A stretch of 64,000 bases of DNA, taken from assembly GCA_030065095.1 (NCBI GenBank), contig JASJDP010000022.1, positions 1-64,000 on the forward strand, given 5' to 3'. Both the position numbers and the translations under genes were made by a program. Shown here one piece after another: positions 1 through 64,000 of this stretch. The notes under the pieces were generated by a model. That model was given only the letters and a program-made list of their open reading frames with translations. It was not told where the DNA came from and did not search any database. Each line of letters opens with the position of its first letter. Position 1 is the first letter of the stretch. This stretch comes from Rhodobacter sp. (GTDB lineage: Bacteria > Pseudomonadota > Alphaproteobacteria > Rhodobacterales > Rhodobacteraceae).

Positions 1-216
1 CAACCAGTCTTCAGGCGCGGAATCAAGGCCGAAGGCCGCCGCGCCATCGCCGACCCGCCCCGAAGGGGAGGCGATTTTCTGGCGTCACATATCGGTTTGA
101 GGTCGTTCGGACTTTGCTGGGATAAAACGAGCTGTTCAGAGGTGCGGGTCGCCTCCCCGCGGGTCGGCGATGACGCGGCTATACGCTTAATCAGCGACGC
201 CCGCTCCAAGTCAAAA
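1..216 (+). repeat. Dispersed intergenic element, copy A (left end cut by window start)
   Basis: This is the first of five near-identical copies of a roughly 240-bp element; the others lie near 3.3, 9.6, 15.6 and 32.5 kb. It has a left arm containing GCCATCGCCGACCCGCCC and a complementary right arm TCCCCGCGGGTCGGCGATG, separated by a conserved loop of about 80 bases. The right terminal motif here is degenerate (CCGCTCCAAGTCAAAA), whereas other copies end in TCCAGGCCAAAA. The short reading frame across it, which gives RSFGLCWDK, recurs with every copy and is not a gene. Confidence 0.8.
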
Positions 217-255
217 GCGGTCGAAGCGGTCTTCACACCGGTGGCTTCCGCCCCA

Positions 256-834
256 TCACAATCTGAAGCGCATCATCGGCTTCTGCGGGGCCTTTCTCCG
301 CACCTCTACAAACCCCAGCCGCCGGAAGGTCGAGGCACGGCCACGATAGAGCGCCATTGGAGAGGAAGGTTCGACAGTGTCGTTGGGATAGGCTTCAAGC
401 GTCAGGGCGCCGTTGTCCCGGGCGTGCGCAATGGCGGCCCGGATCAAAACGCCGCTCAGCCCGCGTCCGCGCCAGTCCCGCCGGATCACGAAGCAGGACA
501 GCGACCAGATCCCGGCAATGTCCTCGGCCGTGCCGTAAAGGCGCGACCGCCGAAGTCCAGGGTGATCCATCCGCGGCATCACCCGCACCCAAGCGACCGG
601 TGTGGCGCCGTCATAGGCCAGAAGACCCGGAGCGCCGCCACGCACGATCTTTTGGAACGCCGCCTTGTTGGCCCCGGTCGAACCGCCCCTGCGGCCTTCT
701 TCGAATTCCCTGCCGGTCGCAGTCAGCCAGTACATGCACCAGCATCCGCTGATACCGCCGCGGCCCAGCACCGTCTCGAAATCCGCCCACCGGTCCGGCG
801 TCAGCGGCGCGATTTCATATCCCCCGATCTTCAT
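256..834 (-). CDS. GNAT-family N-acetyltransferase
   Basis: Predicted 192-aa acetyl-CoA-dependent N-acetyltransferase with unknown substrate. The body has the GNAT pattern. After a strand ending SLSCFVIRRDW comes the acetyl-CoA pyrophosphate loop RRDWRGRGLSGVLI, then the helix AAIAHARDNGALTLEAYP, and the C-terminus FRRLGFVEVRRK is typical of the fold. The reading frame stays open upstream, but the ATG at 834 is preferred. It overlaps the stop of the upstream P450 gene by four bases (ATGA), so the two are probably translated from one message. Coupling to a P450 suggests acylation of a hydroxylated or amine product, but that is inference. Confidence 0.85.
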   Translation of the reverse strand: MKIGGYEIAPLTPDRWADFETVLGRGGISGCWCMYWLTATGREFEEGRRGGSTGANKAAFQKIVRGGAPGLLAYDGATPVAWVRVMPRMDHPGLRRSRLYGTAEDIAGIWSLSCFVIRRDWRGRGLSGVLIRAAIAHARDNGALTLEAYPNDTVEPSSPMALYRGRASTFRRLGFVEVRRKAPQKPMMRFRL

Positions 835-1994
835 GCGTCCCACGTCACGGGCACTTTCAAAGGCCCCCGGAACGCCCACCCGGCAAAGGGCACGTCGCCC
901 GCCAGACGCAATCCCGACAGCCGCTGAAATAGCATCGGCAGCGCCACCTCGGCGATCAGCGCCCGGCTGGCCGCCGCGCCCGCGCAGAAATGCGGCCCCG
1001 CGCCGAAGGCCAGCGAGGCCGAACAATCCCGCGTCACGTCGAAGACGTCCGGGCGGTCGAACACGGCCTCGTCCCGGTTGCCCGAGCCGAACATGAAGAA
1101 CACCCGCGACTCCGGCTCGAAATCGAAGCCGTTCACCCGGTCGGCACGCGCCACCCGTCTGGGCGACATGCCGATGGGCGAAATCCAGCGGGCGTATTCC
1201 TCGAAGGCATCGCGCCAGGTGGCGCGGCCCTCATGGATCTGCGCCCGTTGTCCGGGATGGGTCAACAGCGCCCAGGCAGTCCCCGCAATCGCATCGCGCG
1301 GTTCGTTCTGCCCGCCCGAGATCGCCAGTTTGATATTGGCCCGTACCGATGTCATCGGCAGCCCGGCCTTCATCTGCACCGACAGCAGCGATGTATCCGG
1401 GCGCCCGTTCAATTCGGCCAGCCGCGCATCGATATGCGCATCGACCGAGGCGGTGCAGTCGTGGCACACCGCCTCGATGCCCGGATCGCCCGCATAGTTG
1501 GCGATGCCGTCGATCATGCCCTGGCTGACCCGGTCCATCTCGCGCCAGTGCATGTTGGTCAGCCCGGTGATCGCCTTCAGCGCCTCGCCCGAGACCGGCA
1601 TCGCGTAATCCGCCACCAGATCGCAACGGCCAAGCCGGGCAAGATCGTCCAGCACCTGGGCGGCCGCGGCCCGGAACGCGGCCGTCCAGACCTCGCGCAC
1701 CGTACGCGGCGAAAACGCCGGGAAGGTGGCCTTGCGTTCCCGGGCATGCGCTTCGCCGTCCTTTCGCATCATGTTCTCGCCCATCAGCACTGTCATCAGG
1801 CCGCCGGGCTGGTGGCTGGAGAATGTCGCGACGCGCTTTTCCTGCGTGAAGATGTCGTTGCGCCGGGTGATGAGAATCGCACCAAGCTGCGGCACGAAGG
1901 CAATCGGCGTCTCTGCGCGCATTCGCTGCAGGTCGGGATACGGGTTGGCATGGAACCGGGTCGGGTCGATTTCGTAGACAGGCGGTGCGGCCAT
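831..1994 (-). CDS. Cytochrome P450
   Basis: A 387-aa soluble bacterial P450 monooxygenase. The heme-binding loop FGAGPHFCAG is intact, with the thiolate cysteine near residue 337. The K-helix ExxR motif is seen as EEYAR. The I-helix reads SGGQNEPRD, so the usual acid-alcohol pair for oxygen activation (A/G-G-x-D/E-T) is replaced and the threonine is absent. The start is placed at the ATG of MAAPPVYEID because GAGGGAG lies upstream; the open frame before it looks non-coding. No ferredoxin or reductase gene is adjacent, so electrons must come from elsewhere. The substrate is unknown. Confidence 0.9.
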   Translation of the reverse strand: MAAPPVYEIDPTRFHANPYPDLQRMRAETPIAFVPQLGAILITRRNDIFTQEKRVATFSSHQPGGLMTVLMGENMMRKDGEAHARERKATFPAFSPRTVREVWTAAFRAAAAQVLDDLARLGRCDLVADYAMPVSGEALKAITGLTNMHWREMDRVSQGMIDGIANYAGDPGIEAVCHDCTASVDAHIDARLAELNGRPDTSLLSVQMKAGLPMTSVRANIKLAISGGQNEPRDAIAGTAWALLTHPGQRAQIHEGRATWRDAFEEYARWISPIGMSPRRVARADRVNGFDFEPESRVFFMFGSGNRDEAVFDRPDVFDVTRDCSASLAFGAGPHFCAGAAASRALIAEVALPMLFQRLSGLRLAGDVPFAGWAFRGPLKVPVTWDA

Positions 1995-2158
1995 GGTGCG
2001 GGCTCCCTCGCCACCAGCATCGACCAGCAGGACGTGCCCTTGCAAGAGCCCGCATCCTGTCTTCGGGGTCCTCGTGAACCCAACCCGACGTGACCGCGGC
2101 AACGCGCCTGGCACGGGCGCGTTCGTCGCGGGCCGCGTGCAGGCGCCGCGACTGCGGG

Positions 2159-3106
2159 CTAGATCTTGGTCAGCGTGTTCGCCGTCACGTGCGGAAAGCT
2201 CACCGGCTGGCCGTTGATCATCAAGGTCATCAGCATCGTCTGGCTGTACTGCAGCTGGGTAAAATCGCCGGAGCTGTTCAGCGATTCCAGCCAGTAGGTC
2301 GCATAATACCGGGTGACGTTGGCGTGCTTTTCCTCGAACGGAATGTTCGTCACCTCATAGCCCGCATGCGCGCTGTCGACCTGCAGGGTCATGTAGCTCT
2401 GCACCGGAGCCGCCCCCAACGCGTCGGTCAGGGCCTGGTTTGGGTTGGCGGTCAGCGCCAGGTTGGGATTTCCCACCGACTGCGTCGTGTAGGGGCTCGT
2501 GTCGACGCCCGACGGCAGTATGTCGGCTGCGGGAATCGTGGGTGCGCCGCTGGCTGTTCCGGCGCTGCCGCCCGCCAGGATCGAGTTGCCGTGCGGCACC
2601 GAGATCTGCTTGACCAGATCGAAGGGCTGGGTCGGCGGGGTGCTGTTGGGTTCGTCGGTCGCGCCATAGGGGCCCACATGCTGCTTGCGGTCGCTCAGAA
2701 ACAGCCACGAGCCGTTTTCGGCGTGCACCAGCTTGTCCTTGTCGGGGCCTTCCGCGAAATAGACGCGCTGTTCATAAAACAGCGTATTTGCGACCTGCGT
2801 GCCGGTGCCGCCGCGATTGGGTGCGGTTCCGTGGATCGGCGAAAAGGTGATCTCTTCGTAATACGAGAAGTTTTTCAGGATATAGCCCTGCGGAGAACTG
2901 GCGTCGACCTGCGGCAAGGGCATGACATTGTACGAATATGGCGATGCCTGGCCGCCCTTGCCGTTGGCGAGGTCCTTGTTCGTCCAGGTCCCGACCAGGG
3001 CCTCGATCGGGCCGAGCGCCGTTGTCGGCGCCGGCGGGTTCGCCTGCGCCGGCTCGTTGATCAGGGTAGCGGGGAATGTCGGTGGGGTAACGGGAATTGT
3101 TGCCAT
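2159..3106 (-). CDS. Nitrobindin/calycin-like protein of unknown function
   Basis: A 315-aa protein starting MATIPVTPPT behind a GGAG ribosome site. Near the N-terminus LGPIEALVGTWTNKDL resembles the opening strand of nitrobindin/THAP4-type ten-stranded beta-barrels (PLxxLVGTWxG). The rest alternates hydrophobic and polar residues, consistent with a beta barrel, and has an Ala/Pro/Asn-rich insertion around residues 170-215. There is no signal peptide and no cysteine. It is about twice the usual nitrobindin length and the heme-ligand histidine cannot be assigned by eye. A lipid- or heme-binding role is a guess from the fold. It stands alone between non-coding gaps. Confidence 0.6.
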   Translation of the reverse strand: MATIPVTPPTFPATLINEPAQANPPAPTTALGPIEALVGTWTNKDLANGKGGQASPYSYNVMPLPQVDASSPQGYILKNFSYYEEITFSPIHGTAPNRGGTGTQVANTLFYEQRVYFAEGPDKDKLVHAENGSWLFLSDRKQHVGPYGATDEPNSTPPTQPFDLVKQISVPHGNSILAGGSAGTASGAPTIPAADILPSGVDTSPYTTQSVGNPNLALTANPNQALTDALGAAPVQSYMTLQVDSAHAGYEVTNIPFEEKHANVTRYYATYWLESLNSSGDFTQLQYSQTMLMTLMINGQPVSFPHVTANTLTKI

Positions 3107-3267
3107 TGGCTGCTCCAATAGAGTGGCTGAAAGTCGAGGATATGCGAAACACTGAACTGAACGCGGCGAGCCTAGCCTTTGTCCCATACCCACGCAACCG
3201 GCTTGATGATCGCAAGGGTTGCGCCGCGCCGGGGCATACCGGCCTGTGCTTTTGGGGAGTCGCGGCT

Positions 3268-3525
3268 TTTGGCCTGGACCAGACCTTCGCCACCCGTCTT
3301 CAGGCGCGGAATCAAGGCCGTAGGCCGCCGCGCCATCGCCGACCCGCGCCGAAGGGGAGGCGATTTTGCCGACGGTGCGTATCGCATTCAGGTCGTTCGG
3401 ACTTTGCCGGGATAAATCGAGCCGTTCAGAGGTCCGGGTCGCCTCCCCGCGGGTCGGCGATAGCGCAACTCCTCAAGGGAAATGCAGCGCCCGCTCCAGG
3501 CCAGCGGTCACCGTTGGCTCCGCCC
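3268..3525 (+). repeat. Dispersed intergenic element, copy B
   Basis: A full copy. The left terminus TTTTGGCCTGGA starts near 3268. The inner left arm (CGCGCCATCGCCGACCCG) lies near 3329-3346, and the inner right arm (CTCCCCGCGGGTCGGCGAT) is near 3442-3461. The right terminus is CTCCAGGCCAG near 3504. It fills most of the gap 3107-3530, upstream of the calycin-like gene and directly after the stop of the VWA gene. The remaining bases of the gap show no convincing gene. Confidence 0.8.
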
Positions 3526-3530
3526 CTGCG

Positions 3531-4718
3531 CTAACGGCCAAGCAGCTTCATGCCCCGCTCGATCCCCTCCAGCGTCATCGGCACCATGCGGTCCGGTCCG
3601 AAAATCTCCTGAATCATCGCGACCGACTGCGTGTACTGCCAGTAGCGCTCGGCCAGCGGATTGATCCACAGGCAGCCGGGCCATTGATCCCGCGCGCGTT
3701 CCAGCCAGACCTGCCCGGCTTCGGCGTTCCAGTGCTCGTTGGCGCCGCCCGGCAGAGCGACCTCGTAGGGCGACATGCTCGCATCGCCCACGAAGATGCA
3801 CTTGTAGTCCGGGCCGTAGGTCCGCAGCACGTCCCAGGTCGGGGTTTGCGCGTTCCAGCGGCGCCGGTTGTCGCGCCAGACACCGTCGTAAAGGCAGTTG
3901 TGGAAATAATAGTATTCAAGGTGCTTGAACTCGGCCCGCGCCGCGCTGAACAGTTCCTCGACCACCTTGATATGCGGGTCCATCGAGCCGCCCACGTCCA
4001 GAAACAGCAGAACCTTCACCGCATTGCGCCGCTCGGGCCGGGTCTGGACATCGAGATAGCCGTGTTCCGCCGTCGCCCGGATGGTGCCGTTCAGGTCGAG
4101 TTCCTCATCCGCCCCGTCGCGGGCCCATTTCCGCAGCCGTTTCAGGGCCACCTTGATGTTGCGCGTGCCGATCTCGACGGTGTCGTCGAAATCGCGGAAT
4201 TCGCGCTTGTCCCAGACCTTGACCGCGCGCTGGTGGCGGCTTTCATCCTGCCCGATGCGCACGCCCTCGGGGTTGTAGCCATAGGCGCCGAAGGGCGAGG
4301 TTCCGGCCGTCCCGATCCACTTGTTGCCGCCCTGATGCCGGCCCTGCTGTTCCTTCAGCCGCTCCTTCAAGGTCTCCATCAGCTTGTCGAACCCGCCAAG
4401 CGCCTCGATCTCGGCCTTTTCCTCGTCGCTCAGGTGCTTTTCGGCAAGCTTTTCCAGCCAGTCTGCCGGAATGTCGACCGCCTCGGTGATGGCCTCCAGC
4501 GAGATGTTTTCCAAGCCTTCGAAGGACTTGGCAAAGGCGCGGTCGAACTTGTCGAGGTTGCGCTCATCCTTCACCATCGCGACGCGGGCGAGGTAATAGA
4601 ACCCCTCGACATCGTAGGTCACCAGCCCCGCGCCCATGCCCTCCAGAAACCCGAGGTATTCGCGCAACGACACCGGCACGCCGCCCTCGCGGAGATTCTG
4701 GAAGAACGGCAGGAACAT
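3531..4718 (-). CDS. CoxE-type VWA domain protein
   Basis: A 395-aa cytosolic protein of the CoxE/YehP VWA class that works with MoxR-type AAA ATPases in metallo-enzyme or envelope maturation. The MIDAS metal site is visible as LFLDVGGSMDPH (DxGxS). The N-terminal half is helical and charged. The C-terminal motifs FVGDASMSPYE and WINPL are typical of the family. The start at ATG 4718 (MFLPFFQNL) overlaps the stop of the upstream small gene as TGATG, so translation is coupled. The partner MoxR gene is at 6849-7688 on the same strand. Confidence 0.9.
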   Translation of the reverse strand: MFLPFFQNLREGGVPVSLREYLGFLEGMGAGLVTYDVEGFYYLARVAMVKDERNLDKFDRAFAKSFEGLENISLEAITEAVDIPADWLEKLAEKHLSDEEKAEIEALGGFDKLMETLKERLKEQQGRHQGGNKWIGTAGTSPFGAYGYNPEGVRIGQDESRHQRAVKVWDKREFRDFDDTVEIGTRNIKVALKRLRKWARDGADEELDLNGTIRATAEHGYLDVQTRPERRNAVKVLLFLDVGGSMDPHIKVVEELFSAARAEFKHLEYYYFHNCLYDGVWRDNRRRWNAQTPTWDVLRTYGPDYKCIFVGDASMSPYEVALPGGANEHWNAEAGQVWLERARDQWPGCLWINPLAERYWQYTQSVAMIQEIFGPDRMVPMTLEGIERGMKLLGR

Positions 4719-4885
4719 CAGACCAGCATCCGTTCCAGAACGACGGTCGCGACCAGCCCAAGAAGGGTAAAGGCGATCCCGTAACCGGCGGCGTATTGCG
4801 CCATGTCCTTGCGATTGCCGCCGCGCCGTTTCGCCTGGTATCCGCCCCACACGATCCCTGCGATGGCGGATACGATGACGATCAT
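4718..4885 (-). CDS. Small two-helix membrane protein (55 aa)
   Basis: A short gene read directly from the sequence. It begins MIVIVSAIAGIVWGGYQAKR and ends VATVVLERMLV. It has two hydrophobic stretches (residues 1-15 and 32-50) on either side of a strongly basic loop KRRGGNRKD. Its ATG overlaps the stop of the DUF2927 lipoprotein gene as ATGA, and its own stop overlaps the VWA start as TGATG. Double coupling in the middle of an operon is strong evidence that it is translated. The function is unknown; the context suggests a membrane anchor for the MoxR/VWA pair. Confidence 0.75.
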   Translation of the reverse strand: MIVIVSAIAGIVWGGYQAKRRGGNRKDMAQYAAGYGIAFTLLGLVATVVLERMLV

Positions 4886-6255
4886 GAAGGTCTAGCCCTT
4901 TTCAGCCTTGAACTCAGTGCGGCGATTTCCGACACGCGCAGACGCACCGCTTGATCCGAGCCGAAGCCATAGCGCGCCCAGCCCAGACTGTCGAGCCGCA
5001 CCGCGCGCGCCTCGGATGCGCGGCCTTCGACCTCCAGCGCCTCTGCCTTGATCATCAGCAGCGTCGCCAGAAGGGCGGCGTTCTCGGCCTCGGCGACGGG
5101 TCCGATGTTTTCGTCAACCAGCGCGATCGCCGCCTTGGTCTGGCCCGACGACAGGGCGAAGGCCGCCAGTTGCATGGCCACATGCGCGCCCTGCAGCCGT
5201 GTCTCGGGACGGGCGTTGTAGATCGTGCCGGCCTGCAGGAACGAGGCCAGCGCGATATCGGCCTCTCCGGCCAGCGACAGCCGGCCCAGGGCGAACAGGC
5301 TGAAGGCCATGCGGTTGTCGGCCCAGCCCTGCTCTTGCGCGATCCGCACTGCGCTCTGCGCGGCCGATTGCCGGCGCGCCGGCGACGTGCGAGGCCCGAG
5401 CGCCTCTTCGATGGCGTTGATCCAGGCACGCGGCGTGCTCTGGGCCAGGCTGCGCGGCGCACGCTGGCCGCCGGGGTTCAGTTGCGCCAGTATGCCGGGC
5501 AGACGGGCGGCCACCTGTTCGCGCGTCATGCCGGACTGCAGCGCGGGATGATAATAGGCGCGCAGGATCAGCATGTCGAAGCCGGTCAGAACGGTGTGGA
5601 AGTTGTCGTCGTTGAAGACGCTGTCGCCCAGCCGGTAAAGGTCGTTCAAAGGCCCCAGCGCCTGCGCCAGTTCCTCGTGCAGACAGTCCCGGGTCTCCTG
5701 CGGACTGACGTCGCCGGGCAGGAAGATCGCCATGCGCTTGCGCTCGGTCAGCGTCGTCCAGTCGACGGCGGCGCTGCGCCGGTTGCGCTTGAATTCGGCC
5801 CAGCTCGACAGCCGCGGCACGACGAAGCAGGCGGCCTGCGGGACATAGCGTTGCAGCTCGGACCGCGGCAGTACCTCGATGGTGATCGCGGCATCCCGCT
5901 CCGGCGGCACCCGCACGATCGAAATCCCGGCCTCGCGCCGCAGCCGCCGCAAAAGCCGGTCGAGATCGGGATAGAGGCTGGCAGGCACCTGGCCGGTCAC
6001 GCGCACGCTGACCGGCTCCTCGAACCGGGTCAGAACCGGCAGCTTGCGGCCGCTTTCCAGCTCGAAGCTCAAGTCCAGGAAATCCCGTGCGATCGCCGGG
6101 TTCGACCGTCCCGGGGGCGCCGTGCGGCTGCCGGCGAAGGTCTTCATCGGCGGCATCGCCACCGGCAGGCTCACCAATCGCGCGGTGTCCGGCGCCGGCG
6201 GGGTGGAACAGGCGGCCAGGCCGAGGCCTGCCAGAAGCAAGAGGAGACGGTGCAT
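4882..6255 (-). CDS. DUF2927 lipoprotein
   Basis: A 457-aa predicted periplasmic lipoprotein with lipobox LGLAAC and lipidated Cys16. The DUF2927 hallmark CLHEELAQALGPLND has its HEELAQ at residues 193-198. This resembles a zinc-protease HExxx-Q helix, but the family has no established catalytic activity that I know of. The C-terminal 200 residues are alanine-rich helices that may form TPR-like repeats (SLFALGRLSLAGEADIALA). It lies one base after the GNAT gene and overlaps the small membrane gene that follows. A shorter DUF2927 paralogue lies at 44055-45005. Confidence 0.85.
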   Translation of the reverse strand: MHRLLLLLAGLGLAACSTPPAPDTARLVSLPVAMPPMKTFAGSRTAPPGRSNPAIARDFLDLSFELESGRKLPVLTRFEEPVSVRVTGQVPASLYPDLDRLLRRLRREAGISIVRVPPERDAAITIEVLPRSELQRYVPQAACFVVPRLSSWAEFKRNRRSAAVDWTTLTERKRMAIFLPGDVSPQETRDCLHEELAQALGPLNDLYRLGDSVFNDDNFHTVLTGFDMLILRAYYHPALQSGMTREQVAARLPGILAQLNPGGQRAPRSLAQSTPRAWINAIEEALGPRTSPARRQSAAQSAVRIAQEQGWADNRMAFSLFALGRLSLAGEADIALASFLQAGTIYNARPETRLQGAHVAMQLAAFALSSGQTKAAIALVDENIGPVAEAENAALLATLLMIKAEALEVEGRASEARAVRLDSLGWARYGFGSDQAVRLRVSEIAALSSRLKRARPS

Positions 6256-6256
6256 A

Positions 6257-6697
6257 TCAGGCCCGGTTGTACCTTATGAACGGGGTGAGAGTACCGATAC
6301 GGTCGTAAAGTTGCCGTGCCTCGACGTTGAAATCCTGCGTCAGCCAATAGACCGACGGGCAGCCCGCCGCATCGGCCGCTTCATAGACGGCTTCGATCAG
6401 CTTGCGCCCGACGCCTTGCCCGCGCATGTCGGGATCGGCGTAAAGATCCTGCAGGTAACACACGTTCTCGATCTTCCACATATGCCTGTGGAAAAGATAA
6501 TGGACGAGCCCGCAGGGCCTGCCATCGAATTCCGCCAGAAATCCGGCAAAATCATGGCAATCGTTGCCCAGAAGCCGCTTAAAAGACGTCTCGTAAACCT
6601 CTGGCGACACGGAAGTTTCGTAGAATCGCAGGTAAGCCGTCCACAATCGCGCCCAGTCCGCGCGGTCTGTTTCCCGAATCTTGCGAATCGTAATCAC
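6257..6697 (-). CDS. GNAT-family N-acetyltransferase
   Basis: A 146-aa acetyltransferase. The GTG at 6697 is chosen because GGAGG precedes it at ideal spacing and the protein then begins MITIRKIRETDRADW, a classic GNAT start. The acetyl-CoA loop is DPDMRGQGVGRKLIEAV and the C-terminal motif is EARQLYDRIGTLTPFIRY, which places it in the spermidine/diamine acetyltransferase-like group. The substrate is unknown. It is co-oriented with the MoxR and DUF2927 genes and separated from the latter by one base. Confidence 0.85.
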   Translation of the reverse strand: MITIRKIRETDRADWARLWTAYLRFYETSVSPEVYETSFKRLLGNDCHDFAGFLAEFDGRPCGLVHYLFHRHMWKIENVCYLQDLYADPDMRGQGVGRKLIEAVYEAADAAGCPSVYWLTQDFNVEARQLYDRIGTLTPFIRYNRA

Positions 6698-6848
6698 GCC
6701 CCTGCCTCCAAATGTGGCGGCTCCGTCACCGGCCCCGGCCATCTGATATAAATTGCACCGCTCTTGGCGGCAGTCCAATCAAATCGGGGGGCAGAAATTT
6801 GGCATCGGCAAGGAAATTCCGGCGAGGATTGCACGCCTTGCGCGAACG

Positions 6849-7688
6849 TCACCGCCCGCCGCGCGCCATGAACGCCAGCCGTTCGAACATATGCACGTCC
6901 TGCTCGTTCTTCAGCAGCGCGCCGTGCAGTTTCGGCAGCGCATTCGATCCGTCGCGCCGCAGATCCTCGGACGTCAGATCCTCGGCCAGCAACAGCTTCA
7001 GCCAATCCAGCACCTCGGACGTCGAGGGCTTCTTCTTCAGCCCGCCCATCTCGCGCACCTCGTAGAACTGCGTCAGGGCGGTCGTCAGCAGCGCCTCCTT
7101 GATGCCGGGATGATGCACTTCGACGATTCGTTTCATGGTCTCAATGTCCGGGAAGCGGATGTAGTGGAAAAAGCAGCGCCGCAGAAACGCATCCGGCAGC
7201 TCTTTTTCGTTGTTCGAGGTGATGATCACGATGGGGCGGTGTTTCGCCACAACCGTTTCGCCGGTCTCGTAGACGTGGAATTCCATCCGGTCGAGTTCCT
7301 GCAGCAGGTCGTTGGGGAACTCGATATCGGCCTTGTCGACCTCGTCGATCAGCAGAACCACCTTGCCGTCCGCCGTGAATGCCTGCCACAGCTTGCCGCG
7401 CTTGATGTAGTTGGCCACATCGTGCACGCGTTCCTCGCCCAGTTGGCTGTCGCGCAGACGCGACACCGCGTCGTATTCGTAAAGCCCCTGCTGCGCCTTG
7501 GTCGTCGACTTGATGTGCCATTCGATGATCGGCAGCCCCAGGCTGCCGGCCACCTGCCGGGCCAGTTCCGTCTTGCCGGTCCCCGGTTCCCCCTTGACCA
7601 GCAGGGGGCGCTCCAGCGTGACGGCGGCATTGACCGCGACCGTCAAGTCCTCGGTCGCGACATAGCTTTCTGTACCAGTGAATTTCAT
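6849..7688 (-). CDS. MoxR-family AAA+ ATPase
   Basis: A 279-aa AAA+ ATPase of the MoxR class, chaperone-like proteins that act with VWA-domain partners. Walker A is GEPGTGKT (residues 33-40) and Walker B is VVLLIDEVDKAD. Sensor 1 is IITSNNEKELPDAFLRR, which includes the arginine finger. The C-terminal lid is helical. About 150 bp separate it from the GNAT gene that follows. With the lipoprotein, small membrane protein and CoxE-type VWA protein, it makes a recognisable MoxR/VWA module. The upstream gap to dksA is divergent and could hold promoters for both directions. Confidence 0.93.
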   Translation of the reverse strand: MKFTGTESYVATEDLTVAVNAAVTLERPLLVKGEPGTGKTELARQVAGSLGLPIIEWHIKSTTKAQQGLYEYDAVSRLRDSQLGEERVHDVANYIKRGKLWQAFTADGKVVLLIDEVDKADIEFPNDLLQELDRMEFHVYETGETVVAKHRPIVIITSNNEKELPDAFLRRCFFHYIRFPDIETMKRIVEVHHPGIKEALLTTALTQFYEVREMGGLKKKPSTSEVLDWLKLLLAEDLTSEDLRRDGSNALPKLHGALLKNEQDVHMFERLAFMARGGR

Positions 7689-7823
7689 ATCGGAAATCAG
7701 CGTCCTGCGGGGGGGTATTCACGTTTCCATAGCGATCCTGCGATAAACCTGCAAGCGCATGCTTTCGGGGCGTGACAACCCCCTTTGCTTGCGCTAGATG
7801 CTCCCCAATGTGGAGGGAGCCGG

Positions 7824-8297
7824 ATGACGGTGAACAACGATTTCGACCTGTCTGGCGAATATAAGGAACCGGGAATGAAAGCCGAGACTTTCCTGCCTGA
7901 AGACTACCGGCCAGCCGAAGACGAACCTTTCATGAACGAGCGTCAGCTCGAATATTTTCGTCGCAAGCTGATCGCCTGGAAAAACGACCTGTTAGACGAA
8001 TCGAAGCACACGATCGAGGGGCTGCAGGACAGCGCCCGCGCCGTGCCGGATATCGCCGACCGCGCCAGCGAAGAGACCGACCGCGCGCTGGAACTGCGCA
8101 CCCGCGACCGCCAGCGCAAGCTGGTCTCGAAGATCGAAGCGGCCCTGCGCCGGATCGAGAATGGCGAGTACGGATATTGCGAAGTGACCGGAGAGCCGAT
8201 TTCGCTGAAACGGCTCGATGCGCGCCCCATCGCGACGATGAGCCTTGAAGCGCAGGAGCGGCACGAGCGGCGCGAAAAGGTGCATCGCGACGACTAG
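7824..8297 (+). CDS. dksA: DksA/TraR-family RNA polymerase-binding regulator, single-cysteine form
   Basis: A 157-aa RNA polymerase secondary-channel regulator. The coiled coil carries the tip motif PDIADRA (D76, D79, A81), the acidic DxxDxA signature needed for polymerase control. The C-terminal globular domain reads GYCEVTGEPISLKRLDARP. Only one of the four zinc-finger cysteines (C119) remains, so it cannot hold the usual four-cysteine zinc site. Degenerate fingers of this kind are common in alphaproteobacterial DksA. The ATG at 7824 has GGAGGG in front; a second in-frame ATG at 7875 would give 140 aa. Confidence 0.92.
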   Translation: MTVNNDFDLSGEYKEPGMKAETFLPEDYRPAEDEPFMNERQLEYFRRKLIAWKNDLLDESKHTIEGLQDSARAVPDIADRASEETDRALELRTRDRQRKLVSKIEAALRRIENGEYGYCEVTGEPISLKRLDARPIATMSLEAQERHERREKVHRDD

Positions 8298-8369
8298 GAT
8301 GCGTCTGTCGCAGGGTTTTGCGGCACCGCGGCGTTTTCGCCCCGGTGCCGTTTGCGTTTCGGGCCGGCG

Positions 8370-9518
8370 ATGCTGATGGGCCTTCCGGTCGACGTGATCG
8401 GCGGCGGAGTGGCTGGATTGGCCGTGGCTACTGCATTGGCGCAACGTGGCGCGAAGGTGCAGGTCCTGGAACGGGCGCCTGAGATCTCCGAGGTCGGCGC
8501 CGGGCTTCAGATTTCACCCAATGGCGCGGCGGTTCTGGCGGCGCTGGGGCAGGGCGACGCGCTTCGCGAGGCCGGGATCGTCAGCCATGCGGTCGAGCTG
8601 CGCGACTTCCGGGCCGGGCAGACCGTTCTGCGGCTCGATCTGTCCCGGCACAACACCGGCCCGCATCCCTTCGTGCTGATCCACCGCGCCCGGCTGATCG
8701 GAATTCTCGAGGCGGCCGCGCGCGAGGCAGGGGTGGAGATTTCGCTGTCCCGGCACATAACCGGGGGCGACGGGCGCAGCGGCGGGATCGTTCTCGGCGC
8801 CGACGGTGTGCATTCTTGGATGCGCTCCGAGTTGAACGGGGCCGCCGAGCCGTTTTTCACCGGTCAGGTGGCCTGGCGCGCGCTCATCGAAGACCGCGGC
8901 GCCCCGCCCGAGGCCCATGTTTACATGGGGCCGGGGCGGCATCTGGTGACCTACCCCCTGGCCGGCGGGCTGCGCAACATCGTGGCGGTGGAAGAGCGCA
9001 GCGAATGGACGGCCGAGGGGTGGAACCATGAAGACGACCCCGCCAACCTGCGCGCCGCCTTCGCCGGGTTCGCGCCGGAGGTGCGCGGCTGGCTTGACAG
9101 GGTGACCAAAGCCAACCTTTGGGGGCTGTTCCGGCATCCCGTGGCCGCGCGATGGCACTCTGACAGCAAGGCGATCCTGGGCGATGCGGCCCATCCGACG
9201 CTGCCGTTTTTGGCGCAGGGCGCAAACATGGCGCTGGAGGACGCGTGGGTGCTTGCGGATTGCCTCGCCCATCGCCCTCCACCCGATGCGCTCGCGCTCT
9301 ATCAGGCAAGGCGCCGCGACCGCGTTGTCCGGGTGATCGAGGCCGCCAACGCCAATGCGCGGAATTACCATCTGCGCAACCCGGCGGTGCGCGGGCTGGC
9401 CCATGCCGCGCTGCGGGTCGGCGGCGCCATTGCACCGGGGGCCGCGCTGCGCCGATTTGCCTGGCTTTATGACTACGACGTTACAGACGGTGCCAAGAGC
9501 GCGATGCACAGTGAATGA
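8370..9518 (+). CDS. FAD-dependent aromatic-ring monooxygenase (salicylate hydroxylase type)
   Basis: A 382-aa group A flavoprotein monooxygenase. It has the dinucleotide fold VIGGGVAGLAVATALAQRG at the N-terminus, the DG motif GADGVHSWMRSEL and the GD motif ILGDAAHPTLPFLAQGANM. Together these define the NAD(P)H-dependent hydroxylase family that includes salicylate hydroxylase and UbiH-like enzymes. The true substrate cannot be read from sequence. Two ATGs, 8370 and 8376, are possible and neither has a strong ribosome site. It converges on tpiA with repeat copy C between them. Confidence 0.85.
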   Translation: MLMGLPVDVIGGGVAGLAVATALAQRGAKVQVLERAPEISEVGAGLQISPNGAAVLAALGQGDALREAGIVSHAVELRDFRAGQTVLRLDLSRHNTGPHPFVLIHRARLIGILEAAAREAGVEISLSRHITGGDGRSGGIVLGADGVHSWMRSELNGAAEPFFTGQVAWRALIEDRGAPPEAHVYMGPGRHLVTYPLAGGLRNIVAVEERSEWTAEGWNHEDDPANLRAAFAGFAPEVRGWLDRVTKANLWGLFRHPVAARWHSDSKAILGDAAHPTLPFLAQGANMALEDAWVLADCLAHRPPPDALALYQARRRDRVVRVIEAANANARNYHLRNPAVRGLAHAALRVGGAIAPGAALRRFAWLYDYDVTDGAKSAMHSE

Positions 9519-9531
9519 CTTGCGAGGTCGG

Positions 9532-9774
9532 TTTTGGCCTGGAGCGGACGTTTGCCTATTGAGCGCTAAGCCGCGCCATCGACGACCCGCGGGGAGGCGA
9601 CCCGGACCTTTGAACGGCTCGATTTATCCAAGCAAGGTCCGAACGACCTCAATCCGATACGCACCGTCAGCAATATCGCCTCCCCTCTGGGGCGGGTCGG
9701 CGATGGCGCGGCGGCCTACGGCCTTGATTCCGCGCCTGAAGACTGGTTGCGAATGACCGCTCCACGCCAGAACC
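9532..9774 (-). repeat. Dispersed intergenic element, copy C (inverted orientation)
   Basis: A full copy in reverse orientation. It starts TTTTGGCCTGGAGCGG at 9532 and ends in the degenerate terminus CTCCACGCCAGAACC near 9774. It occupies almost the entire gap between two convergent genes (flavin monooxygenase and tpiA, 9519-9825). Both inner arms are present, near 9571-9601 and 9671-9702. There is one base change (ATCGACGACCCG for ATCGCCGACCCG). Confidence 0.8.
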
Positions 9775-9825
9775 GGCAGAACGCGGTTCCGCCAAGCCCC
9801 GTCCCGCCGTCGCGCAGCGTGCCGT

Positions 9826-10587
9826 TTACCCGGCCGCGCGCTCGAGCGCCGCGATGATCCCGCCTAAATCCGCCGCCTTCAGCGATGCCCCACCCACCAG
9901 CGCACCATCGACATTCGACACCGCAAAGATCTCATCCGCATTCCCCGGCTTCACCGACCCGCCGTAAAGCAGCCGCACTGCGCCCGCCTCGGCCTCGCCC
10001 ACCCGTTCGGCCAATGCGCTGCGGATGAAATCATGTACTTCGGCGATCTGGTCCATCGTCGGCACCTTTCCGGTGCCGATCGCCCAGACCGGCTCGTAGG
10101 CCAGAACCAAGCTCGCCCCGGTGGCCCCGTCCGGGACCGAGCCGGCGACCTGCCGTCCGACCACGGCCAGAGTCTCGCCCGCCTCGCGCTCGCCCAGCGT
10201 CTCGCCCACGCAAACAATCGCCACCAGCCCCGCGGCAATCGCCGCCTCGGCCTTGACCCGCACCCCGGCATCGGTTTCGCCATGGTCCGTCCGCCGCTCG
10301 GAATGCCCGAGGATCACGTGATCCGCCCCCGCATCCGCCAGCATGGCCGCCGAAATATCGCCGGTATGCGCACCGGATGTCGCCGGATGGCAATCCTGGC
10401 CGCCAACCGAGATCGCCGAACCGTCCGCCCGGCGAACCATGCGTTCAATCAGTGTCGCCGGAGGACAGATCAGGATGTCGCAGCTTGGATCCTTGTGGGC
10501 CGCGGCCAGTGCGTCGATCTCGGCCAGTTCGGCACCGAGGCCGTTCATCTTCCAGTTCCCGGCGGCAAGTTTGCGTCTGTCAACCAT
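9826..10587 (-). CDS. tpiA: Triosephosphate isomerase
   Basis: A 253-aa cytosolic glycolytic and gluconeogenic enzyme interconverting dihydroxyacetone phosphate and glyceraldehyde 3-phosphate. The catalytic lysine is K13 in AGNWKMN. The catalytic histidine is in LGHSERR, and the catalytic glutamate plus flexible loop 6 are in [12 protein letters not shown]. The phosphate-binding loop is [10 protein letters not shown]. The length is normal. It is divergent from the 2OG oxygenase gene and separated from it by 130 bp. Confidence 0.97.
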
Positions 10588-10717
10588 GACCTTCCCCAGC
10601 GTTTTTCGTTCCGGTCCCGCCTAGACGCTTCGCGAACAGACGAAAAGGGGGCGCTTTGTCACTTGCCGGCCCGGGCCTCCGGCCGCAAGCTTGCGGCGCG
10701 CAAAACGAGGTAGGCCC

Positions 10718-11635
10718 ATGATCCCGCGTATCGACACCCAGGCGCTGACCGATCCCACCCATCCCGGCCATCCCAGCGCCGCCGAGGCCGTGCGCGCCGC
10801 GGCGCACGAGGTGGGGTTCATGACCGTGTACAACACCGCGATCACTGCGGACGAGGTGTCCGAGCTGATCGCGGCCTACCGGGCCTTCTTTCACCTGCCC
10901 GCGGCTCAGAAGGCGCGGATCGACATGGGAGCGACGGGATCGAACCGCGGCTGGGGCGGCCCTGGATCGGAACAGGTCGATCCGGATGCCAACCCCGATT
11001 ACAAGCAGGTGTTCGACTGCGGTTTCGAACTGCCACCGGGCGATCCGCGCGCGGGCATGAAATACTATGCGCCGAACCGCTGGCCGGATGCGCCGCCGGG
11101 ATTTCGGGATACCGTCCGCGGATACTATGCCAGGGCCTGCGCCGTTGCGCTTGACCTGTTGCGCGGCATTGCGGGGGCCATCGGCGAGCCGCGGGACTAT
11201 TTCGACGACAAGTTCGACCGGCCAATGGCGCTGCTCCGCGGCAACTTCTACCCGCAGCGGCCAGCGGATGCGGGCGAACGGGATTTCGGCATCGCCACCC
11301 ACAGCGACTACGGCTGTCTGACGCTTCTGGCGACCGACGGCAGCCCGGGGCTGGAGGTGCGCCGGCGCGGCGGTGGCTGGATCCCGGTGTCAGCCCCGCC
11401 GGGGGAATTCATCATCAATTTCGGCGAAATGCTGCAGATGTGGACGGCAGGCCGGGTCGTGGCGACGCCGCACCGGGTCAAGGGCACCGCGCATGAGCGC
11501 ATCTCGATCCCGATGTTCTTCAACCCCAACCACGACGCCAATGTCGCGCCGATCGGCTCGGGCGGGACGATTCTGGCCGGCGATCATCTGGGCAAGCGGT
11601 ACGACGAGACCTACGTGCATCTTCAGGCAGGCTGA
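10718..11635 (+). CDS. 2-oxoglutarate/Fe(II)-dependent oxygenase (isopenicillin N synthase-like)
   Basis: A 305-aa non-heme iron dioxygenase of the IPNS/plant-type superfamily. The iron triad is seen as THSDYG (H and D) and TPHRVKG (second H). The 2-oxoglutarate-binding RxS is in HERISIPMF. The N-terminal DIOX_N-type region is also present. The start ATG at 10718 follows GAGG; the longer TTG frame has no support. The substrate is unknown. It is monocistronic and convergent with the A-type Fe-S carrier gene. Confidence 0.88.
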   Translation: MIPRIDTQALTDPTHPGHPSAAEAVRAAAHEVGFMTVYNTAITADEVSELIAAYRAFFHLPAAQKARIDMGATGSNRGWGGPGSEQVDPDANPDYKQVFDCGFELPPGDPRAGMKYYAPNRWPDAPPGFRDTVRGYYARACAVALDLLRGIAGAIGEPRDYFDDKFDRPMALLRGNFYPQRPADAGERDFGIATHSDYGCLTLLATDGSPGLEVRRRGGGWIPVSAPPGEFIINFGEMLQMWTAGRVVATPHRVKGTAHERISIPMFFNPNHDANVAPIGSGGTILAGDHLGKRYDETYVHLQAG

Positions 11636-11687
11636 CGCCGGGATCCAGGTTACCCAGTGCTTAACGAATTGACAAGAAAGGGAGAAG

Positions 11688-12068
11688 TCAGCCGCCACGT
11701 TGTTCGGCGGCAAGCTCCTCGACATCCTTGAACTTGATCGATTCGCCGCATCCGCAGGCGTCCGCCACATTGGGGTTTTTGAACTTGAAGCCCGATTCCA
11801 GCAGGCTCACCTCATAGTCGATCTCGGTGCCGAACAGGAACATTTGCGCCATGGGGGCGATCATCACCACCGCGCCATCCTGTTCGACCACTTCATCATG
11901 CGGGTCGACCTGGTCGACATACTCCATGGTGTATTCCATTCCCGCACAGCCGCCCTTCTTGACGCCGATCTTGAGACCGCGGTGGCCTTCCTTGCCCATC
12001 AGCTTGGCGATCTGCGCCGCCGCCGCCGGGGTCATCGTCACCGCCTGCTTTCCCGGAATGCCGAACAT
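11688..12068 (-). CDS. A-type iron-sulfur carrier (HesB/IscA/SufA family)
   Basis: A 126-aa Fe-S cluster assembly carrier. The three cluster-ligand cysteines are C41 in KKGGCAGMEY and C105/C107 in DACGCGES, the conserved Cx(n)CxC arrangement. It probably accepts clusters from the SUF scaffold and delivers them to client proteins. The N-terminal extension MFGIPGKQ is short. The SufT-like gene at 13631-13996 is on the same strand, but two unrelated genes lie between them. Confidence 0.93.
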   Translation of the reverse strand: MFGIPGKQAVTMTPAAAAQIAKLMGKEGHRGLKIGVKKGGCAGMEYTMEYVDQVDPHDEVVEQDGAVVMIAPMAQMFLFGTEIDYEVSLLESGFKFKNPNVADACGCGESIKFKDVEELAAEQRGG

Positions 12069-12098
12069 GGGTCTGCTCCATCACGCTGTAATCTGAAC

Positions 12099-12830
12099 TT
12101 AGGGGCTCGGCGCGCGCACGGCAATGGGCGGCAGGGCGTCTGCGAGTTCCAGGACGGCAAAGGTGGCCGCGATGGCCCATGCGAAGCTCGCCAGCGTGCC
12201 GATGATCACGTATTCCGAAGCAGCGCGGTTTTCTGCCACGGCGCCAAACCGCAGGATCGACTTTGCCGCGATCAGAAAGCCTATTCCGGCCATCGCGTCG
12301 GCGAGCATCAGGACAAAGATCAGGGTGCGTTCCAGAAGGCCGATCCATTCGCCGCCCCCCGGCAGACCGTCGGTTCCCTCGTCTCTTGCGGAACGGACAG
12401 GGCCGAGATCCGCCATCAGCAGGCCCACCGCAAAGCCGCCCGCCCGGACGGCGAGGATCAGGCCTGCGGTGAGCGCCGCGCCGTGAAGGACGAGCGGCTG
12501 ACCGGCCCAGAGGCCCTGGGCAAAGAGCCCTGGCACGAGCCATGCGATGCCTGCGAGACTTGCCAGATGCGCAAGCTGATCGCCGAGAAACGCGCCAAGG
12601 CCGGCCCATGGCCCATAGGTTTTGACCGCGTCGATGGCCAGATGCACCGCCGCCAACGCGGCGATCCAAGGGCTCCACGCGCCGATTGCGGCGACGGAAA
12701 GGGCGCAGACCAGCCCGGCATGCAGCAGCAGGACCGCGGGATTGCGCTTGGTCGTGACCATCCAGCGGGGCTGAAACACGAAATCGGCCAGCGTGTGGGC
12801 AAAAAGCAGGGCGGTGAACGTCTCGATCAT
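12099..12830 (-). CDS. DUF3307 membrane protein
   Basis: A 243-aa polytopic membrane protein. It opens with the family signature ETFTALLFAHTLADFVFQP, in which the H and D of the first helix and a second HLAID (AAVHLAIDAVKTYG) are conserved. At least five hydrophobic helices follow. The biochemical role is unknown. Family members are typically encoded beside SatD proteins, as here: the SatD gene ends four bases upstream, so the pair is one operon. The start at ATG 12830 is favoured over the longer frame. Confidence 0.85.
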   Translation of the reverse strand: MIETFTALLFAHTLADFVFQPRWMVTTKRNPAVLLLHAGLVCALSVAAIGAWSPWIAALAAVHLAIDAVKTYGPWAGLGAFLGDQLAHLASLAGIAWLVPGLFAQGLWAGQPLVLHGAALTAGLILAVRAGGFAVGLLMADLGPVRSARDEGTDGLPGGGEWIGLLERTLIFVLMLADAMAGIGFLIAAKSILRFGAVAENRAASEYVIIGTLASFAWAIAATFAVLELADALPPIAVRAPSP

Positions 12831-12834
12831 GGCC

Positions 12835-13476
12835 TCACCGGTCGGTCTTGGGCGCAAATTCGTGACCGCGAAACGCGCCCAGCGGGTTTGTCAGGGCAGA
12901 CCATCCCGCGGCCGCGAGGCGCGACTGAACGGCCTGGCGGGTAATGCCGAGGCGGTCCGAAAGGTCCTCGTGCGTGGCGCTGGCGTGCAGCAGGGCCAGC
13001 GCCACGGCTTCGGCCTGTGCCGCCGTCCAGCCGGCCGTCTGGTGTTCCACCAGATCAAAGATGCTCGTCTGCCAGATCCCGATTCCATCGCCCGCGATCA
13101 CCAGCCTGCGGCGTTTCGGGATCCTGTCCAGATGGTCGCCGGAGACGAAGAAGGCTCGCCCCGAGGCATCCGACAGATCCGCCGTCCCCGTGCTGTCCAC
13201 CGGCCCGATGCCGACGGATATGCGCGTCTCGATGTCCAGATCGGCCGCGCGGAGCCATGCAAGAAAATATATCGTTGCGTCAAGTACATAGAGAGGCTTT
13301 TTCAGGTAAACCTGCCAACCGTCGCCGCGAAAGCGTGTGAACCGCAGGTCCATCGTCCATTCCTGCCCATAGTCCTCGGCGGCCTGCCGCAGCCTGTCCA
13401 TGGCCGCCTCCACATGCCGGGTGCGCGATGCCACTAGGTCGCCGGTCAGGACGGCGGAAACGGGGTTGGAGGCCAT
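12835..13476 (-). CDS. SatD-family protein with C-terminal HTH
   Basis: A 213-aa protein. It opens with MASNPVSAVLTGDLVASR, the SatD-family N-terminal motif (xTGDxxxSR). A cyclase-like alpha/beta body follows with RFRGDGWQVYL and RISVGIGPVDS. Near the C-terminus is a helix-turn-helix, THEDLSDRLGITRQAVQSRL, which suggests DNA binding. The ATG at 13476 has no Shine-Dalgarno sequence because the space in front is taken by an 18-bp palindrome, so translation may be leaderless or tightly controlled. It forms an operon with the DUF3307 gene. I infer autoregulation from the operator array. Confidence 0.8.
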   Translation of the reverse strand: MASNPVSAVLTGDLVASRTRHVEAAMDRLRQAAEDYGQEWTMDLRFTRFRGDGWQVYLKKPLYVLDATIYFLAWLRAADLDIETRISVGIGPVDSTGTADLSDASGRAFFVSGDHLDRIPKRRRLVIAGDGIGIWQTSIFDLVEHQTAGWTAAQAEAVALALLHASATHEDLSDRLGITRQAVQSRLAAAGWSALTNPLGAFRGHEFAPKTDR

Positions 13477-13478
13477 TT

Positions 13479-13554
13479 GCAACAAATAACGGTTGCTTTC
13501 AGGATAAGCAAGTAAAAGGGCTTGCTTTTAGAAATAGCAAACAAAAAGACTTGC
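13479..13554 (-). promoter_or_regulatory. Array of three 18-bp palindromic operator-like sites with exact 29-bp period
   Basis: Three copies of GCAA-N10-TTGC start at 13479, 13508 and 13537: GCAACAAATAACGGTTGC, GCAAGTAAAAGGGCTTGC and GCAAACAAAAAGACTTGC. The spacers are 11 bp each and AT-rich, in contrast to the GC-rich surroundings. The first site ends three bases before the SatD start codon. Equal spacing suggests cooperative binding of a dimeric regulator, most simply the HTH of SatD itself. The promoter must lie inside or just beyond the array. Confidence 0.7.
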
Positions 13555-13630
13555 AAACGAAAGGGACGACCTGATGGCCGTCCCAGAGAGGCGTGCAGTC
13601 GGTCAAACGTGAACCGCGCCGGCGGATGCC

Positions 13631-13996
13631 TCACATGAACCCAAGCTCCAGCCGGGCCTCGTCGGACATCATGTCCATGCCCCAGGGCGGATCCCAGGTC
13701 AGTTCCACGTCGACCTGCTTGACGCCGGGCAGCGGCTCGATGGCGTCGGCGACCCAGCCGGGCATCTCGCCGGCCACAGGGCAGCCCGGGGCGGTCAGCG
13801 TCATGGTGACGCCGACGGCGTTCTCGGGGTCGATCTCGATGGTGTAGACGAGGCCCAGATCGTAGATATTCACCGGAATTTCGGGGTCGTAAACCGACCG
13901 GCAAGCCTCGACCACGCTGTCGTAGAGCGGATGGTCGGTCGACGACGGCTTGATCAGCGGCGCGCCTTCGAGGTGATCGGATGTGTCTTCGGGCAT
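13631..13996 (-). CDS. SufT/PaaD-like DUF59 iron-sulfur assembly protein
   Basis: A 121-aa MIP18/DUF59 protein acting in Fe-S cluster maturation, most similar to SufT. It carries VYDPEIPVNIYDLGLVY, the DPE signature, and TLTAPGCPVAGEMPGWV, which contains the conserved reactive cysteine. The C-terminal motif is VELTWDPPWGMDMMSDEAR. The start at ATG 13996 sits behind GGGGGAC and the upstream open frame looks non-coding. It is not adjacent to a suf operon in this window. Confidence 0.9.
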   Translation of the reverse strand: MPEDTSDHLEGAPLIKPSSTDHPLYDSVVEACRSVYDPEIPVNIYDLGLVYTIEIDPENAVGVTMTLTAPGCPVAGEMPGWVADAIEPLPGVKQVDVELTWDPPWGMDMMSDEARLELGFM

Positions 13997-15429
<1,433 letters not shown>

Positions 15430-15463
15430 CGGAAGGATGGGTTTCTTGCGGATCCGTGGTCTA

Positions 15464-15706
15464 TTGGTTCGGCCGGAAGTTGTCGTTCGCGACCCGTCTT
15501 CTGGCGCGGAATCAAGGCCGAAGGCCGCCGCGCCATCGCCGACCCGCCCCGGAGGGGAGGCGATTTTCTGACGGCGCGCATCGCGTTGAAGTCGTTCGGA
15601 CTTTGCTGGGATAAATCGAGCCGTCCATAAGTCCGGGTCGCCTCCCCGCGGGTCGGCGATGGCGCGGCTTCTCAGATTCCGGTCAACGCCCGTTCCAGGC
15701 CAAAAA
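15464..15706 (+). repeat. Dispersed intergenic element, copy D
   Basis: A full copy between the convergent tgt and cytochrome genes. The left terminus is degenerate (TTGGTTCGGCCGGAAG). The right terminus TTCCAGGCCAAAAAC is well preserved. The inner arms lie near 15530-15564 and 15647-15668 and enclose about 80 bases. The remaining bases of the gap 15430-15871 show no gene. Confidence 0.8.
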
Positions 15707-15871
15707 CCGACGCTCGCGAGGCATTCGCAACGCATCCCGTTTCAGCGCGGAACCGGACCCACTGGGATGGCCAGCGGGGGGTCGCGGCACGGTGCCGGAA
15801 CGCCAAATCAATCCGGCCCGGAAAGCCGTCAGGCTCTCCGGGCCGGATCGCAGCGCGCAGGGAGGGACGCG

Positions 15872-16273
15872 CTAATCCGAGATCTCGGCGTTATCCTGGG
15901 GCGAGATGTGGCTCAGGTAGGCCAGGATGAAATCCTGCACCGTCCGGTCCGAAATTCCCACATGCCGCATCTTCGTGCCGGGCATGAAACCGGCATTGTC
16001 CTCCATCCAGGCCCGCAGAGCGGCGGGGGTCCAGACGATACCGCTCGCCTCCAGGGCAATCGAGTAGTCGTAGTCGGGATAGCTTCCCGCCGCCCGGCCG
16101 ACCACGTTCTCCAGCGGCGGCCCGTAGGACGGATCCTCGGCATCGGTCGCATGGCAGCGGCGGCATTCGGTCTCGAACAAGGTCTGGCCGGCAGTGATCT
16201 TGACCTCTTCGAAGGTGTCGGCGGCGGCAGGCCCGGCCATGAGGGCGGCGGCAATGATCGGGGCGAGTCTCAT
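15872..16273 (-). CDS. Small periplasmic c-type cytochrome
   Basis: A 133-aa exported class I cytochrome c. It has a signal peptide (MRLAPIIAAALMAGPAAADT), one heme site CRRCH (C37, C40, H41) and an axial methionine in FMPGTKM. It resembles short c2-type carriers. It sits at the edge of the PQQ-associated region and diverges from the solute-binding protein gene, so it is a candidate electron carrier for a periplasmic dehydrogenase, but this is inferred only from position. Confidence 0.88.
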   Translation of the reverse strand: MRLAPIIAAALMAGPAAADTFEEVKITAGQTLFETECRRCHATDAEDPSYGPPLENVVGRAAGSYPDYDYSIALEASGIVWTPAALRAWMEDNAGFMPGTKMRHVGISDRTVQDFILAYLSHISPQDNAEISD

Positions 16274-16359
16274 CGGCAGTCTCCACGTTCCGTTGCCGCC
16301 TGCGTCGCATTCCCTGCCGCCCGGCAATCTGATCTATGTCAAGTCGGGGATCGTGCTTT

Positions 16360-16397
16360 GGTCGTAGTCGGCCGCCGGTTCATGCTTAAGTCGTATT
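16360..16397 (-). promoter_or_regulatory. Pair of TACGAC boxes upstream of the solute-binding protein gene
   Basis: Read on the minus strand, TACGACC (16360-16366) and AATACGACT (16389-16397) lie 50-85 bp before the ATG of the solute-binding gene. The same core, AATACGACC, appears in the divergent promoter at 22932-22940 of the same functional region. Binding by a shared LuxR/NarL-type regulator is a hypothesis. Confidence 0.35.
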
Positions 16398-16445
16398 CCG
16401 GCCGGCGGCGCGCGTGCTAGGGTCCCCCGCATCAGGGAGGATGCC

Positions 16446-17420
16446 ATGACCGCCATTTCAAGGATCTCTGCTGCCGTTGTGGCGCTTGCCGTCACCGCCG
16501 GCGCCGCGCTGGCGGACGCGCCCGTGCTGCGCGCCGCCGTGCTCAAGTTCGGTACGGTCAACTGGGAACTGGACGTCATCAAGCATCACAAGCTGGATGC
16601 GGCCAACGGGTTCGAGCTTGCCGTCCAGGGCATGGCCGGCGGGCCGGCGGCGAAGGTGGCGTTCCAGGGCGGCGAGGCGGATGTGATCGTCTCCGACTGG
16701 CTTTGGGTCGCCCGGCAGCGCGCGGCGGGCAAGGATTTTGTCTTCATCCCCTATTCCAAGGCCGTGGGCGGCGTTCTGGTGCCCGACGACAGCACCGCAC
16801 AGACGCTGGCCGACCTTTCCGGCGGTAAGATCGGCATCGCGGGCGGACCGCTGGACAAGTCATGGCTGATCCTGCAGGCCTATGCGGCGCAGGAACACGG
16901 GATGGACCTCGCGGCCGCGACCGAGCAGGTCTTTGGCGCGCCGCCGCTGATCTTCAAGACCGCGTTGTCGGGGGATCTCGCCGGGGCAATCAATTTCTGG
17001 CACTTCATGGCCAAGATGGAAGCCGGCGGCATGCGCAAGCTGATCGACGTCGCCGACGCCGCGACGGCGCTGGGGCTCGACCCGGAAACGCCGCTTCTGG
17101 GCTATGTCGTGCGCGGTGAGATGCTGCGCGAAACGCCCGACCTGGTGACCGGCCTCGCCGCGGCGTCGCGCGCGGCCAAGGACATTCTGGCCTCCGACGA
17201 CGCCGAGTGGCAACGGCTGCGCCCCCGCATGAACGCCAAGACGGACGCGCAGTTTCAGGGCCTTGTCGCCGGGTTCCGGGCGGGCATTCCCGCGCCGGGC
17301 CCGGTGGACGAGGGGGCCGCCGACAAGATGCTGCGGCTGATGGCGGAACTGGGTGGCGAAGACCTGCTGGGGCAGGCTAGGGAACTGCCGGAGGGCGTGT
17401 TTGTCCAGCCGGGAAGCTAA
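16446..17420 (+). CDS. ABC importer solute-binding protein (NMT1/SsuA-like)
   Basis: A 324-aa periplasmic binding protein with a cleavable signal ending near AGAALA. The fold markers KFGTVNWELDVIKHHKLD and GEADVIVSDWLWVARQRAAGK are those of nitrate/taurine/thiamine-precursor-type ligand proteins. It ends just beyond the start of the ATPase gene, with a 20-base overlap. The matching permease is not adjacent but at 32655-33443. The ligand is unknown; the setting in a PQQ region suggests a compound linked to alcohol oxidation or a cofactor/metal complex. Confidence 0.85.
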   Translation: MTAISRISAAVVALAVTAGAALADAPVLRAAVLKFGTVNWELDVIKHHKLDAANGFELAVQGMAGGPAAKVAFQGGEADVIVSDWLWVARQRAAGKDFVFIPYSKAVGGVLVPDDSTAQTLADLSGGKIGIAGGPLDKSWLILQAYAAQEHGMDLAAATEQVFGAPPLIFKTALSGDLAGAINFWHFMAKMEAGGMRKLIDVADAATALGLDPETPLLGYVVRGEMLRETPDLVTGLAAASRAAKDILASDDAEWQRLRPRMNAKTDAQFQGLVAGFRAGIPAPGPVDEGAADKMLRLMAELGGEDLLGQARELPEGVFVQPGS

Positions 17421-18129
17421 GGGTCTTCGGCTGGCGGCCGAGGACGGCCGCCGAAGGCCGGAGGATGCGGACCCGCTGCTGAAACTGGCGCTGACGGGGC
17501 TGGCCTTTGGCGCCACGCCCATCTTTGGCGCGATCGATCTGGCGGTGCGCCCCGGCGAGACGCTGGCCCTGACCGGTCCGTCGGGGGTGGGCAAGACGAC
17601 GCTGCTGCGCGTCCTCGCCGGGCTGGAAACCGGGTATACCGGAGCGCTTCGCGCGCCGGAGCGGATCGGTTTCGTGTTTCAGGAACCCACGCTGCTGCCG
17701 TGGCGGACCGCGCAGGACAACCTGCGCCTGACTGCCGGGATTTCACCCAAGGCGGCCGATGCCGCGCTGGCCGAGGTCGGGCTGGCCGCGATGGGCGGGC
17801 AGTTCCCCGATCAACTGTCGCTGGGGCAACAGCGGCGTTTGTCGCTGGCGCGGGCTTTCGCGTCGTCGCCGGAACTGCTGTTGCTTGACGAACCTTTCGT
17901 GTCGCTCGATCCAAAGACGGCGGACGAGATGATGCGGCTGTTTGCCCGGCTGCGCGCGGCGCGCGGCGTCGCGACGGTGCTGGTGACCCATGTCGAGGCA
18001 GAGGCAGAGGCATTGGCGTCGCGCATCCTGACGCTGGGCGGATCGCCCGCGCAGGTCGTCGCCGAGCGTCAGAACAAGGGTGCGTATTTCCAGTTGTCCG
18101 CGTCGGGCGTCACCTCGTCGAGGTCATAG
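17401..18129 (+). CDS. ABC importer ATPase (SsuB/TauB-like)
   Basis: A nucleotide-binding subunit of about 242 aa. Walker A is TGPSGVGKTTLLR, the signature is LSLGQQRRLSLARAF, and Walker B is LLLLDEPFVSLDPKTADEM followed by VTHVEAEAEAL. No ATG is well placed. A TTG at 17401 preceded by GGAGGG is preferred; ATG 17353 would give 258 aa. The C-terminus overlaps the convergent Sel1 gene by 61 bp. It belongs with the upstream binding protein and the distant permease. Confidence 0.85.
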   Translation: MSSREAKGLRLAAEDGRRRPEDADPLLKLALTGLAFGATPIFGAIDLAVRPGETLALTGPSGVGKTTLLRVLAGLETGYTGALRAPERIGFVFQEPTLLPWRTAQDNLRLTAGISPKAADAALAEVGLAAMGGQFPDQLSLGQQRRLSLARAFASSPELLLLDEPFVSLDPKTADEMMRLFARLRAARGVATVLVTHVEAEAEALASRILTLGGSPAQVVAERQNKGAYFQLSASGVTSSRS

Positions 18130-18608
18130 CCCGCGTCCTGCAGGCGCCTGGCGATCTTCAACCCGTCGGCGGCGGCGGCGTCCACGTATTGCCGCCCCAG
18201 GGTTTCGTCGCGCGGTACGCCATGGCCGCGCATCAGGGCGAGACCGTAGTTGAACTTGCCGACCGGGTCGCCGAGATCCGCGGCCCGGCGGTCCCAGTCC
18301 GCCGCGGCATCGGGATCGTACTCGCCTCCTAACCCATTGTTTTCCAATTGCCCCATCCAGGTCATCGCGGCGGTGTATCCGCCCTGGTCGGCGCAAAGCT
18401 CGAAAAGCTCCCGCGCCTCTTCGTGGTCGCCCTTTTTGGTGACGTAGTAGCCCGAGGCGCAGGTGACCATGTCGGTCTGGCCGTTGCGGATGTTCTGCAT
18501 CACGCGGTCCATCCCCATCTCGGGCGGGTTCAGGGTGCCGTGGTCATCGTCGTCGGCCAGAGCGGTGCCGGCCAGTATGCAGGCGATAAGAAGGGCTCGG
18601 GTGAACAT
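18069..18608 (-). CDS. Exported Sel1-repeat protein
   Basis: A 179-aa secreted protein with signal peptide MFTRALLIACILAGTALA and an acidic mature start DDDDHG. At least two Sel1-type helical repeats are visible: AMTWMGQLENNGLGGEYDPDAA and KFNYGLALMRGHGVPRDETLG, the second with the typical A/G spacing. Such repeats mediate protein contacts in the periplasm. The start ATG at 18608 follows GGAGGAAA. Its last 61 bp lie antisense to the end of the ATPase gene. Its role in the PQQ region is unknown. Confidence 0.82.
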   Translation of the reverse strand: MFTRALLIACILAGTALADDDDHGTLNPPEMGMDRVMQNIRNGQTDMVTCASGYYVTKKGDHEEARELFELCADQGGYTAAMTWMGQLENNGLGGEYDPDAAADWDRRAADLGDPVGKFNYGLALMRGHGVPRDETLGRQYVDAAAADGLKIARRLQDAGYDLDEVTPDADNWKYAPLF

Positions 18609-18679
18609 ATGCGCGTTTCCTCCGGTGCAATTCCTAGCATGGTTCGGGTGGTTTTGCAGTGCCGCAATGGTCGGATGGG

Positions 18680-18702
18680 ACGAATTTTCGTCGAAAATTC
18701 GT
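18680..18702. repeat. 23-bp palindrome, copy 1
   Basis: ACGAATTTTCG and CGAAAATTCGT are separated by one base. The same palindrome occurs at 25731-25753 between coxS and coxL. Here it sits in the gap between the Sel1 gene start and the 3' end of the ABC-2 permease gene. It could act as a transcript hairpin or a protein-binding site. Confidence 0.7.
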
Positions 18703-18707
18703 GCGCT

Positions 18708-19499
18708 TCAGCCCTTTCGGCGAACCATTCCGCGGGCGGGGTCATAGCCCCAAATGGCCAGGCCGAGGAACAGGATCGCAGCCAACAGGGTCGCAGCGGT
18801 GGCGGTGGGGTTGGGCGCGGCGTGGAGCGCGAAGCGGATCAGCTCGACGGCATGGGTGAAGGGGTTGGCAGCGCAGATGTCGTGCAGAAGCTCGCTGGAT
18901 TCCGCCATCTTCCAGAGCGGATAGAGCGCCGAAGAGAGAAAGAACATCGGGAAGATGACGAAGTTCATCACACCTGCGAAATTTTCCAACTGCTTGATGA
19001 AGCTCGACAATGCCAGCCCAAGCGCGCCAAGCATGAGCCCGGTCAGGATCAGGGCCGGCAGGACTGTGAGATATCCCGGCGCGGGCCAGCGGATGCCGTA
19101 GAGATCGGCGATGATCAGGAAGGCGTAGACCTGGCAGATCGAGATCGCGGTGGATCCCAGAAGTTTGCAGGTCAAGAGCCACCAGCGGGGCAGGGGAGAG
19201 GTCAGGAGCAGGCGCATCGAGCCCACCTCGCGATCATAGACGAGGCCGAGCGACGACTGCATGCCATTGAACAGCATGATCATTCCGCAAAGGCCCGGGA
19301 CGATATAGGTCTCGTACTGGATGTAGGTCTGGTATGGCGGGGTGATCGACAGGCCCAGGGCGGCGCGGAACCCGGCGGCGAAGACCAGAAGCCAGACCAG
19401 CGGACGGACGAGCGCGGCGATGAAGCGGCCGCGCTGCTGGACGAAGCGCAGCGCCTCGCGCTCGACGATCGCGATCAGGGCGGTCAGATACGGGCTCAT
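18708..19499 (-). CDS. ABC-2 type transporter permease of the PQQ-dehydrogenase cluster
   Basis: A 263-aa inner-membrane permease with six hydrophobic segments and the ABC-2 motifs FNGMQSSLGLVYDREVGSMR and FFLSSALYPLW. It is the exporter-type partner of the ATPase just upstream, with which it overlaps by ATGA. In other alpha- and gammaproteobacteria this ABC pair accompanies quinoprotein ethanol/phenylethanol dehydrogenases (Ped system). The transported substrate has not been settled. Confidence 0.9.
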   Translation of the reverse strand: MSPYLTALIAIVEREALRFVQQRGRFIAALVRPLVWLLVFAAGFRAALGLSITPPYQTYIQYETYIVPGLCGMIMLFNGMQSSLGLVYDREVGSMRLLLTSPLPRWWLLTCKLLGSTAISICQVYAFLIIADLYGIRWPAPGYLTVLPALILTGLMLGALGLALSSFIKQLENFAGVMNFVIFPMFFLSSALYPLWKMAESSELLHDICAANPFTHAVELIRFALHAAPNPTATAATLLAAILFLGLAIWGYDPARGMVRRKG

Positions 19500-20212
19500 G
19501 CCGCGGCTCCGGTGAGGCGGAGGAAGACGTCGCGGAGGGGGTCCCTGCCGGTGATGTCGGCCGCGGTACCGTCGGCGAGGACGCGGCCCTGGTGAAGGAC
19601 AACCAGTTGATCCGGGGGCCAGACCTCATCCGTCAGGTGGGTGGCCCAGAGCACGGTGAGGCCGTCCGCGGCCAGGCCGTGGACATGATCGACGATGGCC
19701 GCGCGGCTGGCAGCGTCGAGGCCCACCGTGGGCTCGTCGAGAAGCAGGACCGAGGGCGCATGGATCAGGGCGCGGGCAATCTCGGTGCGGCGGCGGTGGC
19801 CGCCGTTCAGCGCGCGGACCTTTTCATGGGCGCGCTCGGCCATATCGAGCCTGTCCAGCGATGCCATGATCCTGGCCTTGGCGTCCTGGCCGGAGATCCC
19901 GTGCAAGGCGGCGAAATACTTCAGATTCCGGTAGACCGTGAGGTCGAGGTCCAGGGTCTGCTGCTGAAACACGACGCCGATCCGGGCCAGGGCCTTGTTC
20001 GGGGCCTTGGCCAGATCGTGGCCGGCGATGTCGATTTTGCCGTCGCTTGTGGTGAAAAGGCGGGTCAGCAGCGAGAACAGCGTGCTTTTCCCGGCGCCGT
20101 TGGGGCCGAGAAGGGCGCAAAAGACGCCCGTCCCGACGGACAAGCTGACCGCGTCCAGGGCCTGTTTCGGGCCGTAGGCGAAGGAAAGATCCTGGACGCG
20201 GAGTCCCGTCAC
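19496..20212 (-). CDS. ABC transporter ATPase of the PQQ-dehydrogenase cluster
   Basis: A 238-aa ATPase. Walker A is LGPNGAGKSTLFSLL, the Q-loop is VVFQQQTLDLDLTVYRNL, and Walker B is VLLLDEPTVGLDAASR. The signature reads LNGGHRRRTEIARAL, with N and H in place of the usual S and Q of LSGGQ. It uses GTG 20212, overlapping the stop of the upstream gene as GTGA. It belongs to a five-gene run: binding protein, beta-propeller, small exported protein, ATPase, permease. Confidence 0.9.
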   Translation of the reverse strand: MTGLRVQDLSFAYGPKQALDAVSLSVGTGVFCALLGPNGAGKSTLFSLLTRLFTTSDGKIDIAGHDLAKAPNKALARIGVVFQQQTLDLDLTVYRNLKYFAALHGISGQDAKARIMASLDRLDMAERAHEKVRALNGGHRRRTEIARALIHAPSVLLLDEPTVGLDAASRAAIVDHVHGLAADGLTVLWATHLTDEVWPPDQLVVLHQGRVLADGTAADITGRDPLRDVFLRLTGAAA

Positions 20213-20670
20213 TTGATCTCGATGTTTAGGCGTTGGGTCTCGCCCGACGAACCTGGGATCTTCATGTAGTAAACCCCTGGTTTTATGGCCAAAAATCCAA
20301 TCTCCATGGTCCCGGCCTCGTCGAATTCGACCGAGTCCAGCCCCAAGGGACGGATTTCCAGCCCCTCGATGACGATCTCGTCGATCCAGATCGCGCGAAA
20401 GAATTCCGGACCGACGAGCGCAAGCTCCTGGCTGCCGTCGGCCTCTATTTCGAATTCATAGTAAGTGCCTGATTCCAGAACCCAATCAGCCTCGGAGATC
20501 GGCACACCGGCGCTGAGCGTGATGGGCGGCAGATCCTCCTTGTTCTTGGCCGAAAGGATGCCGGCCATGCCGAAGCCGTCGTCATCATCGTCCTCGTGGT
20601 TGGCGGCCAGCGCGCCGAGAGGCAGGGCGGCGACAAGCGCGGCGGTGATCAGGGTGCGGATTGGGGTCAT
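20209..20670 (-). CDS. Exported acidic protein of the PQQ cluster
   Basis: A 153-aa secreted protein with signal MTPIRTLITAALVAALPLGALA followed by a run of acids (NHEDDDDDGFG). The remainder is beta-rich, with repeated segments such as YYEFEIEADGSQELALVGPEFF and GTMEIGFLAIKPGVYYMKIPG, suggesting a cupredoxin-like sandwich but without recognisable copper ligands. The ATG at 20670 follows GAGG. Translationally coupled to the ATPase gene. Its function is unknown; the acidic stretch could bind metal ions, which is speculative. Confidence 0.75.
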   Translation of the reverse strand: MTPIRTLITAALVAALPLGALAANHEDDDDDGFGMAGILSAKNKEDLPPITLSAGVPISEADWVLESGTYYEFEIEADGSQELALVGPEFFRAIWIDEIVIEGLEIRPLGLDSVEFDEAGTMEIGFLAIKPGVYYMKIPGSSGETQRLNIEIK

Positions 20671-20724
20671 GTCAGGCCTCGTTTTATGTGTCGGAGTTTG
20701 ATCGGACTTCAATCGGATTTCGGG

Positions 20725-21723
20725 TCAGGGCCGCAGCGCCGCGCCCCAGGGGAAGCGGCCGACCTTGATGGTCTTGACCGGTTCGCGGCTGGCCACGTCG
20801 ACGACGGTGACGTCGCCGGACACCCCGTTGGTGGTGAACAGAAGCGACTTGTCGGTGTTGAAGTCCATGTGCCAGACCCGGCGGCCGACAAGGATGTAGT
20901 CTTCGACCTCGTAGGTCTTGGCGTTCACCGCGGCGATGTGGTTCGAGGGCCCGAGCGCCACGAAGGCAGTTTTCTCGTCGCCGGTGAACTCGAAACCGAC
21001 GGGCTGCACGCGGTCGGGGTGGATGCCTTGGACCTCGAACTCGATCTTGGCTTTTTCGGCCTGGGTGGCGACGTCGAAGACGGTGATCGTGCCGCCGATT
21101 TCGGAACTGACCCACAGCTCGGTGCCGCCGGCGGTGAATTCGGCGTGGCGGGGGCGGGAATCGACCAGCGTGTTGGCGAACAGCATTTGTGTTTCGGTGT
21201 CGATCCAGTGCGCCATGTTGGTGGTCTCACTGGTGGTGATGGCGATCTTGCCGTCGGGGCTGACGGCCATGCCCTCGGGCTCGATGCCCACATCGATCTG
21301 GGCCACGACCTTGCGGGTCTCGGTATCGACCACGGTGGTGATCGCGTCGTCCTCGTTGGCGATGTAGAGATGGCGGTCGTCGGGGTGCAGGACGAACTGC
21401 TCGGGGTCCTCGCCCGAGGGCAGATCGTGCAGGATCCTGCCGGTTTCGGGGTCCATCACCTGCACCGTGTCGCTGTCGGAGGCGCAGATGTAGAGCACCG
21501 AGTAGTCCTTGGAAAAGGTGATGCCGCGGGGGCGTTCGCCGGTTTCGATGGTGCGGATGACCTCGAGCGTGGCGACGTCGATGACGCTGAGCGTGTCTTC
21601 CTTTTCGTTGGAGATCCAGATTTCCTCGGCCGGCGCGGGTGCCCAGGCGGTCAGCGTCAGGGCGGTGGCCAGCGTTGCGAGAGACGTATTTCTGCCAAGG
21701 TGAAGAAGCATGGTCGGCCTCAT
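20725..21723 (-). CDS. PQQ-associated YVTN beta-propeller protein
   Basis: A 332-aa exported beta-propeller with repeated blades of the form SVIDVATLEVIRTIETGERPRG, TVVDTETRKVVAQIDVGIEPEG and TVVDVASREPVKTIKVG. This matches the PQQ-dependent-catabolism-associated beta-propeller family. The signal peptide is MLLHLGRNTSLATLATALTL, preceded by a short MRPT from ATG 21723, which overlaps the upstream stop (ATGA). It probably acts in the periplasm as a scaffold or binding protein; no enzymatic residues are apparent. Confidence 0.88.
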   Translation of the reverse strand: MRPTMLLHLGRNTSLATLATALTLTAWAPAPAEEIWISNEKEDTLSVIDVATLEVIRTIETGERPRGITFSKDYSVLYICASDSDTVQVMDPETGRILHDLPSGEDPEQFVLHPDDRHLYIANEDDAITTVVDTETRKVVAQIDVGIEPEGMAVSPDGKIAITTSETTNMAHWIDTETQMLFANTLVDSRPRHAEFTAGGTELWVSSEIGGTITVFDVATQAEKAKIEFEVQGIHPDRVQPVGFEFTGDEKTAFVALGPSNHIAAVNAKTYEVEDYILVGRRVWHMDFNTDKSLLFTTNGVSGDVTVVDVASREPVKTIKVGRFPWGAALRP

Positions 21724-22898
21724 TTGGAGAAGGCGGTGCAATGTGATTCGGGTTCGTCGAGGCCGAGGGTGTCGAGTTCCGTGCGCTGGTGCAGAAAGCC
21801 TTCGAGCGGGGCCTGGGCGACCAGAGCGCGGGGATGGACGATTGGGATCGGCTGGCGCAGCTGGCCGTTCCAGGGGCGGAAGTTCAGCGGGCGGCCCTTG
21901 AAGCCGGCAAGCTCGAACGCGTCGCCGAGGATATATGCGCGCAAGGTGGCGGTGTCGCCGCTGCCGGTGCGGGTGACGGCCTCGCCGATGGCACGGAGGG
22001 CGGCCCAGGCGGCGTAGTCCTTGGGCGCCATGCCGCGGTCTGCGGCATCCTCGAAGCGCGACTGCAGCTGGGCGGCGCCCCATTGCTCGACGACCGGAGA
22101 CCAGGCTGTGGCGGTCAGACCCTCGGATCCGGCGACGGGGCGCGGATCCCAGGTGTTGTAAAGCACGTAGCGGCCGAAATCGTGGATCTCGTCGGCGATC
22201 AGCAGGACGTCGTGATCCCTGAGATCTTGCGTGAAAAGCGGCACCTCTTGCGCGGCGTTGCGGCGCATGTCGGCATCGAAGGCCCAGGTCTTTTCGGAAT
22301 TGACGTCGAGGCCGAACTTGGCGAGCGACGCCTTGAGATCGGCGGCATAGGACTGGTCGGCCGGGTTGGTGCCGGTGATCAGCGCCAGGTCGTCCCAGCG
22401 TTTTTTCACGAAGAACTGGGCCAGCGCGTCGGTGCGCATGGCGTCGCTGGGCAGGGTGTGCAGCAGGTTGGCGCGGCAGTCGGCGTCGCGCAAGGCGCGG
22501 TCGGGGGCGGAGGCGTTGAACAGCAGCGCGCCCGCGGCCTCGGGCAGGTCGGCGATGGCGAGCTGTGCGGCGGCGGGGGCGTCGAGGACGATCAGCGACG
22601 TTTCGGTCAGGGCGGCGCGGGCGGCGGCGAGGAAGTCTCCGCCGGGCTCGACCCGGGTGACCGTGAGCTCGTAGTTGTGGCCCATGAAGCGGCCGGTCGT
22701 GGCATTGTCCTTCAGCCCGACCGTGGCACCGGCGATGCCGAGATCCTCTGGCACGGGGTCGAGATTGCTGAGCGTCGGTGGCGCCTCGACCATGAGCTGC
22801 AGATAGTGGACGGACACGGCGATCTCGGCCGCAGCCGGTGCGGCGAGCGTCACGGCGGCCAGCAGCGCGCGGCCGGTTTTAAGCGCGAATCCTCCCAT
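21720..22898 (-). CDS. PQQ-cluster ABC solute-binding protein (branched-chain-type fold)
   Basis: A 392-aa periplasmic binding protein with signal peptide MGGFALKTGRALLAAVTLAA. The mature part carries LTVTRVEPGGDFLAAARAAL, LLIADEIHDFGRYVLYNTWDPR and RAYILGDAFELAGFKGRPLNF. These are features of the PQQ-dependent-alcohol-dehydrogenase-system binding protein family, related to Leu/Ile/Val-type receptors. It is the first gene of the five-gene minus-strand operon. Its promoter shares the gap 22899-23024 with the divergent PedF-type cytochrome. Confidence 0.9.
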   Translation of the reverse strand: MGGFALKTGRALLAAVTLAAPAAAEIAVSVHYLQLMVEAPPTLSNLDPVPEDLGIAGATVGLKDNATTGRFMGHNYELTVTRVEPGGDFLAAARAALTETSLIVLDAPAAAQLAIADLPEAAGALLFNASAPDRALRDADCRANLLHTLPSDAMRTDALAQFFVKKRWDDLALITGTNPADQSYAADLKASLAKFGLDVNSEKTWAFDADMRRNAAQEVPLFTQDLRDHDVLLIADEIHDFGRYVLYNTWDPRPVAGSEGLTATAWSPVVEQWGAAQLQSRFEDAADRGMAPKDYAAWAALRAIGEAVTRTGSGDTATLRAYILGDAFELAGFKGRPLNFRPWNGQLRQPIPIVHPRALVAQAPLEGFLHQRTELDTLGLDEPESHCTAFSK

Positions 22899-22931
22899 GG
22901 GGGCGAGACTATTTGCTTCGAGGCCGGGCGA

Positions 22932-22946
22932 AATACGACCTTGGTC
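22932..22946 (+). promoter_or_regulatory. AATACGACCTTGGTC motif in divergent promoter
   Basis: This motif lies between the divergent binding-protein and cytochrome PedF genes, about 78 bp before the cytochrome ATG. Eleven bases, CGACCTTGGTC, recur on the minus strand at 32288-32298 in front of the NosR-like gene, and AATACGAC recurs before the gene at 16446. GACC and GGTC make it a short dyad. Candidate site for a regulator of the PQQ regulon. Confidence 0.45.
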
Positions 22947-23024
22947 GGCATATCAACTAAGGTCCAATAGCTGCGCTGCAGCATGGGCGGTAAGACGGGG
23001 TGAGTTCGATGGAGGAGATGCCCC

Positions 23025-23708
23025 ATGACGATTCGGATCGCTGCCGCGGCCTTGACCTTGCTGGCCGGGACCGGCCTTGCCCTGGCCCACGGCGATGTGG
23101 CGCCGCAGGCGGTGGATACAACCGGGCTGCCCGAAGTGGGCGAGGAGTGGCTGATCGAGAATCCCTATCGCGACCAGGGGATGGAGGTCTGGCAGGCGGC
23201 GGTGGATATCGGCGCCTCGGGCTACAACCAGAACTGCGCGCGCTGCCACGGGCTGGGCGCGGTCTCGGGCGGGCTGGCGCCGGATCTGCGCTATCTCGAG
23301 GCCGAGGAATACGGCGACGAATGGTATGTCGAGCGGTTCCGCTATGGCTATACCCAGAACGGGACTACCAAGATGCCGGAATTCGGCGACCTGCTGGGGC
23401 AGGAGGCCGCCTGGGCGATCCGCACCTATATCGAGACGCGGCCCGACGACGTGGCGATGGAGGACGCGACGCCCGAACTGAAGGGCATCCGCGATCAGCT
23501 GCTGGCCTGGGCCGAGGATGGCTCGGGCGCGGACCCCGACGCGGCGAAGTCCAAGCTGTCCGAGATCGCCGAAAGCATCGAGACGTTAAGCGGTGCGCCG
23601 CTGGCCGACAGCGTGGCCTACCGCGCCGCGTTCCAGATCGACGGCTCGGCCGAGGGTTACAAGCTGGCGGCCGAGACGCTGACCATCGGGCTGTCGGCGG
23701 CACAGTGA
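23025..23708 (+). CDS. pedF: Cytochrome c-550 PedF-type
   Basis: A 227-aa exported monoheme cytochrome with signal MTIRIAAAALTLLAGTGLALA and heme site CARCH (C71, C74, H75). The axial methionine is in TTKMPEFGDLLGQEAAWAI. The long acidic C-terminal extension after the heme domain fits the PedF family, which takes electrons from PQQ alcohol dehydrogenases. The next gene starts within its stop codon (GTGA). Confidence 0.9.
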   Translation: MTIRIAAAALTLLAGTGLALAHGDVAPQAVDTTGLPEVGEEWLIENPYRDQGMEVWQAAVDIGASGYNQNCARCHGLGAVSGGLAPDLRYLEAEEYGDEWYVERFRYGYTQNGTTKMPEFGDLLGQEAAWAIRTYIETRPDDVAMEDATPELKGIRDQLLAWAEDGSGADPDAAKSKLSEIAESIETLSGAPLADSVAYRAAFQIDGSAEGYKLAAETLTIGLSAAQ

Positions 23709-24613
23709 CCTCCCAAAGCATGACGCGCCTCCTCTTCCGCGTGATGCTGATCGGCCTGGCCCTTGCGGCCGGGCCGGTTTCTGCGCGCTGTGCCGATTGG
23801 GTGCCGCAGCCGAAGCCGCAGAACGCAAGCCGGGATATCGTGGGGCACGATCTGGACACGATCCAGGACCGCGGCTGGATCGAATTCGCGGTCTACGGGG
23901 ATTTTCCGCCCTATTCCTTCGGCACGCGGGACAAGCCAGAGGGCGTGGATATCGAGATCGGGCGGCTCATCGCGGCCGATCTGGGCGTCGAGGCGCGGTT
24001 CCGGTTCGTCGAGGCGGGCGAAAACCTCGATGCGGACCTGCGCAACCACCTGTGGAAGGGGCCGCTGATCGGCGGAAAGGTCGCGAACGTGATGCTGCGA
24101 GTGCCCTACGACAGCGAGTTCGCCTGCCGGGTCGAACAGGTGGTGTTCACCGGGCAGTACGCGGGCGAATCGATTGCGATCGCCTACCGCAAGGATGCCT
24201 ATCCCGAGGAAAAACCGGTGCCGGCCTATTTCCGGTTCGACACGGTCGCGGTCGAGAACGATTCGATTGCCGATTTCTACCTGGCCTCGCTGGCGGGCGG
24301 GCAACTGAACGCCAATATCCGCCGCTACCCGACGATGGCGGGGGCGATGACGGCCCTGGCGGCGGGCGAGGTGATGGCGGCGATGGGGCCGCGGGCGCAG
24401 CTGGAACACGGGGCGACAGAGGCTATCGGCGTGCACCAGCCGCCGCTGCCGGGCTTCTCCGTCGGGGCCTGGACCATCGGGCTGGGGGTCAATTTCCGCT
24501 ACCGGCCGCTGGCCTATGCGGTGGACGACGCGATTCGCTATGGGCTGGAGGACGGGCGCATCGCGGGTATTTACGAACGCTTCGGTTTGAGTTTCACTCC
24601 GCCAGAGCGTTAG
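23705..24613 (+). CDS. Quinoprotein-dehydrogenase-associated MxaJ-like solute-binding protein
   Basis: A periplasmic protein of about 302 aa in the MxaJ-like group, relatives of the methanol-dehydrogenase accessory protein. The conserved region is WIEFAVYGDFPPYSFGTRDK, PEGVDIEIGRLIAADLGVEA and IAGIYERFGLSF, an amino-acid-receptor fold. Signal peptide: MTRLLFRVMLIGLALAAGPVSA. The GTG at 23705 overlaps the preceding stop; ATG 23720 is the alternative and would give 297 aa. It is thought to help assemble or activate a PQQ dehydrogenase, but none is encoded nearby. Confidence 0.87.
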   Translation: MTSQSMTRLLFRVMLIGLALAAGPVSARCADWVPQPKPQNASRDIVGHDLDTIQDRGWIEFAVYGDFPPYSFGTRDKPEGVDIEIGRLIAADLGVEARFRFVEAGENLDADLRNHLWKGPLIGGKVANVMLRVPYDSEFACRVEQVVFTGQYAGESIAIAYRKDAYPEEKPVPAYFRFDTVAVENDSIADFYLASLAGGQLNANIRRYPTMAGAMTALAAGEVMAAMGPRAQLEHGATEAIGVHQPPLPGFSVGAWTIGLGVNFRYRPLAYAVDDAIRYGLEDGRIAGIYERFGLSFTPPER

Positions 24614-24688
24614 AGCCTGCACCATGGTCGAATAGGCGCGCCCGCCGGGCGCCCCTAAGCTCGGCCCGAACCCGAGAGGAGATCCCCG

Positions 24689-25198
24689 ATGCAAATGTCT
24701 GGCGAACGCGAAATCGCGGCGGACCCCGGGGTGGTCTGGGCCGCGCTTCTGGACAAGGACGTTCTGAAAGAGGCGGTGCCGGGGTGCCAGGAGATGACCG
24801 GATCGGCCGAGGACGGATTCGAGGCGACGGTCGTGCAGAAGGTCGGGCCGGTGAAGGCGACGTTCAAGGGCGGCGTCAGCGTCAGCGATATCGTCGAGGG
24901 CGAAAGCCTGACGCTGTCGGGCGAGGGCAAGGGCGGCCCCGCCGGGTTCGCCAAGGGCGGCGCCAAGGTCCGGCTGGAGCCGGTCGAGGCGGGTACGAAA
25001 CTGATCTACGATGTCGAGGCAAAGGTGGGCGGCAAGCTGGCGCAGCTGGGCAGCCGGATCATCGACGGCTTTGCCAAGAAGATGGCCGACCAGTTCTTTG
25101 AACGCTTTCAGGTAGCGGTCGAGGGGCCGCCCGAGGACGGCGGCGGCGAGGAACCGGCGGAGAAGAAGGGGTGGCTGAAACGGCTTGTCAAAAGCTGA
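24689..25198 (+). CDS. coxG: CoxG-like SRPBCC protein
   Basis: A 169-aa SRPBCC-fold protein similar to CO dehydrogenase subunit G. It begins MQMSGEREIAADPGVVWAAL, then has GCQEMTG and the GGKLAQLGSRIIDGFAKKMADQFF helix that lines the lipid-like cavity. The C-terminus EEPAEKKGWLKRLVKS is basic and amphipathic, suggesting membrane association. CoxG tethers Mo-CO dehydrogenase to the membrane in characterised systems. It starts the coxG-S-L-M run behind GAGAGGAG. Confidence 0.9.
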   Translation: MQMSGEREIAADPGVVWAALLDKDVLKEAVPGCQEMTGSAEDGFEATVVQKVGPVKATFKGGVSVSDIVEGESLTLSGEGKGGPAGFAKGGAKVRLEPVEAGTKLIYDVEAKVGGKLAQLGSRIIDGFAKKMADQFFERFQVAVEGPPEDGGGEEPAEKKGWLKRLVKS

Positions 25199-25234
25199 GG
25201 CCGCGGAACGAGAACTGACGACAGGGAGACACGA

Positions 25235-25720
25235 ATGACCACTGTATCTATGACCGTGAACGGGAAATCCGTTTCGGGCGACGTCGAGGGGCGCACGCTG
25301 CTGAGCGCGTTTCTGCGCGAGGATCTGGGGCTGACGGGCACGCATGTCGGCTGCGACACCTCGCAATGCGGGGCCTGCGTGGTGCATGTGGACGGCAAGG
25401 CGGTAAAGGCCTGTTCCGTCTTTGCGGGCGAATGCGACGGGTCCGAGGTGACGACCATTGAAGGCATGGCGAATGCCGACGGCTCGATGGGCACTATCCA
25501 GCAGGCGTTCCAGGATTATCATGGGCTGCAATGCGGGTTCTGCACCCCGGGCATGGTGATGTCGGCGGCAGCGCTGCTGGCCGAGAATCCGACGCCCAGC
25601 GAGGCCGAGATACGCCACTACCTCGAAGGCAATATCTGCCGCTGCACGGGGTACCACAACATCGTGCGCGCGATTCAGGCGGCGTCTGGCCAGGACGTGG
25701 CGCCGGTCGCGGCGGAGTAG
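25235..25720 (+). CDS. coxS: Molybdenum hydroxylase [2Fe-2S] subunit (CoxS-like)
   Basis: A 161-aa iron-sulfur subunit of the xanthine-oxidase family. The plant-type ferredoxin cluster is [22 protein letters not shown]. The second, proximal cluster uses [10 protein letters not shown] and [12 protein letters not shown]. It transfers electrons from the Mo site of CoxL to FAD in CoxM. It is followed by a 54-bp gap containing the 23-bp palindrome before coxL. Confidence 0.95.
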
Positions 25721-25730
25721 GCCGGAACCC

Positions 25731-25753
25731 ACGAATTTTCGCCGAAAATTCGT
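25731..25753. repeat. 23-bp palindrome, copy 2
   Basis: The arms ACGAATTTTCG and CGAAAATTCGT around one base are identical to those at 18680-18702. Inside the cox operon, 21 bp before the coxL start, it could form an mRNA hairpin that tunes the coxS:coxL ratio. Confidence 0.7.
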
Positions 25754-25774
25754 TCGAATTTCAGGGAGAAGAAC

Positions 25775-28138
25775 ATGCCGAAAGATCATGGCATCGGTGC
25801 CAGCAACAAGCGGCGCGAGGACGTGCGGTTCCTGACGGGCCGCGGCAAGTATACCGACGACATCAACCTGGCCGGCCAGGCCTATGTGCATTTCGTGCGC
25901 TCGGACGTGGCGCACGGCACGATCAACAAAATCTACACCACTGCCGCCGCGGCCGCCGACGGCGTCGTGGGCATCTTCACCGGCGCCGATTTCGAGGGCG
26001 TCGGCGGGTTGCCCTGCGGCTGGCAGGTGACCGACCGGCACGGCAACCCGATGCAGGAACCGCCGCATCCGGTGCTGGCCCAGGGCAAGGTGCGGCATGT
26101 GGGCGACCCGATCGCCGCGGTCGTGGCCACCAGCTACGAGGCCGCGCGCGATGCCGCCGCACTGCTGGATGTCGATATCGCCGAGCTTCCGGCGGTGGTC
26201 GACATGAAGGCGGCGGTGGCCGACGGCGCCACCAAGGTGCATGACGAGTTGGAAAGCAACCTTTGCTACGACTGGGGCTTCGTCGAGGAAAACCGCGACG
26301 CGGTCGACACCGCGATCAAGAACGCCCACCACGTCACCACGCTGGAGCTGGTCAACAACCGGCTGATCCCGAACGCGATGGAGCCGCGAGTGGCCGTGGG
26401 TGCCTATGATCCGACGAACGACGAATCGACGCTCTACACCACCAGCCAGAACCCGCATGTGATCCGCCTTCTGATGGGCGCCTTCGTGCTCGGCATCCCC
26501 GAGCACAAGCTGCGCGTCGTGGCGCCGGATGTGGGTGGCGGCTTCGGTTCGAAGATCTTCCACTATGCCGAAGAGGCGTTCTGCACCTTCGCGGCCAAGC
26601 AGTTGAAGATGCCGGTCAAGTGGACGGCGCAGCGGTCGGAAAGCTTCATGACTGATGCCCATGGCCGCGACCATGTCACCAAGATCGAGCTGGCGCTGGA
26701 TGCCGAGGGCCATTTCCAGGCGATCCGGACCGAGACCTATGCCAATATGGGCGCGTATCTCTCGACCTTTGCGCCGAGCGTGCCGACCTGGCTGCACGGC
26801 ACGCTGATGGCCGGAAACTACAAGACCCCGCTGATCTATGTGAACGTCAAGGCGGTCTTTACCAACACCGTGCCGGTCGATGCCTATCGCGGCGCGGGCC
26901 GCCCCGAGGCGACGTTCCAGCTGGAACGCGTGATCGACGTGGCCGCGCGCGAGATGGGGATCGACCCCGTCGAGCTGCGGCGCAAGAACTTCGTCACCGA
27001 GTTCCCCTACGCCACCCCGGTGGCGGTGGAATACGACACCGGCGACTACAACGCGGTGATGGACAAGGCGCTGGAGATTGCCGATGTCGCGGGCTTCGAC
27101 GCCCGCGCGGCGGCGAGCCAGGCCGCGGGCAAGTGGCGCGGGCTTGGCATCAACACCTATATCGAGGCCTGCGGCATCGCGCCCTCGGCGCTGGTGGGCC
27201 AGCTGGGCGCGCGCGCCGGTCTCTACGAATCGGCCACGGTACGGGTCAACGCCACCGGCGGACTGGTGGTGATGACCGGCTCGCACAGCCACGGCCAGGG
27301 GCATGAGACGGCCTTTCCGCAGGTGATCGCCGAGATGATCGGGATCGACGAATCGATGGTCGAGGTGGTGCATGGCGACACCGCCAACACGCCGATGGGC
27401 ATGGGCACCTATGGCTCGCGCTCGCTGGCGGTGGGCGGCTCTGCCATGGTGCGGGCGACCGAGAAGATCATCAACAAGGCCAAGAAGATCGCCGCGCACC
27501 TGCTCGAGGCCTCGGCCGACGATATCGAGCTGAAGGACGGCCAGTTCAGCGTGGCGGGCACCGACAAGTCGGTGGCCTGGGGCGACGTGACCCTGGCGGC
27601 TTACGTGCCGCATAACTATCCGCTGGAGGATATCGAGCCGGGTCTGGAGGAGACGGCGTTTTACGATCCGTCGAACTTCACCTACCCCGCAGGCGCCTAT
27701 ATCTGCGAGGTCGAGGTCGATCCCGACACCGGCAAGGTCACGATCGACCGGTTCTCGGCAGCGGACGATTTCGGCAACGTGGTCAATCCGATGATCGTCG
27801 AGGGCCAGGTCCATGGCGGGCTGGCGCAGGGCATCGGGCAGGCCTTGCTGGAAAACTGCGCCTATGACGAGAACGGCCAGATCCTGTCGGCGTCCTACAT
27901 GGACTATGCCATGCCGCGCGCCGATGATGTGCCGATGTTCTCGGTCGACCATTCCTGCCAGACGCCTTGCACCCACAACCCGCTGGGCGTGAAGGGCTGC
28001 GGTGAGGCCGGCGCGATCGGCTCGCCGCCGGCGGTGGTGAACGCGGTGGTCGACGCGCTGCAGCGCAACGGCCGCGACGTGAGGCATATCGACATGCCGC
28101 TGTCGCCGTCGCGCGTCTGGTCGGCGATGAACGGATAA
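25775..28138 (+). CDS. coxL: Form II CO-dehydrogenase-like Mo hydroxylase large subunit
   Basis: A 787-aa molybdopterin-cytosine-dinucleotide catalytic subunit. The active-site loop is [12 protein letters not shown] (A370-R376), the AYRGAGR signature of form II enzymes. It lacks the AYRCSFR of form I, whose cysteine holds copper in true CO dehydrogenase. Other Mo-binding motifs present are [11 protein letters not shown] and [17 protein letters not shown], the latter holding the catalytic glutamate. Form II enzymes oxidise CO poorly or have other substrates, so annotation as CO dehydrogenase is tentative. Confidence 0.95.
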
Positions 28139-28192
28139 GGCGATGGCCCGCCCCCGATGCGGGGCGGGACCCGACCTTCAAGGGAGTAGAAA

Positions 28193-28984
28193 ATGCACAA
28201 TTTCGAACTGGTGAAACCCACCACCATCGCCGATGCCGTCTCTGCGCTTGGCGGCGAGGACGCACAGGCTCTGGGCGGCGGTCAGACGCTGATCCCGACG
28301 ATGAAGCAGCGGCTGGCCGCACCTGCCGTGCTGGTCTCGACCGCGGGCATCGACGAGATGAAGGGCGTCTGCCTGGACGACAACGGACGGCTTTGCATCG
28401 GCGGCGCGACGACGCATGCCACCGTGGCGGCCGAGGCGGCGGCGCATTATCCGGGGCTTGCGGCGCTGGCATCGACCATCGGCGATCCGGCCGTCCGCAA
28501 CCGGGGCACGATCGGCGGGTCGCTGGCCAACAACGATCCGGCGGCCTGCTATCCGGCGGGCGTTCTGGGATCGGGCGCGATGGTCGTCACCAACAGCCGC
28601 GAGATCGCCGCGGACGACTATTTCCAGGGTATGTTCACCACGGCGCTGGACGAAGGCGAGATCATCACAGAGGTGAAATTCCCGGTGCCGGAAAAGTCGA
28701 ACTATCAGAAGTTCCTGCAGCCGGCCTCGCGCTTTGCGCTGACGGGCGTCTTCGTCGCCAAATTCGGCGGCGGGGTGCGGGTGGCGATCACCGGCGCGTC
28801 GGAAGACGGCGTGTTCCGGTGGACGGCGGCCGAGGAGGCGTTGTCGGCCGACTTCTCGACGGGCGCCGTCGATGGGCTGAGCATGGCGGCGGATGGTCTG
28901 ATCAACGACCTGCACGGCACGCCCGCCTACCGCGCGAACCTGTGCAAGGTGCTGACGGTCCGCGCGGTGAACGCCGCCGCCTGA
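28193..28984 (+). CDS. coxM: Molybdenum hydroxylase FAD subunit (CoxM-like)
   Basis: A 263-aa FAD-binding subunit. The two FAD loops are ALGGGQTLIPTMKQRL and TIGDPAVRNRGTIGGSLANN. The chain continues with DPAACYPAGVLGSGA, typical of the family. The gene order S-L-M is that of form II operons. GGGAG precedes the ATG at 28193. It is the last gene before a strong intrinsic terminator at 29007. No coxD/E/F maturation genes follow, although the CoxE-type gene at 3531 belongs to the same broad VWA family. Confidence 0.94.
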   Translation: MHNFELVKPTTIADAVSALGGEDAQALGGGQTLIPTMKQRLAAPAVLVSTAGIDEMKGVCLDDNGRLCIGGATTHATVAAEAAAHYPGLAALASTIGDPAVRNRGTIGGSLANNDPAACYPAGVLGSGAMVVTNSREIAADDYFQGMFTTALDEGEIITEVKFPVPEKSNYQKFLQPASRFALTGVFVAKFGGGVRVAITGASEDGVFRWTAAEEALSADFSTGAVDGLSMAADGLINDLHGTPAYRANLCKVLTVRAVNAAA

Positions 28985-29006
28985 GCATCTTTGACCGATG
29001 TCGGAG

Positions 29007-29037
29007 GGGCCCTGCCGCGGCAGGGCCCTTTCCTTTT
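29007..29037 (+). terminator. Intrinsic terminator of the cox operon
   Basis: A perfect 22-bp palindrome with arms GGGCCCTGCCG and CGGCAGGGCCC is followed by TTTCCTTTTT. It starts 22 bases after the coxM stop codon. Confidence 0.9.
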
Positions 29038-29040
29038 TGC

Positions 29041-29287
29041 GTGCCGGTCCCAAAATGTGCGCTTCCGCGCGCGGTTTCCTTGCCAGCGGTGAGGCGACGC
29101 GTGGTATCGGCCGGGTGCCGGTTGCGGGGCTTTGGATATTTTCGGAGGGGCGCTTGAGGCGGCAAGTTGTGCCTCGAGACGCCATGTCGAGCGTTTTGCG
29201 CACCGGAGCCGCGTCCGGGAGCTTCGCCCGCCTTCGGCGGCGCATCCGGCCTCCTTGCCGCGGTTCCGGCGCGCGGAGGCACCCGGT
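29041..29287. other. Remainder of the convergent gap between coxM and apbE
   Basis: A GC-rich non-coding stretch forming most of the 303-bp gap 28985-29287. Near 29265-29210, read on the minus strand, a short hairpin (GCCGCC-GAA-GGCGGGC) lies after the ApbE gene, but there is no T-run to make a clear terminator. Nothing else is recognisable. Confidence 0.4.
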
Positions 29288-30166
29288 TCAGATCGTCGTG
29301 ACGTCGCCGTCGTTGGTGACAAGCGTGATGCGGTGGGCCCCGGGCAGTCTTGCGGCGATGCGGCGGATCGCGGGCAGGTCGGCGAGGCACAGCGCGGTCG
29401 AGAGGCCGTCGGCGAGGGTGGCGGTGTCGGCCTCGACCGTGACGCTGGACCAGCCGGGCAGGGTCCCGCCGCCCGGATCCAGAATGTGGGGCCGGCCGCC
29501 GATCAGGGTTGCGGCAGGGCTCGACGTGGCGATGGCGCGGTTGGTGAGTCTGCGCGTGGCCAGATGGCCATGTGCCGGGTCCGCGATACCGATGCGCCAC
29601 GGCCCCCCTATGGCCCCGAATTCCCCGATATTGACGAGGACCTGCGTCAGGCCGAGAGAGCGGAAGGCGTCTGCGACAAGGTCGGTGGCGAAGCCCTGGG
29701 CGATGCCGTTGAGGGTGAGCGCCTGGCCGCGGTCGAGGCGGATCTGCGGCGGTCTGCGCATGACGCGCCGCCAGCCGATCCTGGCGCGGGCGGCGGATAG
29801 GTCACCCCCTGTGGCGAGGGCCTGCCAAAGAGCCTGCACGGTTGGGTCGAAGCGGCCCTCGGTGAGGTTGTGGAGGCGGTCGCAGATATCGAACAGATCG
29901 TGGAACCGGGAATCGGCGATATGCAGAGCGCCGCGGGCGTTGAGGCGGGACAGCGCCGAGCCGGGCCGGTAAAGGCTGAAGAGCGTCTCGATTTCAGTCA
30001 GACGCGCCCTGGCCTGCGCCAGCGCCTCGGCGGCGAGGCCCGCCGGGGCGTGGAGGGTGATTTCGGCCTGCGCCCCCAAGGCGCGTCCGGTCCAGCGGGT
30101 CGGGCTTGCCCCGGCGGGCGAGGCGGCGAAAGCGGCCGAGACCGCGAGAAAGCGGCGCCGGTTCAT
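29288..30166 (-). CDS. apbE: FAD:protein FMN transferase (ApbE family)
   Basis: A 292-aa periplasmic flavin transferase that attaches FMN covalently to threonine of target proteins. The export signal is MNRRRFLAVSAAFAASPAGA, Tat-like with RRR. Family motifs are LTLNGIAQGFATDLVADAF (usually GIAKGYxVD), LVNIGEFGAIGG, RPHILDPGGG and ATLADGLSTALCL, which holds the Mg-binding aspartate. Its ATG overlaps the stop of the NosR-like gene by ATGA, so the NosR-like protein is the obvious flavinylation target. Confidence 0.92.
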   Translation of the reverse strand: MNRRRFLAVSAAFAASPAGASPTRWTGRALGAQAEITLHAPAGLAAEALAQARARLTEIETLFSLYRPGSALSRLNARGALHIADSRFHDLFDICDRLHNLTEGRFDPTVQALWQALATGGDLSAARARIGWRRVMRRPPQIRLDRGQALTLNGIAQGFATDLVADAFRSLGLTQVLVNIGEFGAIGGPWRIGIADPAHGHLATRRLTNRAIATSSPAATLIGGRPHILDPGGGTLPGWSSVTVEADTATLADGLSTALCLADLPAIRRIAARLPGAHRITLVTNDGDVTTI

Positions 30167-32247
30167 GCGGCGGCCCGGCCGTTCTGTTGCCGGGACGCCA
30201 GGACCAGCGGCACACATTGGGCCGGGTCGTCGTGGATCGTGACGCAGTCGAGGCAGCCGAAGCATTCGTCATACTGGATCTCCCCGTTCCGCCGGATCGC
30301 GCCGTATTTGCAGCGTACGGCGCAGAGCTGGCAGGGGGAGCCGCATTCGGCACGGCGGGAGATCCAGGCGCGGCCCCGGATCAGGCCGCCGAGCGCCATG
30401 ACGGCACCCAGCGGGCAGACGTAGCGGCAGAAGCCCTTGAAGAGCACGAGGCCGAGGATCAGCCAGAAGGCGGCATAGGCGACGTAATACCATTCGCGGA
30501 TGAAGAAGGTGGTGATGGCGGTCTTGAAGGGCTCGACCTCGGCGGCGGTGTCCAGATGCCCGGGGGCGAGGAAGATCAGCGCGACAAGGCCGGCGAGAAG
30601 CAGGTACTTCAACGACTTCAGGCGCTGGTCCCAGACGCGATCGGGCTCGATCTGGGGCAGGCGCAGGGCCATGCCCATGTGGTGGGCAAACTCCTGCAGG
30701 GCGCCGAAGGGGCAGAGCCAGCCGCAGAACAGCGCCCGCCCCCAGAGGGCGAAGCCGAGAATCGCGGCGGCCCAGACAAGCAGCGAGAATGGATCATAAA
30801 GCAGAAAGGCGAATGAACCGCCTTCCCAGGCAGTGCGGATTACGCCGAGGACGGTGACGACCGACAGCTGGCCCTGGCCCCACCAGCCGACGAACACGGT
30901 CATTGCGGCGAGGATGCCCAGCCGGATGGCGGTGAAATGGCGGTGGGCGGCGAACTGCGACTGGCGGACAGCCAGGATCGTCAGCAGGCCGGTCAGCCCG
31001 ACGGCGAGAAGGATCAGGTCGGTTTGGCGGTTTCGCAAGGCCTCGACCCAGGGTGCCGCCGCGGTCGGCACCTCGGGCCGGGTGAAGAATCGCGCATCCG
31101 AGGATTGGGTCGTCGAGAGCGTGACCGAGCCAATCTCCGGGCGGAACGAGCCATGCGCACGGTTGGCCCGGACATGCAGGGTCCAGGGCTCGGTCGGGTC
31201 GAAGCCGAGGCGGCGGTCGGTGCGCAGGATCATGGCGGTCCCGTCCTGCAAGGCCCGGGGCAGGTCGGGATGCAGGCCGATCAAGAGATCGCTGTCGCGC
31301 AGCGCGACGGGCAGGCCGAATTGTTCCGCCGACAGCCAGTCGGGCGCGGTGTTGCGGACGAAATCCTCGGACACGAGCCCGTGGCGGCCGGTTTCGATCA
31401 GAAGGATCGGTTCGTCGAACTCGGAAATGGACAGGAAGTTTTCCAGCTCGGCCAGGGACTCGGCGTCAAGCATCGCGCGGGCGATGCTGGGCGGGCCGAC
31501 ATCGACGATCCAGAGGTCCAGATAGGCGGCATCGGGATCGGTGCGGGCCTGTGGATCGTCGTCGGCCCAGAGGGTGTCGGCGAAGGCGGCATCGACCTCG
31601 GCATTGCTGACGCGGAAATGCGTGGCCAAGCCTTGTGCGACAAGGTCGTTCCAGGCGAGCGGTTCGTCCACGGCAGGGTCGGGATGCGCGGGCGGGCCGG
31701 TGGCGACGCCGCGCATCTTGTCGCGGGCGATCTGAAGCGTGGCGGCGAGGATCGATTCATGGGCGATGCGCACGCTGGCGGTGGCCTTGGTGACACCGTC
31801 GAGATAGACCAGTGCGCCGCCATCCGCGGCTTCGCCATAAGGAGTGCCGACGACGAGACTCGCGGCGATGTTGTGGCCGCGGTATTGTTCGAAGAACGCT
31901 TTGAAGGCCGCGTTGCCCAGGCCGGAGACGAAGATCGGCTCGTTATGGCCGATGAGCCTGACGTCGATGAAATTGCCCTCGAGGTCGAGCATGACGAGGA
32001 CATTGATCGGGGCGCCGGCGAAGCCCGGGATCGGGGCCAGGGGTTCCGTCTCGAAGGCGAAGCCGGCGTGAAGACCGCCGGCGTTTTCCAGGCGCCAGAC
32101 GCCCTGATCGTTGATCTGCTCGCCCAAGAGGAAGGGTGGTATGACGAGGGGCGAGAGCTGATCGCGCGTCAGACGCTCGGCGCAGGCGGGCGCGAGGCCG
32201 ATTGCGGCGAGGCAGAAAAGTGCGGCCAGTGTGACGAGCGCGCGCAT
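30163..32247 (-). CDS. NosR-like FMN-binding, polyferredoxin membrane protein
   Basis: A 694-aa membrane electron-transfer protein of the NosR/NapH/RnfG-related class. A signal peptide (MRALVTLAALFCLAAIGLAP) precedes a periplasmic FMN-binding domain with flavinylation motif DGVTKAT (D150-T156), where K replaces the G of the usual Dxx(S/T)GAT. Several membrane helices follow (about residues 410-620). CGWLCPFGALQEF and CRYVCPLGAV lie between them. The C-terminal ferredoxin clusters are CGSPCQLCAVRC and CFGCLDC. There is no nos operon here, so it is probably a quinol-linked relay for the PQQ system. Confidence 0.9.
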   Translation of the reverse strand: MRALVTLAALFCLAAIGLAPACAERLTRDQLSPLVIPPFLLGEQINDQGVWRLENAGGLHAGFAFETEPLAPIPGFAGAPINVLVMLDLEGNFIDVRLIGHNEPIFVSGLGNAAFKAFFEQYRGHNIAASLVVGTPYGEAADGGALVYLDGVTKATASVRIAHESILAATLQIARDKMRGVATGPPAHPDPAVDEPLAWNDLVAQGLATHFRVSNAEVDAAFADTLWADDDPQARTDPDAAYLDLWIVDVGPPSIARAMLDAESLAELENFLSISEFDEPILLIETGRHGLVSEDFVRNTAPDWLSAEQFGLPVALRDSDLLIGLHPDLPRALQDGTAMILRTDRRLGFDPTEPWTLHVRANRAHGSFRPEIGSVTLSTTQSSDARFFTRPEVPTAAAPWVEALRNRQTDLILLAVGLTGLLTILAVRQSQFAAHRHFTAIRLGILAAMTVFVGWWGQGQLSVVTVLGVIRTAWEGGSFAFLLYDPFSLLVWAAAILGFALWGRALFCGWLCPFGALQEFAHHMGMALRLPQIEPDRVWDQRLKSLKYLLLAGLVALIFLAPGHLDTAAEVEPFKTAITTFFIREWYYVAYAAFWLILGLVLFKGFCRYVCPLGAVMALGGLIRGRAWISRRAECGSPCQLCAVRCKYGAIRRNGEIQYDECFGCLDCVTIHDDPAQCVPLVLASRQQNGRAAA

Positions 32248-32287
32248 GCGGCGGAGCGTACCGGCCGGGGCCAGTGGCCCCAAATGA

Positions 32288-32298
32288 GACCAAGGTCG
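32288..32298 (-). promoter_or_regulatory. CGACCTTGGTC motif upstream of the NosR-like gene
   Basis: Read on the minus strand, CGACCTTGGTC sits about 41 bp before the ATG. It is identical over 11 bases to the element at 22936-22946. Candidate common regulator site. Confidence 0.45.
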
Positions 32299-32358
32299 CA
32301 ATCCCGGTTTCGCGAGCGATTGTCCGGAGCGGGGCGGTGATGGAATCTGTTCGGCTGG

Positions 32359-32598
32359 TTCCGGCCTGGAGCGGACGTTGCCCATTGAGCGCGAAGCCGC
32401 ACCATCGCCGACCCGCGGGGAGGCGAACCAAACCTCTGAGCGGCTCGATTTATTCCAGCAAAGTCCGAACGACCTCAATCCGATACGCACCGTCAGAAAA
32501 TCGCCTCCCCTTCGGGGCGGGTCGGCGATGGCGCGGCGGCCTGCGGCCTTGATTCCGCGCCTGAAGACTGGTTGCGAACGGAGGCTCCAGGCCAAGAC
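32359..32598 (-). repeat. Dispersed intergenic element, copy E (inverted orientation)
   Basis: A full copy. It opens TTCCGGCCTGGAGCGG and ends GCTCCAGGCCAAGACC. Inner arms lie near 32400-32425 and 32501-32542. It sits in the divergent gap 32248-32654 between the NosR-like and permease genes, so the family is not restricted to gene ends. The rest of this gap holds the CGACCTTGGTC box and the ribosome site of the permease. Confidence 0.8.
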
Positions 32599-32654
32599 CA
32601 ACGTGGCGTTTCGTCCCAACGGCATTGTGGCTAGAACGAAGAAAAGGAGGTGCG

Positions 32655-33443
32655 ATGACGAGCACTGAAGACGGGGGCCGCCGCAGCCCCGCCGTGATCG
32701 CGGTCTCGCTGGCCGTACTGATCCTGGCGTGGTGGGCCGGGGCCCGGGCGCTGGGCGATGCCAGCATCCTGCCGGCACCGGGCGCTGTCTGGACGGTGAT
32801 TCTGGCCGAAGCGGGCAGCGGTGAGCTGTGGCTGCATACCGGAGCCACGCTGGCGCGGGTCCTGGCGGCGTTCTGTTTTGCCATGGGGATCGGTACGGCC
32901 ATCGGGCTGTTGCTGGGGCTCTATCCAAGGCTGAACCGGTGGGCGGATCCTTGGGTGGTGGTGTTTCTGAACCTGCCGGCGCTGGTGGTGATCGTGCTGG
33001 CCTATCTGTGGCTGGGGCTGAACGAGATCGCCGCGATCGTGGCGGTATCGGTGAACAAGACCGCGATGGTGATCGTTACTGTGCGCGAAGGCGTGCGGGC
33101 GCGCGACGGACGCATCGCCGAGATGGCGCAGGTCTACCGGATGAGCCGTTGGGTGCGGCTGCGGCATGTACTGTTGCCGCAACTGGCCCCCTACCTGTCG
33201 ACGGCCGTCCGGAACGGGCTGGCGGTGATCTGGAAGATCGTGCTGGTGGTGGAGTTTCTGGGCCGCAGCAATGGGGTGGGGTTTCAGATCCACCTGTATT
33301 TCCAGCTGTTCGAGACGGCGCATGTCCTGGCCTACAGCCTGAGTTTCGTCACCGTCATGCTGTTGATCGAGTACCTTGTGGTCCAGTCGACCGAGGCGCA
33401 TGCGCACCGCTGGCGCCGTGCGGGCCGGTCGGCCGTCTCCTGA
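32655..33443 (+). CDS. ABC importer permease (SsuC/TauC-like)
   Basis: A 262-aa inner-membrane permease with six helices and the importer EAA loop (around RIAEMAQVYRMSRWVRLRHVL). An excellent ribosome site, AAGGAGG, precedes ATG 32655. It is the right type to pair with the solute-binding protein at 16446 and ATPase at 17401, neither of which has a permease beside it. No ATPase or binding protein adjoins this gene, so the importer seems to be split by about 15 kb, with the PQQ and cox genes between. Confidence 0.88.
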   Translation: MTSTEDGGRRSPAVIAVSLAVLILAWWAGARALGDASILPAPGAVWTVILAEAGSGELWLHTGATLARVLAAFCFAMGIGTAIGLLLGLYPRLNRWADPWVVVFLNLPALVVIVLAYLWLGLNEIAAIVAVSVNKTAMVIVTVREGVRARDGRIAEMAQVYRMSRWVRLRHVLLPQLAPYLSTAVRNGLAVIWKIVLVVEFLGRSNGVGFQIHLYFQLFETAHVLAYSLSFVTVMLLIEYLVVQSTEAHAHRWRRAGRSAVS

Positions 33444-33689
33444 TCGCGGCGCAATGCGCGCGCCGCCGGTTTCTCTCCATCCTCGGCTGCGCCTGCGGCG
33501 GAGGCGCCGCGGGCCGGGTCCGCAAAGCATTGCGCCGCCTCCTGCGCCCAGTGGGGCAACCAAGCCCGGGTCATGCGGATCTCGGCCAAGGTGAACCGGG
33601 CCTTCGCGATCTACGACCATAAGGCCGGTGCGCGGCTATGGGGTTTGTGCTAGACATCCGCACGACGGACCCAAACGGGAGGAGCGGTC
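33444..33689. other. Gap between permease and SoxYZ-like genes; possible gene remnant
   Basis: A 246-bp stretch with no convincing full gene. One plus-strand frame ends in a stop at about 33653. Its tail reads QARVMRISAKVNRAFAIYDH in codons matching the local GC-rich bias, so it may be a decayed or very short coding region. No ribosome site is seen for its internal ATG near 33573. Confidence 0.25.
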
Positions 33690-34475
33690 ATGGGCCTGAA
33701 AGCGGGGATTTTCGCGGCGGTGCTGACGATGGCAGGGTCAGCCTGGGCGCTGGACGATCCGCAGACCAAGCTTGCCGATCCGATGGAGTCGGGCATGTGG
33801 GACTATCACCAGATCGATATCCTCGGCGATCCGGCAGACATCCGGTTCGACGACCGCGTGGTCGTGCGCGGCCCGGTCGAGGCCGAAGACTCACTGAACG
33901 TGCCGCTTCTGGTGGACGCCAGTGCGATCCCGGACGTCAAGCGCATCGTGGTGTCGGCGGATTACGGCCCGATCCCGCATATCCTGACCTATTATCCCGA
34001 AACGGCCGAGGCGAAGATCGCGCTGCGGTTCAAGATCGACCAGGCGACGGCGATCCGCGCCTCTGTCGAGACGCATGACGGGTCGTGGCATGTCGGCTCG
34101 ACCTATATCGACGCGGCCGGCGGTGGATGCACGGCACCGGCGCATGCCTATGCCAGCGACGACTGGGAGGAACATCTGGGAGAGGTGCGCGGGCGGCTTT
34201 GGGCCGCGTCGGGGCGCGCGCGGTTCATCGTCGACCATCCGATGGACACCGGGCTGGCCGACGGCATTCCGGTCTTCATCATCGAGGACCTCGCGCTGGA
34301 GACCGATGCGGGCGTCAAACTGGCGCGGATCGAGCTGAGCGAACCGGTGAACGAGGACCCCGCCTTTACGCTGTATTTCGCGCCGGGCACGTTGCCGGCC
34401 AGCCTGCATGTGCGCGGGCGGGACAACAACGGCAACGAGATCGACGGGCTGATCAGCCAGGGATCGCTGAATTGA
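33690..34475 (+). CDS. Quinoprotein-dehydrogenase-associated SoxYZ-like carrier
   Basis: A 261-aa exported fusion related to the sulfur-carrier pair SoxY and SoxZ. It has signal peptide MGLKAGIFAAVLTMAGSAWA, then an immunoglobulin-like SoxY half (DVKRIVVSADYGPIPHI) and a SoxZ half (ARFIVDHPMDTGLADGIPVFII). The junction carries AAGGGCTAPA, where a cysteine sits within a glycine-rich segment in the position of the SoxY carrier arm. It may carry a covalent intermediate for the quinoprotein relay. GGAGGAG precedes ATG 33690. Confidence 0.88.
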   Translation: MGLKAGIFAAVLTMAGSAWALDDPQTKLADPMESGMWDYHQIDILGDPADIRFDDRVVVRGPVEAEDSLNVPLLVDASAIPDVKRIVVSADYGPIPHILTYYPETAEAKIALRFKIDQATAIRASVETHDGSWHVGSTYIDAAGGGCTAPAHAYASDDWEEHLGEVRGRLWAASGRARFIVDHPMDTGLADGIPVFIIEDLALETDAGVKLARIELSEPVNEDPAFTLYFAPGTLPASLHVRGRDNNGNEIDGLISQGSLN

Positions 34476-35419
34476 CGCTCACCCGCCGGCGGACGCTGGG
34501 ACTGCTTGGGGCGTCGGCGCTGGCACCCGCATCCGGTTTCGCCAGCCCGCGACTGGCCTACGCGTTGGTGCCGATCGAGATCGGCGACGGTGTCTGGATG
34601 GTCGAAGGGTCGACCGACTATTTCTCGATGCAGAACGGCGGGGCGATCGTGAACGTCACGCTGCTGCGCGGCGACAGCGGGCTGATCGTTGTCGACAGCG
34701 GGCCGTCCCTGCGTTACGGCGAGGCGCTGAAGACGATGGCGCTGGGGCTGGACATCCGCGGCGTTTCCGCCGTGGTGAACACGCATCACCATCCCGACCA
34801 TTTTTTCGGCAATCAGGTGTTCCGGGACGTGCCGATCCACGCGCTGGGCGCGACGCAGGCCGCAGCCTTTGCCGATGGCGAGGCCTTTGCCGACAACATG
34901 TACCGGCTCTTGGGCGACTGGATGCGCGGGACCGAAGTGGTGCCGCCGACGGCGGTGGTCGCGGGCGGCGATCTGGTGATTGACGGCCGGATGTTTGCGG
35001 CGCTGCCGCTAAGCGGGCACACGGCGGCCGATCTGGCGCTGGTCGACCGGGCAACGGGCAATCTGATCGCCGGCGATCTGGTGTTTTTCAACCGCGCGCC
35101 GACGACGCCCTCGGCCGATCTGGATGCCTGGCGCGCGTCGCTGGACGTTCTGGCGGATACCGAGGCATCGGCGATCGTGCCGGGCCACGGGCCGTACGAC
35201 ACCGTAGGGGCGTCGGTTGCCCAGACCCGTGCCTATCTCGACTGGCTCGAGGCCACGCTGCGCCAGGGCGCGCGTGACGGGCTGGGCATGGTCGAGCTGA
35301 TGGACCTGGACCCGCCGGCGGAATTCGCCGGGATGGGAGCGATGCCGCAGGAATTCCACCGAACGGTGGCGCATCTCTATCCGGGTATCGAAACCGAGAT
35401 CCTGCCGCTGGGCAACTGA
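34472..35419 (+). CDS. Quinoprotein-relay zinc metallohydrolase (SoxH-related)
   Basis: A 315-aa exported metallo-beta-lactamase-fold hydrolase. The first zinc site is NTHHHPDHFFGN, with further ligands in PLSGHTAAD, IAGDLVFFN and VPGHGPYDT. It starts with TTG at 34472 overlapping the upstream stop as TTGA, giving a twin-arginine-like leader TRRRTLGLLGASALAPA. It pairs with the SoxYZ-like carrier in quinoprotein clusters and probably hydrolyses a carrier-bound thioester, by analogy with SoxH; this is untested. Confidence 0.88.
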   Translation: MTLTRRRTLGLLGASALAPASGFASPRLAYALVPIEIGDGVWMVEGSTDYFSMQNGGAIVNVTLLRGDSGLIVVDSGPSLRYGEALKTMALGLDIRGVSAVVNTHHHPDHFFGNQVFRDVPIHALGATQAAAFADGEAFADNMYRLLGDWMRGTEVVPPTAVVAGGDLVIDGRMFAALPLSGHTAADLALVDRATGNLIAGDLVFFNRAPTTPSADLDAWRASLDVLADTEASAIVPGHGPYDTVGASVAQTRAYLDWLEATLRQGARDGLGMVELMDLDPPAEFAGMGAMPQEFHRTVAHLYPGIETEILPLGN

Positions 35420-35426
35420 CCGCAGC

Positions 35427-35777
35427 TCAGGCGGCCTTGCGTGCGCCGTAGCCCGTCGCCTGTTTCCAGCGGTCGATGGCCTCGGTCCAGTCCGGCGCGT
35501 TGTCGGCGTGCCAATGGTGAAACTGCGAGAAATCGGCCAGCCTGGGTGCGCGGGCCATGGCAAGACGGTGCGGCAGGCTTTGCGCATAGCGCTTCATCGC
35601 TGCGGGGCTGTTCCAGGCGGTCAGCGAGAAGTGGATGTCGTCGCGGAAGGTTACCTCCGCATGCAGGTTGCCGTGCGCGCGGCGCGCCTGGAGCAGGACC
35701 GGCAGGATGTAAAGCGAGAATTCGATCCGCTTCAGAGGTTGGGTGACGACGATGCCGCCGACCGCGATGAGCGCCAT
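35427..35777 (-). CDS. Hypothetical protein, possible dimeric alpha/beta barrel
   Basis: A 116-aa cytosolic protein starting MALIAVGGIVVTQPLKRIEF. Strand/helix alternation with FRDDIHFSLTAWNSPAAMKRYAQS is reminiscent of antibiotic-biosynthesis-monooxygenase-like ferredoxin folds, including the SLTxW strand and MxxYxxS helix. No catalytic motif can be named. It converges on the zinc hydrolase gene (gap of seven bases) and lies just downstream of the CXXCW gene, so it may be co-transcribed with it. Confidence 0.65.
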   Translation of the reverse strand: MALIAVGGIVVTQPLKRIEFSLYILPVLLQARRAHGNLHAEVTFRDDIHFSLTAWNSPAAMKRYAQSLPHRLAMARAPRLADFSQFHHWHADNAPDWTEAIDRWKQATGYGARKAA

Positions 35778-35832
35778 GGCACGAGGCTCCCTGCTGGGTC
35801 TTTTGAAACTACGCGCCGGGCGGGCGGGCGGA

Positions 35833-36408
35833 TCAGTCGACGCTGACGGGGACTGGATCGACCGGAACCAGGGGTTCGCCGATGTCGAGCCAGCCATCGG
35901 TGCCGTGGCGGAACCAGTGGACGTTTTGGTATCCCATCGCGGCGATGCGCTGGGCGGCGTTCCAGCTCATCCAGCAATCGGCGATGCAGAAGACCACCAT
36001 GGGCCGGGCAAGGTCCCCCTTGGTTTCGCGTGCGAGGGTTTGCGCGAGGTAGCCCTGCATCGCGGCGTCCAGCACGCCGCGGCCGGTTTCCGGCAGCCAG
36101 ATCGCACCGGGCAGGCTGAGCCGTTCCTTCGACACCAGCCAGGTGCCGTCAAGCTCGTCATATCGCGATTGCGCGGCGCCGAAAACGTCAATGGCAAGGG
36201 CGCCCCGGGCGAGCAGAGCCTTGGCTTGCGCGGCCGAGATCAGCCGCGCCGGGCCGGGGATATCGTCGGGCGTCGAGGCGCGGTGGCGGTCGATGCGATA
36301 GCCGGTTTCGGGGTGGAACAGGTCGGGACGGCGGTCCCGGACCGCCGCGTAGGGTTCCGCCGCCGCGACGGGCGCAAGGGCGATCAGCAAGGCAAGGATG
36401 CGCAGCAT
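35833..36408 (-). CDS. PQQ-associated CXXCW-motif rhodanese-like protein
   Basis: A 191-aa exported protein, signal MLRILALLIALAPVAAAEPY, of the PQQ-dependent-catabolism CXXCW family. A rhodanese-like domain is seen from PARLISAAQAKALLARGALAIDVFG. The active loop is VFCIADCWMSWNAAQRIAAMGY, with two cysteines spaced C-x3-C and followed by W. GTDGWLDIGEPLV closes the domain. It is probably a periplasmic thiol protein assisting the quinoprotein system. It marks the right edge of the PQQ accessory region. Confidence 0.88.
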   Translation of the reverse strand: MLRILALLIALAPVAAAEPYAAVRDRRPDLFHPETGYRIDRHRASTPDDIPGPARLISAAQAKALLARGALAIDVFGAAQSRYDELDGTWLVSKERLSLPGAIWLPETGRGVLDAAMQGYLAQTLARETKGDLARPMVVFCIADCWMSWNAAQRIAAMGYQNVHWFRHGTDGWLDIGEPLVPVDPVPVSVD

Positions 36409-36512
36409 GGGCCGATCCTATCCGCGATGCCGGGGCCGCGCCATGCGGGACGGGCGGTTTCCTTGGGCCTTTCGTTGCGGTAGGGCTGGCGTAAGGGGGC
36501 GTGGAGGCGGGC

Positions 36513-37529
36513 ATGGCGGAAACGGCACTGGTCACCGGATCGGCGGGGTTCATCGGGTTTCACACCAGCCAGCGGCTGCTGCAGGCCGGCGCCCGGGTGA
36601 TCGGCCTCGATGCCATGACCGAATATTACGACCCAGCGCTGAAACGGGCGCGGCACCGGATCCTGGGACAGTCGCCGGGCTTCACGCCTGTCACCGGTCG
36701 GCTGGAGGAACCGGGGCTCGTGGCCGGTCTGATGGAACGGCATGCGCCGGATGTGGTCGTGCATCTCGCGGCACAGGCGGGGGTGCGCTATTCGATCGAG
36801 GCGCCGCGGTCCTATGTCGAGGCGAACCTGATCGGCACCTACGAGGTGCTCGAGGCCGCGCGCGCGGTGCCGCCCCGGCATCTGATGCTGGCGTCGACGT
36901 CGTCGGTCTATGGCGCGAACGAGACCATGCCCTATGCCGAGATCCACAAGGCGGACAGCCAGATGTCGTTCTACGCCGCCACGAAGAAGGCGACCGAGGT
37001 GATGGCGCATTCCTATGCGCATCTTTACGGGCTGCCCGTGACGATGTTCCGGTTCTTCACCGTCTACGGTCCCTGGGGGCGGCCGGATATGGCGCTGTTC
37101 AAGTTCGTCAAGGCGATTTTGGAAGGCAAACCCATCGACGTTTACAATCACGGCGACATGCGGCGGGACTTTACCTTCGTGGACGATCTGGTGGAGGGGC
37201 TGATGCGGCTCCGGTCGGCGGTTCCGGGCACCGAGCCGGTGGGCGAAATGGACAGCCTGTCGCCGGTTGCCCCGTTCCGGGTGGTAAATATCGGCAACGG
37301 GGCGCCGGTGCCGCTAATGGAGTTCGTCCGCGCCGTCGAGGCGGCGTTGGGTCGCAAGGCCGACATCAACTTCATGGACATGCAGCCGGGCGACGTGCCG
37401 GCGACCTGGGCGGACGCCTCGCTATTGCAGGCGCTGGTCGGGCCGTTGCCGAAGACGCCGCTGGAAGAGGGCGTCCGGCGGTTCGTGGACTGGTACCGGG
37501 AGCTTTATACGGATCGTTCAGGCGGATGA
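36513..37529 (+). CDS. NAD-dependent epimerase, UDP-glucuronate 4-epimerase type
   Basis: A 338-aa short-chain dehydrogenase/reductase. The NAD loop is TGSAGFIGFH, the catalytic serine region is STSSVYG, and the YxxxK pair is SFYAATKKATE. The segments VHLAAQAGVRYSIEAPRSY and FRFFTVYGPWGRPDMALFKF are characteristic of UDP-glucuronate 4-epimerases, which make UDP-galacturonate for capsule or LPS. The ATG at 36513 follows GGAGG. No glycosyltransferases are adjacent. Confidence 0.92.
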   Translation: MAETALVTGSAGFIGFHTSQRLLQAGARVIGLDAMTEYYDPALKRARHRILGQSPGFTPVTGRLEEPGLVAGLMERHAPDVVVHLAAQAGVRYSIEAPRSYVEANLIGTYEVLEAARAVPPRHLMLASTSSVYGANETMPYAEIHKADSQMSFYAATKKATEVMAHSYAHLYGLPVTMFRFFTVYGPWGRPDMALFKFVKAILEGKPIDVYNHGDMRRDFTFVDDLVEGLMRLRSAVPGTEPVGEMDSLSPVAPFRVVNIGNGAPVPLMEFVRAVEAALGRKADINFMDMQPGDVPATWADASLLQALVGPLPKTPLEEGVRRFVDWYRELYTDRSGG

Positions 37530-37707
37530 CGTTCGGCTCCGGGGCTATCCCGGGCAGTCATCCATGCGCCGATATCGACAGGCAAGGGTTCACCATCGGG
37601 CACGGGCGCAACCGGTTCTGGAAGGTGGTGCAGGCGCCCGGTTGCCCTGTCAATGCTGTGAAATTGCCTTTGAGCGGGATGAACTAGGATGAAATGGCGC
37701 TGCACCG

Positions 37708-37730
37708 GTTTCGGCCTGGAGCGGCCGTTG
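37708..37730 (-). repeat. Solitary end of the dispersed element
   Basis: TTTCGGCCTGGAGCGGCCG matches the terminus of copies C and E, but the rest of the element is absent. It is a probable relic in the 604-bp gap 37530-38133. Confidence 0.5.
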
Positions 37731-37789
37731 CACGTCGCTACAGGTTTTGGAGATTCCGTCGATCACCCGTTCCCCCGGGCTGAAAGCCC

Positions 37790-37921
37790 GGATCGCGCCC
37801 GACCCCGCCCCCCAGGGCGGGCGCGATGCGTCGAGCCGTCTGACTTCCTTGAAACACGTGTGCTTCGGAGAGATCTCGTCGCAAGCTGAGAAGCGCCCAC
37901 CCTCGGGGTCGGGCGCGATCC
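37790..37921. repeat. Long inverted repeat in the 37.5-38.1 kb gap
   Basis: Perfect 18-base arms GGATCGCGCCCGACCCCG (37790-37807) and its complement (37904-37921) enclose 96 bases. An inner GC-rich hairpin (GCCC...GGGC) begins at once after the left arm. A T-rich run (GCTTTTTCTGTTTTCTC) follows about 30 bases later. It is unlike the 240-bp family. It could be a second mobile-type repeat or a structured RNA. The other bases of the gap, apart from the relic at 37708, show no gene. Confidence 0.65.
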
Positions 37922-38133
37922 TATCAATAGAATTGTAGGTCGCTTTTTCTGTTTTCTCAGTTGTCTGCCCCAGGCGAAAACCAACCCTGCGCGTCACTCT
38001 CAACGCGCGGCACTCAAGGGCGTTTTGGCACCCTGCAGGATCAACAGCTGCGCGCGCTGTCCATGCAGACTTCGGACCGTTGGCATAGCGTCGCCATGGG
38101 GGCGTCTCGCCCACTGGCTCGGTTCCGCCGCCG

Positions 38134-38571
38134 TCAGCTCTCCAGCCAGATCGTCACCGGCCCGTCATTCGTCAGGCTGACCGCCATATCCGCGCCGAAC
38201 GATCCGGTGGCCACCTCGATCCCCGCCGCCCGGATCCGGTCGGCGAAACAGTCGTACAGCCGCTCGCCTTCCGCCGGCGGCGCGGCCGCGGAAAATCCGG
38301 GCCGGTTGCCCCGGCTCGTGTCTGCCGCCAGCGTGAACTGACTGACCACCAGTGCCGCCCCGTCGATATCGGCCAGGCTGCGGTTCATCTTGCCCGCCTC
38401 GTCGCGGAAGATCCGCAGCTTGACCGCCTTGGCGGCCAGCTTGTCCGCCTCGGCCTCGCTGTCGCCTTCCATGGCGCAGACAAGGATCAGCAGCCCCTGT
38501 CCGATGTCGCCGATCACTTCGCCGTCCACGCGGACCGAGGCTCGGCTGACCCGCTGCAGCAGCGCCCTCAC
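38134..38571 (-). CDS. dtd: D-aminoacyl-tRNA deacylase
   Basis: A 145-aa enzyme that hydrolyses D-amino acids and glycine mischarged on tRNA. The family motifs are complete: [18 protein letters not shown] at the start, [17 protein letters not shown] with the catalytic SQFTL, and [14 protein letters not shown] with the Gly-cisPro-type NxGPVT. It begins with GTG at 38571, overlapping the sugar-kinase stop by GTGA. Confidence 0.96.
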
Positions 38572-39488
38572 AACTCTTCCGCCCAGGGCGGGTTCGCGCC
38601 CGCACGGCTGACGGTGACCGCCGCCGCCCGTACGCCCAGGCTCAGCGCCTCGGTCAGCACCCGGTCGTCCAGCGATTGCAGTGCCGGGCGGGTCAGCACG
38701 CCCGCCCGGTGCAGCGCGGCCAGCACACCGGCGTTGAAGGTGTCGCCCGCGCCCACCGTGTCGGCGACGTCCACCCGGGGGGCCGGCACCCGGACCTCTC
38801 CGCCCGCCGTGAACCCCCGCGCCCCTTTGGCGCCTTCGGTGATGCAGATGATGGACGGCCCCTTGTTCAAAAGCCCCCGGGCCAAGGCGCCGATCTCGCC
38901 ATCCCCCAGCAGCCAGTGCAGGTCCTCGTCGCTGAGCTTCACGATATCGGCCAGCGCCACCATTCGTTGGATGCGCGCGCGGTACGCCGCCTCGTCCACG
39001 ATGAAACCCGGGCGGATGTTCGGATCGATCATCGTCACCCGCGACGGTGCCTCGCGCGCCATCAGCGCCTCGTAGGCACCGCCGCAGGGATCCACCACCA
39101 GGCTGATGCCGCCAAAGAACAGCGTGCCGATGTCATCCGGCAGGGTGGGCAGGTCATCGGGGCGAAGCATCCGTCCGGCGGTATTTTCGTCGTAGAACGC
39201 ATAGCTGGCCTGGCCATCCACAAGCTTGACGAAGGCAAGCGTGGTCGGACGGTCGGAAATCACCGCGTGCTCTGCATTCACCTGCGACGCCGCAAGCGCC
39301 GATGTCAGAATCTCGCCGAAGAGGTCCGAACTGAGCCCGCTGAAAAACCCCGAGGGCGCACCCAGCCGGCCAAGCGCGACGGCGGTGTTGAATACCGCGC
39401 CGCCGGGATAGGGGGCAAAGGCATCTTCGCCCGCCGCCGTGGTGCGCGGCAGCATGTCGATCAATGCCTCGCCACAACTCAGGATCAT
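38568..39488 (-). CDS. PfkB-family sugar kinase (fructokinase-like)
   Basis: A 306-aa ribokinase-fold kinase. N-terminal [15 protein letters not shown] and [17 protein letters not shown] match the fructokinase group. The C-terminal PfkB signature [17 protein letters not shown] contains the catalytic aspartate and anion hole. GGGAGACC precedes ATG 39488. It is coupled to dtd. The exact sugar cannot be fixed; fructose is most likely by motif similarity. Confidence 0.88.
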
Positions 39489-39561
39489 TTTTTGGTCTCC
39501 CGTTTTGCCCGGGCAACGGTCTAGACCGCGGCGGTGAAAGGGGCAATCCAATGCGGGTTAT

Positions 39562-39575
39562 TTGACGCAAATCAA
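39562..39575 (+). promoter_or_regulatory. Fnr/FnrL-type box upstream of hsp20
   Basis: TTGACGCAAATCAA fits the Crp/Fnr dyad TTGAN-N4-NTCAA and lies 64 bp before the Hsp20 start. It suggests induction when oxygen is low. The divergent kinase gene starts 73 bp to the left, so the site could serve either. Confidence 0.6.
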
Positions 39576-39639
39576 CGCACGCGGGTGCGTAGCGCGGCAA
39601 AGTGCTGGCCGATCAAGACGTCTGTTTTGGAGGACTGGC

Positions 39640-40056
39640 ATGGTTGAGAAATCCCACACCTCGGGCCTGTGGCCCTCGCTTTACGAACCGTTCCGCAGCA
39701 TGGGGTCACGGCTGTCGGAGTGGATGGCGCCGGCATCGGAGGCCTCGACGAACGACAAGGCCTATGTGATCGCCGTGGAATTGCCGGGGGTCGATGAAGA
39801 GGACATCGAGTTGAGCGTCGACAACGGCGTGGTCACGGTAAAGGGCGAAAAGAAGACCAGGCGCGAAGAGAAGGGGGAAACCTGGTATTTCTCCGAGCGG
39901 CAGTATGGTGCCTTCTCGCGCAGTTTTCGGGTGCCGCCGGATGCCGACGAGGCGAAAGTGTCGGCCGATCTCAAGGACGGATTGCTGACGATTACCGTGC
40001 CGAAATCCGCACCGGAACCCGAGTCGGCGAAGACGGTGAAGATCAAGAGGGGTTGA
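39640..40056 (+). CDS. Small heat-shock protein (Hsp20/alpha-crystallin)
   Basis: A 138-aa ATP-independent holdase. The alpha-crystallin domain runs from NDKAYVIAVELPGVDEEDIE to the conserved DGLLTITVPKS (the A-x-x-x-n-G-v-L motif). The C-terminal tail ends KTVKIKRG, without a clear IxI. GGAGGACTGGC precedes ATG 39640. The Fnr-type box upstream suggests oxygen-linked control rather than only heat shock. Confidence 0.92.
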   Translation: MVEKSHTSGLWPSLYEPFRSMGSRLSEWMAPASEASTNDKAYVIAVELPGVDEEDIELSVDNGVVTVKGEKKTRREEKGETWYFSERQYGAFSRSFRVPPDADEAKVSADLKDGLLTITVPKSAPEPESAKTVKIKRG

Positions 40057-40225
40057 TCGGGCGCTCTTTTGGGGGCGGATCGGTCACCGCCCCGAGAGCC
40101 TTGGGAAGACATCGTCGGCAGAGGAAGGACACCAGCCTTCCAAGACGGACGGGCAATTCCTGCGCGTGCCCGGGGGGAAAGCTATTTCTGCTGATAGGCT
40201 TTGATGAAGAGGGGGTGAACGAACG

Positions 40226-40642
40226 ATGGCGAACGCGGATTCAGCCTTCAAACCGATATTCTCCGGAAGTGTCTGGTTCTTTGCTCTTTTGATTGCAGCA
40301 GCTTTGCTGGTGTTTTCATTTCTTATACTGGATCACAGCAGAGCTTTGCTGCTTTCCGGGACCGGTTTGCAGATTTTCGGCGCAATCGCTACTGCATTAT
40401 TTTCATTTTTTGGATGGAAAATGAATGTGGGCGATATAACAAGAGGGGCGGGAAAGGGCTATACGTTCACCTTTCCTGAAATTGAATTCAATGAAACGCT
40501 GACAAGGTGGGGTTATTGGGGATTTCTATACATCATTGTCGGTCTTTGTTTGGTTGCGGTTCCTGACTTTCTGACCGCTGCTCAAGAGGCCTTAGATATA
40601 CTTGCGACACAGGATAGCGACTCTAACAACGCCGGCTTCTAG
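40226..40642 (+). CDS. Low-GC hypothetical membrane protein
   Basis: A 138-aa protein with three predicted helices: FFALLIAAALLVFSFLIL, then LQIFGAIATALFSFFGW and YWGFLYIIVGLCLVAVPDFL. A polar loop with GYTFTFPEIEFNETLTRWG sits between the second and third. Codon choice and base composition differ sharply from the neighbours, with many A/T third positions (ttt, ctt, ata, gaa). Recent acquisition is likely. GAGGGGGTG lies about eleven bases before the ATG. The family was not recognised. Confidence 0.7.
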   Translation: MANADSAFKPIFSGSVWFFALLIAAALLVFSFLILDHSRALLLSGTGLQIFGAIATALFSFFGWKMNVGDITRGAGKGYTFTFPEIEFNETLTRWGYWGFLYIIVGLCLVAVPDFLTAAQEALDILATQDSDSNNAGF

Positions 40643-40656
40643 CTTGGCACGGTTCT

Positions 40657-41346
40657 TCAGGGGGCGAGCGATTCAGGATCTGCCCAAGCAAGAACTTCAT
40701 CAAGCGGTGCGCGATCCGTCCGGACGGCATTCGCCGGATGAGTTTTGTCCTCAAAGCCGAAGGAGATGCCGCAGACGATCTGGCGGGTCTCTGGCAGGTT
40801 GAACCAGCGGCGGAGGAACGGTGAATATGTGGCGACGGCCGCCTGCGGAATGCTGGCGATGCCCATTGCCTCGGCTGCAAGGGTAAATGCCGTGACGAAG
40901 GCGCCGCAGTCGAGCACACCGTAGGGACCAAGATCGGCCTCGGTGGTGACCAGCGCATGGTGCGGGGCGCCGAAGAAACGGAAATTCTCCATCATCTGCC
41001 TGGCCGAGCCGGCGCGGTCGCCCTTTTCGATGCCGACCGCCTCGTACAGCGCCCATCCGCAAACCGAGCGCCGGGTCTTGTAGAGGCCCGTATATTGCTT
41101 GGGAAACGGGATATCGGGGGTAGGCTGGGCGCTGGCTGCCTCTGCGTACAGGGCCTTGCGCAGACGGTCGGTTTCCGCAGGCCGCGTTATCACCAGTTGC
41201 CAGGGCTGAGCGTTGCACCAGCTTGGCACCTTCTGCGCGGTCGTGACGATGCGTTCGATGATCCCGTCCGGAACCGGGTCCTCGAGAAATCCACGGCAGG
41301 AATGGCGGCGGCTCAGCAGCGCATCGAAGACATCGATGTCGCTCAT
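40657..41346 (-). CDS. Nitroreductase-family flavoprotein
   Basis: A 229-aa FMN-dependent NAD(P)H oxidoreductase. The N-terminal SRRHSCRGFLEDPVPD is the FMN-phosphate region, and APSWCNAQPW-type PSWCNAQPWQLVI follows. The C-terminal PETRQIVCGISFGFED and the GIASIPQAAVATYSPFLR segment match nitroreductases of the NfnB/PnbA type. The physiological substrate is unknown. Its ATG overlaps the stop of the zinc-ribbon protein gene by ATGA, so it may belong to the downstream end of that operon. Confidence 0.88.
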   Translation of the reverse strand: MSDIDVFDALLSRRHSCRGFLEDPVPDGIIERIVTTAQKVPSWCNAQPWQLVITRPAETDRLRKALYAEAASAQPTPDIPFPKQYTGLYKTRRSVCGWALYEAVGIEKGDRAGSARQMMENFRFFGAPHHALVTTEADLGPYGVLDCGAFVTAFTLAAEAMGIASIPQAAVATYSPFLRRWFNLPETRQIVCGISFGFEDKTHPANAVRTDRAPLDEVLAWADPESLAP

Positions 41347-42434
41347 TGGTTCTGCGCGATGACATAACCGACGATACCGGCCACGATCAGGCCCAGGACG
41401 ACGGCGATGGCGATCTTCCAGGCCGACCAGGGCCGTTCGCCCTGCACCCGGCCGGTTCGTCCGTTGACGACGAAGCGGTAGGTCTTGCCGCGATACTTGT
41501 AGGCCGCCAGCCAGACCGGCAGCAGGATATGCTTGAAGGTCACGTCGCTGATCGCGGTGTCGATATCATGGATGCGCTGACGGTCACCGCCGATGTCAAA
41601 GCGCACGTCGCGCTCGATCACGCGGTCCATATGCTTCCGCGCCTCCACGTAGCCCTCGTCGAGTTCGACCGTATAGCCTTCGGCCCGGAACCCGGCGAGG
41701 TATTCGGGGCTGTAGGGTTCCAGGGCCGCCAGGTCCCAGGGTTGCAGATTGTCGGTGTACTTCTTCGGCAGGCTTTTCGAGGCAAGCACCAGCACGTCGT
41801 CGAAGAACCGCGCGACACGGCCGGACTTCGGGCTCCAGCGCACCCGCTGTTCGCGCACCTGCACCTGCTTGCCATCGCGCATCGCGGTCTTGGTGACGTA
41901 GTAGACGGTGCCGCGTTCGCCCCGGTAACGCGACTTGGTGTCGGCATCGAAGGTCCAGTACGGGACGTAGATGCCGTTCATCTTGCGCCCCTTGCGGGCG
42001 TATTCCTGCAACCCGTTGGGCGCGAACCAAAGCCGCCCGAGCCAGTCGGTCATCGCCTTGTGCGCCGCTCTCTCTTCCAGCGCGAAGGGCAGAAGACCGC
42101 GCGGCTTGATATGCCGGTGGGTGCCGGTGTCGGTGACAACCGGTGTGGCGCAGAACGGGCATTCCTTGGCGTGCGTGACGGCATCGAATTCCACCTGCGC
42201 CCCGCAATTCGTGCAGCTGAGGACGCGGGTTTCCTCGATCTCGGCCTCGGGCAGTTGCGCATCGAGCGCGGCCTTGAAATCAAGTTCCTTGATCGCACCG
42301 CCGGTAAACTGCTCGGCCAGGTCCGCCTGGTTGCCGCAATGGTCGCATGTAAGCTTGTTCGAGATCGGGTCGAACCGGAAATCGGCACCGCATTGGTCGC
42401 AGGGAAACCGGTGTTCGGATTCGACTTCAGACAT
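41343..42434 (-). CDS. Zinc-ribbon membrane-anchored protein of the TelA/SPFH cluster
   Basis: A 363-aa protein with two or three N-terminal zinc ribbons: FPCDQCGADF...LTCDHCGNQ and LSCTNCGAQ...KECPFCATP. A beta-rich middle contains NGIYVPYWTFDADTKSRYRG, and one C-terminal helix (AIAVVLGLIVAGIVGYVIA) is followed by AQNQ. ATG 42434 has GAGG at good spacing; ATGs 42449 and 42467 are possible. Such proteins are often mislabelled as PriA/helicase-like. They are usually encoded beside SPFH-domain genes, as here. Confidence 0.82.
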   Translation of the reverse strand: MSEVESEHRFPCDQCGADFRFDPISNKLTCDHCGNQADLAEQFTGGAIKELDFKAALDAQLPEAEIEETRVLSCTNCGAQVEFDAVTHAKECPFCATPVVTDTGTHRHIKPRGLLPFALEERAAHKAMTDWLGRLWFAPNGLQEYARKGRKMNGIYVPYWTFDADTKSRYRGERGTVYYVTKTAMRDGKQVQVREQRVRWSPKSGRVARFFDDVLVLASKSLPKKYTDNLQPWDLAALEPYSPEYLAGFRAEGYTVELDEGYVEARKHMDRVIERDVRFDIGGDRQRIHDIDTAISDVTFKHILLPVWLAAYKYRGKTYRFVVNGRTGRVQGERPWSAWKIAIAVVLGLIVAGIVGYVIAQNQ

Positions 42435-42473
42435 CGCAGCCTCGGTCATATCGGTATCGCCCGGCATCGTCGG

Positions 42474-42884
42474 TTACTTGACCACCACGAGCCCGCAGGG
42501 AAAGTCCCGGCCGCGCCCGTTTCCGAATACCACCTCGCAGAGGTATCCGTCGTTGCCTCTGAACATGCGCAGGCAGCCGCCGCTCCAGGAACCCGATGGA
42601 GCACGGCAGATCTCATTTTCGTCGAAGCGGTTAACCGAGGTGGCCATGCGCAAGTCTGTGCGCGCCCCGAGCGCGACATAGGTGGCGCGTCCGTCGAGGT
42701 TGATCTCAAAGCCCTTTTTACGCTTGTTCAGGATGCCGAACACGGAATTCGACGGATAGGACTGCACGAGCCGCTCCCGCAGATCAACCAGGTTGACCGG
42801 CGCGAGAGTGTCCGTGGCCTGGGCGTCGGCGGCGTGGGAGGCCGAGAGCGCCAGGATCAAGGCAGCGAGGAGCGGGCGGTTCAT
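42474..42884 (-). CDS. Small exported cysteine-containing protein
   Basis: A 136-aa predicted periplasmic protein. Signal MNRPLLAALILALSASHAADA precedes a mature domain with four cysteines: ENEICRAPSGSWSGGCLRMF, DGYLCEVVF and FPCGLVVVK. These could make two disulfides. No known family was recognised. It lies between the SPFH and zinc-ribbon genes on the same strand, with 20- and 39-base gaps, so it is part of the operon. Confidence 0.7.
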   Translation of the reverse strand: MNRPLLAALILALSASHAADAQATDTLAPVNLVDLRERLVQSYPSNSVFGILNKRKKGFEINLDGRATYVALGARTDLRMATSVNRFDENEICRAPSGSWSGGCLRMFRGNDGYLCEVVFGNGRGRDFPCGLVVVK

Positions 42885-42904
42885 GGATTTGTGCTCTGGT
42901 CCGG

Positions 42905-44029
42905 TCACGCGCCCGGGGGCGGAGGCGGCAGGATCGTAAATAGCTGTGCAAGCTCCATCACATCCTCTGCCTTGAGCCAGCCATCCTGGCCCGCGGTCCA
43001 AACAAAGGTTTCGCGGGTGATCTCTCCGGCGGCGGCCATGCGCCCGAGGGCGGCCTTGGAATACGGACCATTGGTCTGCCCGCCCTCTGCGATGTGCCAG
43101 ACATGCTCGGCAGGCGGCGGCGGAGGCGGCGCGGCGGCGGCCGGTTGCGCCGGGGCAGGGGCGCTGCCCCAGGGCCCTTGGTTCGCCATCTGGCCGGCCA
43201 TCGCCATGCCCATCCCCATACCAAGCCCTGCACCCATGCCGCCACCGCCGGCGGGGTTCTTGGCGGCTGCGGTCATCGCCTCGGCGGCGGAATACTGGGT
43301 GAATTTGCCGAGATCCCCCGCCAGACCCATCGAGGTGCGCTTGTCCAGCGCTTCCTCGACCGCGGGCGGCAGCGAGATGTTCTCGATATAAAACTCCGGG
43401 ATCGCCAGCCCGTATCCCGCGACGATGCCGGAAATTTCGGCGGCGATCATCTTGCCGAGATCGGCGGTGTTCGCCGCCATGTCCAGAACCGGGATGCCCG
43501 AGCCGGCGATGACGCGGGAAAACTCCTGCACGATGATGTTGCGGATCTGAAAGCTGATCTCGTCCATGGTGAACTCGCCGTCGGTGCCGACGATTTCGGT
43601 CAGGAACCTGGCCGGATCGGTCACGCGGACCGTGTAGGTGCCGTAGGCCCGGATGCGGGTCGGGCCAAATTCGGGATCGCGCAGCATGATGGGGTTCTTG
43701 GTGCCCCATTTCAGGTCGTTGAACCGGGTCGTGTTGACGAAATAGATCTCGGACTTGAACGGCGATTTGAAGCCGTGGTCCCAATGCTGCAGCGTCGTCA
43801 TGATCGGCATGTTGTTGGTCTCGAGCATGTAGAGACCGGGGGTGAACACATCCGCCAGCTGGCCCTCGTGCACGAACACGGCCGCCTGGCCTTCGCGCAC
43901 GGTCAGTTTGGCGCCGTATTTGATCTCGTGCCCCTCGCGTTCGAACCGCCAGACCATGGTGTCGCGGGTGTCATCGACCCAATGGATGACGTCGACGAAC
44001 TCGCCGCTCAGAAAATCGAAAATGCCCAT
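42905..44029 (-). CDS. SPFH-domain protein with C-terminal GYF domain
   Basis: A 374-aa virion-core-type SPFH protein. MGIFDFLSGEFVDVIHWVDD opens the SPFH region, which includes the conserved TPGLYMLETNNMPIM and GTYTVRVTDPARFL. A low-complexity linker rich in Gly/Met, then Ala/Pro, follows (about residues 265-310). The end is a GYF_2 module, WHIAEGGQTNGPYSKAALGR to TAGQDGWLKAEDV. It probably scaffolds membrane microdomain assemblies. The preferred start is ATG 44029. Confidence 0.9.
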   Translation of the reverse strand: MGIFDFLSGEFVDVIHWVDDTRDTMVWRFEREGHEIKYGAKLTVREGQAAVFVHEGQLADVFTPGLYMLETNNMPIMTTLQHWDHGFKSPFKSEIYFVNTTRFNDLKWGTKNPIMLRDPEFGPTRIRAYGTYTVRVTDPARFLTEIVGTDGEFTMDEISFQIRNIIVQEFSRVIAGSGIPVLDMAANTADLGKMIAAEISGIVAGYGLAIPEFYIENISLPPAVEEALDKRTSMGLAGDLGKFTQYSAAEAMTAAAKNPAGGGGMGAGLGMGMGMAMAGQMANQGPWGSAPAPAQPAAAAPPPPPPAEHVWHIAEGGQTNGPYSKAALGRMAAAGEITRETFVWTAGQDGWLKAEDVMELAQLFTILPPPPPGA

Positions 44030-44054
44030 CGGGCCCTCCCTTTCAAATTCGACA

Positions 44055-45005
44055 TCAGATCGACCCGCCCAGCAGCTCGGCCGCGATGATCTCGGCGACC
44101 GGCCGCGCCTCGGCGGCGACCATGCCGGGGCGCATGCGCGGGTCGTAGAGCATCTGCAGAAGCAGCTCGTCATGGGTGGTCAGCAGCCCGAACTCCTCGT
44201 CGTCGTTGAAGATCGACGGACGCGCCGCCGGGCTGTCGTTCGAAAGCCCCAGCCCCTGGGCCAGTTCCTCGTGGATGCAGCTCAGGCGCAGCAGGTCGGG
44301 ATGTTCGCCGCGGATCACCGCCACCGCCTGCGTGTAATTTCCGTCGCCCGCCGGATCGCGTGCGAACACCAGGCAGAATGTCGACCGTCGCATTTTCTGG
44401 ACCGTGGCGATCGCAGTGGCGTTGATATCGGGGATGATCGCGCGCAGGTCCGGGCCGATGTTGCGACGCTCGTCCTCGTTGACGATGAAGACGTGGAAGT
44501 TCGCGTTCGACGGGCTGATCGAGATCGGCAGGCCCGTGATCCGCGACAGCCTTTGGGCGTAGGCGGTCACGGATGACCGGTCGCGGTCGCGCTGCGCCAG
44601 TGGCACGGAATCGCCGAAGCGGACGCGCATGCGGATCGGCTCGCTCCAGCGGTGCAGGCGGCTTTCGGTCTGCTGGGCCACAAGCCGGCCGCCGACCCGG
44701 AAAAACTCCTCGAACAGCGCGATGCGGATAAAGTTCTCGACCAGCTGCCGCTCGGAAAAGGGTGTGTCCGGCCCGCCGCCGTCGGTTCGGAGAAGCCCCT
44801 GGGCCACAAGACCTTGCTGGACACTGGCGTAGTAGTCGCGCAGGACCAGGCTTTGTTCCGATGGCGGTAACACCTTTGGACCTGCAGGGGCCGGCGGACG
44901 CGCCGCCGGCACGGGCGACGTGCGCACGCCCGGCGGCTCGCAGGCCGCCAGCGCCACCAAGGTGGCGGCAAGACCCAAAGCCGTCCTGATCCGCGTGCGC
45001 ACCAC
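44055..45005 (-). CDS. DUF2927 lipoprotein (paralogue)
   Basis: A 316-aa lipoprotein with lipobox LVALAAC (Cys22) and a Pro-rich linker. The DUF2927 core is SCIHEELAQGLGLSND with H245, followed by FNDDEEFGLLTTHDELLL. It shares the HEELAQ signature with the 457-aa protein at 4882, but it lacks the C-terminal helical repeats. It starts at GTG 45005, seven bases after telA (GGAGG is 12 bases upstream); a second GTG follows directly. Confidence 0.87.
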   Translation of the reverse strand: MVRTRIRTALGLAATLVALAACEPPGVRTSPVPAARPPAPAGPKVLPPSEQSLVLRDYYASVQQGLVAQGLLRTDGGGPDTPFSERQLVENFIRIALFEEFFRVGGRLVAQQTESRLHRWSEPIRMRVRFGDSVPLAQRDRDRSSVTAYAQRLSRITGLPISISPSNANFHVFIVNEDERRNIGPDLRAIIPDINATAIATVQKMRRSTFCLVFARDPAGDGNYTQAVAVIRGEHPDLLRLSCIHEELAQGLGLSNDSPAARPSIFNDDEEFGLLTTHDELLLQMLYDPRMRPGMVAAEARPVAEIIAAELLGGSI

Positions 45006-45012
45006 CTTTGGC

Positions 45013-46206
45013 TTATGCCTCCGGAACCGCGGTTCCGACGGTGTCGCCGGTCTTGTCGCCGCGGGCCTTGGCCGAGGCCAGCGTATCGCGCAGTTCCCTT
45101 TCCATCTTCTGCAGCTCCTCCTCGGCGGCGGCGCGCTTGGCCTTGCCTTCGTCGGCGATCTGCAGGCTTTCCTCGATGGTTGCGATAAGCTCGGAATTGG
45201 CGGTCTTGATCGCCTCGATGTCGAACACCCCGCGCTCCATCTCTTCGCGCACGGCGCGGTTGGCCTCGCGCAGGTTCCTGGCGTTTGCCGTCAACAGTTC
45301 ATTGGTCAGGTCGTTGGCCTCGCGCACCGCCTTTGCGGCGGCGCCCGACCGCTGAATGGTTACCGCCTGCGCCAGCTGGGTTTCCCAAAGCGGCACGGTG
45401 TTGACCAGGGTCGAGTTGATCTTGGTGACCAGCGACTTGTCGTTTTCCTGCACCAGCCGGATCGAGGGCAGCGACTGCATCGTGACCTGGCGCGTCAGCT
45501 TGAGATCGTGCACCCGGCGTTCCAGGTCGTCGCGGGCCGCGCGTAGGTCGCGCAGTTCCTGCGCCTTCATCACGCCCTGGTCTTCGGGCGCGTCCGCGAC
45601 CTCTTTCTCTTTGGCGGGGATGGTCGTTTCGTCCAGCTCGGCAAGCTTCTCCTCGCCCGCCGAGATGTAGAGCGCCAGTTCGTCGTAGAAATCGAGCGTC
45701 TTTTCGTAAAGCACATCCAGCGACTTGATGTCCTTCAGCAGCTTGTGCTCATGACCCAGCAGGTCGTCGGTCACCTTGTCGATCTGGCCCTGAACGGTTT
45801 CGAACCGGGCGAGGAAGTTCGCCATCGGCGCGGCCTTGCCGGTCAGTCGCTCCCACCAGGACCGCTTGCGCCGGACATCCAGTTCGCTCACGGAAAATCC
45901 GCGGATGGTGGTCACGATGTTGCGCAGGCTGTCGCCCGCGGGGCCCACATCCTTGTTTCGCACATCGGCCAGCATCGACTGGCTGATCTGCTGCAATTCG
46001 GCCTGGGCGGCAGAGCCGAAATTGATGATCGAGTTGGTGTCGGACATGTCCAGTTCGGCCATCCGCTTGGTGATCGCCTCGGCCACCGGCGGTTCGGCCT
46101 CTTTCATCGGGACCAGTGCGGTCGACGGTTCGGGCAGCACGACGGCGGTGACTTCCTCGACTTCCTTCAGAGCGGCTTCGGCCTTCTGGCGGACGGTGTC
46201 AGACAT
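45013..46206 (-). CDS. TelA-family toxic-anion-resistance protein
   Basis: A 397-aa largely alpha-helical protein of the TelA/KlaA family. Signature regions are NIINFGSAAQAELQ-like SIINFGSAAQAELQQISQSM, WWERLTGKAAPMANFLARFE and MQSLPSIRLVQENDKSLVTKI. Strong coiled-coil potential is seen at the C-terminus (AAAEEELQKMERELRDTL). The family is linked to tellurite and membrane-stress resistance. It lies between XpaC and the second DUF2927 lipoprotein in one operon. Confidence 0.93.
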   Translation of the reverse strand: MSDTVRQKAEAALKEVEEVTAVVLPEPSTALVPMKEAEPPVAEAITKRMAELDMSDTNSIINFGSAAQAELQQISQSMLADVRNKDVGPAGDSLRNIVTTIRGFSVSELDVRRKRSWWERLTGKAAPMANFLARFETVQGQIDKVTDDLLGHEHKLLKDIKSLDVLYEKTLDFYDELALYISAGEEKLAELDETTIPAKEKEVADAPEDQGVMKAQELRDLRAARDDLERRVHDLKLTRQVTMQSLPSIRLVQENDKSLVTKINSTLVNTVPLWETQLAQAVTIQRSGAAAKAVREANDLTNELLTANARNLREANRAVREEMERGVFDIEAIKTANSELIATIEESLQIADEGKAKRAAAEEELQKMERELRDTLASAKARGDKTGDTVGTAVPEA

Positions 46207-46227
46207 TGGTTCCTCTCCTCGTTCCCT

Positions 46228-47118
46228 TTAATCTCGGTCCGGCTTCACGCCCTCGCGGGCCAGACGGTCGCGCAGCACGTCGATCTCGATCTCCAGATCG
46301 GTGCGGTTGTCGGTCAGAAGCTTTTCCGTCTGGGCGGCGAAATTCGCCTCCAGGTCGTCCAGCAGACGGGTGTAGTCGTCCCGTGCCTTGGTATCGCGGG
46401 TGCGGGCATAGAGGTCGGCGAATTTCACCGTCGCGTCGCGTGCGCCCATCAGATAGACGCTGAGATATTTGCGCGAGGCGGTCAGATCGCGGGGATCCTC
46501 TTCGATGGTTCGGAACATGTCGCGCACCGTGGTCTGGAACCGCTCGACCCGCCGTTCGACGCTCCGGTCCTCGGCGCGCAGGACCGCGTCCGACATCGCC
46601 TTGAGGTGCTTTTCGGCCTCGGTGACCGCCCGGGCGACCCGATCGGATTGGAACTGGTCGATGCCTTCGGCTCCCTTGTCGGCCAGCGGATCGGGCCCGA
46701 AGGACAGAAAATGCAGGACGGCGCCAAGCCCGGCGAAGATCGCTGCCTCGACAAGCCCGTGTCCGGCGATCCCCACCAGACCCAACCCCGCGCCGGTCAG
46801 AACCGAGGCGAAAATCTTGCGCGGAATCGCCGGGCGCTTGGCGATCTTGCGTGCCTCGTAGGCCTCTTGCGCCAGGATGCCCTCGCGGGTCAGCCAGGCG
46901 GCGAGGATCAGGATGCCGAAAGCGGCCAGGTACTGACCCATCACCAGCGGTTCCTGGAAGAACGCCACAACGACCAATGGCAGAGGGGCAACGAACAGCA
47001 TGTTGACCCGGCCGCCGGCCTTGGTCCGCCGCTGGCCGTGAAACGCCGGCTTCGCCGCGGACCCCTCCGGCCGCGTCGACCCGTCCGGGCTGAACTTTCC
47101 GCCAAAACGCTGCGCCAT
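46228..47118 (-). CDS. XpaC-like membrane protein
   Basis: A 296-aa protein of the XpaC (5-bromo-4-chloroindolyl phosphate hydrolysis) family, normally the partner of TelA. A basic N-terminus is followed by helices MLFVAPLPLVVVAFF, AAFGILILAAWLT and a third pair near LTGAGLGLVGIAGHGLVEAA. A cytosolic helical domain follows with RRVERFQTTVRDMFRTIEED and YLMGARDATVKFADL. GGAGG lies six bases before the ATG 47118, inside the coding end of the upstream small gene. Confidence 0.9.
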   Translation of the reverse strand: MAQRFGGKFSPDGSTRPEGSAAKPAFHGQRRTKAGGRVNMLFVAPLPLVVVAFFQEPLVMGQYLAAFGILILAAWLTREGILAQEAYEARKIAKRPAIPRKIFASVLTGAGLGLVGIAGHGLVEAAIFAGLGAVLHFLSFGPDPLADKGAEGIDQFQSDRVARAVTEAEKHLKAMSDAVLRAEDRSVERRVERFQTTVRDMFRTIEEDPRDLTASRKYLSVYLMGARDATVKFADLYARTRDTKARDDYTRLLDDLEANFAAQTEKLLTDNRTDLEIEIDVLRDRLAREGVKPDRD

Positions 47119-47201
47119 CAACCGCCTCCGGACACCGAGACGTAGAGAATCAGCGCCAGCAGCAGAAAGAACGCAAGCTTCTGCAGGCCGGTATCAGACA
47201 C
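47118..47201 (-). CDS. 27-aa single-helix membrane peptide
   Basis: A tiny gene found by eye: GTG at 47201, reading MSDTGLQKLAFFLLLALILY followed by VSVSGGG. AGGAG is seven bases before the GTG. Its stop overlaps the XpaC ATG as TGATG, and its last codons form the XpaC ribosome site (GGAGG), so translation is linked. An in-frame ATG at 47237 would give 39 aa. One hydrophobic helix, residues 9-23. The function is unknown. Confidence 0.65.
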   Translation of the reverse strand: MSDTGLQKLAFFLLLALILYVSVSGGG

Positions 47202-47279
47202 GTGCGTCTCCTTCTTGGGGGGCAAGGCAGCGCTCATCCGGTATATTCTATGCCCCGGCCCCGTTCCAGCGTTAACCGG

Positions 47280-48107
47280 TCACGCCCCTTGTTTCGCCTG
47301 CTCGGCCTGCCGCTCTGCCGCCAATTTCCGCGAATAGCCCGATTGCACGGCCTCCACGGCCACCAGAACCACGACCGAGAAGTAGAACGTGGTCTTCGAC
47401 ATCGGGATCAGGTCGTAGCCCAGTATCTTGACCTGCAAACCGTCGTCATGCGCTGCATGCGCCGCGGCCGTCCCGGCCTCGCCCAGCAGGACCACACCGA
47501 CGATCAGCAGGATGAACAGGCCCAGCACCTCGTACATGCGGTTCTTTTCAAGAAACGTGGTCACCCCGTCCGCAAGGACCAGCATCGCGGCCCCCGATAG
47601 AAGGATCGCGAAGGCGAGGATCGGGAAGACGTCGGTGATTGCCAGCGCGGACAGGATCGAATCGAAGGAAAAGATCAGGTTCATCATCACGATCAGCCCC
47701 ACGACGCGGGCCGCCGACATGCCGCGCCCGCCCCCGATATCGGCATCGAGGTCATGCACCGACAGCATATGTGCGATCTCCTTGACCGCGGTGTACATGA
47801 TGAAGATGCCGCCGATGACGAAGACGACCGTGGCGAAATTCACTCCGCCTTCCAGCACGCCGGGCCAGTTCATGACAAAGAACGGTTCGCTCAGCGCGTC
47901 GATCAGCTGGATCATCGTGAACAACAGCACGACCCGCAGCGCCACGGCGATGATGATCCCCCAGAACCGTACCGTCTTCTGCTGCGCCACCGGCGCACGC
48001 TGGGACTGGATCGAGATGTAAAGCAGGTTGTCGAACCCCAGCACCGCCTGCAGAAAGCAAAGCATCACAAGGTTGCCCAGGTTCTCAAAGGTCAAAAGCT
48101 CGGCCAT
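47280..48107 (-). CDS. TerC-family integral membrane protein
   Basis: A 275-aa polytopic protein. The TerC hallmarks are acidic residues inside helices: LGFDNLLYISIQSQ at the N-terminus and NLIFSFDSILSALAITD in the middle. Eight or so hydrophobic helices are seen. TerC proteins are implicated in tellurite resistance and metal-ion export. It is on the same strand as, and upstream of, the TelA/XpaC operon, separated by 78 bp from the start of the 27-aa gene, so co-transcription is possible. Confidence 0.92.
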   Translation of the reverse strand: MAELLTFENLGNLVMLCFLQAVLGFDNLLYISIQSQRAPVAQQKTVRFWGIIIAVALRVVLLFTMIQLIDALSEPFFVMNWPGVLEGGVNFATVVFVIGGIFIMYTAVKEIAHMLSVHDLDADIGGGRGMSAARVVGLIVMMNLIFSFDSILSALAITDVFPILAFAILLSGAAMLVLADGVTTFLEKNRMYEVLGLFILLIVGVVLLGEAGTAAAHAAHDDGLQVKILGYDLIPMSKTTFYFSVVVLVAVEAVQSGYSRKLAAERQAEQAKQGA

Positions 48108-48176
48108 TGGCGCAACTCCGTCGCGAAGTATCGTTGCGCGGTCACACATACAGATGCACGTGGCAGGAACAAGGGT

Positions 48177-48971
48177 TCAGCGGCGGCGGTTTTTCCCCGT
48201 ATCGGGACGTTTGGGCGGCCTTGGCCGGGTTTCGACCGCGGGATCGAAGCCAAGCTGGTCGCGCAACACCCGCGCTTTGACCTCCTTCACCTCGCCCGGC
48301 CGCATCTGCCCGAGCTGGAACGGTCCGTAGCCGGTGCGAATCAGCCGGTTCACCGCCAGCCCGACACTTTCCATCGCGCGCCGGATCTCGCGGTTCTTGC
48401 CCTCGCGCAGGCCGACGGTCAGCCACGCGTTCGCACCCTGCTGCCGGTCGAGCGTCACCGCCATGCCCAAAAATCGCTCTCCGTCGATCTCGATGCCGTG
48501 CCGCAGGGGCTCCAGCGTCCTTTCCGTCGGGACGCCTTTTACCCGCACCCGGTACTTGCGCAGCCAGCCGGTCGAAGGCAATTCCAGCCGCCGTTTGATC
48601 CCGCCGTCATTGGTCAGCAGAAGAAGACCTTCGGAGTTCAAGTCCAGCCGCCCGATGCTCATCACCCGCGGCATGTCCGGGGGCAAAGCATCGAACACGG
48701 TCTTGCGGCCCTGTTCGTCCCTGGCCGTGGTCACCAGACCTGCCGGTTTGTGATAGAGCCACAGCCGCGGCGGCTCCGGCGCGCCGATCAACTTGCCGTC
48801 GACGGTGATCGTGTCGGCCGCTGTCACGTTCAGCGCGGGTGACGCGATCTCAATTCCGTTCACCGCCACCCGGCCGGCCTCGATCATCCGCTCGGCCTCG
48901 CGCCGGCTGGCCACGCCGGCGCGCGCCAGCACCTTGGCAATCCGGTCGCCTTTCGAGGGTGTGTCTGCCAT
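48177..48971 (-). CDS. rluB: S4-domain 23S rRNA pseudouridine synthase (RluB/RsuA family)
   Basis: A 264-aa enzyme. The N-terminal S4 RNA-binding domain is RIAKVLARAGVASRREAERM. The RsuA-type catalytic motif is SIGRLDLNSEGLLLLTNDG, with the nucleophilic aspartate in GRLD. Motif LREGKNREIRRAMESVG follows. The C-terminal tail is basic (RPRPPKRPDTGKNRRR). RluB rather than RluE/RsuA is suggested by length and the GKNREIRR form, though target specificity is not provable by eye. Confidence 0.88.
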   Translation of the reverse strand: MADTPSKGDRIAKVLARAGVASRREAERMIEAGRVAVNGIEIASPALNVTAADTITVDGKLIGAPEPPRLWLYHKPAGLVTTARDEQGRKTVFDALPPDMPRVMSIGRLDLNSEGLLLLTNDGGIKRRLELPSTGWLRKYRVRVKGVPTERTLEPLRHGIEIDGERFLGMAVTLDRQQGANAWLTVGLREGKNREIRRAMESVGLAVNRLIRTGYGPFQLGQMRPGEVKEVKARVLRDQLGFDPAVETRPRPPKRPDTGKNRRR

Positions 48972-49046
48972 GGCCCAGCGTCTAGCGCCCGCGTGCGCAA
49001 AGGGAAAGCGGCTTGAGGCTGCGGGCAAGCCGAGGCATCAGGGCAT

Positions 49047-49502
49047 ATGAGCCGGTTCACCAGCCATATGGAGCAAGCGCTTGCCGAGGCCGCGGCCGCC
49101 GCGTCGCGCGGCGAGGTGCCGGTGGGCGCCGTGGTCGTCGGCCCGGACGGCGGGGTCGCCGCCGCCGCCGGGAACCGTACGCGCGAGTTGAACGACCCCA
49201 CGGCACATGCCGAGATCCTTGCCCTGCGCGCCGCCTGCGCCGCCGCTGGGTCGGAACGTCTGCCGGGGTACAGCCTTTATGTCACGTTGGAGCCTTGCCC
49301 GATGTGCGCCGCGGCCATTTCCTTTGCACGCATCAGCCGGCTCTACTACGGAGCGGCCGATCCGAAATCGGGCGGTGTCGCGCATGGGCCACGTGTCTTC
49401 GACCATCCGCAGGCGCACCACACGCCCGAGGTCTACGATGGTTTTGCCGCGGCCGAGGCCGAGGTCCTGCTAAAGGCATTCTTCGACGACAAACGCGGCT
49501 GA
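49047..49502 (+). CDS. tadA: tRNA adenosine-34 deaminase
   Basis: A 151-aa zinc deaminase making inosine at the wobble position of tRNA-Arg(ACG). The catalytic motif DPTAHAEILALR supplies the zinc histidine and proton-shuttling glutamate, and LEPCPMCAAAISFARI supplies both zinc cysteines. The length is typical. It is divergent from the rluB-type gene, with a 75-bp gap. Confidence 0.95.
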   Translation: MSRFTSHMEQALAEAAAAASRGEVPVGAVVVGPDGGVAAAAGNRTRELNDPTAHAEILALRAACAAAGSERLPGYSLYVTLEPCPMCAAAISFARISRLYYGAADPKSGGVAHGPRVFDHPQAHHTPEVYDGFAAAEAEVLLKAFFDDKRG

Positions 49503-49523
49503 GACAGACCCGCGCACCCGTGT

Positions 49524-49606
49524 CCGCGGGCCGGCGATGGCGCGGCGGGGCTGCGCCCCTTGATCCCGCGCCGGAGGCTGGGCGCAACTGCCTGTTCCAG
49601 GCCAGC
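49524..49606 (-). repeat. Decayed half copy of the dispersed element
   Basis: It retains one inner arm (GGCGATGGCGCGGCGG), the CTTGATCCCGCGCC block and the terminus TTCCAGGCCAG of the five full copies, with many changes and the other half missing. It lies between the convergent tadA and hisN-like genes. Confidence 0.6.
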
Positions 49607-49671
49607 CAGACGTGGTTGACCGCTCTTCCGGCACGATCCGAGCCGACCTGCAAGCATGCGCCGCCACCTGG

Positions 49672-50481
49672 TCAGCCGTTCAGCAGGTCCAGCGCCTCGC
49701 GGTGAATGTCCGCATTGGCGGCAGCGACGGCCCGGCCGCCATTGTGCACCGGTCCCCCCTCCCAGTCGGTGACGATCCCGCCAGCGGCTTCAATAACCGC
49801 GATGGGGGCCTGAATGTCATAGGAATGCAATCCGGCCTCGACCACCAGATCGACCTGCCCCGCGGCGACGAGCGCATAGGCATAGCAGTCCATACCGTAG
49901 CGGGTGAGCCGGGCCCGCGCCGCAAGCCGCCGGAAGGCTGCGGCCTCTGCCTCGGTGCCGACCTCCGGGAACGTGGTGAAGAGGATCGCCTCGGCCAGGG
50001 GTCGCGGGCTGCGGGCTTTCAGCGGGCTGCGGCCAAGCGGACCGTCGCACCAGGCCTTGCCCAGGCCGCCCGAGAACCGCTCGCCGATATAGGGCTGGTC
50101 GATCACGCCAAGGATCGGGCCGCCCGCATCTGCGACCGAGATCAGTACCCCCCATGTCGGTGTGCCGCTCAGGAAACCGCGGGTGCCGTCGATGGGGTCG
50201 AGCACCCAGGTCAACCCGCTGGTCCCGTCCTGCGCGCCCAGTTCCTCGCCCAGCACGGCATCCGTCGGCCGCCGGTCGGCCAAGACCGCGCGCATCGCCT
50301 TTTCGGCGGCACGGTCGGCGACCGTCACCGGATCGAACCCTTCCCTTGCCTTGTTTTCGCTGTCCAATCCGGACTTGCGGAAATGCGGCAGAATCACTGC
50401 GCGCGCGGCATCCGCCATCGCCTCGGCCGTGGCAAACAGCTCTGCGCCAAGTGCCTCGTCCACATGTCCTGAAAAAGTCAC
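49672..50481 (-). CDS. hisN: Inositol-monophosphatase-family histidinol-phosphatase
   Basis: A 269-aa Mg-dependent phosphatase. The motifs are GEELGAQDG, WVLDPIDGTRGFLSGTPTWG (the metal-binding DPIDGT) and HSYDIQAPIAVIEAAGGIVTDWEGG. The last matches HisN-type histidinol-phosphatases more than inositol phosphatases. GTG 50481 is the longest start, but it sits at the foot of a terminator-like hairpin. GTG 50463, with AGGACAT before it, would give 263 aa and is equally plausible. Confidence 0.85.
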   Translation of the reverse strand: MTFSGHVDEALGAELFATAEAMADAARAVILPHFRKSGLDSENKAREGFDPVTVADRAAEKAMRAVLADRRPTDAVLGEELGAQDGTSGLTWVLDPIDGTRGFLSGTPTWGVLISVADAGGPILGVIDQPYIGERFSGGLGKAWCDGPLGRSPLKARSPRPLAEAILFTTFPEVGTEAEAAAFRRLAARARLTRYGMDCYAYALVAAGQVDLVVEAGLHSYDIQAPIAVIEAAGGIVTDWEGGPVHNGGRAVAAANADIHREALDLLNG

Positions 50482-50506
50482 CGCGCCGGCCCCCCGGCCA
50501 GCGCGG
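50472..50506 (-). terminator. Hairpin with T-run between the XRE gene and hisN
   Basis: Read on the minus strand, CCGCGCTGGCC and GGCCGGCGCGG pair over eleven positions (one G-T wobble) around a GGGG loop, followed by TGACTTTTTC. It is an intrinsic terminator for the XRE gene. It overlaps the longest hisN start, so it may also act as an attenuator. Confidence 0.7.
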
Positions 50507-50539
50507 TACTGTCTTCCCCCTCGCCCGTCAAGTCCGGGG

Positions 50540-50914
50540 TCAGGCGACGTCGCTCATTACGCGCGCCAGGTCGAACAGACGGCGGCGCTGCGGCTCGGGC
50601 ATCGCATAGTATGACCGCACCAGTTCAAGCGCTTCCTTGTCTGCCAAGATATCGCCCGGCAGACCGCTTTGTTCGAAAGCTGCCATACCGTCACTGTCAT
50701 CAAGACCCTCGAAAAAGAAACTCACTGGAACTTCGAGCGCGTCCGCTATGTCCCACAGGCGGGATGCGCTGATCCGGTTCATTCCGGTCTCGTACTTCTG
50801 GATCTGCTGAAACTTGATACCGACCCTGCTCGCGAGCTGTTGCTGGGTCATACCTACCATCCAGCGACGGTGGCGGACCCGCTTACCGACATGAACATCC
50901 ACCGGATGCTTCAT
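50540..50914 (-). CDS. XRE-family regulator (PraR-like)
   Basis: A 124-aa DNA-binding protein. The helix-turn-helix is MTQQQLASRVGIKFQQIQKY followed by ETGMNRISASRLWDIADALEVP. The IQKYE-G-NRIxASRLWxIA pattern is that of the rhizobial/rhodobacterial PraR-like group, which controls lifestyle or biofilm genes. A C-terminal helical tail ends RRRLFDLARVMSDVA. It is preceded by purine-rich GGAGAAGGAG. The AT-rich upstream region contains several palindromes. Confidence 0.88.
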   Translation of the reverse strand: MKHPVDVHVGKRVRHRRWMVGMTQQQLASRVGIKFQQIQKYETGMNRISASRLWDIADALEVPVSFFFEGLDDSDGMAAFEQSGLPGDILADKEALELVRSYYAMPEPQRRRLFDLARVMSDVA

Positions 50915-51059
50915 TCTCCTTCTCCTTACAACTCATAACAGTATGCCCAGAAATCACGTCGCCTCCCACTCGCTCAACCTGTCTTTTTGGGAAGGTACCG
51001 GTAAAACTTTGTTTTACAAAGTATAATTTCGCAAGTCAGGGTGCAAACGCCCACCAAGT

Positions 51060-51142
51060 GTCGCATTTGCGACGCACACCGATAGGTTGAACATCATAAT
51101 TCCGCTACGTCAATATCATGATTCGTGATAGTTTACGTAGCG
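51060..51142. promoter_or_regulatory. Palindromes in the gap 50915-51228
   Basis: Two dyads lie in this AT-rich 314-bp divergent gap. The first is GTCGCATTTGCGAC at 51060-51073. The second is a nested 40-bp dyad at 51103-51142 with outer arms CGCTACGT/ACGTAGCG and inner TATCA/TGATA. Further left, ACTTTG-TTTTA-CAAAGT lies near 51018-51034. They probably serve the XRE gene or the quinone oxidoreductase; no -35/-10 pair is obvious. Confidence 0.5.
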
Positions 51143-51228
51143 TCATTCTTGCGTCAATTTGAGCCTCTTGCGCCTTCCTTCCACGCCTTGTCAAACTGTT
51201 CTTGCAGGATCAAGAGCACGGGCAGGCA

Positions 51229-52197
51229 ATGCGGGCGTTTCAGATTACGGATTACGGCACGACACCGGACTATCGGGATCTGCCGGTGCCAGAGCCCAAG
51301 CTCGGCGAAGTGCGGATCCGGATCGCGGCCTGCGGGTTGAACTTCGCCGATCTCCTGATGATCGAGGGCCGCTATCAGGTTCGGCCCGATCCACCCGTCA
51401 CGCTTGGCATGGAACTCGCAGGGGTGGTCGAGGCGCTCGGTCCCGGTGCCGGCGGTCCGCCGCCCGGCACACGGGTCGCCGTCTATGCAGGCCAGGGCGG
51501 GCTGGCGGATGCGGGTTGCTTTCCCGCTGCGCGGTGCTTGCCGTTGCCAGACACGATGCCAATGACCGAGGCCGCCGGGTTTGCCGTGGCCTACGGTACC
51601 AGCCACCTCGCCCTGGCGCACCGCGCCCGGCTGCGGCCCGGAGAAACGCTTGTGGTCTTCGGCGCGGCAGGCGGCGTGGGGCTGACCGCCGTCGAGATCG
51701 GCAAAGCGTTGGGTGCAAACGTGATCGCGGTGGCGCGTGGGGCAGACCGGCTGGAGGTCGCCAGATCCGCAGGGGCCGACGCGCTGATCGACAGCTCGGA
51801 CGGCGACCTCGTCGATAGCCTGCGCAAGACGGGGCGCGCGGACGTGATCTATGACCCGGTCGGCGGCGACGCGTTTCGCGCGGGCCTACGGGCGATCAAC
51901 CCACAGGGACGGATACTGGTAATCGGGTTCGCCAGCGGCGAGGTCCCGAAAATCCCGGCCAACATCCTGATGGTCAAGAATGTCGACGTGATCGGGCTGA
52001 ACTGGGGCGGATATCTGCGCTTTGCGCCGGACATGCTCGACCAAAGCCTGCGCACCCTGCTGGATTGGTACGCCGAAGGCCGCCTAAACCCCCATATCGG
52101 CCATGTGCTGCCGTTCGAACAGGCGGCGGACGGGCTGGAATTGCTCCGGTCGCGTCAGGCCACCGGCAAGGTCGTTATCCGAACTTCACCACATTAG
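51229..52197 (+). CDS. Zinc-free NADPH:quinone oxidoreductase (MDR family)
   Basis: A 322-aa medium-chain dehydrogenase/reductase. Start MRAFQITDYGTTPDYRDLPV is typical of QOR-like enzymes. The NADPH loop is FGAAGGVGLTAVEIGKALGA. The zinc-ligand residues of alcohol dehydrogenases are absent. IGLNWGGYLRFAPDMLDQSL places it near the NADPH:quinone reductase/zeta-crystallin branch. The substrate is unknown. It converges with the LysR gene with a 23-bp overlap of 3' ends. Confidence 0.9.
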   Translation: MRAFQITDYGTTPDYRDLPVPEPKLGEVRIRIAACGLNFADLLMIEGRYQVRPDPPVTLGMELAGVVEALGPGAGGPPPGTRVAVYAGQGGLADAGCFPAARCLPLPDTMPMTEAAGFAVAYGTSHLALAHRARLRPGETLVVFGAAGGVGLTAVEIGKALGANVIAVARGADRLEVARSAGADALIDSSDGDLVDSLRKTGRADVIYDPVGGDAFRAGLRAINPQGRILVIGFASGEVPKIPANILMVKNVDVIGLNWGGYLRFAPDMLDQSLRTLLDWYAEGRLNPHIGHVLPFEQAADGLELLRSRQATGKVVIRTSPH

Positions 52198-53056
52198 GCG
52201 TCTTCAGCGCCACATAGGCCTGGCGAATCATCGCCACCAGATCGGACACGGCGCGTCCGGCAGGCCTCTCGGGGGCGTAAAGGTTGATCTGCTGCGCGGG
52301 CAGGTCCGGCAGGACGCCGGTATCGGTAATCGGCTTGATGTGCGGCGGTTGGGCGCCATCGAGCATCGCACCGACTGCCAGATCCGCGCTGATCGTGGCC
52401 TCGATCGCCCGGTCGAATCCGGAATCGATGGCAAGTTCCCAAGGGATATCCGCCTCGTCCAGGGCCCGTAGCGCAGGCTGCCGGAACCGGCAAAAGCTGC
52501 AGAACGCAACCCGCAGCGGGCGCCGCCGCCACGCCTTGCCGTGCGGCGCCCCGACCCAGTTCATGGGAAGGGTCGCCAGGGTCTCGCCGCCGGCATCCGG
52601 CGCGGATTCGGTGGTCAGGATGATCTCGCAACTGCCATTGGCGAATCGTTCCTTCAACTCGTTGGTGTAGGAAGACACCAGTTGCACCTTGACCCGCGGA
52701 AACTCGGCATTGAACCGTTTCAGAACCTCGGGCATCGCCGGGTAGACGATGTCATACGGAACCCCCAGCACAATCTCGGTCTCGACTTCCTGATCGGACA
52801 GCCGTTCCAGCAATTCGTCGTTCAGCTCAAGCATGCGCAGCGCGTACCCCAGGATCTGCTCTCCGGCCGAGGTCAGCGCAATCGCCCGCGCCGACCGGTC
52901 CAGCAGCTGCTGCCCCAGCGCCATTTCCAGCCGCTTCAACTGCATCGACACCGCCGATTGCGTCAGGTTCAAATACCCGGAGGCGCGCGTGACGCTTCCC
53001 GTGTCGGCGACGGTCACAAAGGACCGCAAAGCGGTTATATCGAGATTGCGCGGCAT
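52175..53056 (-). CDS. LysR-family transcriptional regulator
   Basis: A 293-aa regulator with N-terminal winged helix RSFVTVADTGSVTRASGYLN then LTQSAVSMQLKRLEMALGQQ. The effector domain contains EIVLGVPYDIVYPAMPEVLK. It has a CSFCRF pair of cysteines at about residues 185-188, which might sense redox, although this is speculation. Its 3' end overlaps that of the quinone oxidoreductase. The dyad at 53122 may be its own operator. Confidence 0.92.
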   Translation of the reverse strand: MPRNLDITALRSFVTVADTGSVTRASGYLNLTQSAVSMQLKRLEMALGQQLLDRSARAIALTSAGEQILGYALRMLELNDELLERLSDQEVETEIVLGVPYDIVYPAMPEVLKRFNAEFPRVKVQLVSSYTNELKERFANGSCEIILTTESAPDAGGETLATLPMNWVGAPHGKAWRRRPLRVAFCSFCRFRQPALRALDEADIPWELAIDSGFDRAIEATISADLAVGAMLDGAQPPHIKPITDTGVLPDLPAQQINLYAPERPAGRAVSDLVAMIRQAYVALKTPNVVKFG

Positions 53057-53121
53057 ATCACATCCATTGATGAATCAAGGCGAAAGCATTCACATATCGA
53101 ATAAAACACGATTTCGATCAA

Positions 53122-53140
53122 CCATCAAGAGATTTGATGG
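53122..53140. promoter_or_regulatory. Dyad upstream of the LysR gene
   Basis: CCATCAA-gagat-TTGATGG, a seven-base perfect dyad with five-base centre, lies 66 bp before the LysR start. Its size and position fit a LysR-type autoregulatory site. Confidence 0.45.
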
Positions 53141-53463
53141 ATCGCAATTCAATGCTGGCGAGAACTGATGGGGCGCGGCTGGCAAAGCTCTGCGATGCCT
53201 GCCGCAGGTTCGCCGACCATTGCCCTGTTTTCAAGTTCTTTTTTCCCGGCTGCGCGCGAGATGGCCTGCAGGCCGCACCGTCTCTGGATAAGCGGACAGG
53301 CGCCTGCAGGCGCCAGACACGTCCCGGATGCCGGCGGGACACGGGCGCGAAGTTCGGCCGACCGGCCGATCCCGGTCCCACCGCCGCCGCCTGCGCCGAT
53401 CCGCCAATGCCGGAGTTGCCGCCAAATCCTGACAATTACATACAGGTTTTTCCTCGGAAAACC

Positions 53464-53492
53464 TTGAAATTGCGGCCGCGCTCGCCGATATT
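53464..53492 (+). promoter_or_regulatory. Sigma-70-type promoter of the Bax-inhibitor gene
   Basis: TTGAAA, 17 bp, GATATT. A small hairpin (GGGCGGC 53502-53508 / GCCGCCC 53520-53526) follows in the 5' leader before GGAGG. The remainder of the 495-bp gap 53057-53551 shows no gene. Confidence 0.5.
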
Positions 53493-53551
53493 TCCCGCTG
53501 AGGGCGGCCGAGTGCAAGTGCCGCCCAAACGAAAGTTTCTGGAGGCGTTAA

Positions 53552-54292
53552 ATGGCTGACTATCAAACGGCTCGGGCGGCGGGAATTGGTGTCCGCCAGG
53601 CCGAGATCGATCAGGGTCTTCGGGCCCATATGAACAAGGTCTACGGCACGATGTCCGTGGGACTTCTGGTGACCGCGGGTGTGGCCTGGGCGGTCGGCAC
53701 CAGCGACGCGCTGCTGTCGATCTTCCGGGATCCGATCACGCTGGCACCGAACATCCTCGGCTGGATCGCGATGTTCCTGCCGCTGATCATGGTCTTCGCC
53801 TTCGGCGCAATGATCAACCGTCTGTCGGCGGCCGGCGCACAGACGTTCTTCTACGTCTTCGCGGCGGCGATGGGCCTGTCGATCGCCTGGATCTTCGCGG
53901 CCTTCACCGGCATCTCGATCGCGCAGACCTTCCTGGTAACCTCGATCGCCTTCGCGGGCCTCTCGCTATGGGGCTACACCACGAAAAAGGACATCTCGGG
54001 TTGGGGCTCGTTCCTGATCATGGGCGTGATCGGCCTGATCGTGGCGTCGATCATCAACATCTTCCTGGGCTCGCCCGCGATCCACTTCGCGATCTCGATC
54101 ATCGGCCTGCTGATCTTTGCGGGTCTGACGGCCTATGACACCCAGCGGATCAAGGTCGAATACGTACAGCATGCGCAGCACATGGATCAGGAATGGCTGG
54201 GCAAGTCGGCGATCATGGGCGCGCTGAGCCTTTACATCAACTTCATCAACATCTTTATGTTCCTGCTGCAGTTCATGGGCGGCCGGGAATAA
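53552..54292 (+). CDS. Bax inhibitor-1 family (YccA-like) membrane protein
   Basis: A 246-aa protein with seven hydrophobic helices. The BI-1 features are the N-terminal QAEIDQGLRAHMNKVYGTMS, the TLLIFAGLTAYDTQRIK-like IIGLLIFAGLTAYDTQRIK segment, and the C-terminal ALSLYINFINIFMFLLQFM. The aspartate in AYDTQ is the conserved pH-sensing residue of the family. Bacterial members affect calcium/proton leak and FtsH-linked quality control. TCTGGAGG precedes the ATG. Confidence 0.93.
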   Translation: MADYQTARAAGIGVRQAEIDQGLRAHMNKVYGTMSVGLLVTAGVAWAVGTSDALLSIFRDPITLAPNILGWIAMFLPLIMVFAFGAMINRLSAAGAQTFFYVFAAAMGLSIAWIFAAFTGISIAQTFLVTSIAFAGLSLWGYTTKKDISGWGSFLIMGVIGLIVASIINIFLGSPAIHFAISIIGLLIFAGLTAYDTQRIKVEYVQHAQHMDQEWLGKSAIMGALSLYINFINIFMFLLQFMGGRE

Positions 54293-54314
54293 CGAAAAGA
54301 CAAACCGACAGCCA

Positions 54315-54348
54315 AAGGGCCGGCCGGCGCGCCGGCCCTTTTCGGTTT
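54315..54348 (+). terminator. Intrinsic terminator after the Bax-inhibitor gene
   Basis: AAGGGCCGGC and GCCGGCCCTT flank a six-base loop and are followed by TTCGGTTT, 22 bases after the stop. Confidence 0.8.
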
Positions 54349-54426
54349 GTCCAGCAAGACCGCCGATCCTGCGGTCCTCTCTTCGACAGCTTCAAATTCC
54401 TGTAATCGTGCCGTGGTGGGGGCGAC

Positions 54427-54915
54427 TCACAGCCGACGCCGCATCAGAATCGCCGGAAAGCTGATCCCCGGGCGCAGCCCGACCTCGACCGGCTGCAGCG
54501 TGACGAATCCCATCGCCTGATAGAACGGCACCGCCGTGCGGGTCGCGCTGCACTCCATTTGCCGCACTCCCGCCGCCCGCGCATCCTTGAAGATGCGTGT
54601 AAAGATCGCCCGGCCCACCCCGCGCCGTGTGTGCCGGTAGTCGGTCACCACATGGCGCACATCCGCCAGGCCCGCCTGTGAACGTGGCGTCCACCCCCCC
54701 GCGCCGACGATCCCTCCGTCCTCGGTCTCGGCCACATAGAAGGTTCCCGACCGCACCAGCGCGGGCTGCGCCCGGCTGATGATCGGCAGCGCCAGAACCA
54801 GCACCGACGGCGGATAGTCCGCCTTCAGCAGTTTCGGGTAACTTCTGGCGAACATCGCATCGAGCGCCGCCATATCGGCGGGCGTCGAGGGACGGATGGT
54901 CAGCGTCTCGGTCAT
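54427..54915 (-). CDS. GNAT-family N-acetyltransferase
   Basis: A 162-aa acetyltransferase from ATG 54915 (MTETLTIRPSTPADMAAL). The acetyl-CoA loop is YRHTRRGVGRAIFTRIFKDA and the C-terminal motif is AVPFYQAMGFVTLQ. ATGs at 54924 and 54948 are in frame, and none has a good ribosome site. The substrate is unknown. It is monocistronic, convergent with the Bax-inhibitor gene and downstream of rpmG's terminator. Confidence 0.85.
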   Translation of the reverse strand: MTETLTIRPSTPADMAALDAMFARSYPKLLKADYPPSVLVLALPIISRAQPALVRSGTFYVAETEDGGIVGAGGWTPRSQAGLADVRHVVTDYRHTRRGVGRAIFTRIFKDARAAGVRQMECSATRTAVPFYQAMGFVTLQPVEVGLRPGISFPAILMRRRL

Positions 54916-54940
54916 GGACGTCATGATAAGCGCGCGCGCA

Positions 54941-54971
54941 AAAAACAAAAGCCGCGCAGCGGGGGCGCGGC
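54941..54971 (-). terminator. Intrinsic terminator of rpmG
   Basis: On the minus strand, GCCGCGC and GCGCGGC pair around a seven-base loop and are followed by TTTTGTTTTTTG, 25 bases after the rpmG stop. Confidence 0.85.
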
Positions 54972-54996
54972 TTCGTCCGAAGGTACCGGCAAAGAC

Positions 54997-55164
54997 CTAC
55001 TTGATCTTGCCTTCCTTGTATTCGACATGCTTGCGCGCCACGGGGTCGTATTTGCGCACCGTCATCTTCTCGGTCATGGTGCGCGAGTTCTTCTTGGTCA
55101 CATAGAAGTGCCCGGTATCGGCGGTCGAGTTCAGCCGGATCTTGATGGTGGTAGGCTTCGCCAT
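54997..55164 (-). CDS. rpmG: 50S ribosomal protein L33
   Basis: A 55-aa ribosomal protein. [20 protein letters not shown] then [20 protein letters not shown] are diagnostic for bacterial L33. It is the cysteine-free form, so it does not need zinc. The start is ATG 55164, preceded by GGAGCAAG. The gap to rnpB (55165-55380) shows no gene. Confidence 0.96.
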
Positions 55165-55380
55165 GATTCTTGCTCCGTCACGGGGCTGAGGCCTCGGCCT
55201 GCCCGGAAAACCTTGAAGCCCGCCTTTTACCCGCCCGCGCGCCCAAGTCAACCGCTCTCCTAGAGGACGCCGTTGCCACAGCGGACATGACCGAGGCGGC
55301 CGCTGCCCATCCAAACCGGCGAATGCCGCCAGAACCGGCGCACCGAAGGGTTCCTTTTGGAAAACGCAATTCGAGTAGGA

Positions 55381-55743
55381 CCGCGCGGACGGCCTGTAAG
55401 CCGGATTCTGTCCCGGGCGCGTGCGCCCATGGATGACCATTCCTCTGCGGCGCCTGTCGCCAGACGCCTCTAGCTGCCAACCCGGATCTCTGGGCCAAGG
55501 CGGCCCATGCCGAGATCCCTATTCGGCATTGCTCCCGGCGGGGCTTGCCGTGCCGGGACTGTTGCCAGTCCCGCGGTGGGCTCTTACCCCACCGTTTCAC
55601 CCTTGCCCCACGGACGGGGCGGTCTGATCTCTGTGGCGCTTTCCCTCGGGTTTCCCCGGCCGGGCGTTACCCGGCGCCGTTGCCTTGTGGAGTCCGGACT
55701 TTCCTCGAGCCATCCGGCCCGCGGCCATCCGGCCATCCGCGCA
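55381..55743 (-). ncRNA. rnpB: RNase P RNA (bacterial type A)
   Basis: The catalytic RNA of ribonuclease P, recognised on the minus strand by its universal segments. GAGGAAAGTCCGGACTCC is near the 5' end. AAACGGTGGGGTAAGAGCCC and ACTGGCAACAGTC are in the middle. GACAGAATCCGGCTTACAGG is at the 3' end. The terminal P1 helix pairs GCGCGGATGGCC (55731-55742) with GGCCGTCCGCGCGG (55381-55394), fixing the ends to within a few bases. Length is about 363 nt. Overlapping open frames are spurious. Confidence 0.95.
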
Positions 55744-55750
55744 GCTTTGC

Positions 55751-55778
55751 AGTTAAGCACGATGGTCCGCCCGGTCAA
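55751..55778 (-). promoter_or_regulatory. rnpB promoter inside the amidase gene end
   Basis: On the minus strand, TTGACC, 16 bp and TTAACT are followed by the rnpB 5' end about 8 bases later. The -10 box contains the stop codon of the upstream amidase gene. Confidence 0.6.
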
Positions 55779-56439
55779 CGGGAAAGCGGCGCGCGAGATC
55801 TTCCAGCGCCGCAACGTCCTGCAGGGTCAGCGGACCGTCGTCCGCGGGCCGAAACCGCAGCCGGAACGCCCGGAGGCGGGTCGCCAGATCGCCGGCAGGA
55901 TAGCCAAACGCATCCGCCGCCGCGTGAAAGCGGCGCTTTGCGAGCGCGTTGGTCCCTGTCCCGCCGCGGCATGGCCAGACCGACAGCCCGCGCAGGGCGA
56001 GCCGCCGCCAGTCGAACCGCACGCCGGGATCGAACTTGCGATCGGGCGCCATGTCGGAATGGGCGATGACGCGTTCGGGCGGAATCGCCCAGCGGCCCAT
56101 GACTTCCGGCAGCAGGGCTTCCAGCGCCGCCATCTGCGGCTCCGGGAACGGTTGCGCGCCGGTATTGTCGAGCTCGATGCCGATGGAGCGCGAATTGACA
56201 TCCGTCACCGCGCCCCAGGCCCCGGCACCGGCATGCCAGGCGCGTTTGCACTCCTCTACAAGTTGATAGGTCACACCCTGCCGTGAAATCAGGTAATGCG
56301 CCGAAACCTCGCAGTCGGGGTCGCAGAGCCGCTCCAAAGCCGCCTTTGCCGTCGGCATCGCAGTATAGTGCAGGACGACCAGATCGGGGCGTGCGCCGCC
56401 CCGTCTTTCACCGAAATTGGGCGACGCCCGCCGGACCAC
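55753..56439 (-). CDS. N-acetylmuramoyl-L-alanine amidase (AmpD type)
   Basis: A 228-aa zinc amidase_2 enzyme of cell-wall recycling. The zinc ligands are visible in VVLHYTAM, AWHAGAGAWG and HSDMAPDRKFDPG. The SIGIELDNTG glutamate region and YLISRQGVTYQLVEE are conserved. No signal peptide, so it is cytosolic like AmpD. It starts at GTG 56439 immediately after the TAG of the upstream lipoprotein gene. A C-terminal helical extension has an EAD-like peptidoglycan-binding look (PLTLQDVAALEDLARR), not verified. Confidence 0.9.
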   Translation of the reverse strand: MVRRASPNFGERRGGARPDLVVLHYTAMPTAKAALERLCDPDCEVSAHYLISRQGVTYQLVEECKRAWHAGAGAWGAVTDVNSRSIGIELDNTGAQPFPEPQMAALEALLPEVMGRWAIPPERVIAHSDMAPDRKFDPGVRFDWRRLALRGLSVWPCRGGTGTNALAKRRFHAAADAFGYPAGDLATRLRAFRLRFRPADDGPLTLQDVAALEDLARRFPVDRADHRA

Positions 56440-57141
56440 CTAGCTGCGCGCGATCCGCCGGAACGGGGTCGGATCCCAGGCACAGGCAAACCCGTCGCCG
56501 TCGGGATCAAGGCCCAGCCTGTCGCGGTCCGGACCGCCCGCGCGCAGAAACGCTTCCTGCGCGAGGTCGGGCGAGGCGTATTTGGCGCAGTTCGTGAGGT
56601 ATTTCTTCGACGAGGTCAGCACGCCGCGGCGATAGAGTTTCTGACCGACCGGGTTCGACGTCGAAATCGCGAACTGCACGATATTCGGGCCATTGCCTGA
56701 CCGGGTCGGCACGGCCGTGGCCTCGATCACCTGATAGGCCTCGCGCTGCGCCCGCAGGCGTTCGGCATCGCTTTCGATGCTCTCGCGTTCGGCCACCGCT
56801 TCGAAGTTCTGCTCGTCGGAAATTCTTGGGTTGTTGGTGGTGATGACGGGCCTGGCGGAGGCATCGGAGGCAGGCGCGTTACCAGTATCCGCGCCCGGCT
56901 GCCCCGCCGGGGGTTGCGTCCGTACCGTTCGTTCGCCCGGCACCGTTTGCGGCGGCAGTGTGGTGATCGGTGGCGGGGGTGGCACGGTCTGGGTGCGATC
57001 GGCCAATGCGTCGTCGCGGGCGTTGCGATAGGAATTATAGTCGCTGTAATTCTGAAACCCGACGCCCGCGCCGGAATCCGGAACCGCCGGCGCGCATGCG
57101 GCCAGCGCCGCTGCGGCGACTGCCAGAGCAAGTTTGTGCAT
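56440..57141 (-). CDS. Lipoprotein with C-terminal Excalibur-like calcium motif
   Basis: A 233-aa lipoprotein. MHKLALAVAAAALAACAP gives lipobox LAAC. A Pro-rich linker (TVPPPPPITTLPPQTVPGE) and a long disordered region precede the folded end, which carries SSKKYLTNCAKYASPDLAQE and LGLDPDGDGFACAWDPTPFR. The latter is a DxDxDGxxC calcium-binding excalibur-type loop. Earlier in-frame ATGs exist (57165, 57186). It directly precedes the amidase with no gap, suggesting a joint envelope role. Confidence 0.8.
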   Translation of the reverse strand: MHKLALAVAAAALAACAPAVPDSGAGVGFQNYSDYNSYRNARDDALADRTQTVPPPPPITTLPPQTVPGERTVRTQPPAGQPGADTGNAPASDASARPVITTNNPRISDEQNFEAVAERESIESDAERLRAQREAYQVIEATAVPTRSGNGPNIVQFAISTSNPVGQKLYRRGVLTSSKKYLTNCAKYASPDLAQEAFLRAGGPDRDRLGLDPDGDGFACAWDPTPFRRIARS

Positions 57142-57176
57142 GTGAGCGTACCCTGCCCGCTTCATTCCAACGGCCC

Positions 57177-58664
57177 TTACCACCATTTCGCCGGTTTGGA
57201 AACAAATCCGGCAGCACGCTCGAGAGCGTAGGCAGAATTCAGCAGGTCCGCCTCTTCCCAGGGCCGCCCGATCAATTGCAGTCCCAAAGGCAGGCCCTGG
57301 CTGTCGAGACCCGCCGGAACCGAGATGCCGGGCAATCCCGCTAGGTTCACCGTAACGGTGAAGACGTCGTTGAGATACATCTGTACCGGATCGGCGTCGG
57401 ACATCTCGCCCAGGCCGAAGGCGGCGGACGGCGTGGCCGGTGTCAGGATTGAATCGATGCCGTCGGCAAAGACCCGATCGAAGTCGCGCTTGATCAGCGT
57501 GCGCACCCGCCGGGCGCGGTTGTAATAGGCGTCGTAGAAACCCGCCGACAGAACATATGTACCGATCATCACACGGCGCTGGACCTCATGCCCGAACCCC
57601 TCGGCGCGGGTCTTCTCATACATCTCGGTAACACCGTCGCCCTGTGCGAGCTTGGCCCGGCGGCCATAGCGCACGCCGTCATAGCGGGCGAGGTTCGATG
57701 ACGCCTCGGCCGGGGCGATGACGTAATAGGCCGGCAACGCATATTTGGTGTGCGGCAGCGAGATATCGACGATCTCGGCGCCTGCGTCGCGCATCATCTC
57801 CGCGCCCGCATGCCAGAGCCTCTCGATCTCCCCGGGCATGCCGTCCATCCGGTATTCCTTGGGGATGCCGATTTTCTTGCCCCTAATGTCCCCGCTCAGC
57901 GCAGCCTCGAAATCCGGAACGGGCAGATCGGTCGAGGTCGAATCCTTGGGGTCGTGCCCGGCCATGGCACCCAGCATGATCGCCGCGTCGCGTACCGATT
58001 TCGTCATCGGCCCCGCCTGGTCCAGCGAGGAGGCAAAGGCGACGATACCCCAGCGCGAACAGCGTCCGTAGGTGGGTTTCAGCCCGGTGATGCCCACGAA
58101 GGCCGCGGGCTGGCGGATCGATCCGCCGGTATCGGTGCCGGTGGCCGCAAGGCAAAGATCGGCGGCGACGGCGGCGGCCGAGCCGCCGGACGATCCGCCC
58201 GGGGTCAGCTGTGCGTCATCATTGCCGCGCCGCCAGGGGCTGACGGCATTGCCGTAGGTCGAGGTCTCGTTGCTGCTGCCCATGGCGAACTCGTCCATGT
58301 TGAGCTTGCCCAGCATGACGGCACCCGCATCGAAAAGCTGCCGTGTGACCGTGGATTCGTACTCGGGCCGGAAACCTTCGAGGATCTTCGACCCGGCCTG
58401 GCTGGGCACGCCCTGGGTGCAGAATAGGTCCTTGATGCCCAGAGGAATGCCGCACATGGCCGGAGCATCACCCGCCCGGAGGCGGGCATCGGCCGATCTG
58501 GCCTGCTCCATGGCGGTTTCGGGAGTGCGGTGAACGAAGGCATTCAGCACGCCGGCGGCGTCGATTTCGGCCAGGCAGGCCTCTGTCAGTTCCACTGCGG
58601 TCATGTCGCCCGCGCGCAGCTTGTCGCGCGCCTCGGCGATGGTCAGTTGCGTCAGCGCGGACAT
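57177..58664 (-). CDS. gatA: Glutamyl-tRNA(Gln) amidotransferase subunit A
   Basis: A 495-aa amidase-signature enzyme that makes glutamine for Gln-tRNA(Gln) transamidation. The catalytic Ser-cisSer-Lys set is in [13 protein letters not shown] (Lys), [17 protein letters not shown] and [14 protein letters not shown]. The length is normal. The ATG at 58664 overlaps the gatC stop as TGATG. gatB is not in the window. Confidence 0.96.
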
Positions 58665-58951
58665 CACTCAACAACCTTCGGCACGGCGAAAAAACCCTCG
58701 CGCGCATCCGGCGCGTTGGACAGGACCTTTTCCTGCATGTTGCCGTCGGTGACGGCATCCTCGCGGCGTTTCAGACGCATGGGCGTCACCGAAGTCATCG
58801 GCTCGACGCCTTCGATATCGACCTCATTCAATTGTTCGATGAAGCCAAGGATCGTGTTGAATTCGCTGGCAAGCGCCGGCAGCGCGTCGTCTTCCACCTG
58901 GATGCGCGCAAGCTTGGCCACGCGGCGGGCGGTATCGATGTCGATCGACAT
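58664..58951 (-). CDS. gatC: Glutamyl-tRNA(Gln) amidotransferase subunit C
   Basis: A 95-aa subunit that clamps GatA to Gat[21 protein letters not shown], the central [20 protein letters not shown], and the C-terminal [12 protein letters not shown] are diagnostic. Translationally coupled to gatA. Confidence 0.96.
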
Positions 58952-58986
58952 GTCTCACTGGCTCCGGATTTTCGGTCGCAGAGGCT

Positions 58987-59649
58987 TTAGCGCCCCGCCC
59001 CGCGCGCTGCAACCATATGGCGGCGGTAGACCTCGATCATCCAGCCGAGCATCACGCCGTTAAGGATGTGCCACATGAAATGGGTGCCCAAGGGCAAGGC
59101 CGGGCAAAACGTCTCGTCCACGGACCGGAAGATCAAAGAGACCACAAGGATCGCCGCCCCGATGCCGAGGCCCTTGGCGGTATCCGGCGCCCGGTGCCGC
59201 AGCAACACCGCATAGGCCGCAATCAGCAAGGGCACCGGCCAGTAGCCGGCGGAAATCCCAAAGAACGGCAACGCCGAAAATACCGGAACAAGGGCCGCGG
59301 CATAGGGAATGAAGGCAGCGGTCCCGACGAGCGAAACCCAAAGCGGCCAGCGCCAGAAATGCAGATTTGCCGTGAAAAGATAGAGCAGGATGAAGATGCC
59401 GATCGGCGCCACATCCAGCGTAACAGCCCAGATGGTGGCGTGGGTGTGGAACAGGTAGGAGCCCGTGCCGATCAGCGCGAGGATCACCACAAGGGCGGTG
59501 GCGAGCGGCAACCCGGCGCCGCGCGTCCGCCGCCACATCACCCAAGCGGCGATCAGGAAGGCGGCGTTGGTGACGGCATTGACCGGCTCGGCCCAATAGG
59601 ACGGGTCGGTCCGTTCGCAATATCCGTCGATATACCGGTTCCATTCCAT
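58987..59649 (-). CDS. Ceramidase-domain (CREST) membrane protein
   Basis: A 220-aa seven-helix membrane hydrolase-like protein related to alkaline ceramidases. The conserved N-terminal DGYCERTDPSYWAEPVNAVT, the GTGSYLFHTHATIWAVTLD loop with metal-type histidine and aspartate, and the C-terminal PLGTHFMWHILNGVMLG match the CREST metal site (S, D, H, H). The lipid substrate in this organism is unknown. It lies 35 bp upstream of gatC on the same strand. Confidence 0.88.
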   Translation of the reverse strand: MEWNRYIDGYCERTDPSYWAEPVNAVTNAAFLIAAWVMWRRTRGAGLPLATALVVILALIGTGSYLFHTHATIWAVTLDVAPIGIFILLYLFTANLHFWRWPLWVSLVGTAAFIPYAAALVPVFSALPFFGISAGYWPVPLLIAAYAVLLRHRAPDTAKGLGIGAAILVVSLIFRSVDETFCPALPLGTHFMWHILNGVMLGWMIEVYRRHMVAARGAGR

Positions 59650-59706
59650 GTGACAGCCGCGCCGTCCCTGCTATCGTAGCTCCGGATACCAGATAGGGAG
59701 ACTGAG

Positions 59707-60399
59707 ATGAAAATCACGTGGCTGGGGCATTCGGGGTTTCGGATCGAGGTCGAGGGGCAGGTGCTGCTTGTCGACCCGTGGCTGACCGGCAACCCGGTGT
59801 TTCCCGAAGACCGGCGCGCAGAGGCAATTGCGGGAGCGACCCATATTCTGCTGACACACGGCCACGGCGATCATTCAGGGGACGCGGTTGGGCTGTCATC
59901 GGAGCTGGGCATTCCGGTGGTCGGTATCTACGATCTGATGACCTTTTGGTCCGAACGCCACGACATCGAGACAATTGGCTTCAACAAGGGCGGCACCGTC
60001 GACTTGGGCGGCGTTCTGGTGACGATGGTGAACGCCGTGCACTCGTCTTCTCTCGGCAGCGAGAACGGGCCGATATATACCGGCGCCGAAGCCGGGTTCA
60101 TGATCGCGGGCGACGGCCACGTGATCTATGTCTCCGGCGATACCGACGTCATGGCCGACATGAAGGTGTTCCAGGACCTGCACCAACCCGATATCGGCAT
60201 TCTCTGCGCGGGCGGGCATTTCACGATGGATATGGCCCGTGCGGCCTATGCGGCAAAGACCTTCTTTGACTTCAAGACGGTCATTCCCTGCCATTACAAG
60301 ACCTTTCCGTTGCTTGAACAGTCGGCGGACGCGCTCGTGTCGGCGCTGCCGGATGTTGACGTGCAGGTGCTGGAGGTGATGGACGCATTGGAAGTCTAG
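59707..60399 (+). CDS. UPF0173 metal-dependent hydrolase
   Basis: A 230-aa metallo-beta-lactamase-fold hydrolase. MKITWLGHSGFRIEVEGQ, the metal motif LLTHGHGDHSGD, and later YVSGDTDVMADM and CHYKTFPLLEQ are the UPF0173 pattern. Orthologues are conserved but of uncertain function. GGGAGACTGAG precedes ATG 59707. It is divergent from the ceramidase gene. Confidence 0.9.
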   Translation: MKITWLGHSGFRIEVEGQVLLVDPWLTGNPVFPEDRRAEAIAGATHILLTHGHGDHSGDAVGLSSELGIPVVGIYDLMTFWSERHDIETIGFNKGGTVDLGGVLVTMVNAVHSSSLGSENGPIYTGAEAGFMIAGDGHVIYVSGDTDVMADMKVFQDLHQPDIGILCAGGHFTMDMARAAYAAKTFFDFKTVIPCHYKTFPLLEQSADALVSALPDVDVQVLEVMDALEV

Positions 60400-60435
60400 A
60401 GCGCGATGCGTCATGAGCGACCGGCAGAGCCGGTC

Positions 60436-60540
60436 TTCCGCCAGGAGCGGACGTTGCGGGTTGATCAAATGGTCCGGCGGTCTTTGGTCTTGCTTCCGCG
60501 CCGCGGGGCTGCGTGAGAACGACGGCAAAAGCCATGACCA
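60436..60540 (-). repeat. Internally deleted copy of the dispersed element
   Basis: It opens TTCCGCCAGGAGCGGACG and ends AAAGCCATGACC. These are both degraded versions of the ends of copy E, about 105 bp apart instead of 240, and the inner hairpin is lost. It lies in the 249-bp gap 60400-60648 between UPF0173 and aroQ, which otherwise holds no gene. Confidence 0.5.
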
Positions 60541-60648
60541 AAGTCCCGCCTCACCCCCGACGGCATCTTGCGTCATGCTCAGATCCACGCATTGGCAAGC
60601 CTGCCGCTTCGGCGTATCAGGGGCGAAACCAACCTGGGATCCACACCC

Positions 60649-61086
60649 ATGTCCAAACGCGTCTATCTATTAAATGGTCCGAACCTGAACCTGCTGGGTC
60701 AGCGCCAGCCCGAAATCTACGGCGCCGAGACGCTTGCGGATGTCGAGGCCGCCTGCCTGATACTGGCAAGGGACCTGGGCCTTGACCTGAGGTGCCTGCA
60801 GTCGAATTACGAAGGCCAGCTTGTCGACTGGATACACGAGGCCCGCGACGATGCGCAGGCTGTCGTGATCAACCCAGGTGCCTATTCGCACACGTCCATC
60901 GCGATCCTCGACGCGCTCAATACCTTCGACGGCCCGGTGATCGAGGTCCACGTCTCGAACATCCACGCGCGCGAGCCGTTTCGTCATCACTCCTACGTCA
61001 CCCAACGCGCACAAGGCGTGATTTTGGGCTGTGGCGTCGAGGGGTATCCGCTTGCCCTGCGCCGTGTCGCTACCCTTCTCGGCTGA
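60649..61086 (+). CDS. aroQ: Type II 3-dehydroquinate dehydratase
   Basis: A 145-aa shikimate-pathway enzyme. [20 protein letters not shown] at the N-terminus, the catalytic tyrosine in EIYG and arginine loop around it, [18 protein letters not shown], and [18 protein letters not shown] are diagnostic. The ribosome site is weak (GGGAT). It is the third enzyme of aromatic amino acid biosynthesis. The TRAP genes follow after a 228-bp gap. Confidence 0.95.
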
Positions 61087-61140
61087 GCTTGCCAACGGCG
61101 GCCGAAGGTTACCTGCTCGGGGCATTATCGGGTATCGGAC

Positions 61141-61182
61141 GCTGGCAGAGCGACCGGACCACCGTCTGGAGGCTCTGCCAGC
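61141..61182. other. Perfect 11-bp stem hairpin between aroQ and the TRAP operon
   Basis: GCTGGCAGAGC and GCTCTGCCAGC enclose 20 bases. No T-run follows, so it is not a standard terminator. Further on, TTGACAAATCATTGACGAAT is a short tandem repeat just before the TRAP start at 61315. Confidence 0.5.
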
Positions 61183-61314
61183 GGCGTGACTTCGCGTTTG
61201 CCGCGAGCCGCATGCCCCAATATGCCGGTATTTCGGGCAGCGGAGCCGTACCCCCTGAACGACCGGCCTTTCGGGCGTTGACAAATCATTGACGAATATC
61301 GCTTCATTCACCCT

Positions 61315-61911
61315 ATGCCGCGTTGGGTGAGGGGATATGTGCGCGCCGTCGACGCGGTGAACCACCGGATCGGGCGCATCACCATGTACCTGATTTTCGT
61401 GATGGTCGGGATCCTGTTGTGGTCCTCGATCTCCAAGACTTTTTTTCTGCCGACCTTGTGGACGCTGGAAACCGCGCAGTTCACCATGGTCGCCTATTAC
61501 ATCCTCGGTGGGGCCTACGCGATCCAGCTTGGCAGCAATGTCCGGATGGACCTGTTCTACGGCGGCTGGAGTCCGCGCACCAAGGCCTGGGTCGATGCCT
61601 TCACAATCTTCTTCCTGATCTTCTTTCTGGCCGTCCTTTTGCGCGGCGCCATTGGCTCCACCGCCTACAGCCTGGGCCATTTCCGGAATGAACCCTTCGG
61701 CTTTTTCAGCGAGCTGGGCCTTGCCTTTGCCACCGGCGGGCCGGACGGCGCGGGCGAGGTGATCGGCCGGCTGGAACGCAGTTCGACCGCGTGGCGGCCC
61801 CTTATCTGGCCGATCAAGGCGATCATGTGTTTCGGCATCTTCATGATGCTCCTGCAGTCCATCGCCGAGTTTTTTCGCGACATTGCGCGCCTGCGCGGCG
61901 AGGAGCTTTGA
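61315..61911 (+). CDS. dctQ: TRAP transporter small (DctQ-like) subunit
   Basis: A 198-aa four-helix membrane subunit of a sodium-driven TRAP importer. Helices MYLIFVMVGILLWSSIS, FTMVAYYILGGAYAIQL, FTIFFLIFFLAVLLRG and KAIMCFGIFMMLLQSIAEFF are clear. An extra loop of about 40 residues lies between helices three and four. Its stop overlaps the start of the large-subunit gene as TGATG. No good ribosome site precedes the ATG. Confidence 0.9.
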   Translation: MPRWVRGYVRAVDAVNHRIGRITMYLIFVMVGILLWSSISKTFFLPTLWTLETAQFTMVAYYILGGAYAIQLGSNVRMDLFYGGWSPRTKAWVDAFTIFFLIFFLAVLLRGAIGSTAYSLGHFRNEPFGFFSELGLAFATGGPDGAGEVIGRLERSSTAWRPLIWPIKAIMCFGIFMMLLQSIAEFFRDIARLRGEEL

Positions 61912-63233
61912 TGTCTTACGAAGCCATCGCCGTTTTGATGTTCGCCTCGATGATGCTGATGCTGATGACCGGCCAGCGGGTCTTTGGCGCCATCGGCGCA
62001 GTCGCGGCGGCGGGAGCCGTGTTTCTCTACGGCACCGGCGGTGTCGACATCCCGTTTTCGGCGGCGATGAAGCTGATGAAGTGGTATCCGCTGCTGACCC
62101 TGCCGATGTTCATCTTCATGGGCTACATCCTGTCGGAAAGCCGGATCGCGGACGATCTTTATCGCATGTTCCACGTCTGGATGGGGCCGGTCAACGGCGG
62201 TCTCGCCATCGGCACGATCGGCCTTATGGTGCTGATCTCGGCGATGAACGGCCTGTCGGTCGCGGGCATGGCCATCGGCGCCACTATCGCCCTGCCGGAA
62301 CTTCTGCGCCGGGGCTACGACAAGCGCATGGTCACCGGGGTGATCCAGGCCGGGTCGTCGCTCGGCATCCTGGTTCCGCCCTCCGTCGTGCTCGTCCTTT
62401 ACGCCATGATCGCCCGCCAGCCTGTCGGCCAGCTTTGGCTTGCGGGCGTCTTCCCGGGGCTGATGATGGCGGCGCTCTTCATTCTCTACGTCGCGATCCG
62501 ATGCCGCCTGCAACCGCAGCTCGGGCCCGCCCTGCCGCCCGAGGAGCGCGACGTGCCGATGGCTGAAAAGCTCCGCCTGCTGCGTGCTGGGCTTCTGCCC
62601 ATTGTCATCTTTGCCGCCATGATGGTCCCCTTCGTCAACGGCTGGACCAGCCTTGTCGAAAGCTCTGCCATCGGCGCCATGACGGCCTTCGCCGCTGCCG
62701 TGCTCAAGGGCCGGATGACAAAGGCGGTCTTCGAGACCTCGGTCCGCCAGACCCTCGCGATCTCCTGTATGTTCATGTGGATCATCCTGGCCGCCCTTGC
62801 CTTTGGCGCGGTCTTCGACGGACTCGGCGCGGCGCGCGCCATCGAGGATCTGTTCGTCGAACAGCTGCACCTGAACCCCTGGGTGATCCTGATCCTGATG
62901 CAGCTTTCGTTCCTGCTGATGGGCACGTTCCTGGACGACACCGCCATGCTGGTGATCGTCGCGCCGCTATACGTGCCGCTGGTCAAGCTCTTGGGCTTCG
63001 ACCTGATCTGGTACGGCGTGCTCTACACCATCACCACCCAGATCGCCTATATGACACCGCCCTTCGGCTATAACCTGTTCCTGATGCGGGCGATGGCGCC
63101 GTCCGAGGTCACCCTGGCCGATATCTACCGCTCGATCATTCCCTTCGTCGGCGTCATGATCCTTGCGCTTGGCATCGTCATGGCGTTTCCTGAAATCGCT
63201 TTGTGGCTACCCGATTACGTTTACGAAAAATGA
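61911..63233 (+). CDS. dctM: TRAP transporter large (DctM-like) permease subunit
   Basis: A 440-aa transport subunit with about twelve helices. Conserved stretches are FIFMGYILSESRIADDLYRM, GLSVAGMAIGATIALPELLR and AGSSLGILVPPSVVLVLYAM, which forms part of the ion/substrate site. MGTFLDDTAMLVIVAPLYVP repeats this in the second half. Coupled to dctQ; the ligand class is set by the binding protein that follows. Confidence 0.94.
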   Translation: MSYEAIAVLMFASMMLMLMTGQRVFGAIGAVAAAGAVFLYGTGGVDIPFSAAMKLMKWYPLLTLPMFIFMGYILSESRIADDLYRMFHVWMGPVNGGLAIGTIGLMVLISAMNGLSVAGMAIGATIALPELLRRGYDKRMVTGVIQAGSSLGILVPPSVVLVLYAMIARQPVGQLWLAGVFPGLMMAALFILYVAIRCRLQPQLGPALPPEERDVPMAEKLRLLRAGLLPIVIFAAMMVPFVNGWTSLVESSAIGAMTAFAAAVLKGRMTKAVFETSVRQTLAISCMFMWIILAALAFGAVFDGLGAARAIEDLFVEQLHLNPWVILILMQLSFLLMGTFLDDTAMLVIVAPLYVPLVKLLGFDLIWYGVLYTITTQIAYMTPPFGYNLFLMRAMAPSEVTLADIYRSIIPFVGVMILALGIVMAFPEIALWLPDYVYEK

Positions 63234-63284
63234 GCCCGCAGGGGCAGATGAGGCAGAGCAATTGCCAACATGGAGGACAGTTAC

Positions 63285-64000
63285 ATGACAACCAGACGCA
63301 AGTTTCTGACGACCGGCGCCGTTGCGGGCGCCGCAGGCCTCGCCGCCCCTGCCGTGCACGGCCAGTCGGTGATCAAGTGGCGGATGCAGACCTATGCGGG
63401 CCCGGCGCTGGCCGCGCATGTGATCGACCCCGCGATCGCCAGCTTCAACAAGATCGCCGAAGGCCAGATGGAGATCGAACTGTTCTACGCCGACCAGCTC
63501 GTCCCGACCGGCGAGTTGTTCCAGGCGATGCAGCGCGGCACCATCGACGCGGTGCAGTCGGACGACGACTCGATGGCATCGCCCACAGAAGTCACTGTTT
63601 TCGGCGGCTACTTCCCGTTTGCGTCGCGCTACTCCCTCGATGTGCCGGTGCTGTTCAACCAGTATGGCCTGAACGAGATCTGGGATGCGGAATACTCCGC
63701 CGTCGGCGTCAAGCATATCAGCGCGGGCGCCTGGGATCCCTGTCACTTCGCCACCAAGGACCCGATCCGCAGCCTCGAGGACATGAAGGGCAAGCGCGTC
63801 TTCACCTTCCCGACCGCGGGCCGGTTCCTGGCACAGTTCGGCGTCGTGCCCGTCACATTGCCCTGGGAGGACATCGAGGTCGCGGTGCAGACGGGCGAGC
63901 TTGACGGCATCGCCTGGTCGGGCATCACCGAGGACTACACTGTGGGATGGGCCGACGTGACCAACTACTTCCTCACGAACAACATCTCGGGCGCCTGGGC
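63285..64000 (+). CDS. dctP: TRAP transporter solute-binding (DctP-like) protein, cut by window end
   Basis: The first 238 or so residues of a periplasmic receptor. The leader MTTRRKFLTTGAVAGAAGLA is a twin-arginine signal. DctP-type features are KWRMQTYAGPALAAHVIDPA, FYADQLVPTGELFQAMQRGT and EDIEVAVQTGELDGIAWSGI. Resemblance to the keto-acid/pyruvate-binding TakP branch is suggested by the Tat leader and GAWDPCHF, but this is not certain. GGAGGACAG precedes ATG 63285. Confidence 0.92.
   Translation, partial: MTTRRKFLTTGAVAGAAGLAAPAVHGQSVIKWRMQTYAGPALAAHVIDPAIASFNKIAEGQMEIELFYADQLVPTGELFQAMQRGTIDAVQSDDDSMASPTEVTVFGGYFPFASRYSLDVPVLFNQYGLNEIWDAEYSAVGVKHISAGAWDPCHFATKDPIRSLEDMKGKRVFTFPTAGRFLAQFGVVPVTLPWEDIEVAVQTGELDGIAWSGITEDYTVGWADVTNYFLTNNISGAW

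Follow-up and report, generated by a model that had tools for sequence, protein, structure and literature searches.

A regularly spaced palindrome array preceding satD in Rhodobacteraceae, a probable operator of the cyclase-like SatD protein

In a 64-kb stretch of DNA from Rhodobacter sp. (64,000 nucleotides, hereafter the window) three palindromes with an exact period of 29 bp precede a satD-DUF3307 gene pair. We interpret this array as the operator and promoter of its own regulator. SatD would be an autorepressor with a leaderless transcript, it would also control the expression of DUF3307, perhaps together with that of a SufA/IscA-like gene, and a nucleotide bound to its cyclase-like domain would switch it. 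We give this reading a probability of roughly 0.78, a value lowered slightly because few loci are informative for the second base of the half-site and because cyclases and GGDEF domains reach tied scores in the structural comparison. The array, its conservation, its covariation with SatD, the fold of the protein and the gene partnership were computed and are presented below.

The array and its gene neighborhood

Along the minus strand, the elements were arranged as SufT-like gene, terminator-like hairpin, array, satD, DUF3307 and SufA/IscA-like gene. The features, with positions in the window, were:

11688–12068, minus strand: SufA/IscA-like Fe-S protein gene, starting 30 bp past DUF3307
12099–12830, minus strand: DUF3307 protein gene, 243 aa (PF11750, E 5.5e-13; PHROG 2470 'membrane protein', E 3.4e-12)
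12835–13476, minus strand: satD, 213 aa, with a class III cyclase-like domain (~1–147) and a C-terminal helix-turn-helix, HTH (~152–204; R180 and Q181 covary with the half-site)
13479–13496: candidate operator dyad beside the satD ATG, GCAACAAATAACGGTTGC; its center contains the putative −10
13483–13488, minus strand: putative −10, TATTTG, read from the sequence and from the TAT-containing centers of ATG-proximal dyads
13506–13511, minus strand: putative −35, TTGCTT, read from the sequence, 17 bp from the −10
13508–13525: candidate middle operator dyad, GCAAGTAAAAGGGCTTGC; its half-site on the ATG side overlaps the putative −35
13537–13554: candidate distal operator dyad, GCAAACAAAAAGACTTGC
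13563–13584, minus strand: terminator-like hairpin in the interval between the SufT-like gene and the array (one found, 0.3 expected in shuffles)
13631–13996, minus strand: SUF-associated Fe-S assembly gene (SufT-like; TIGR02945, E 7.7e-45), upstream of the array

Each dyad is an 18-bp GCAA-N10-TTGC palindrome with a 10-bp center. The spacers are 11 bp long and the starts lie exactly 29 bp apart; the three dyads, positions and period given in the initial annotation are exact in the sequence. It had also placed the last dyad against the start codon. A dyad does adjoin the ATG, but it is the one with the lowest coordinate (13479), because satD lies on the minus strand (13476 to 12835). The lack of a Shine-Dalgarno sequence was confirmed, since this dyad is only 2 bp from the ATG (13476) and leaves no room for a ribosome-binding site.

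No other GCAA-N10-TTGC sites were found in the window, for which dinucleotide shuffles gave 1.13 sites, and none of 200 such shuffles contained a pair of dyads at 29 bp. Across the 5.34-Mb assembly, exact matches to the two-dyad pattern occurred solely at the satD array. Allowing up to two mismatches gave one more match, GC-rich and on another contig, with two matches per strand for the reversed-pattern control.

The SufA/IscA-like gene possibly shares the DUF3307 transcript. The SatD array may also set this Fe-S assembly gene, which elsewhere is often found close behind the SufT-like gene.

Conservation of the array within the family

The Pfam SatD model (PF16264) gave a single match in 394 genomes of the family and none in the window's own genome, and for this reason orthologues were searched with the SatD protein itself. 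It was present in 84 of the 394 genomes (84 of 393 genera). We kept 83 orthologues and excluded G221 (E 9e-4, partial stretch). Upstream regions were searched for chains of dyads spaced by 28–30 bp, and the chains were tested against dinucleotide shuffles.

An array missing from orthologous loci, or unevenly spaced there, had been named at the outset as the observation that would speak against the proposal. The search did not refute it: the array was kept upstream of 72 of the 83 orthologues at p ≤ 0.05, and of 65 at p ≤ 0.01, although two of the 72 chains, L042 and L031, seem spurious on visual inspection. Neighboring dyads of the 72 arrays were spaced by 29 bp in 85 cases, by 28 bp in 25 and by 30 bp in 23. 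The same finder, applied to control upstream regions, detected chains at 8/75 SufT-like and 2/75 IscA-like genes, with about four expected. A first, cruder finder had placed 53 of the 83 loci above the 99% point of the shuffles, at least one of them (L024) being GC noise. In the pooled upstream DNA, 29 bp was the strongest period and 18 bp the most frequent dyad length.

Eleven orthologues had no array at p ≤ 0.05. Residue 180 of SatD was altered in nine of them (L021, L024, L032, L034, L059, L061, L063, L072 and L074; Q seven times, K and P once each), and these nine may use another operator. The remaining two, L062 and L085, had R180 and kept a single dyad.

A second set was assembled through DUF3307, from the best 80 loci among the matches listed, nearly all of them Rhodobacteraceae or Rhodobacterales by title. 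A satD gene with enough upstream DNA was found in 78 of the 80, and 65 of these 78 were absent from the first set. Arrays were detected at p ≤ 0.05 in 59 of these 65; of the six without, four lacked R180 and two (L197 and L213) carried it. One locus of different labeling, L190 (DISE01000106.1, titled as a Castellaniella MAG), had a DUF3307 protein 52% identical to that of the window, plus satD and an array. Castellaniella is presumably not a Rhodobacteraceae genus, and the locus would represent either a transfer or a mis-binned contig.

The gene partners were conserved as well. Of the stretches fetched for the 83 family loci, some of them short, 80 contained a DUF3307 gene, 79 a SufT-like gene and 75 an IscA-like gene. 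The start of DUF3307 overlapped the end of satD by up to eight bases in 42 of 80 loci. The presence of DUF3307 in 80 of 83 loci and this overlap point to control of DUF3307 by SatD.

Covariation of half-sites and the helix-turn-helix

On the same architecture, the half-sites differed by genus (GCAAG, TCAAG, ACAAG, GAAAG, GGAAG, GCAACC, GCACCC). We compared them with the HTH residues in 67 loci; these, and the 67 loci of the position tally given further below, are different selections from the 72. Before counting, we assigned the half-site register manually in four loci (L007, L054, L068, L031) and removed L042 as a spurious chain. The protein alignment (A1) was made without L048, L066, L075, L077 and L085, which are truncated, frameshifted or divergent.

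Base 1 and residue 180 agreed in 66 of the 67 loci, with G and R180 in 54, and T or A together with P, T, A, K or Q in 12. The only exception was L057, with T and R180. At base 2, C was accompanied by Q181 in 60 loci and A or G by P, A or E in four, the exceptions being L051, L054 and L071, which had A with Q181 (3/67). Among positions with at most 30% gaps, the best partner of base 1 was residue 180 (z 17.1) and that of base 2 residue 181 (z 8.8). The best partners of base 5 were residues 185, 178 and 186, which, like 180 and 181, all lie within the HTH.

In the second set, counted without four register-ambiguous rows (L219, L195, L179, L172), the rule for base 1 held in 55 of 55 loci (44 with G and R; 11 with T or A and P, S, Q or T; Fisher 8e-12). 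Base 2 gave 52 C-Q combinations, one A-A and two A-Q (L175 and L189). Because few loci vary at residue 181 (four in the first set and one in the second had a residue other than Q), the base-2 part of the code is weakly founded. In the upstream regions of L071 and L189, the half-sites GAAGGC and GAAGCC go with S182, which suggests that residue 182 may also read the half-site, as a third residue.

When the tree was constructed with the HTH left out, 11 changes of the base and 10 of the residue were counted. These repeated changes indicate that the relation between base and residue is not a single inherited event, with the strictly corrected test being small: well-supported branches provided six independent pairs, of which five changed the same way, none the opposite way and one not at all (p 0.0625). 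The initial annotation had proposed that the HTH binds its own array. The covariation of the half-sites with residues 180 and 181 of the SatD HTH supports this, and on these grounds SatD very probably binds its own array.

The array could instead belong to another regulator, for example one of a neighboring Fe-S or iron gene, given that the unit usually shares its stretch with SufT-like (79/83) and IscA-like (75/83) genes. We consider this improbable: the half-site tracks SatD's own residues 180 and 181, arrays persist where the neighboring genes differ, and the exact pattern occurs once in the assembly.

Putative promoter overlap and proposed mechanism

The position of the dyads was tallied in 67 loci (L007, L054, L068, L031 and L042 omitted). 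The last dyad began 18–22 bp before the ATG in 45 of them; in the other 22, the last dyad chosen by the finder began 29–66 bp before it, so that the −10 may not be occluded at every locus. A TAT was found in the center of 29/45 ATG-proximal dyads versus 16/142 upstream dyads (Fisher 8e-12), which is what a −10 directing transcription from the ATG should show. In the window, TTGCTT (13511–13506) and TATTTG (13488–13483) are separated by 17 bp and located at −35 and −12. A strict sigma-70 consensus scan of the window locus gave no promoter. With TATTTG as −10, the +1 would fall on the A of the ATG and the mRNA would be leaderless.

A role of the palindromes in RNA, as attenuator hairpins, would fit the perfectly pairing half-sites of some loci, e.g., L006. 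It is very improbable: the dyads would be untranscribed if transcription starts at or near the ATG, the half-sites covary with the HTH residues, and hairpins need no even period.

We return to SatD as the probable DNA-binding protein. The steps from binding itself and dimer formation, through repression from a leaderless start, to ligand sensing and DUF3307 as the output could be as follows. A SatD dimer would set its two C-terminal HTHs on each 18-bp dyad, with residue 180 reading base 1 of the half-site and residue 181 reading base 2 (G1-C2 by R180-Q181). Two to four such dyads, one every 28–30 bp, would span the promoter. In the window, the dyad on the ATG side would enclose the likely −10 and the middle one overlap the likely −35, such that bound SatD would exclude RNA polymerase. 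Autorepression would also set the level of DUF3307, and perhaps that of the SufA/IscA-like gene that follows. The N-terminal cyclase-like domain would most likely bind a metal-nucleotide ligand, which would release SatD from the array or tighten it there. As 29 bp correspond to ~2.8 helical turns, consecutive dimers would sit on different faces of the helix; cooperative contacts among neighboring SatD dimers are possible.

We read SatD as an autorepressor because protein on the dyads would block the polymerase. SatD might bind the same array as an activator or dual regulator, with distal dimers recruiting RNA polymerase and only the proximal dyad repressing. The arrays do extend past the core promoter (the first dyad is at −122 in L010 and at −136 in L048), and a poor −35 with no promoter in the strict scan is what is seen at activated promoters. 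However, in 45 of the 67 loci of the tally the ATG-nearest dyad would cover a −10, and an activator bound there would block the enzyme. Activation is thus the less likely mode of action, though not a negligible one.

The SatD protein

SatD, for which Pfam PF16264 is the family model, is the secretion and acid tolerance D protein of S. mutans. The SatD label given to the window protein held in part. PF16264 misses this protein, with no match at E ≤ 1 and a score short of the gathering cut-off, but a profile-profile comparison supports the label over the full length of SatD. In hhalign, the profile of 78 relatives (A1) matched six SatD proteins with a probability of 98.4 and an E of 9.3e-15 over residues 4–205, including the HTH. 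Five of these six were scanned and all five matched PF16264; the sixth, L260, was over the cut-off. The loci L113, L114 and L116 matched PF16264 at E 3.9e-6 to 2.9e-4, under its cut-off.

The six SatD proteins, all from Pseudomonadota (L003, L256–L260), were each encoded next to a DUF3307 gene. Upstream of these Pfam-SatD genes, arrays were found at p < 0.03 in five of six and at 0.053 in the sixth; the chain of L260 is poor by eye.

The predicted structure (AlphaFold2, pLDDT 96.5) contains the C-terminal HTH, which also gave sub-threshold Pfam HTH matches (best E 0.0045). The cyclase-like body proposed for SatD is likewise supported, as a predicted fold, by Foldseek, VIA and the sequence profile. 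With Foldseek, the N-terminal part matched class III cyclases, with E 1.2e-5 to Rv1900c and modest TM-scores (0.27–0.43 by query length, in the rows shown). VIA aligned SatD with Rv1625c over 138 residues (Z 10.4, rmsd 3.1), and GGDEF domains, which have a related fold, tied with cyclases there at Z 9.4. The sequence profile matched Ma1120 with E 0.0013.

The family alignment, from which L085 was excluded, comprised 156 rows, 13 of them duplicates. The metal-binding aspartates D13 and D52 were conserved in all 155 rows that have a residue at these positions, and likewise in all 12 relatives from other families. As both are conserved, the cyclase-like domain would be the natural site for a nucleotide ligand. 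The position of the presumed catalytic Asn, 110, placed by motif spacing and not by superposition, was variable, and that of the presumed catalytic Arg, 114, placed in the same way, had R in 99 of 156 rows and D in the window protein. Because these two positions vary, catalysis by SatD is doubtful, provided that they are placed correctly.

In one locus, L085 (G330, contig 55), satD was decayed. Both aspartates were gone, there was no DUF3307 match, and the array was above p 0.05 with a single dyad kept; here the chemistry of the regulator, its partner and its array seem to have been lost together.

The DUF3307 protein

The DUF3307 protein matched PF11750 with 49.5 bits, above the cut-off of 23, and we take it to be a membrane protein. 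Its model was all helical (pLDDT 93.6). The invariant or near-invariant residues were H12, D16, Q20, H37, H63, D67, D84, Q85, H88, E167, R168, K190 and R194, which are suggestive of a membrane enzyme that may have a metal site. The fold had no match among known structures (best Foldseek E against the PDB 0.91; VIA Z at most 5.4), and Foldseek against viral models gave none at E ≤ 0.001. The effector of Pycsar systems carries a cyclic-nucleotide-binding domain; in DUF3307, Pfam at E ≤ 1 found PF11750 only, and no such domain. PADLOC gave no match at E ≤ 1 for either the SatD or the DUF3307 protein.

Relatives outside the family and mobility

In a sample of 398 genomes from the phylum, 28 had a match to SatD: eight in the family, 12 clear ones in families outside the class (L111–L122) and eight weaker ones. 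No clear relative was seen in the remainder of the class within this sample. The 12 outside relatives were taken for gammaproteobacteria, from their resemblance to a Pseudoalteromonas record. All 12 had DUF3307 in the fetched stretch and ten had arrays (p ≤ 0.05), whose half-sites included new ones (GTAACC, GTAATT and ATAGCC, among others). The HTH residues outside the family, and the half-sites of L114 and L132, were read by eye. Q181 again went with C2 (L118, L119, L121), and V181 or S181 with T2 (L112, L114, L117, L120 and the Pseudoalteromonas locus L132). The flanking genes of 13 relatives outside the family, judged from their unscanned translation starts, differed from one another, except for those shared by L250 and L253.

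Within the family, the satD-DUF3307 pair sits between genes that are otherwise neighbors. A SufT-like gene was carried by 61 of 61 family genomes. Thirty loci were examined, 22 of them without satD; in these 22, the IscA-like gene was within 3–459 bp in 13 and at 1.3–1.4 kb in two, and in seven none was found in the stretch.

That the dyads are chance repeats, or the remains of a mobile element, would agree with an orthologue in just 84 of 394 genomes and with the placement of the pair between genes that are close neighbors in 13 of 22 loci without it. Such an origin is barely credible, since the architecture is kept in 72/83 loci and in 10/12 relatives outside the family, and the 200 shuffles of the window did not yield a single 29-bp pair.

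We also considered a phage origin of the genes, which was rejected: a tblastn search of SatD and DUF3307 against 50,697 phage records gave no match. Plasmids were searched with satD only, and matches were found in three of 72,556 records. One of them, on a Sphingomonas insulae plasmid (L131, NZ_CP048421.1, 959–8449), encodes a satD-like gene and DUF3307 beside a Pycsar-like operon, a TIR-domain gene and an HTH/ImmA-IrrE pair, a neighborhood that appears defense-like by annotation. This copy had no array in the 160 bp before the annotated start (p 0.75), and visual inspection of the DNA preceding the gene that overlaps satD did not reveal one either.

Significance and comparison with known systems

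In the literature covered, which lies outside most subscription journals and bioRxiv preprints, no function was described for SatD and DUF3307 as a pair, and neither a regulatory function of SatD nor a link to nucleotide cyclases was found. The sat operon is touched on in a paper that deals with pyogenes strains (PMC11323703). SatD, so far an acid-tolerance label in the literature found, would gain a likely job as a self-binding regulator with readable DNA specificity, and the SatD-DUF3307 pair becomes a testable unit. The code of R180-G1, Q181-C2 and P180-T1, with a more tentative A/P181-A2, offers a natural data set of regulator/operator co-evolution. As the sensor of a repressor, a cyclase fold would be unusual.

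A wider reading can be put forward only tentatively, and we rate it well below the autorepressor itself. The SatD family might consist of one-component regulators of nucleotide signals, in which the cyclase-fold domain binds or slowly turns over a nucleotide and governs polymerization along the 28–30-bp array. This would make a sharp switch for DUF3307 as a membrane enzyme or effector, in an ancient, self-contained stress or defense device. If true, the repressor would have its own enzyme domain as sensor.

Self-repressors that act on several operators are already known. New here are the cyclase-fold body, the conserved 28–30-bp array and the readable code. AcuR of Rhodobacter sphaeroides heads a leaderless operon as its own repressor, which was tested experimentally, and controls downstream genes through an inverted-repeat operator in the promoter region (PMC3017554). 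It is thus a precedent for the logic of SatD, being both leaderless and self-repressing, but it belongs to the TetR family, is described with an 8-bp inverted-repeat operator and not a 29-bp array, and senses acrylate (PMC3017554).

With the SatD family, the window protein shares the profile match over residues 4–205, the DUF3307 partner and the arrays, present in five of six cases; it differs in being missed by the Pfam model at E ≤ 1. With the class III cyclases (Rv1900c, Ma1120, PycC), it shares the predicted fold and both metal-binding aspartates. In contrast to them, SatD has a fused HTH, TM-scores are modest with GGDEF domains scoring alike, the presumed Asn position is variable and the Arg position is a D in the window protein. 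Pycsar systems combine a cyclase-fold protein with a receptor, possibly the membrane protein PycTM, and they resemble the satD-DUF3307 unit in pairing a cyclase fold with a (putative) membrane protein (PMC11224242). The two differ in that DUF3307 has no match to a cyclic-nucleotide-binding domain, that the satD unit has no PADLOC match, and that SatD has an HTH which appears to read its own promoter.
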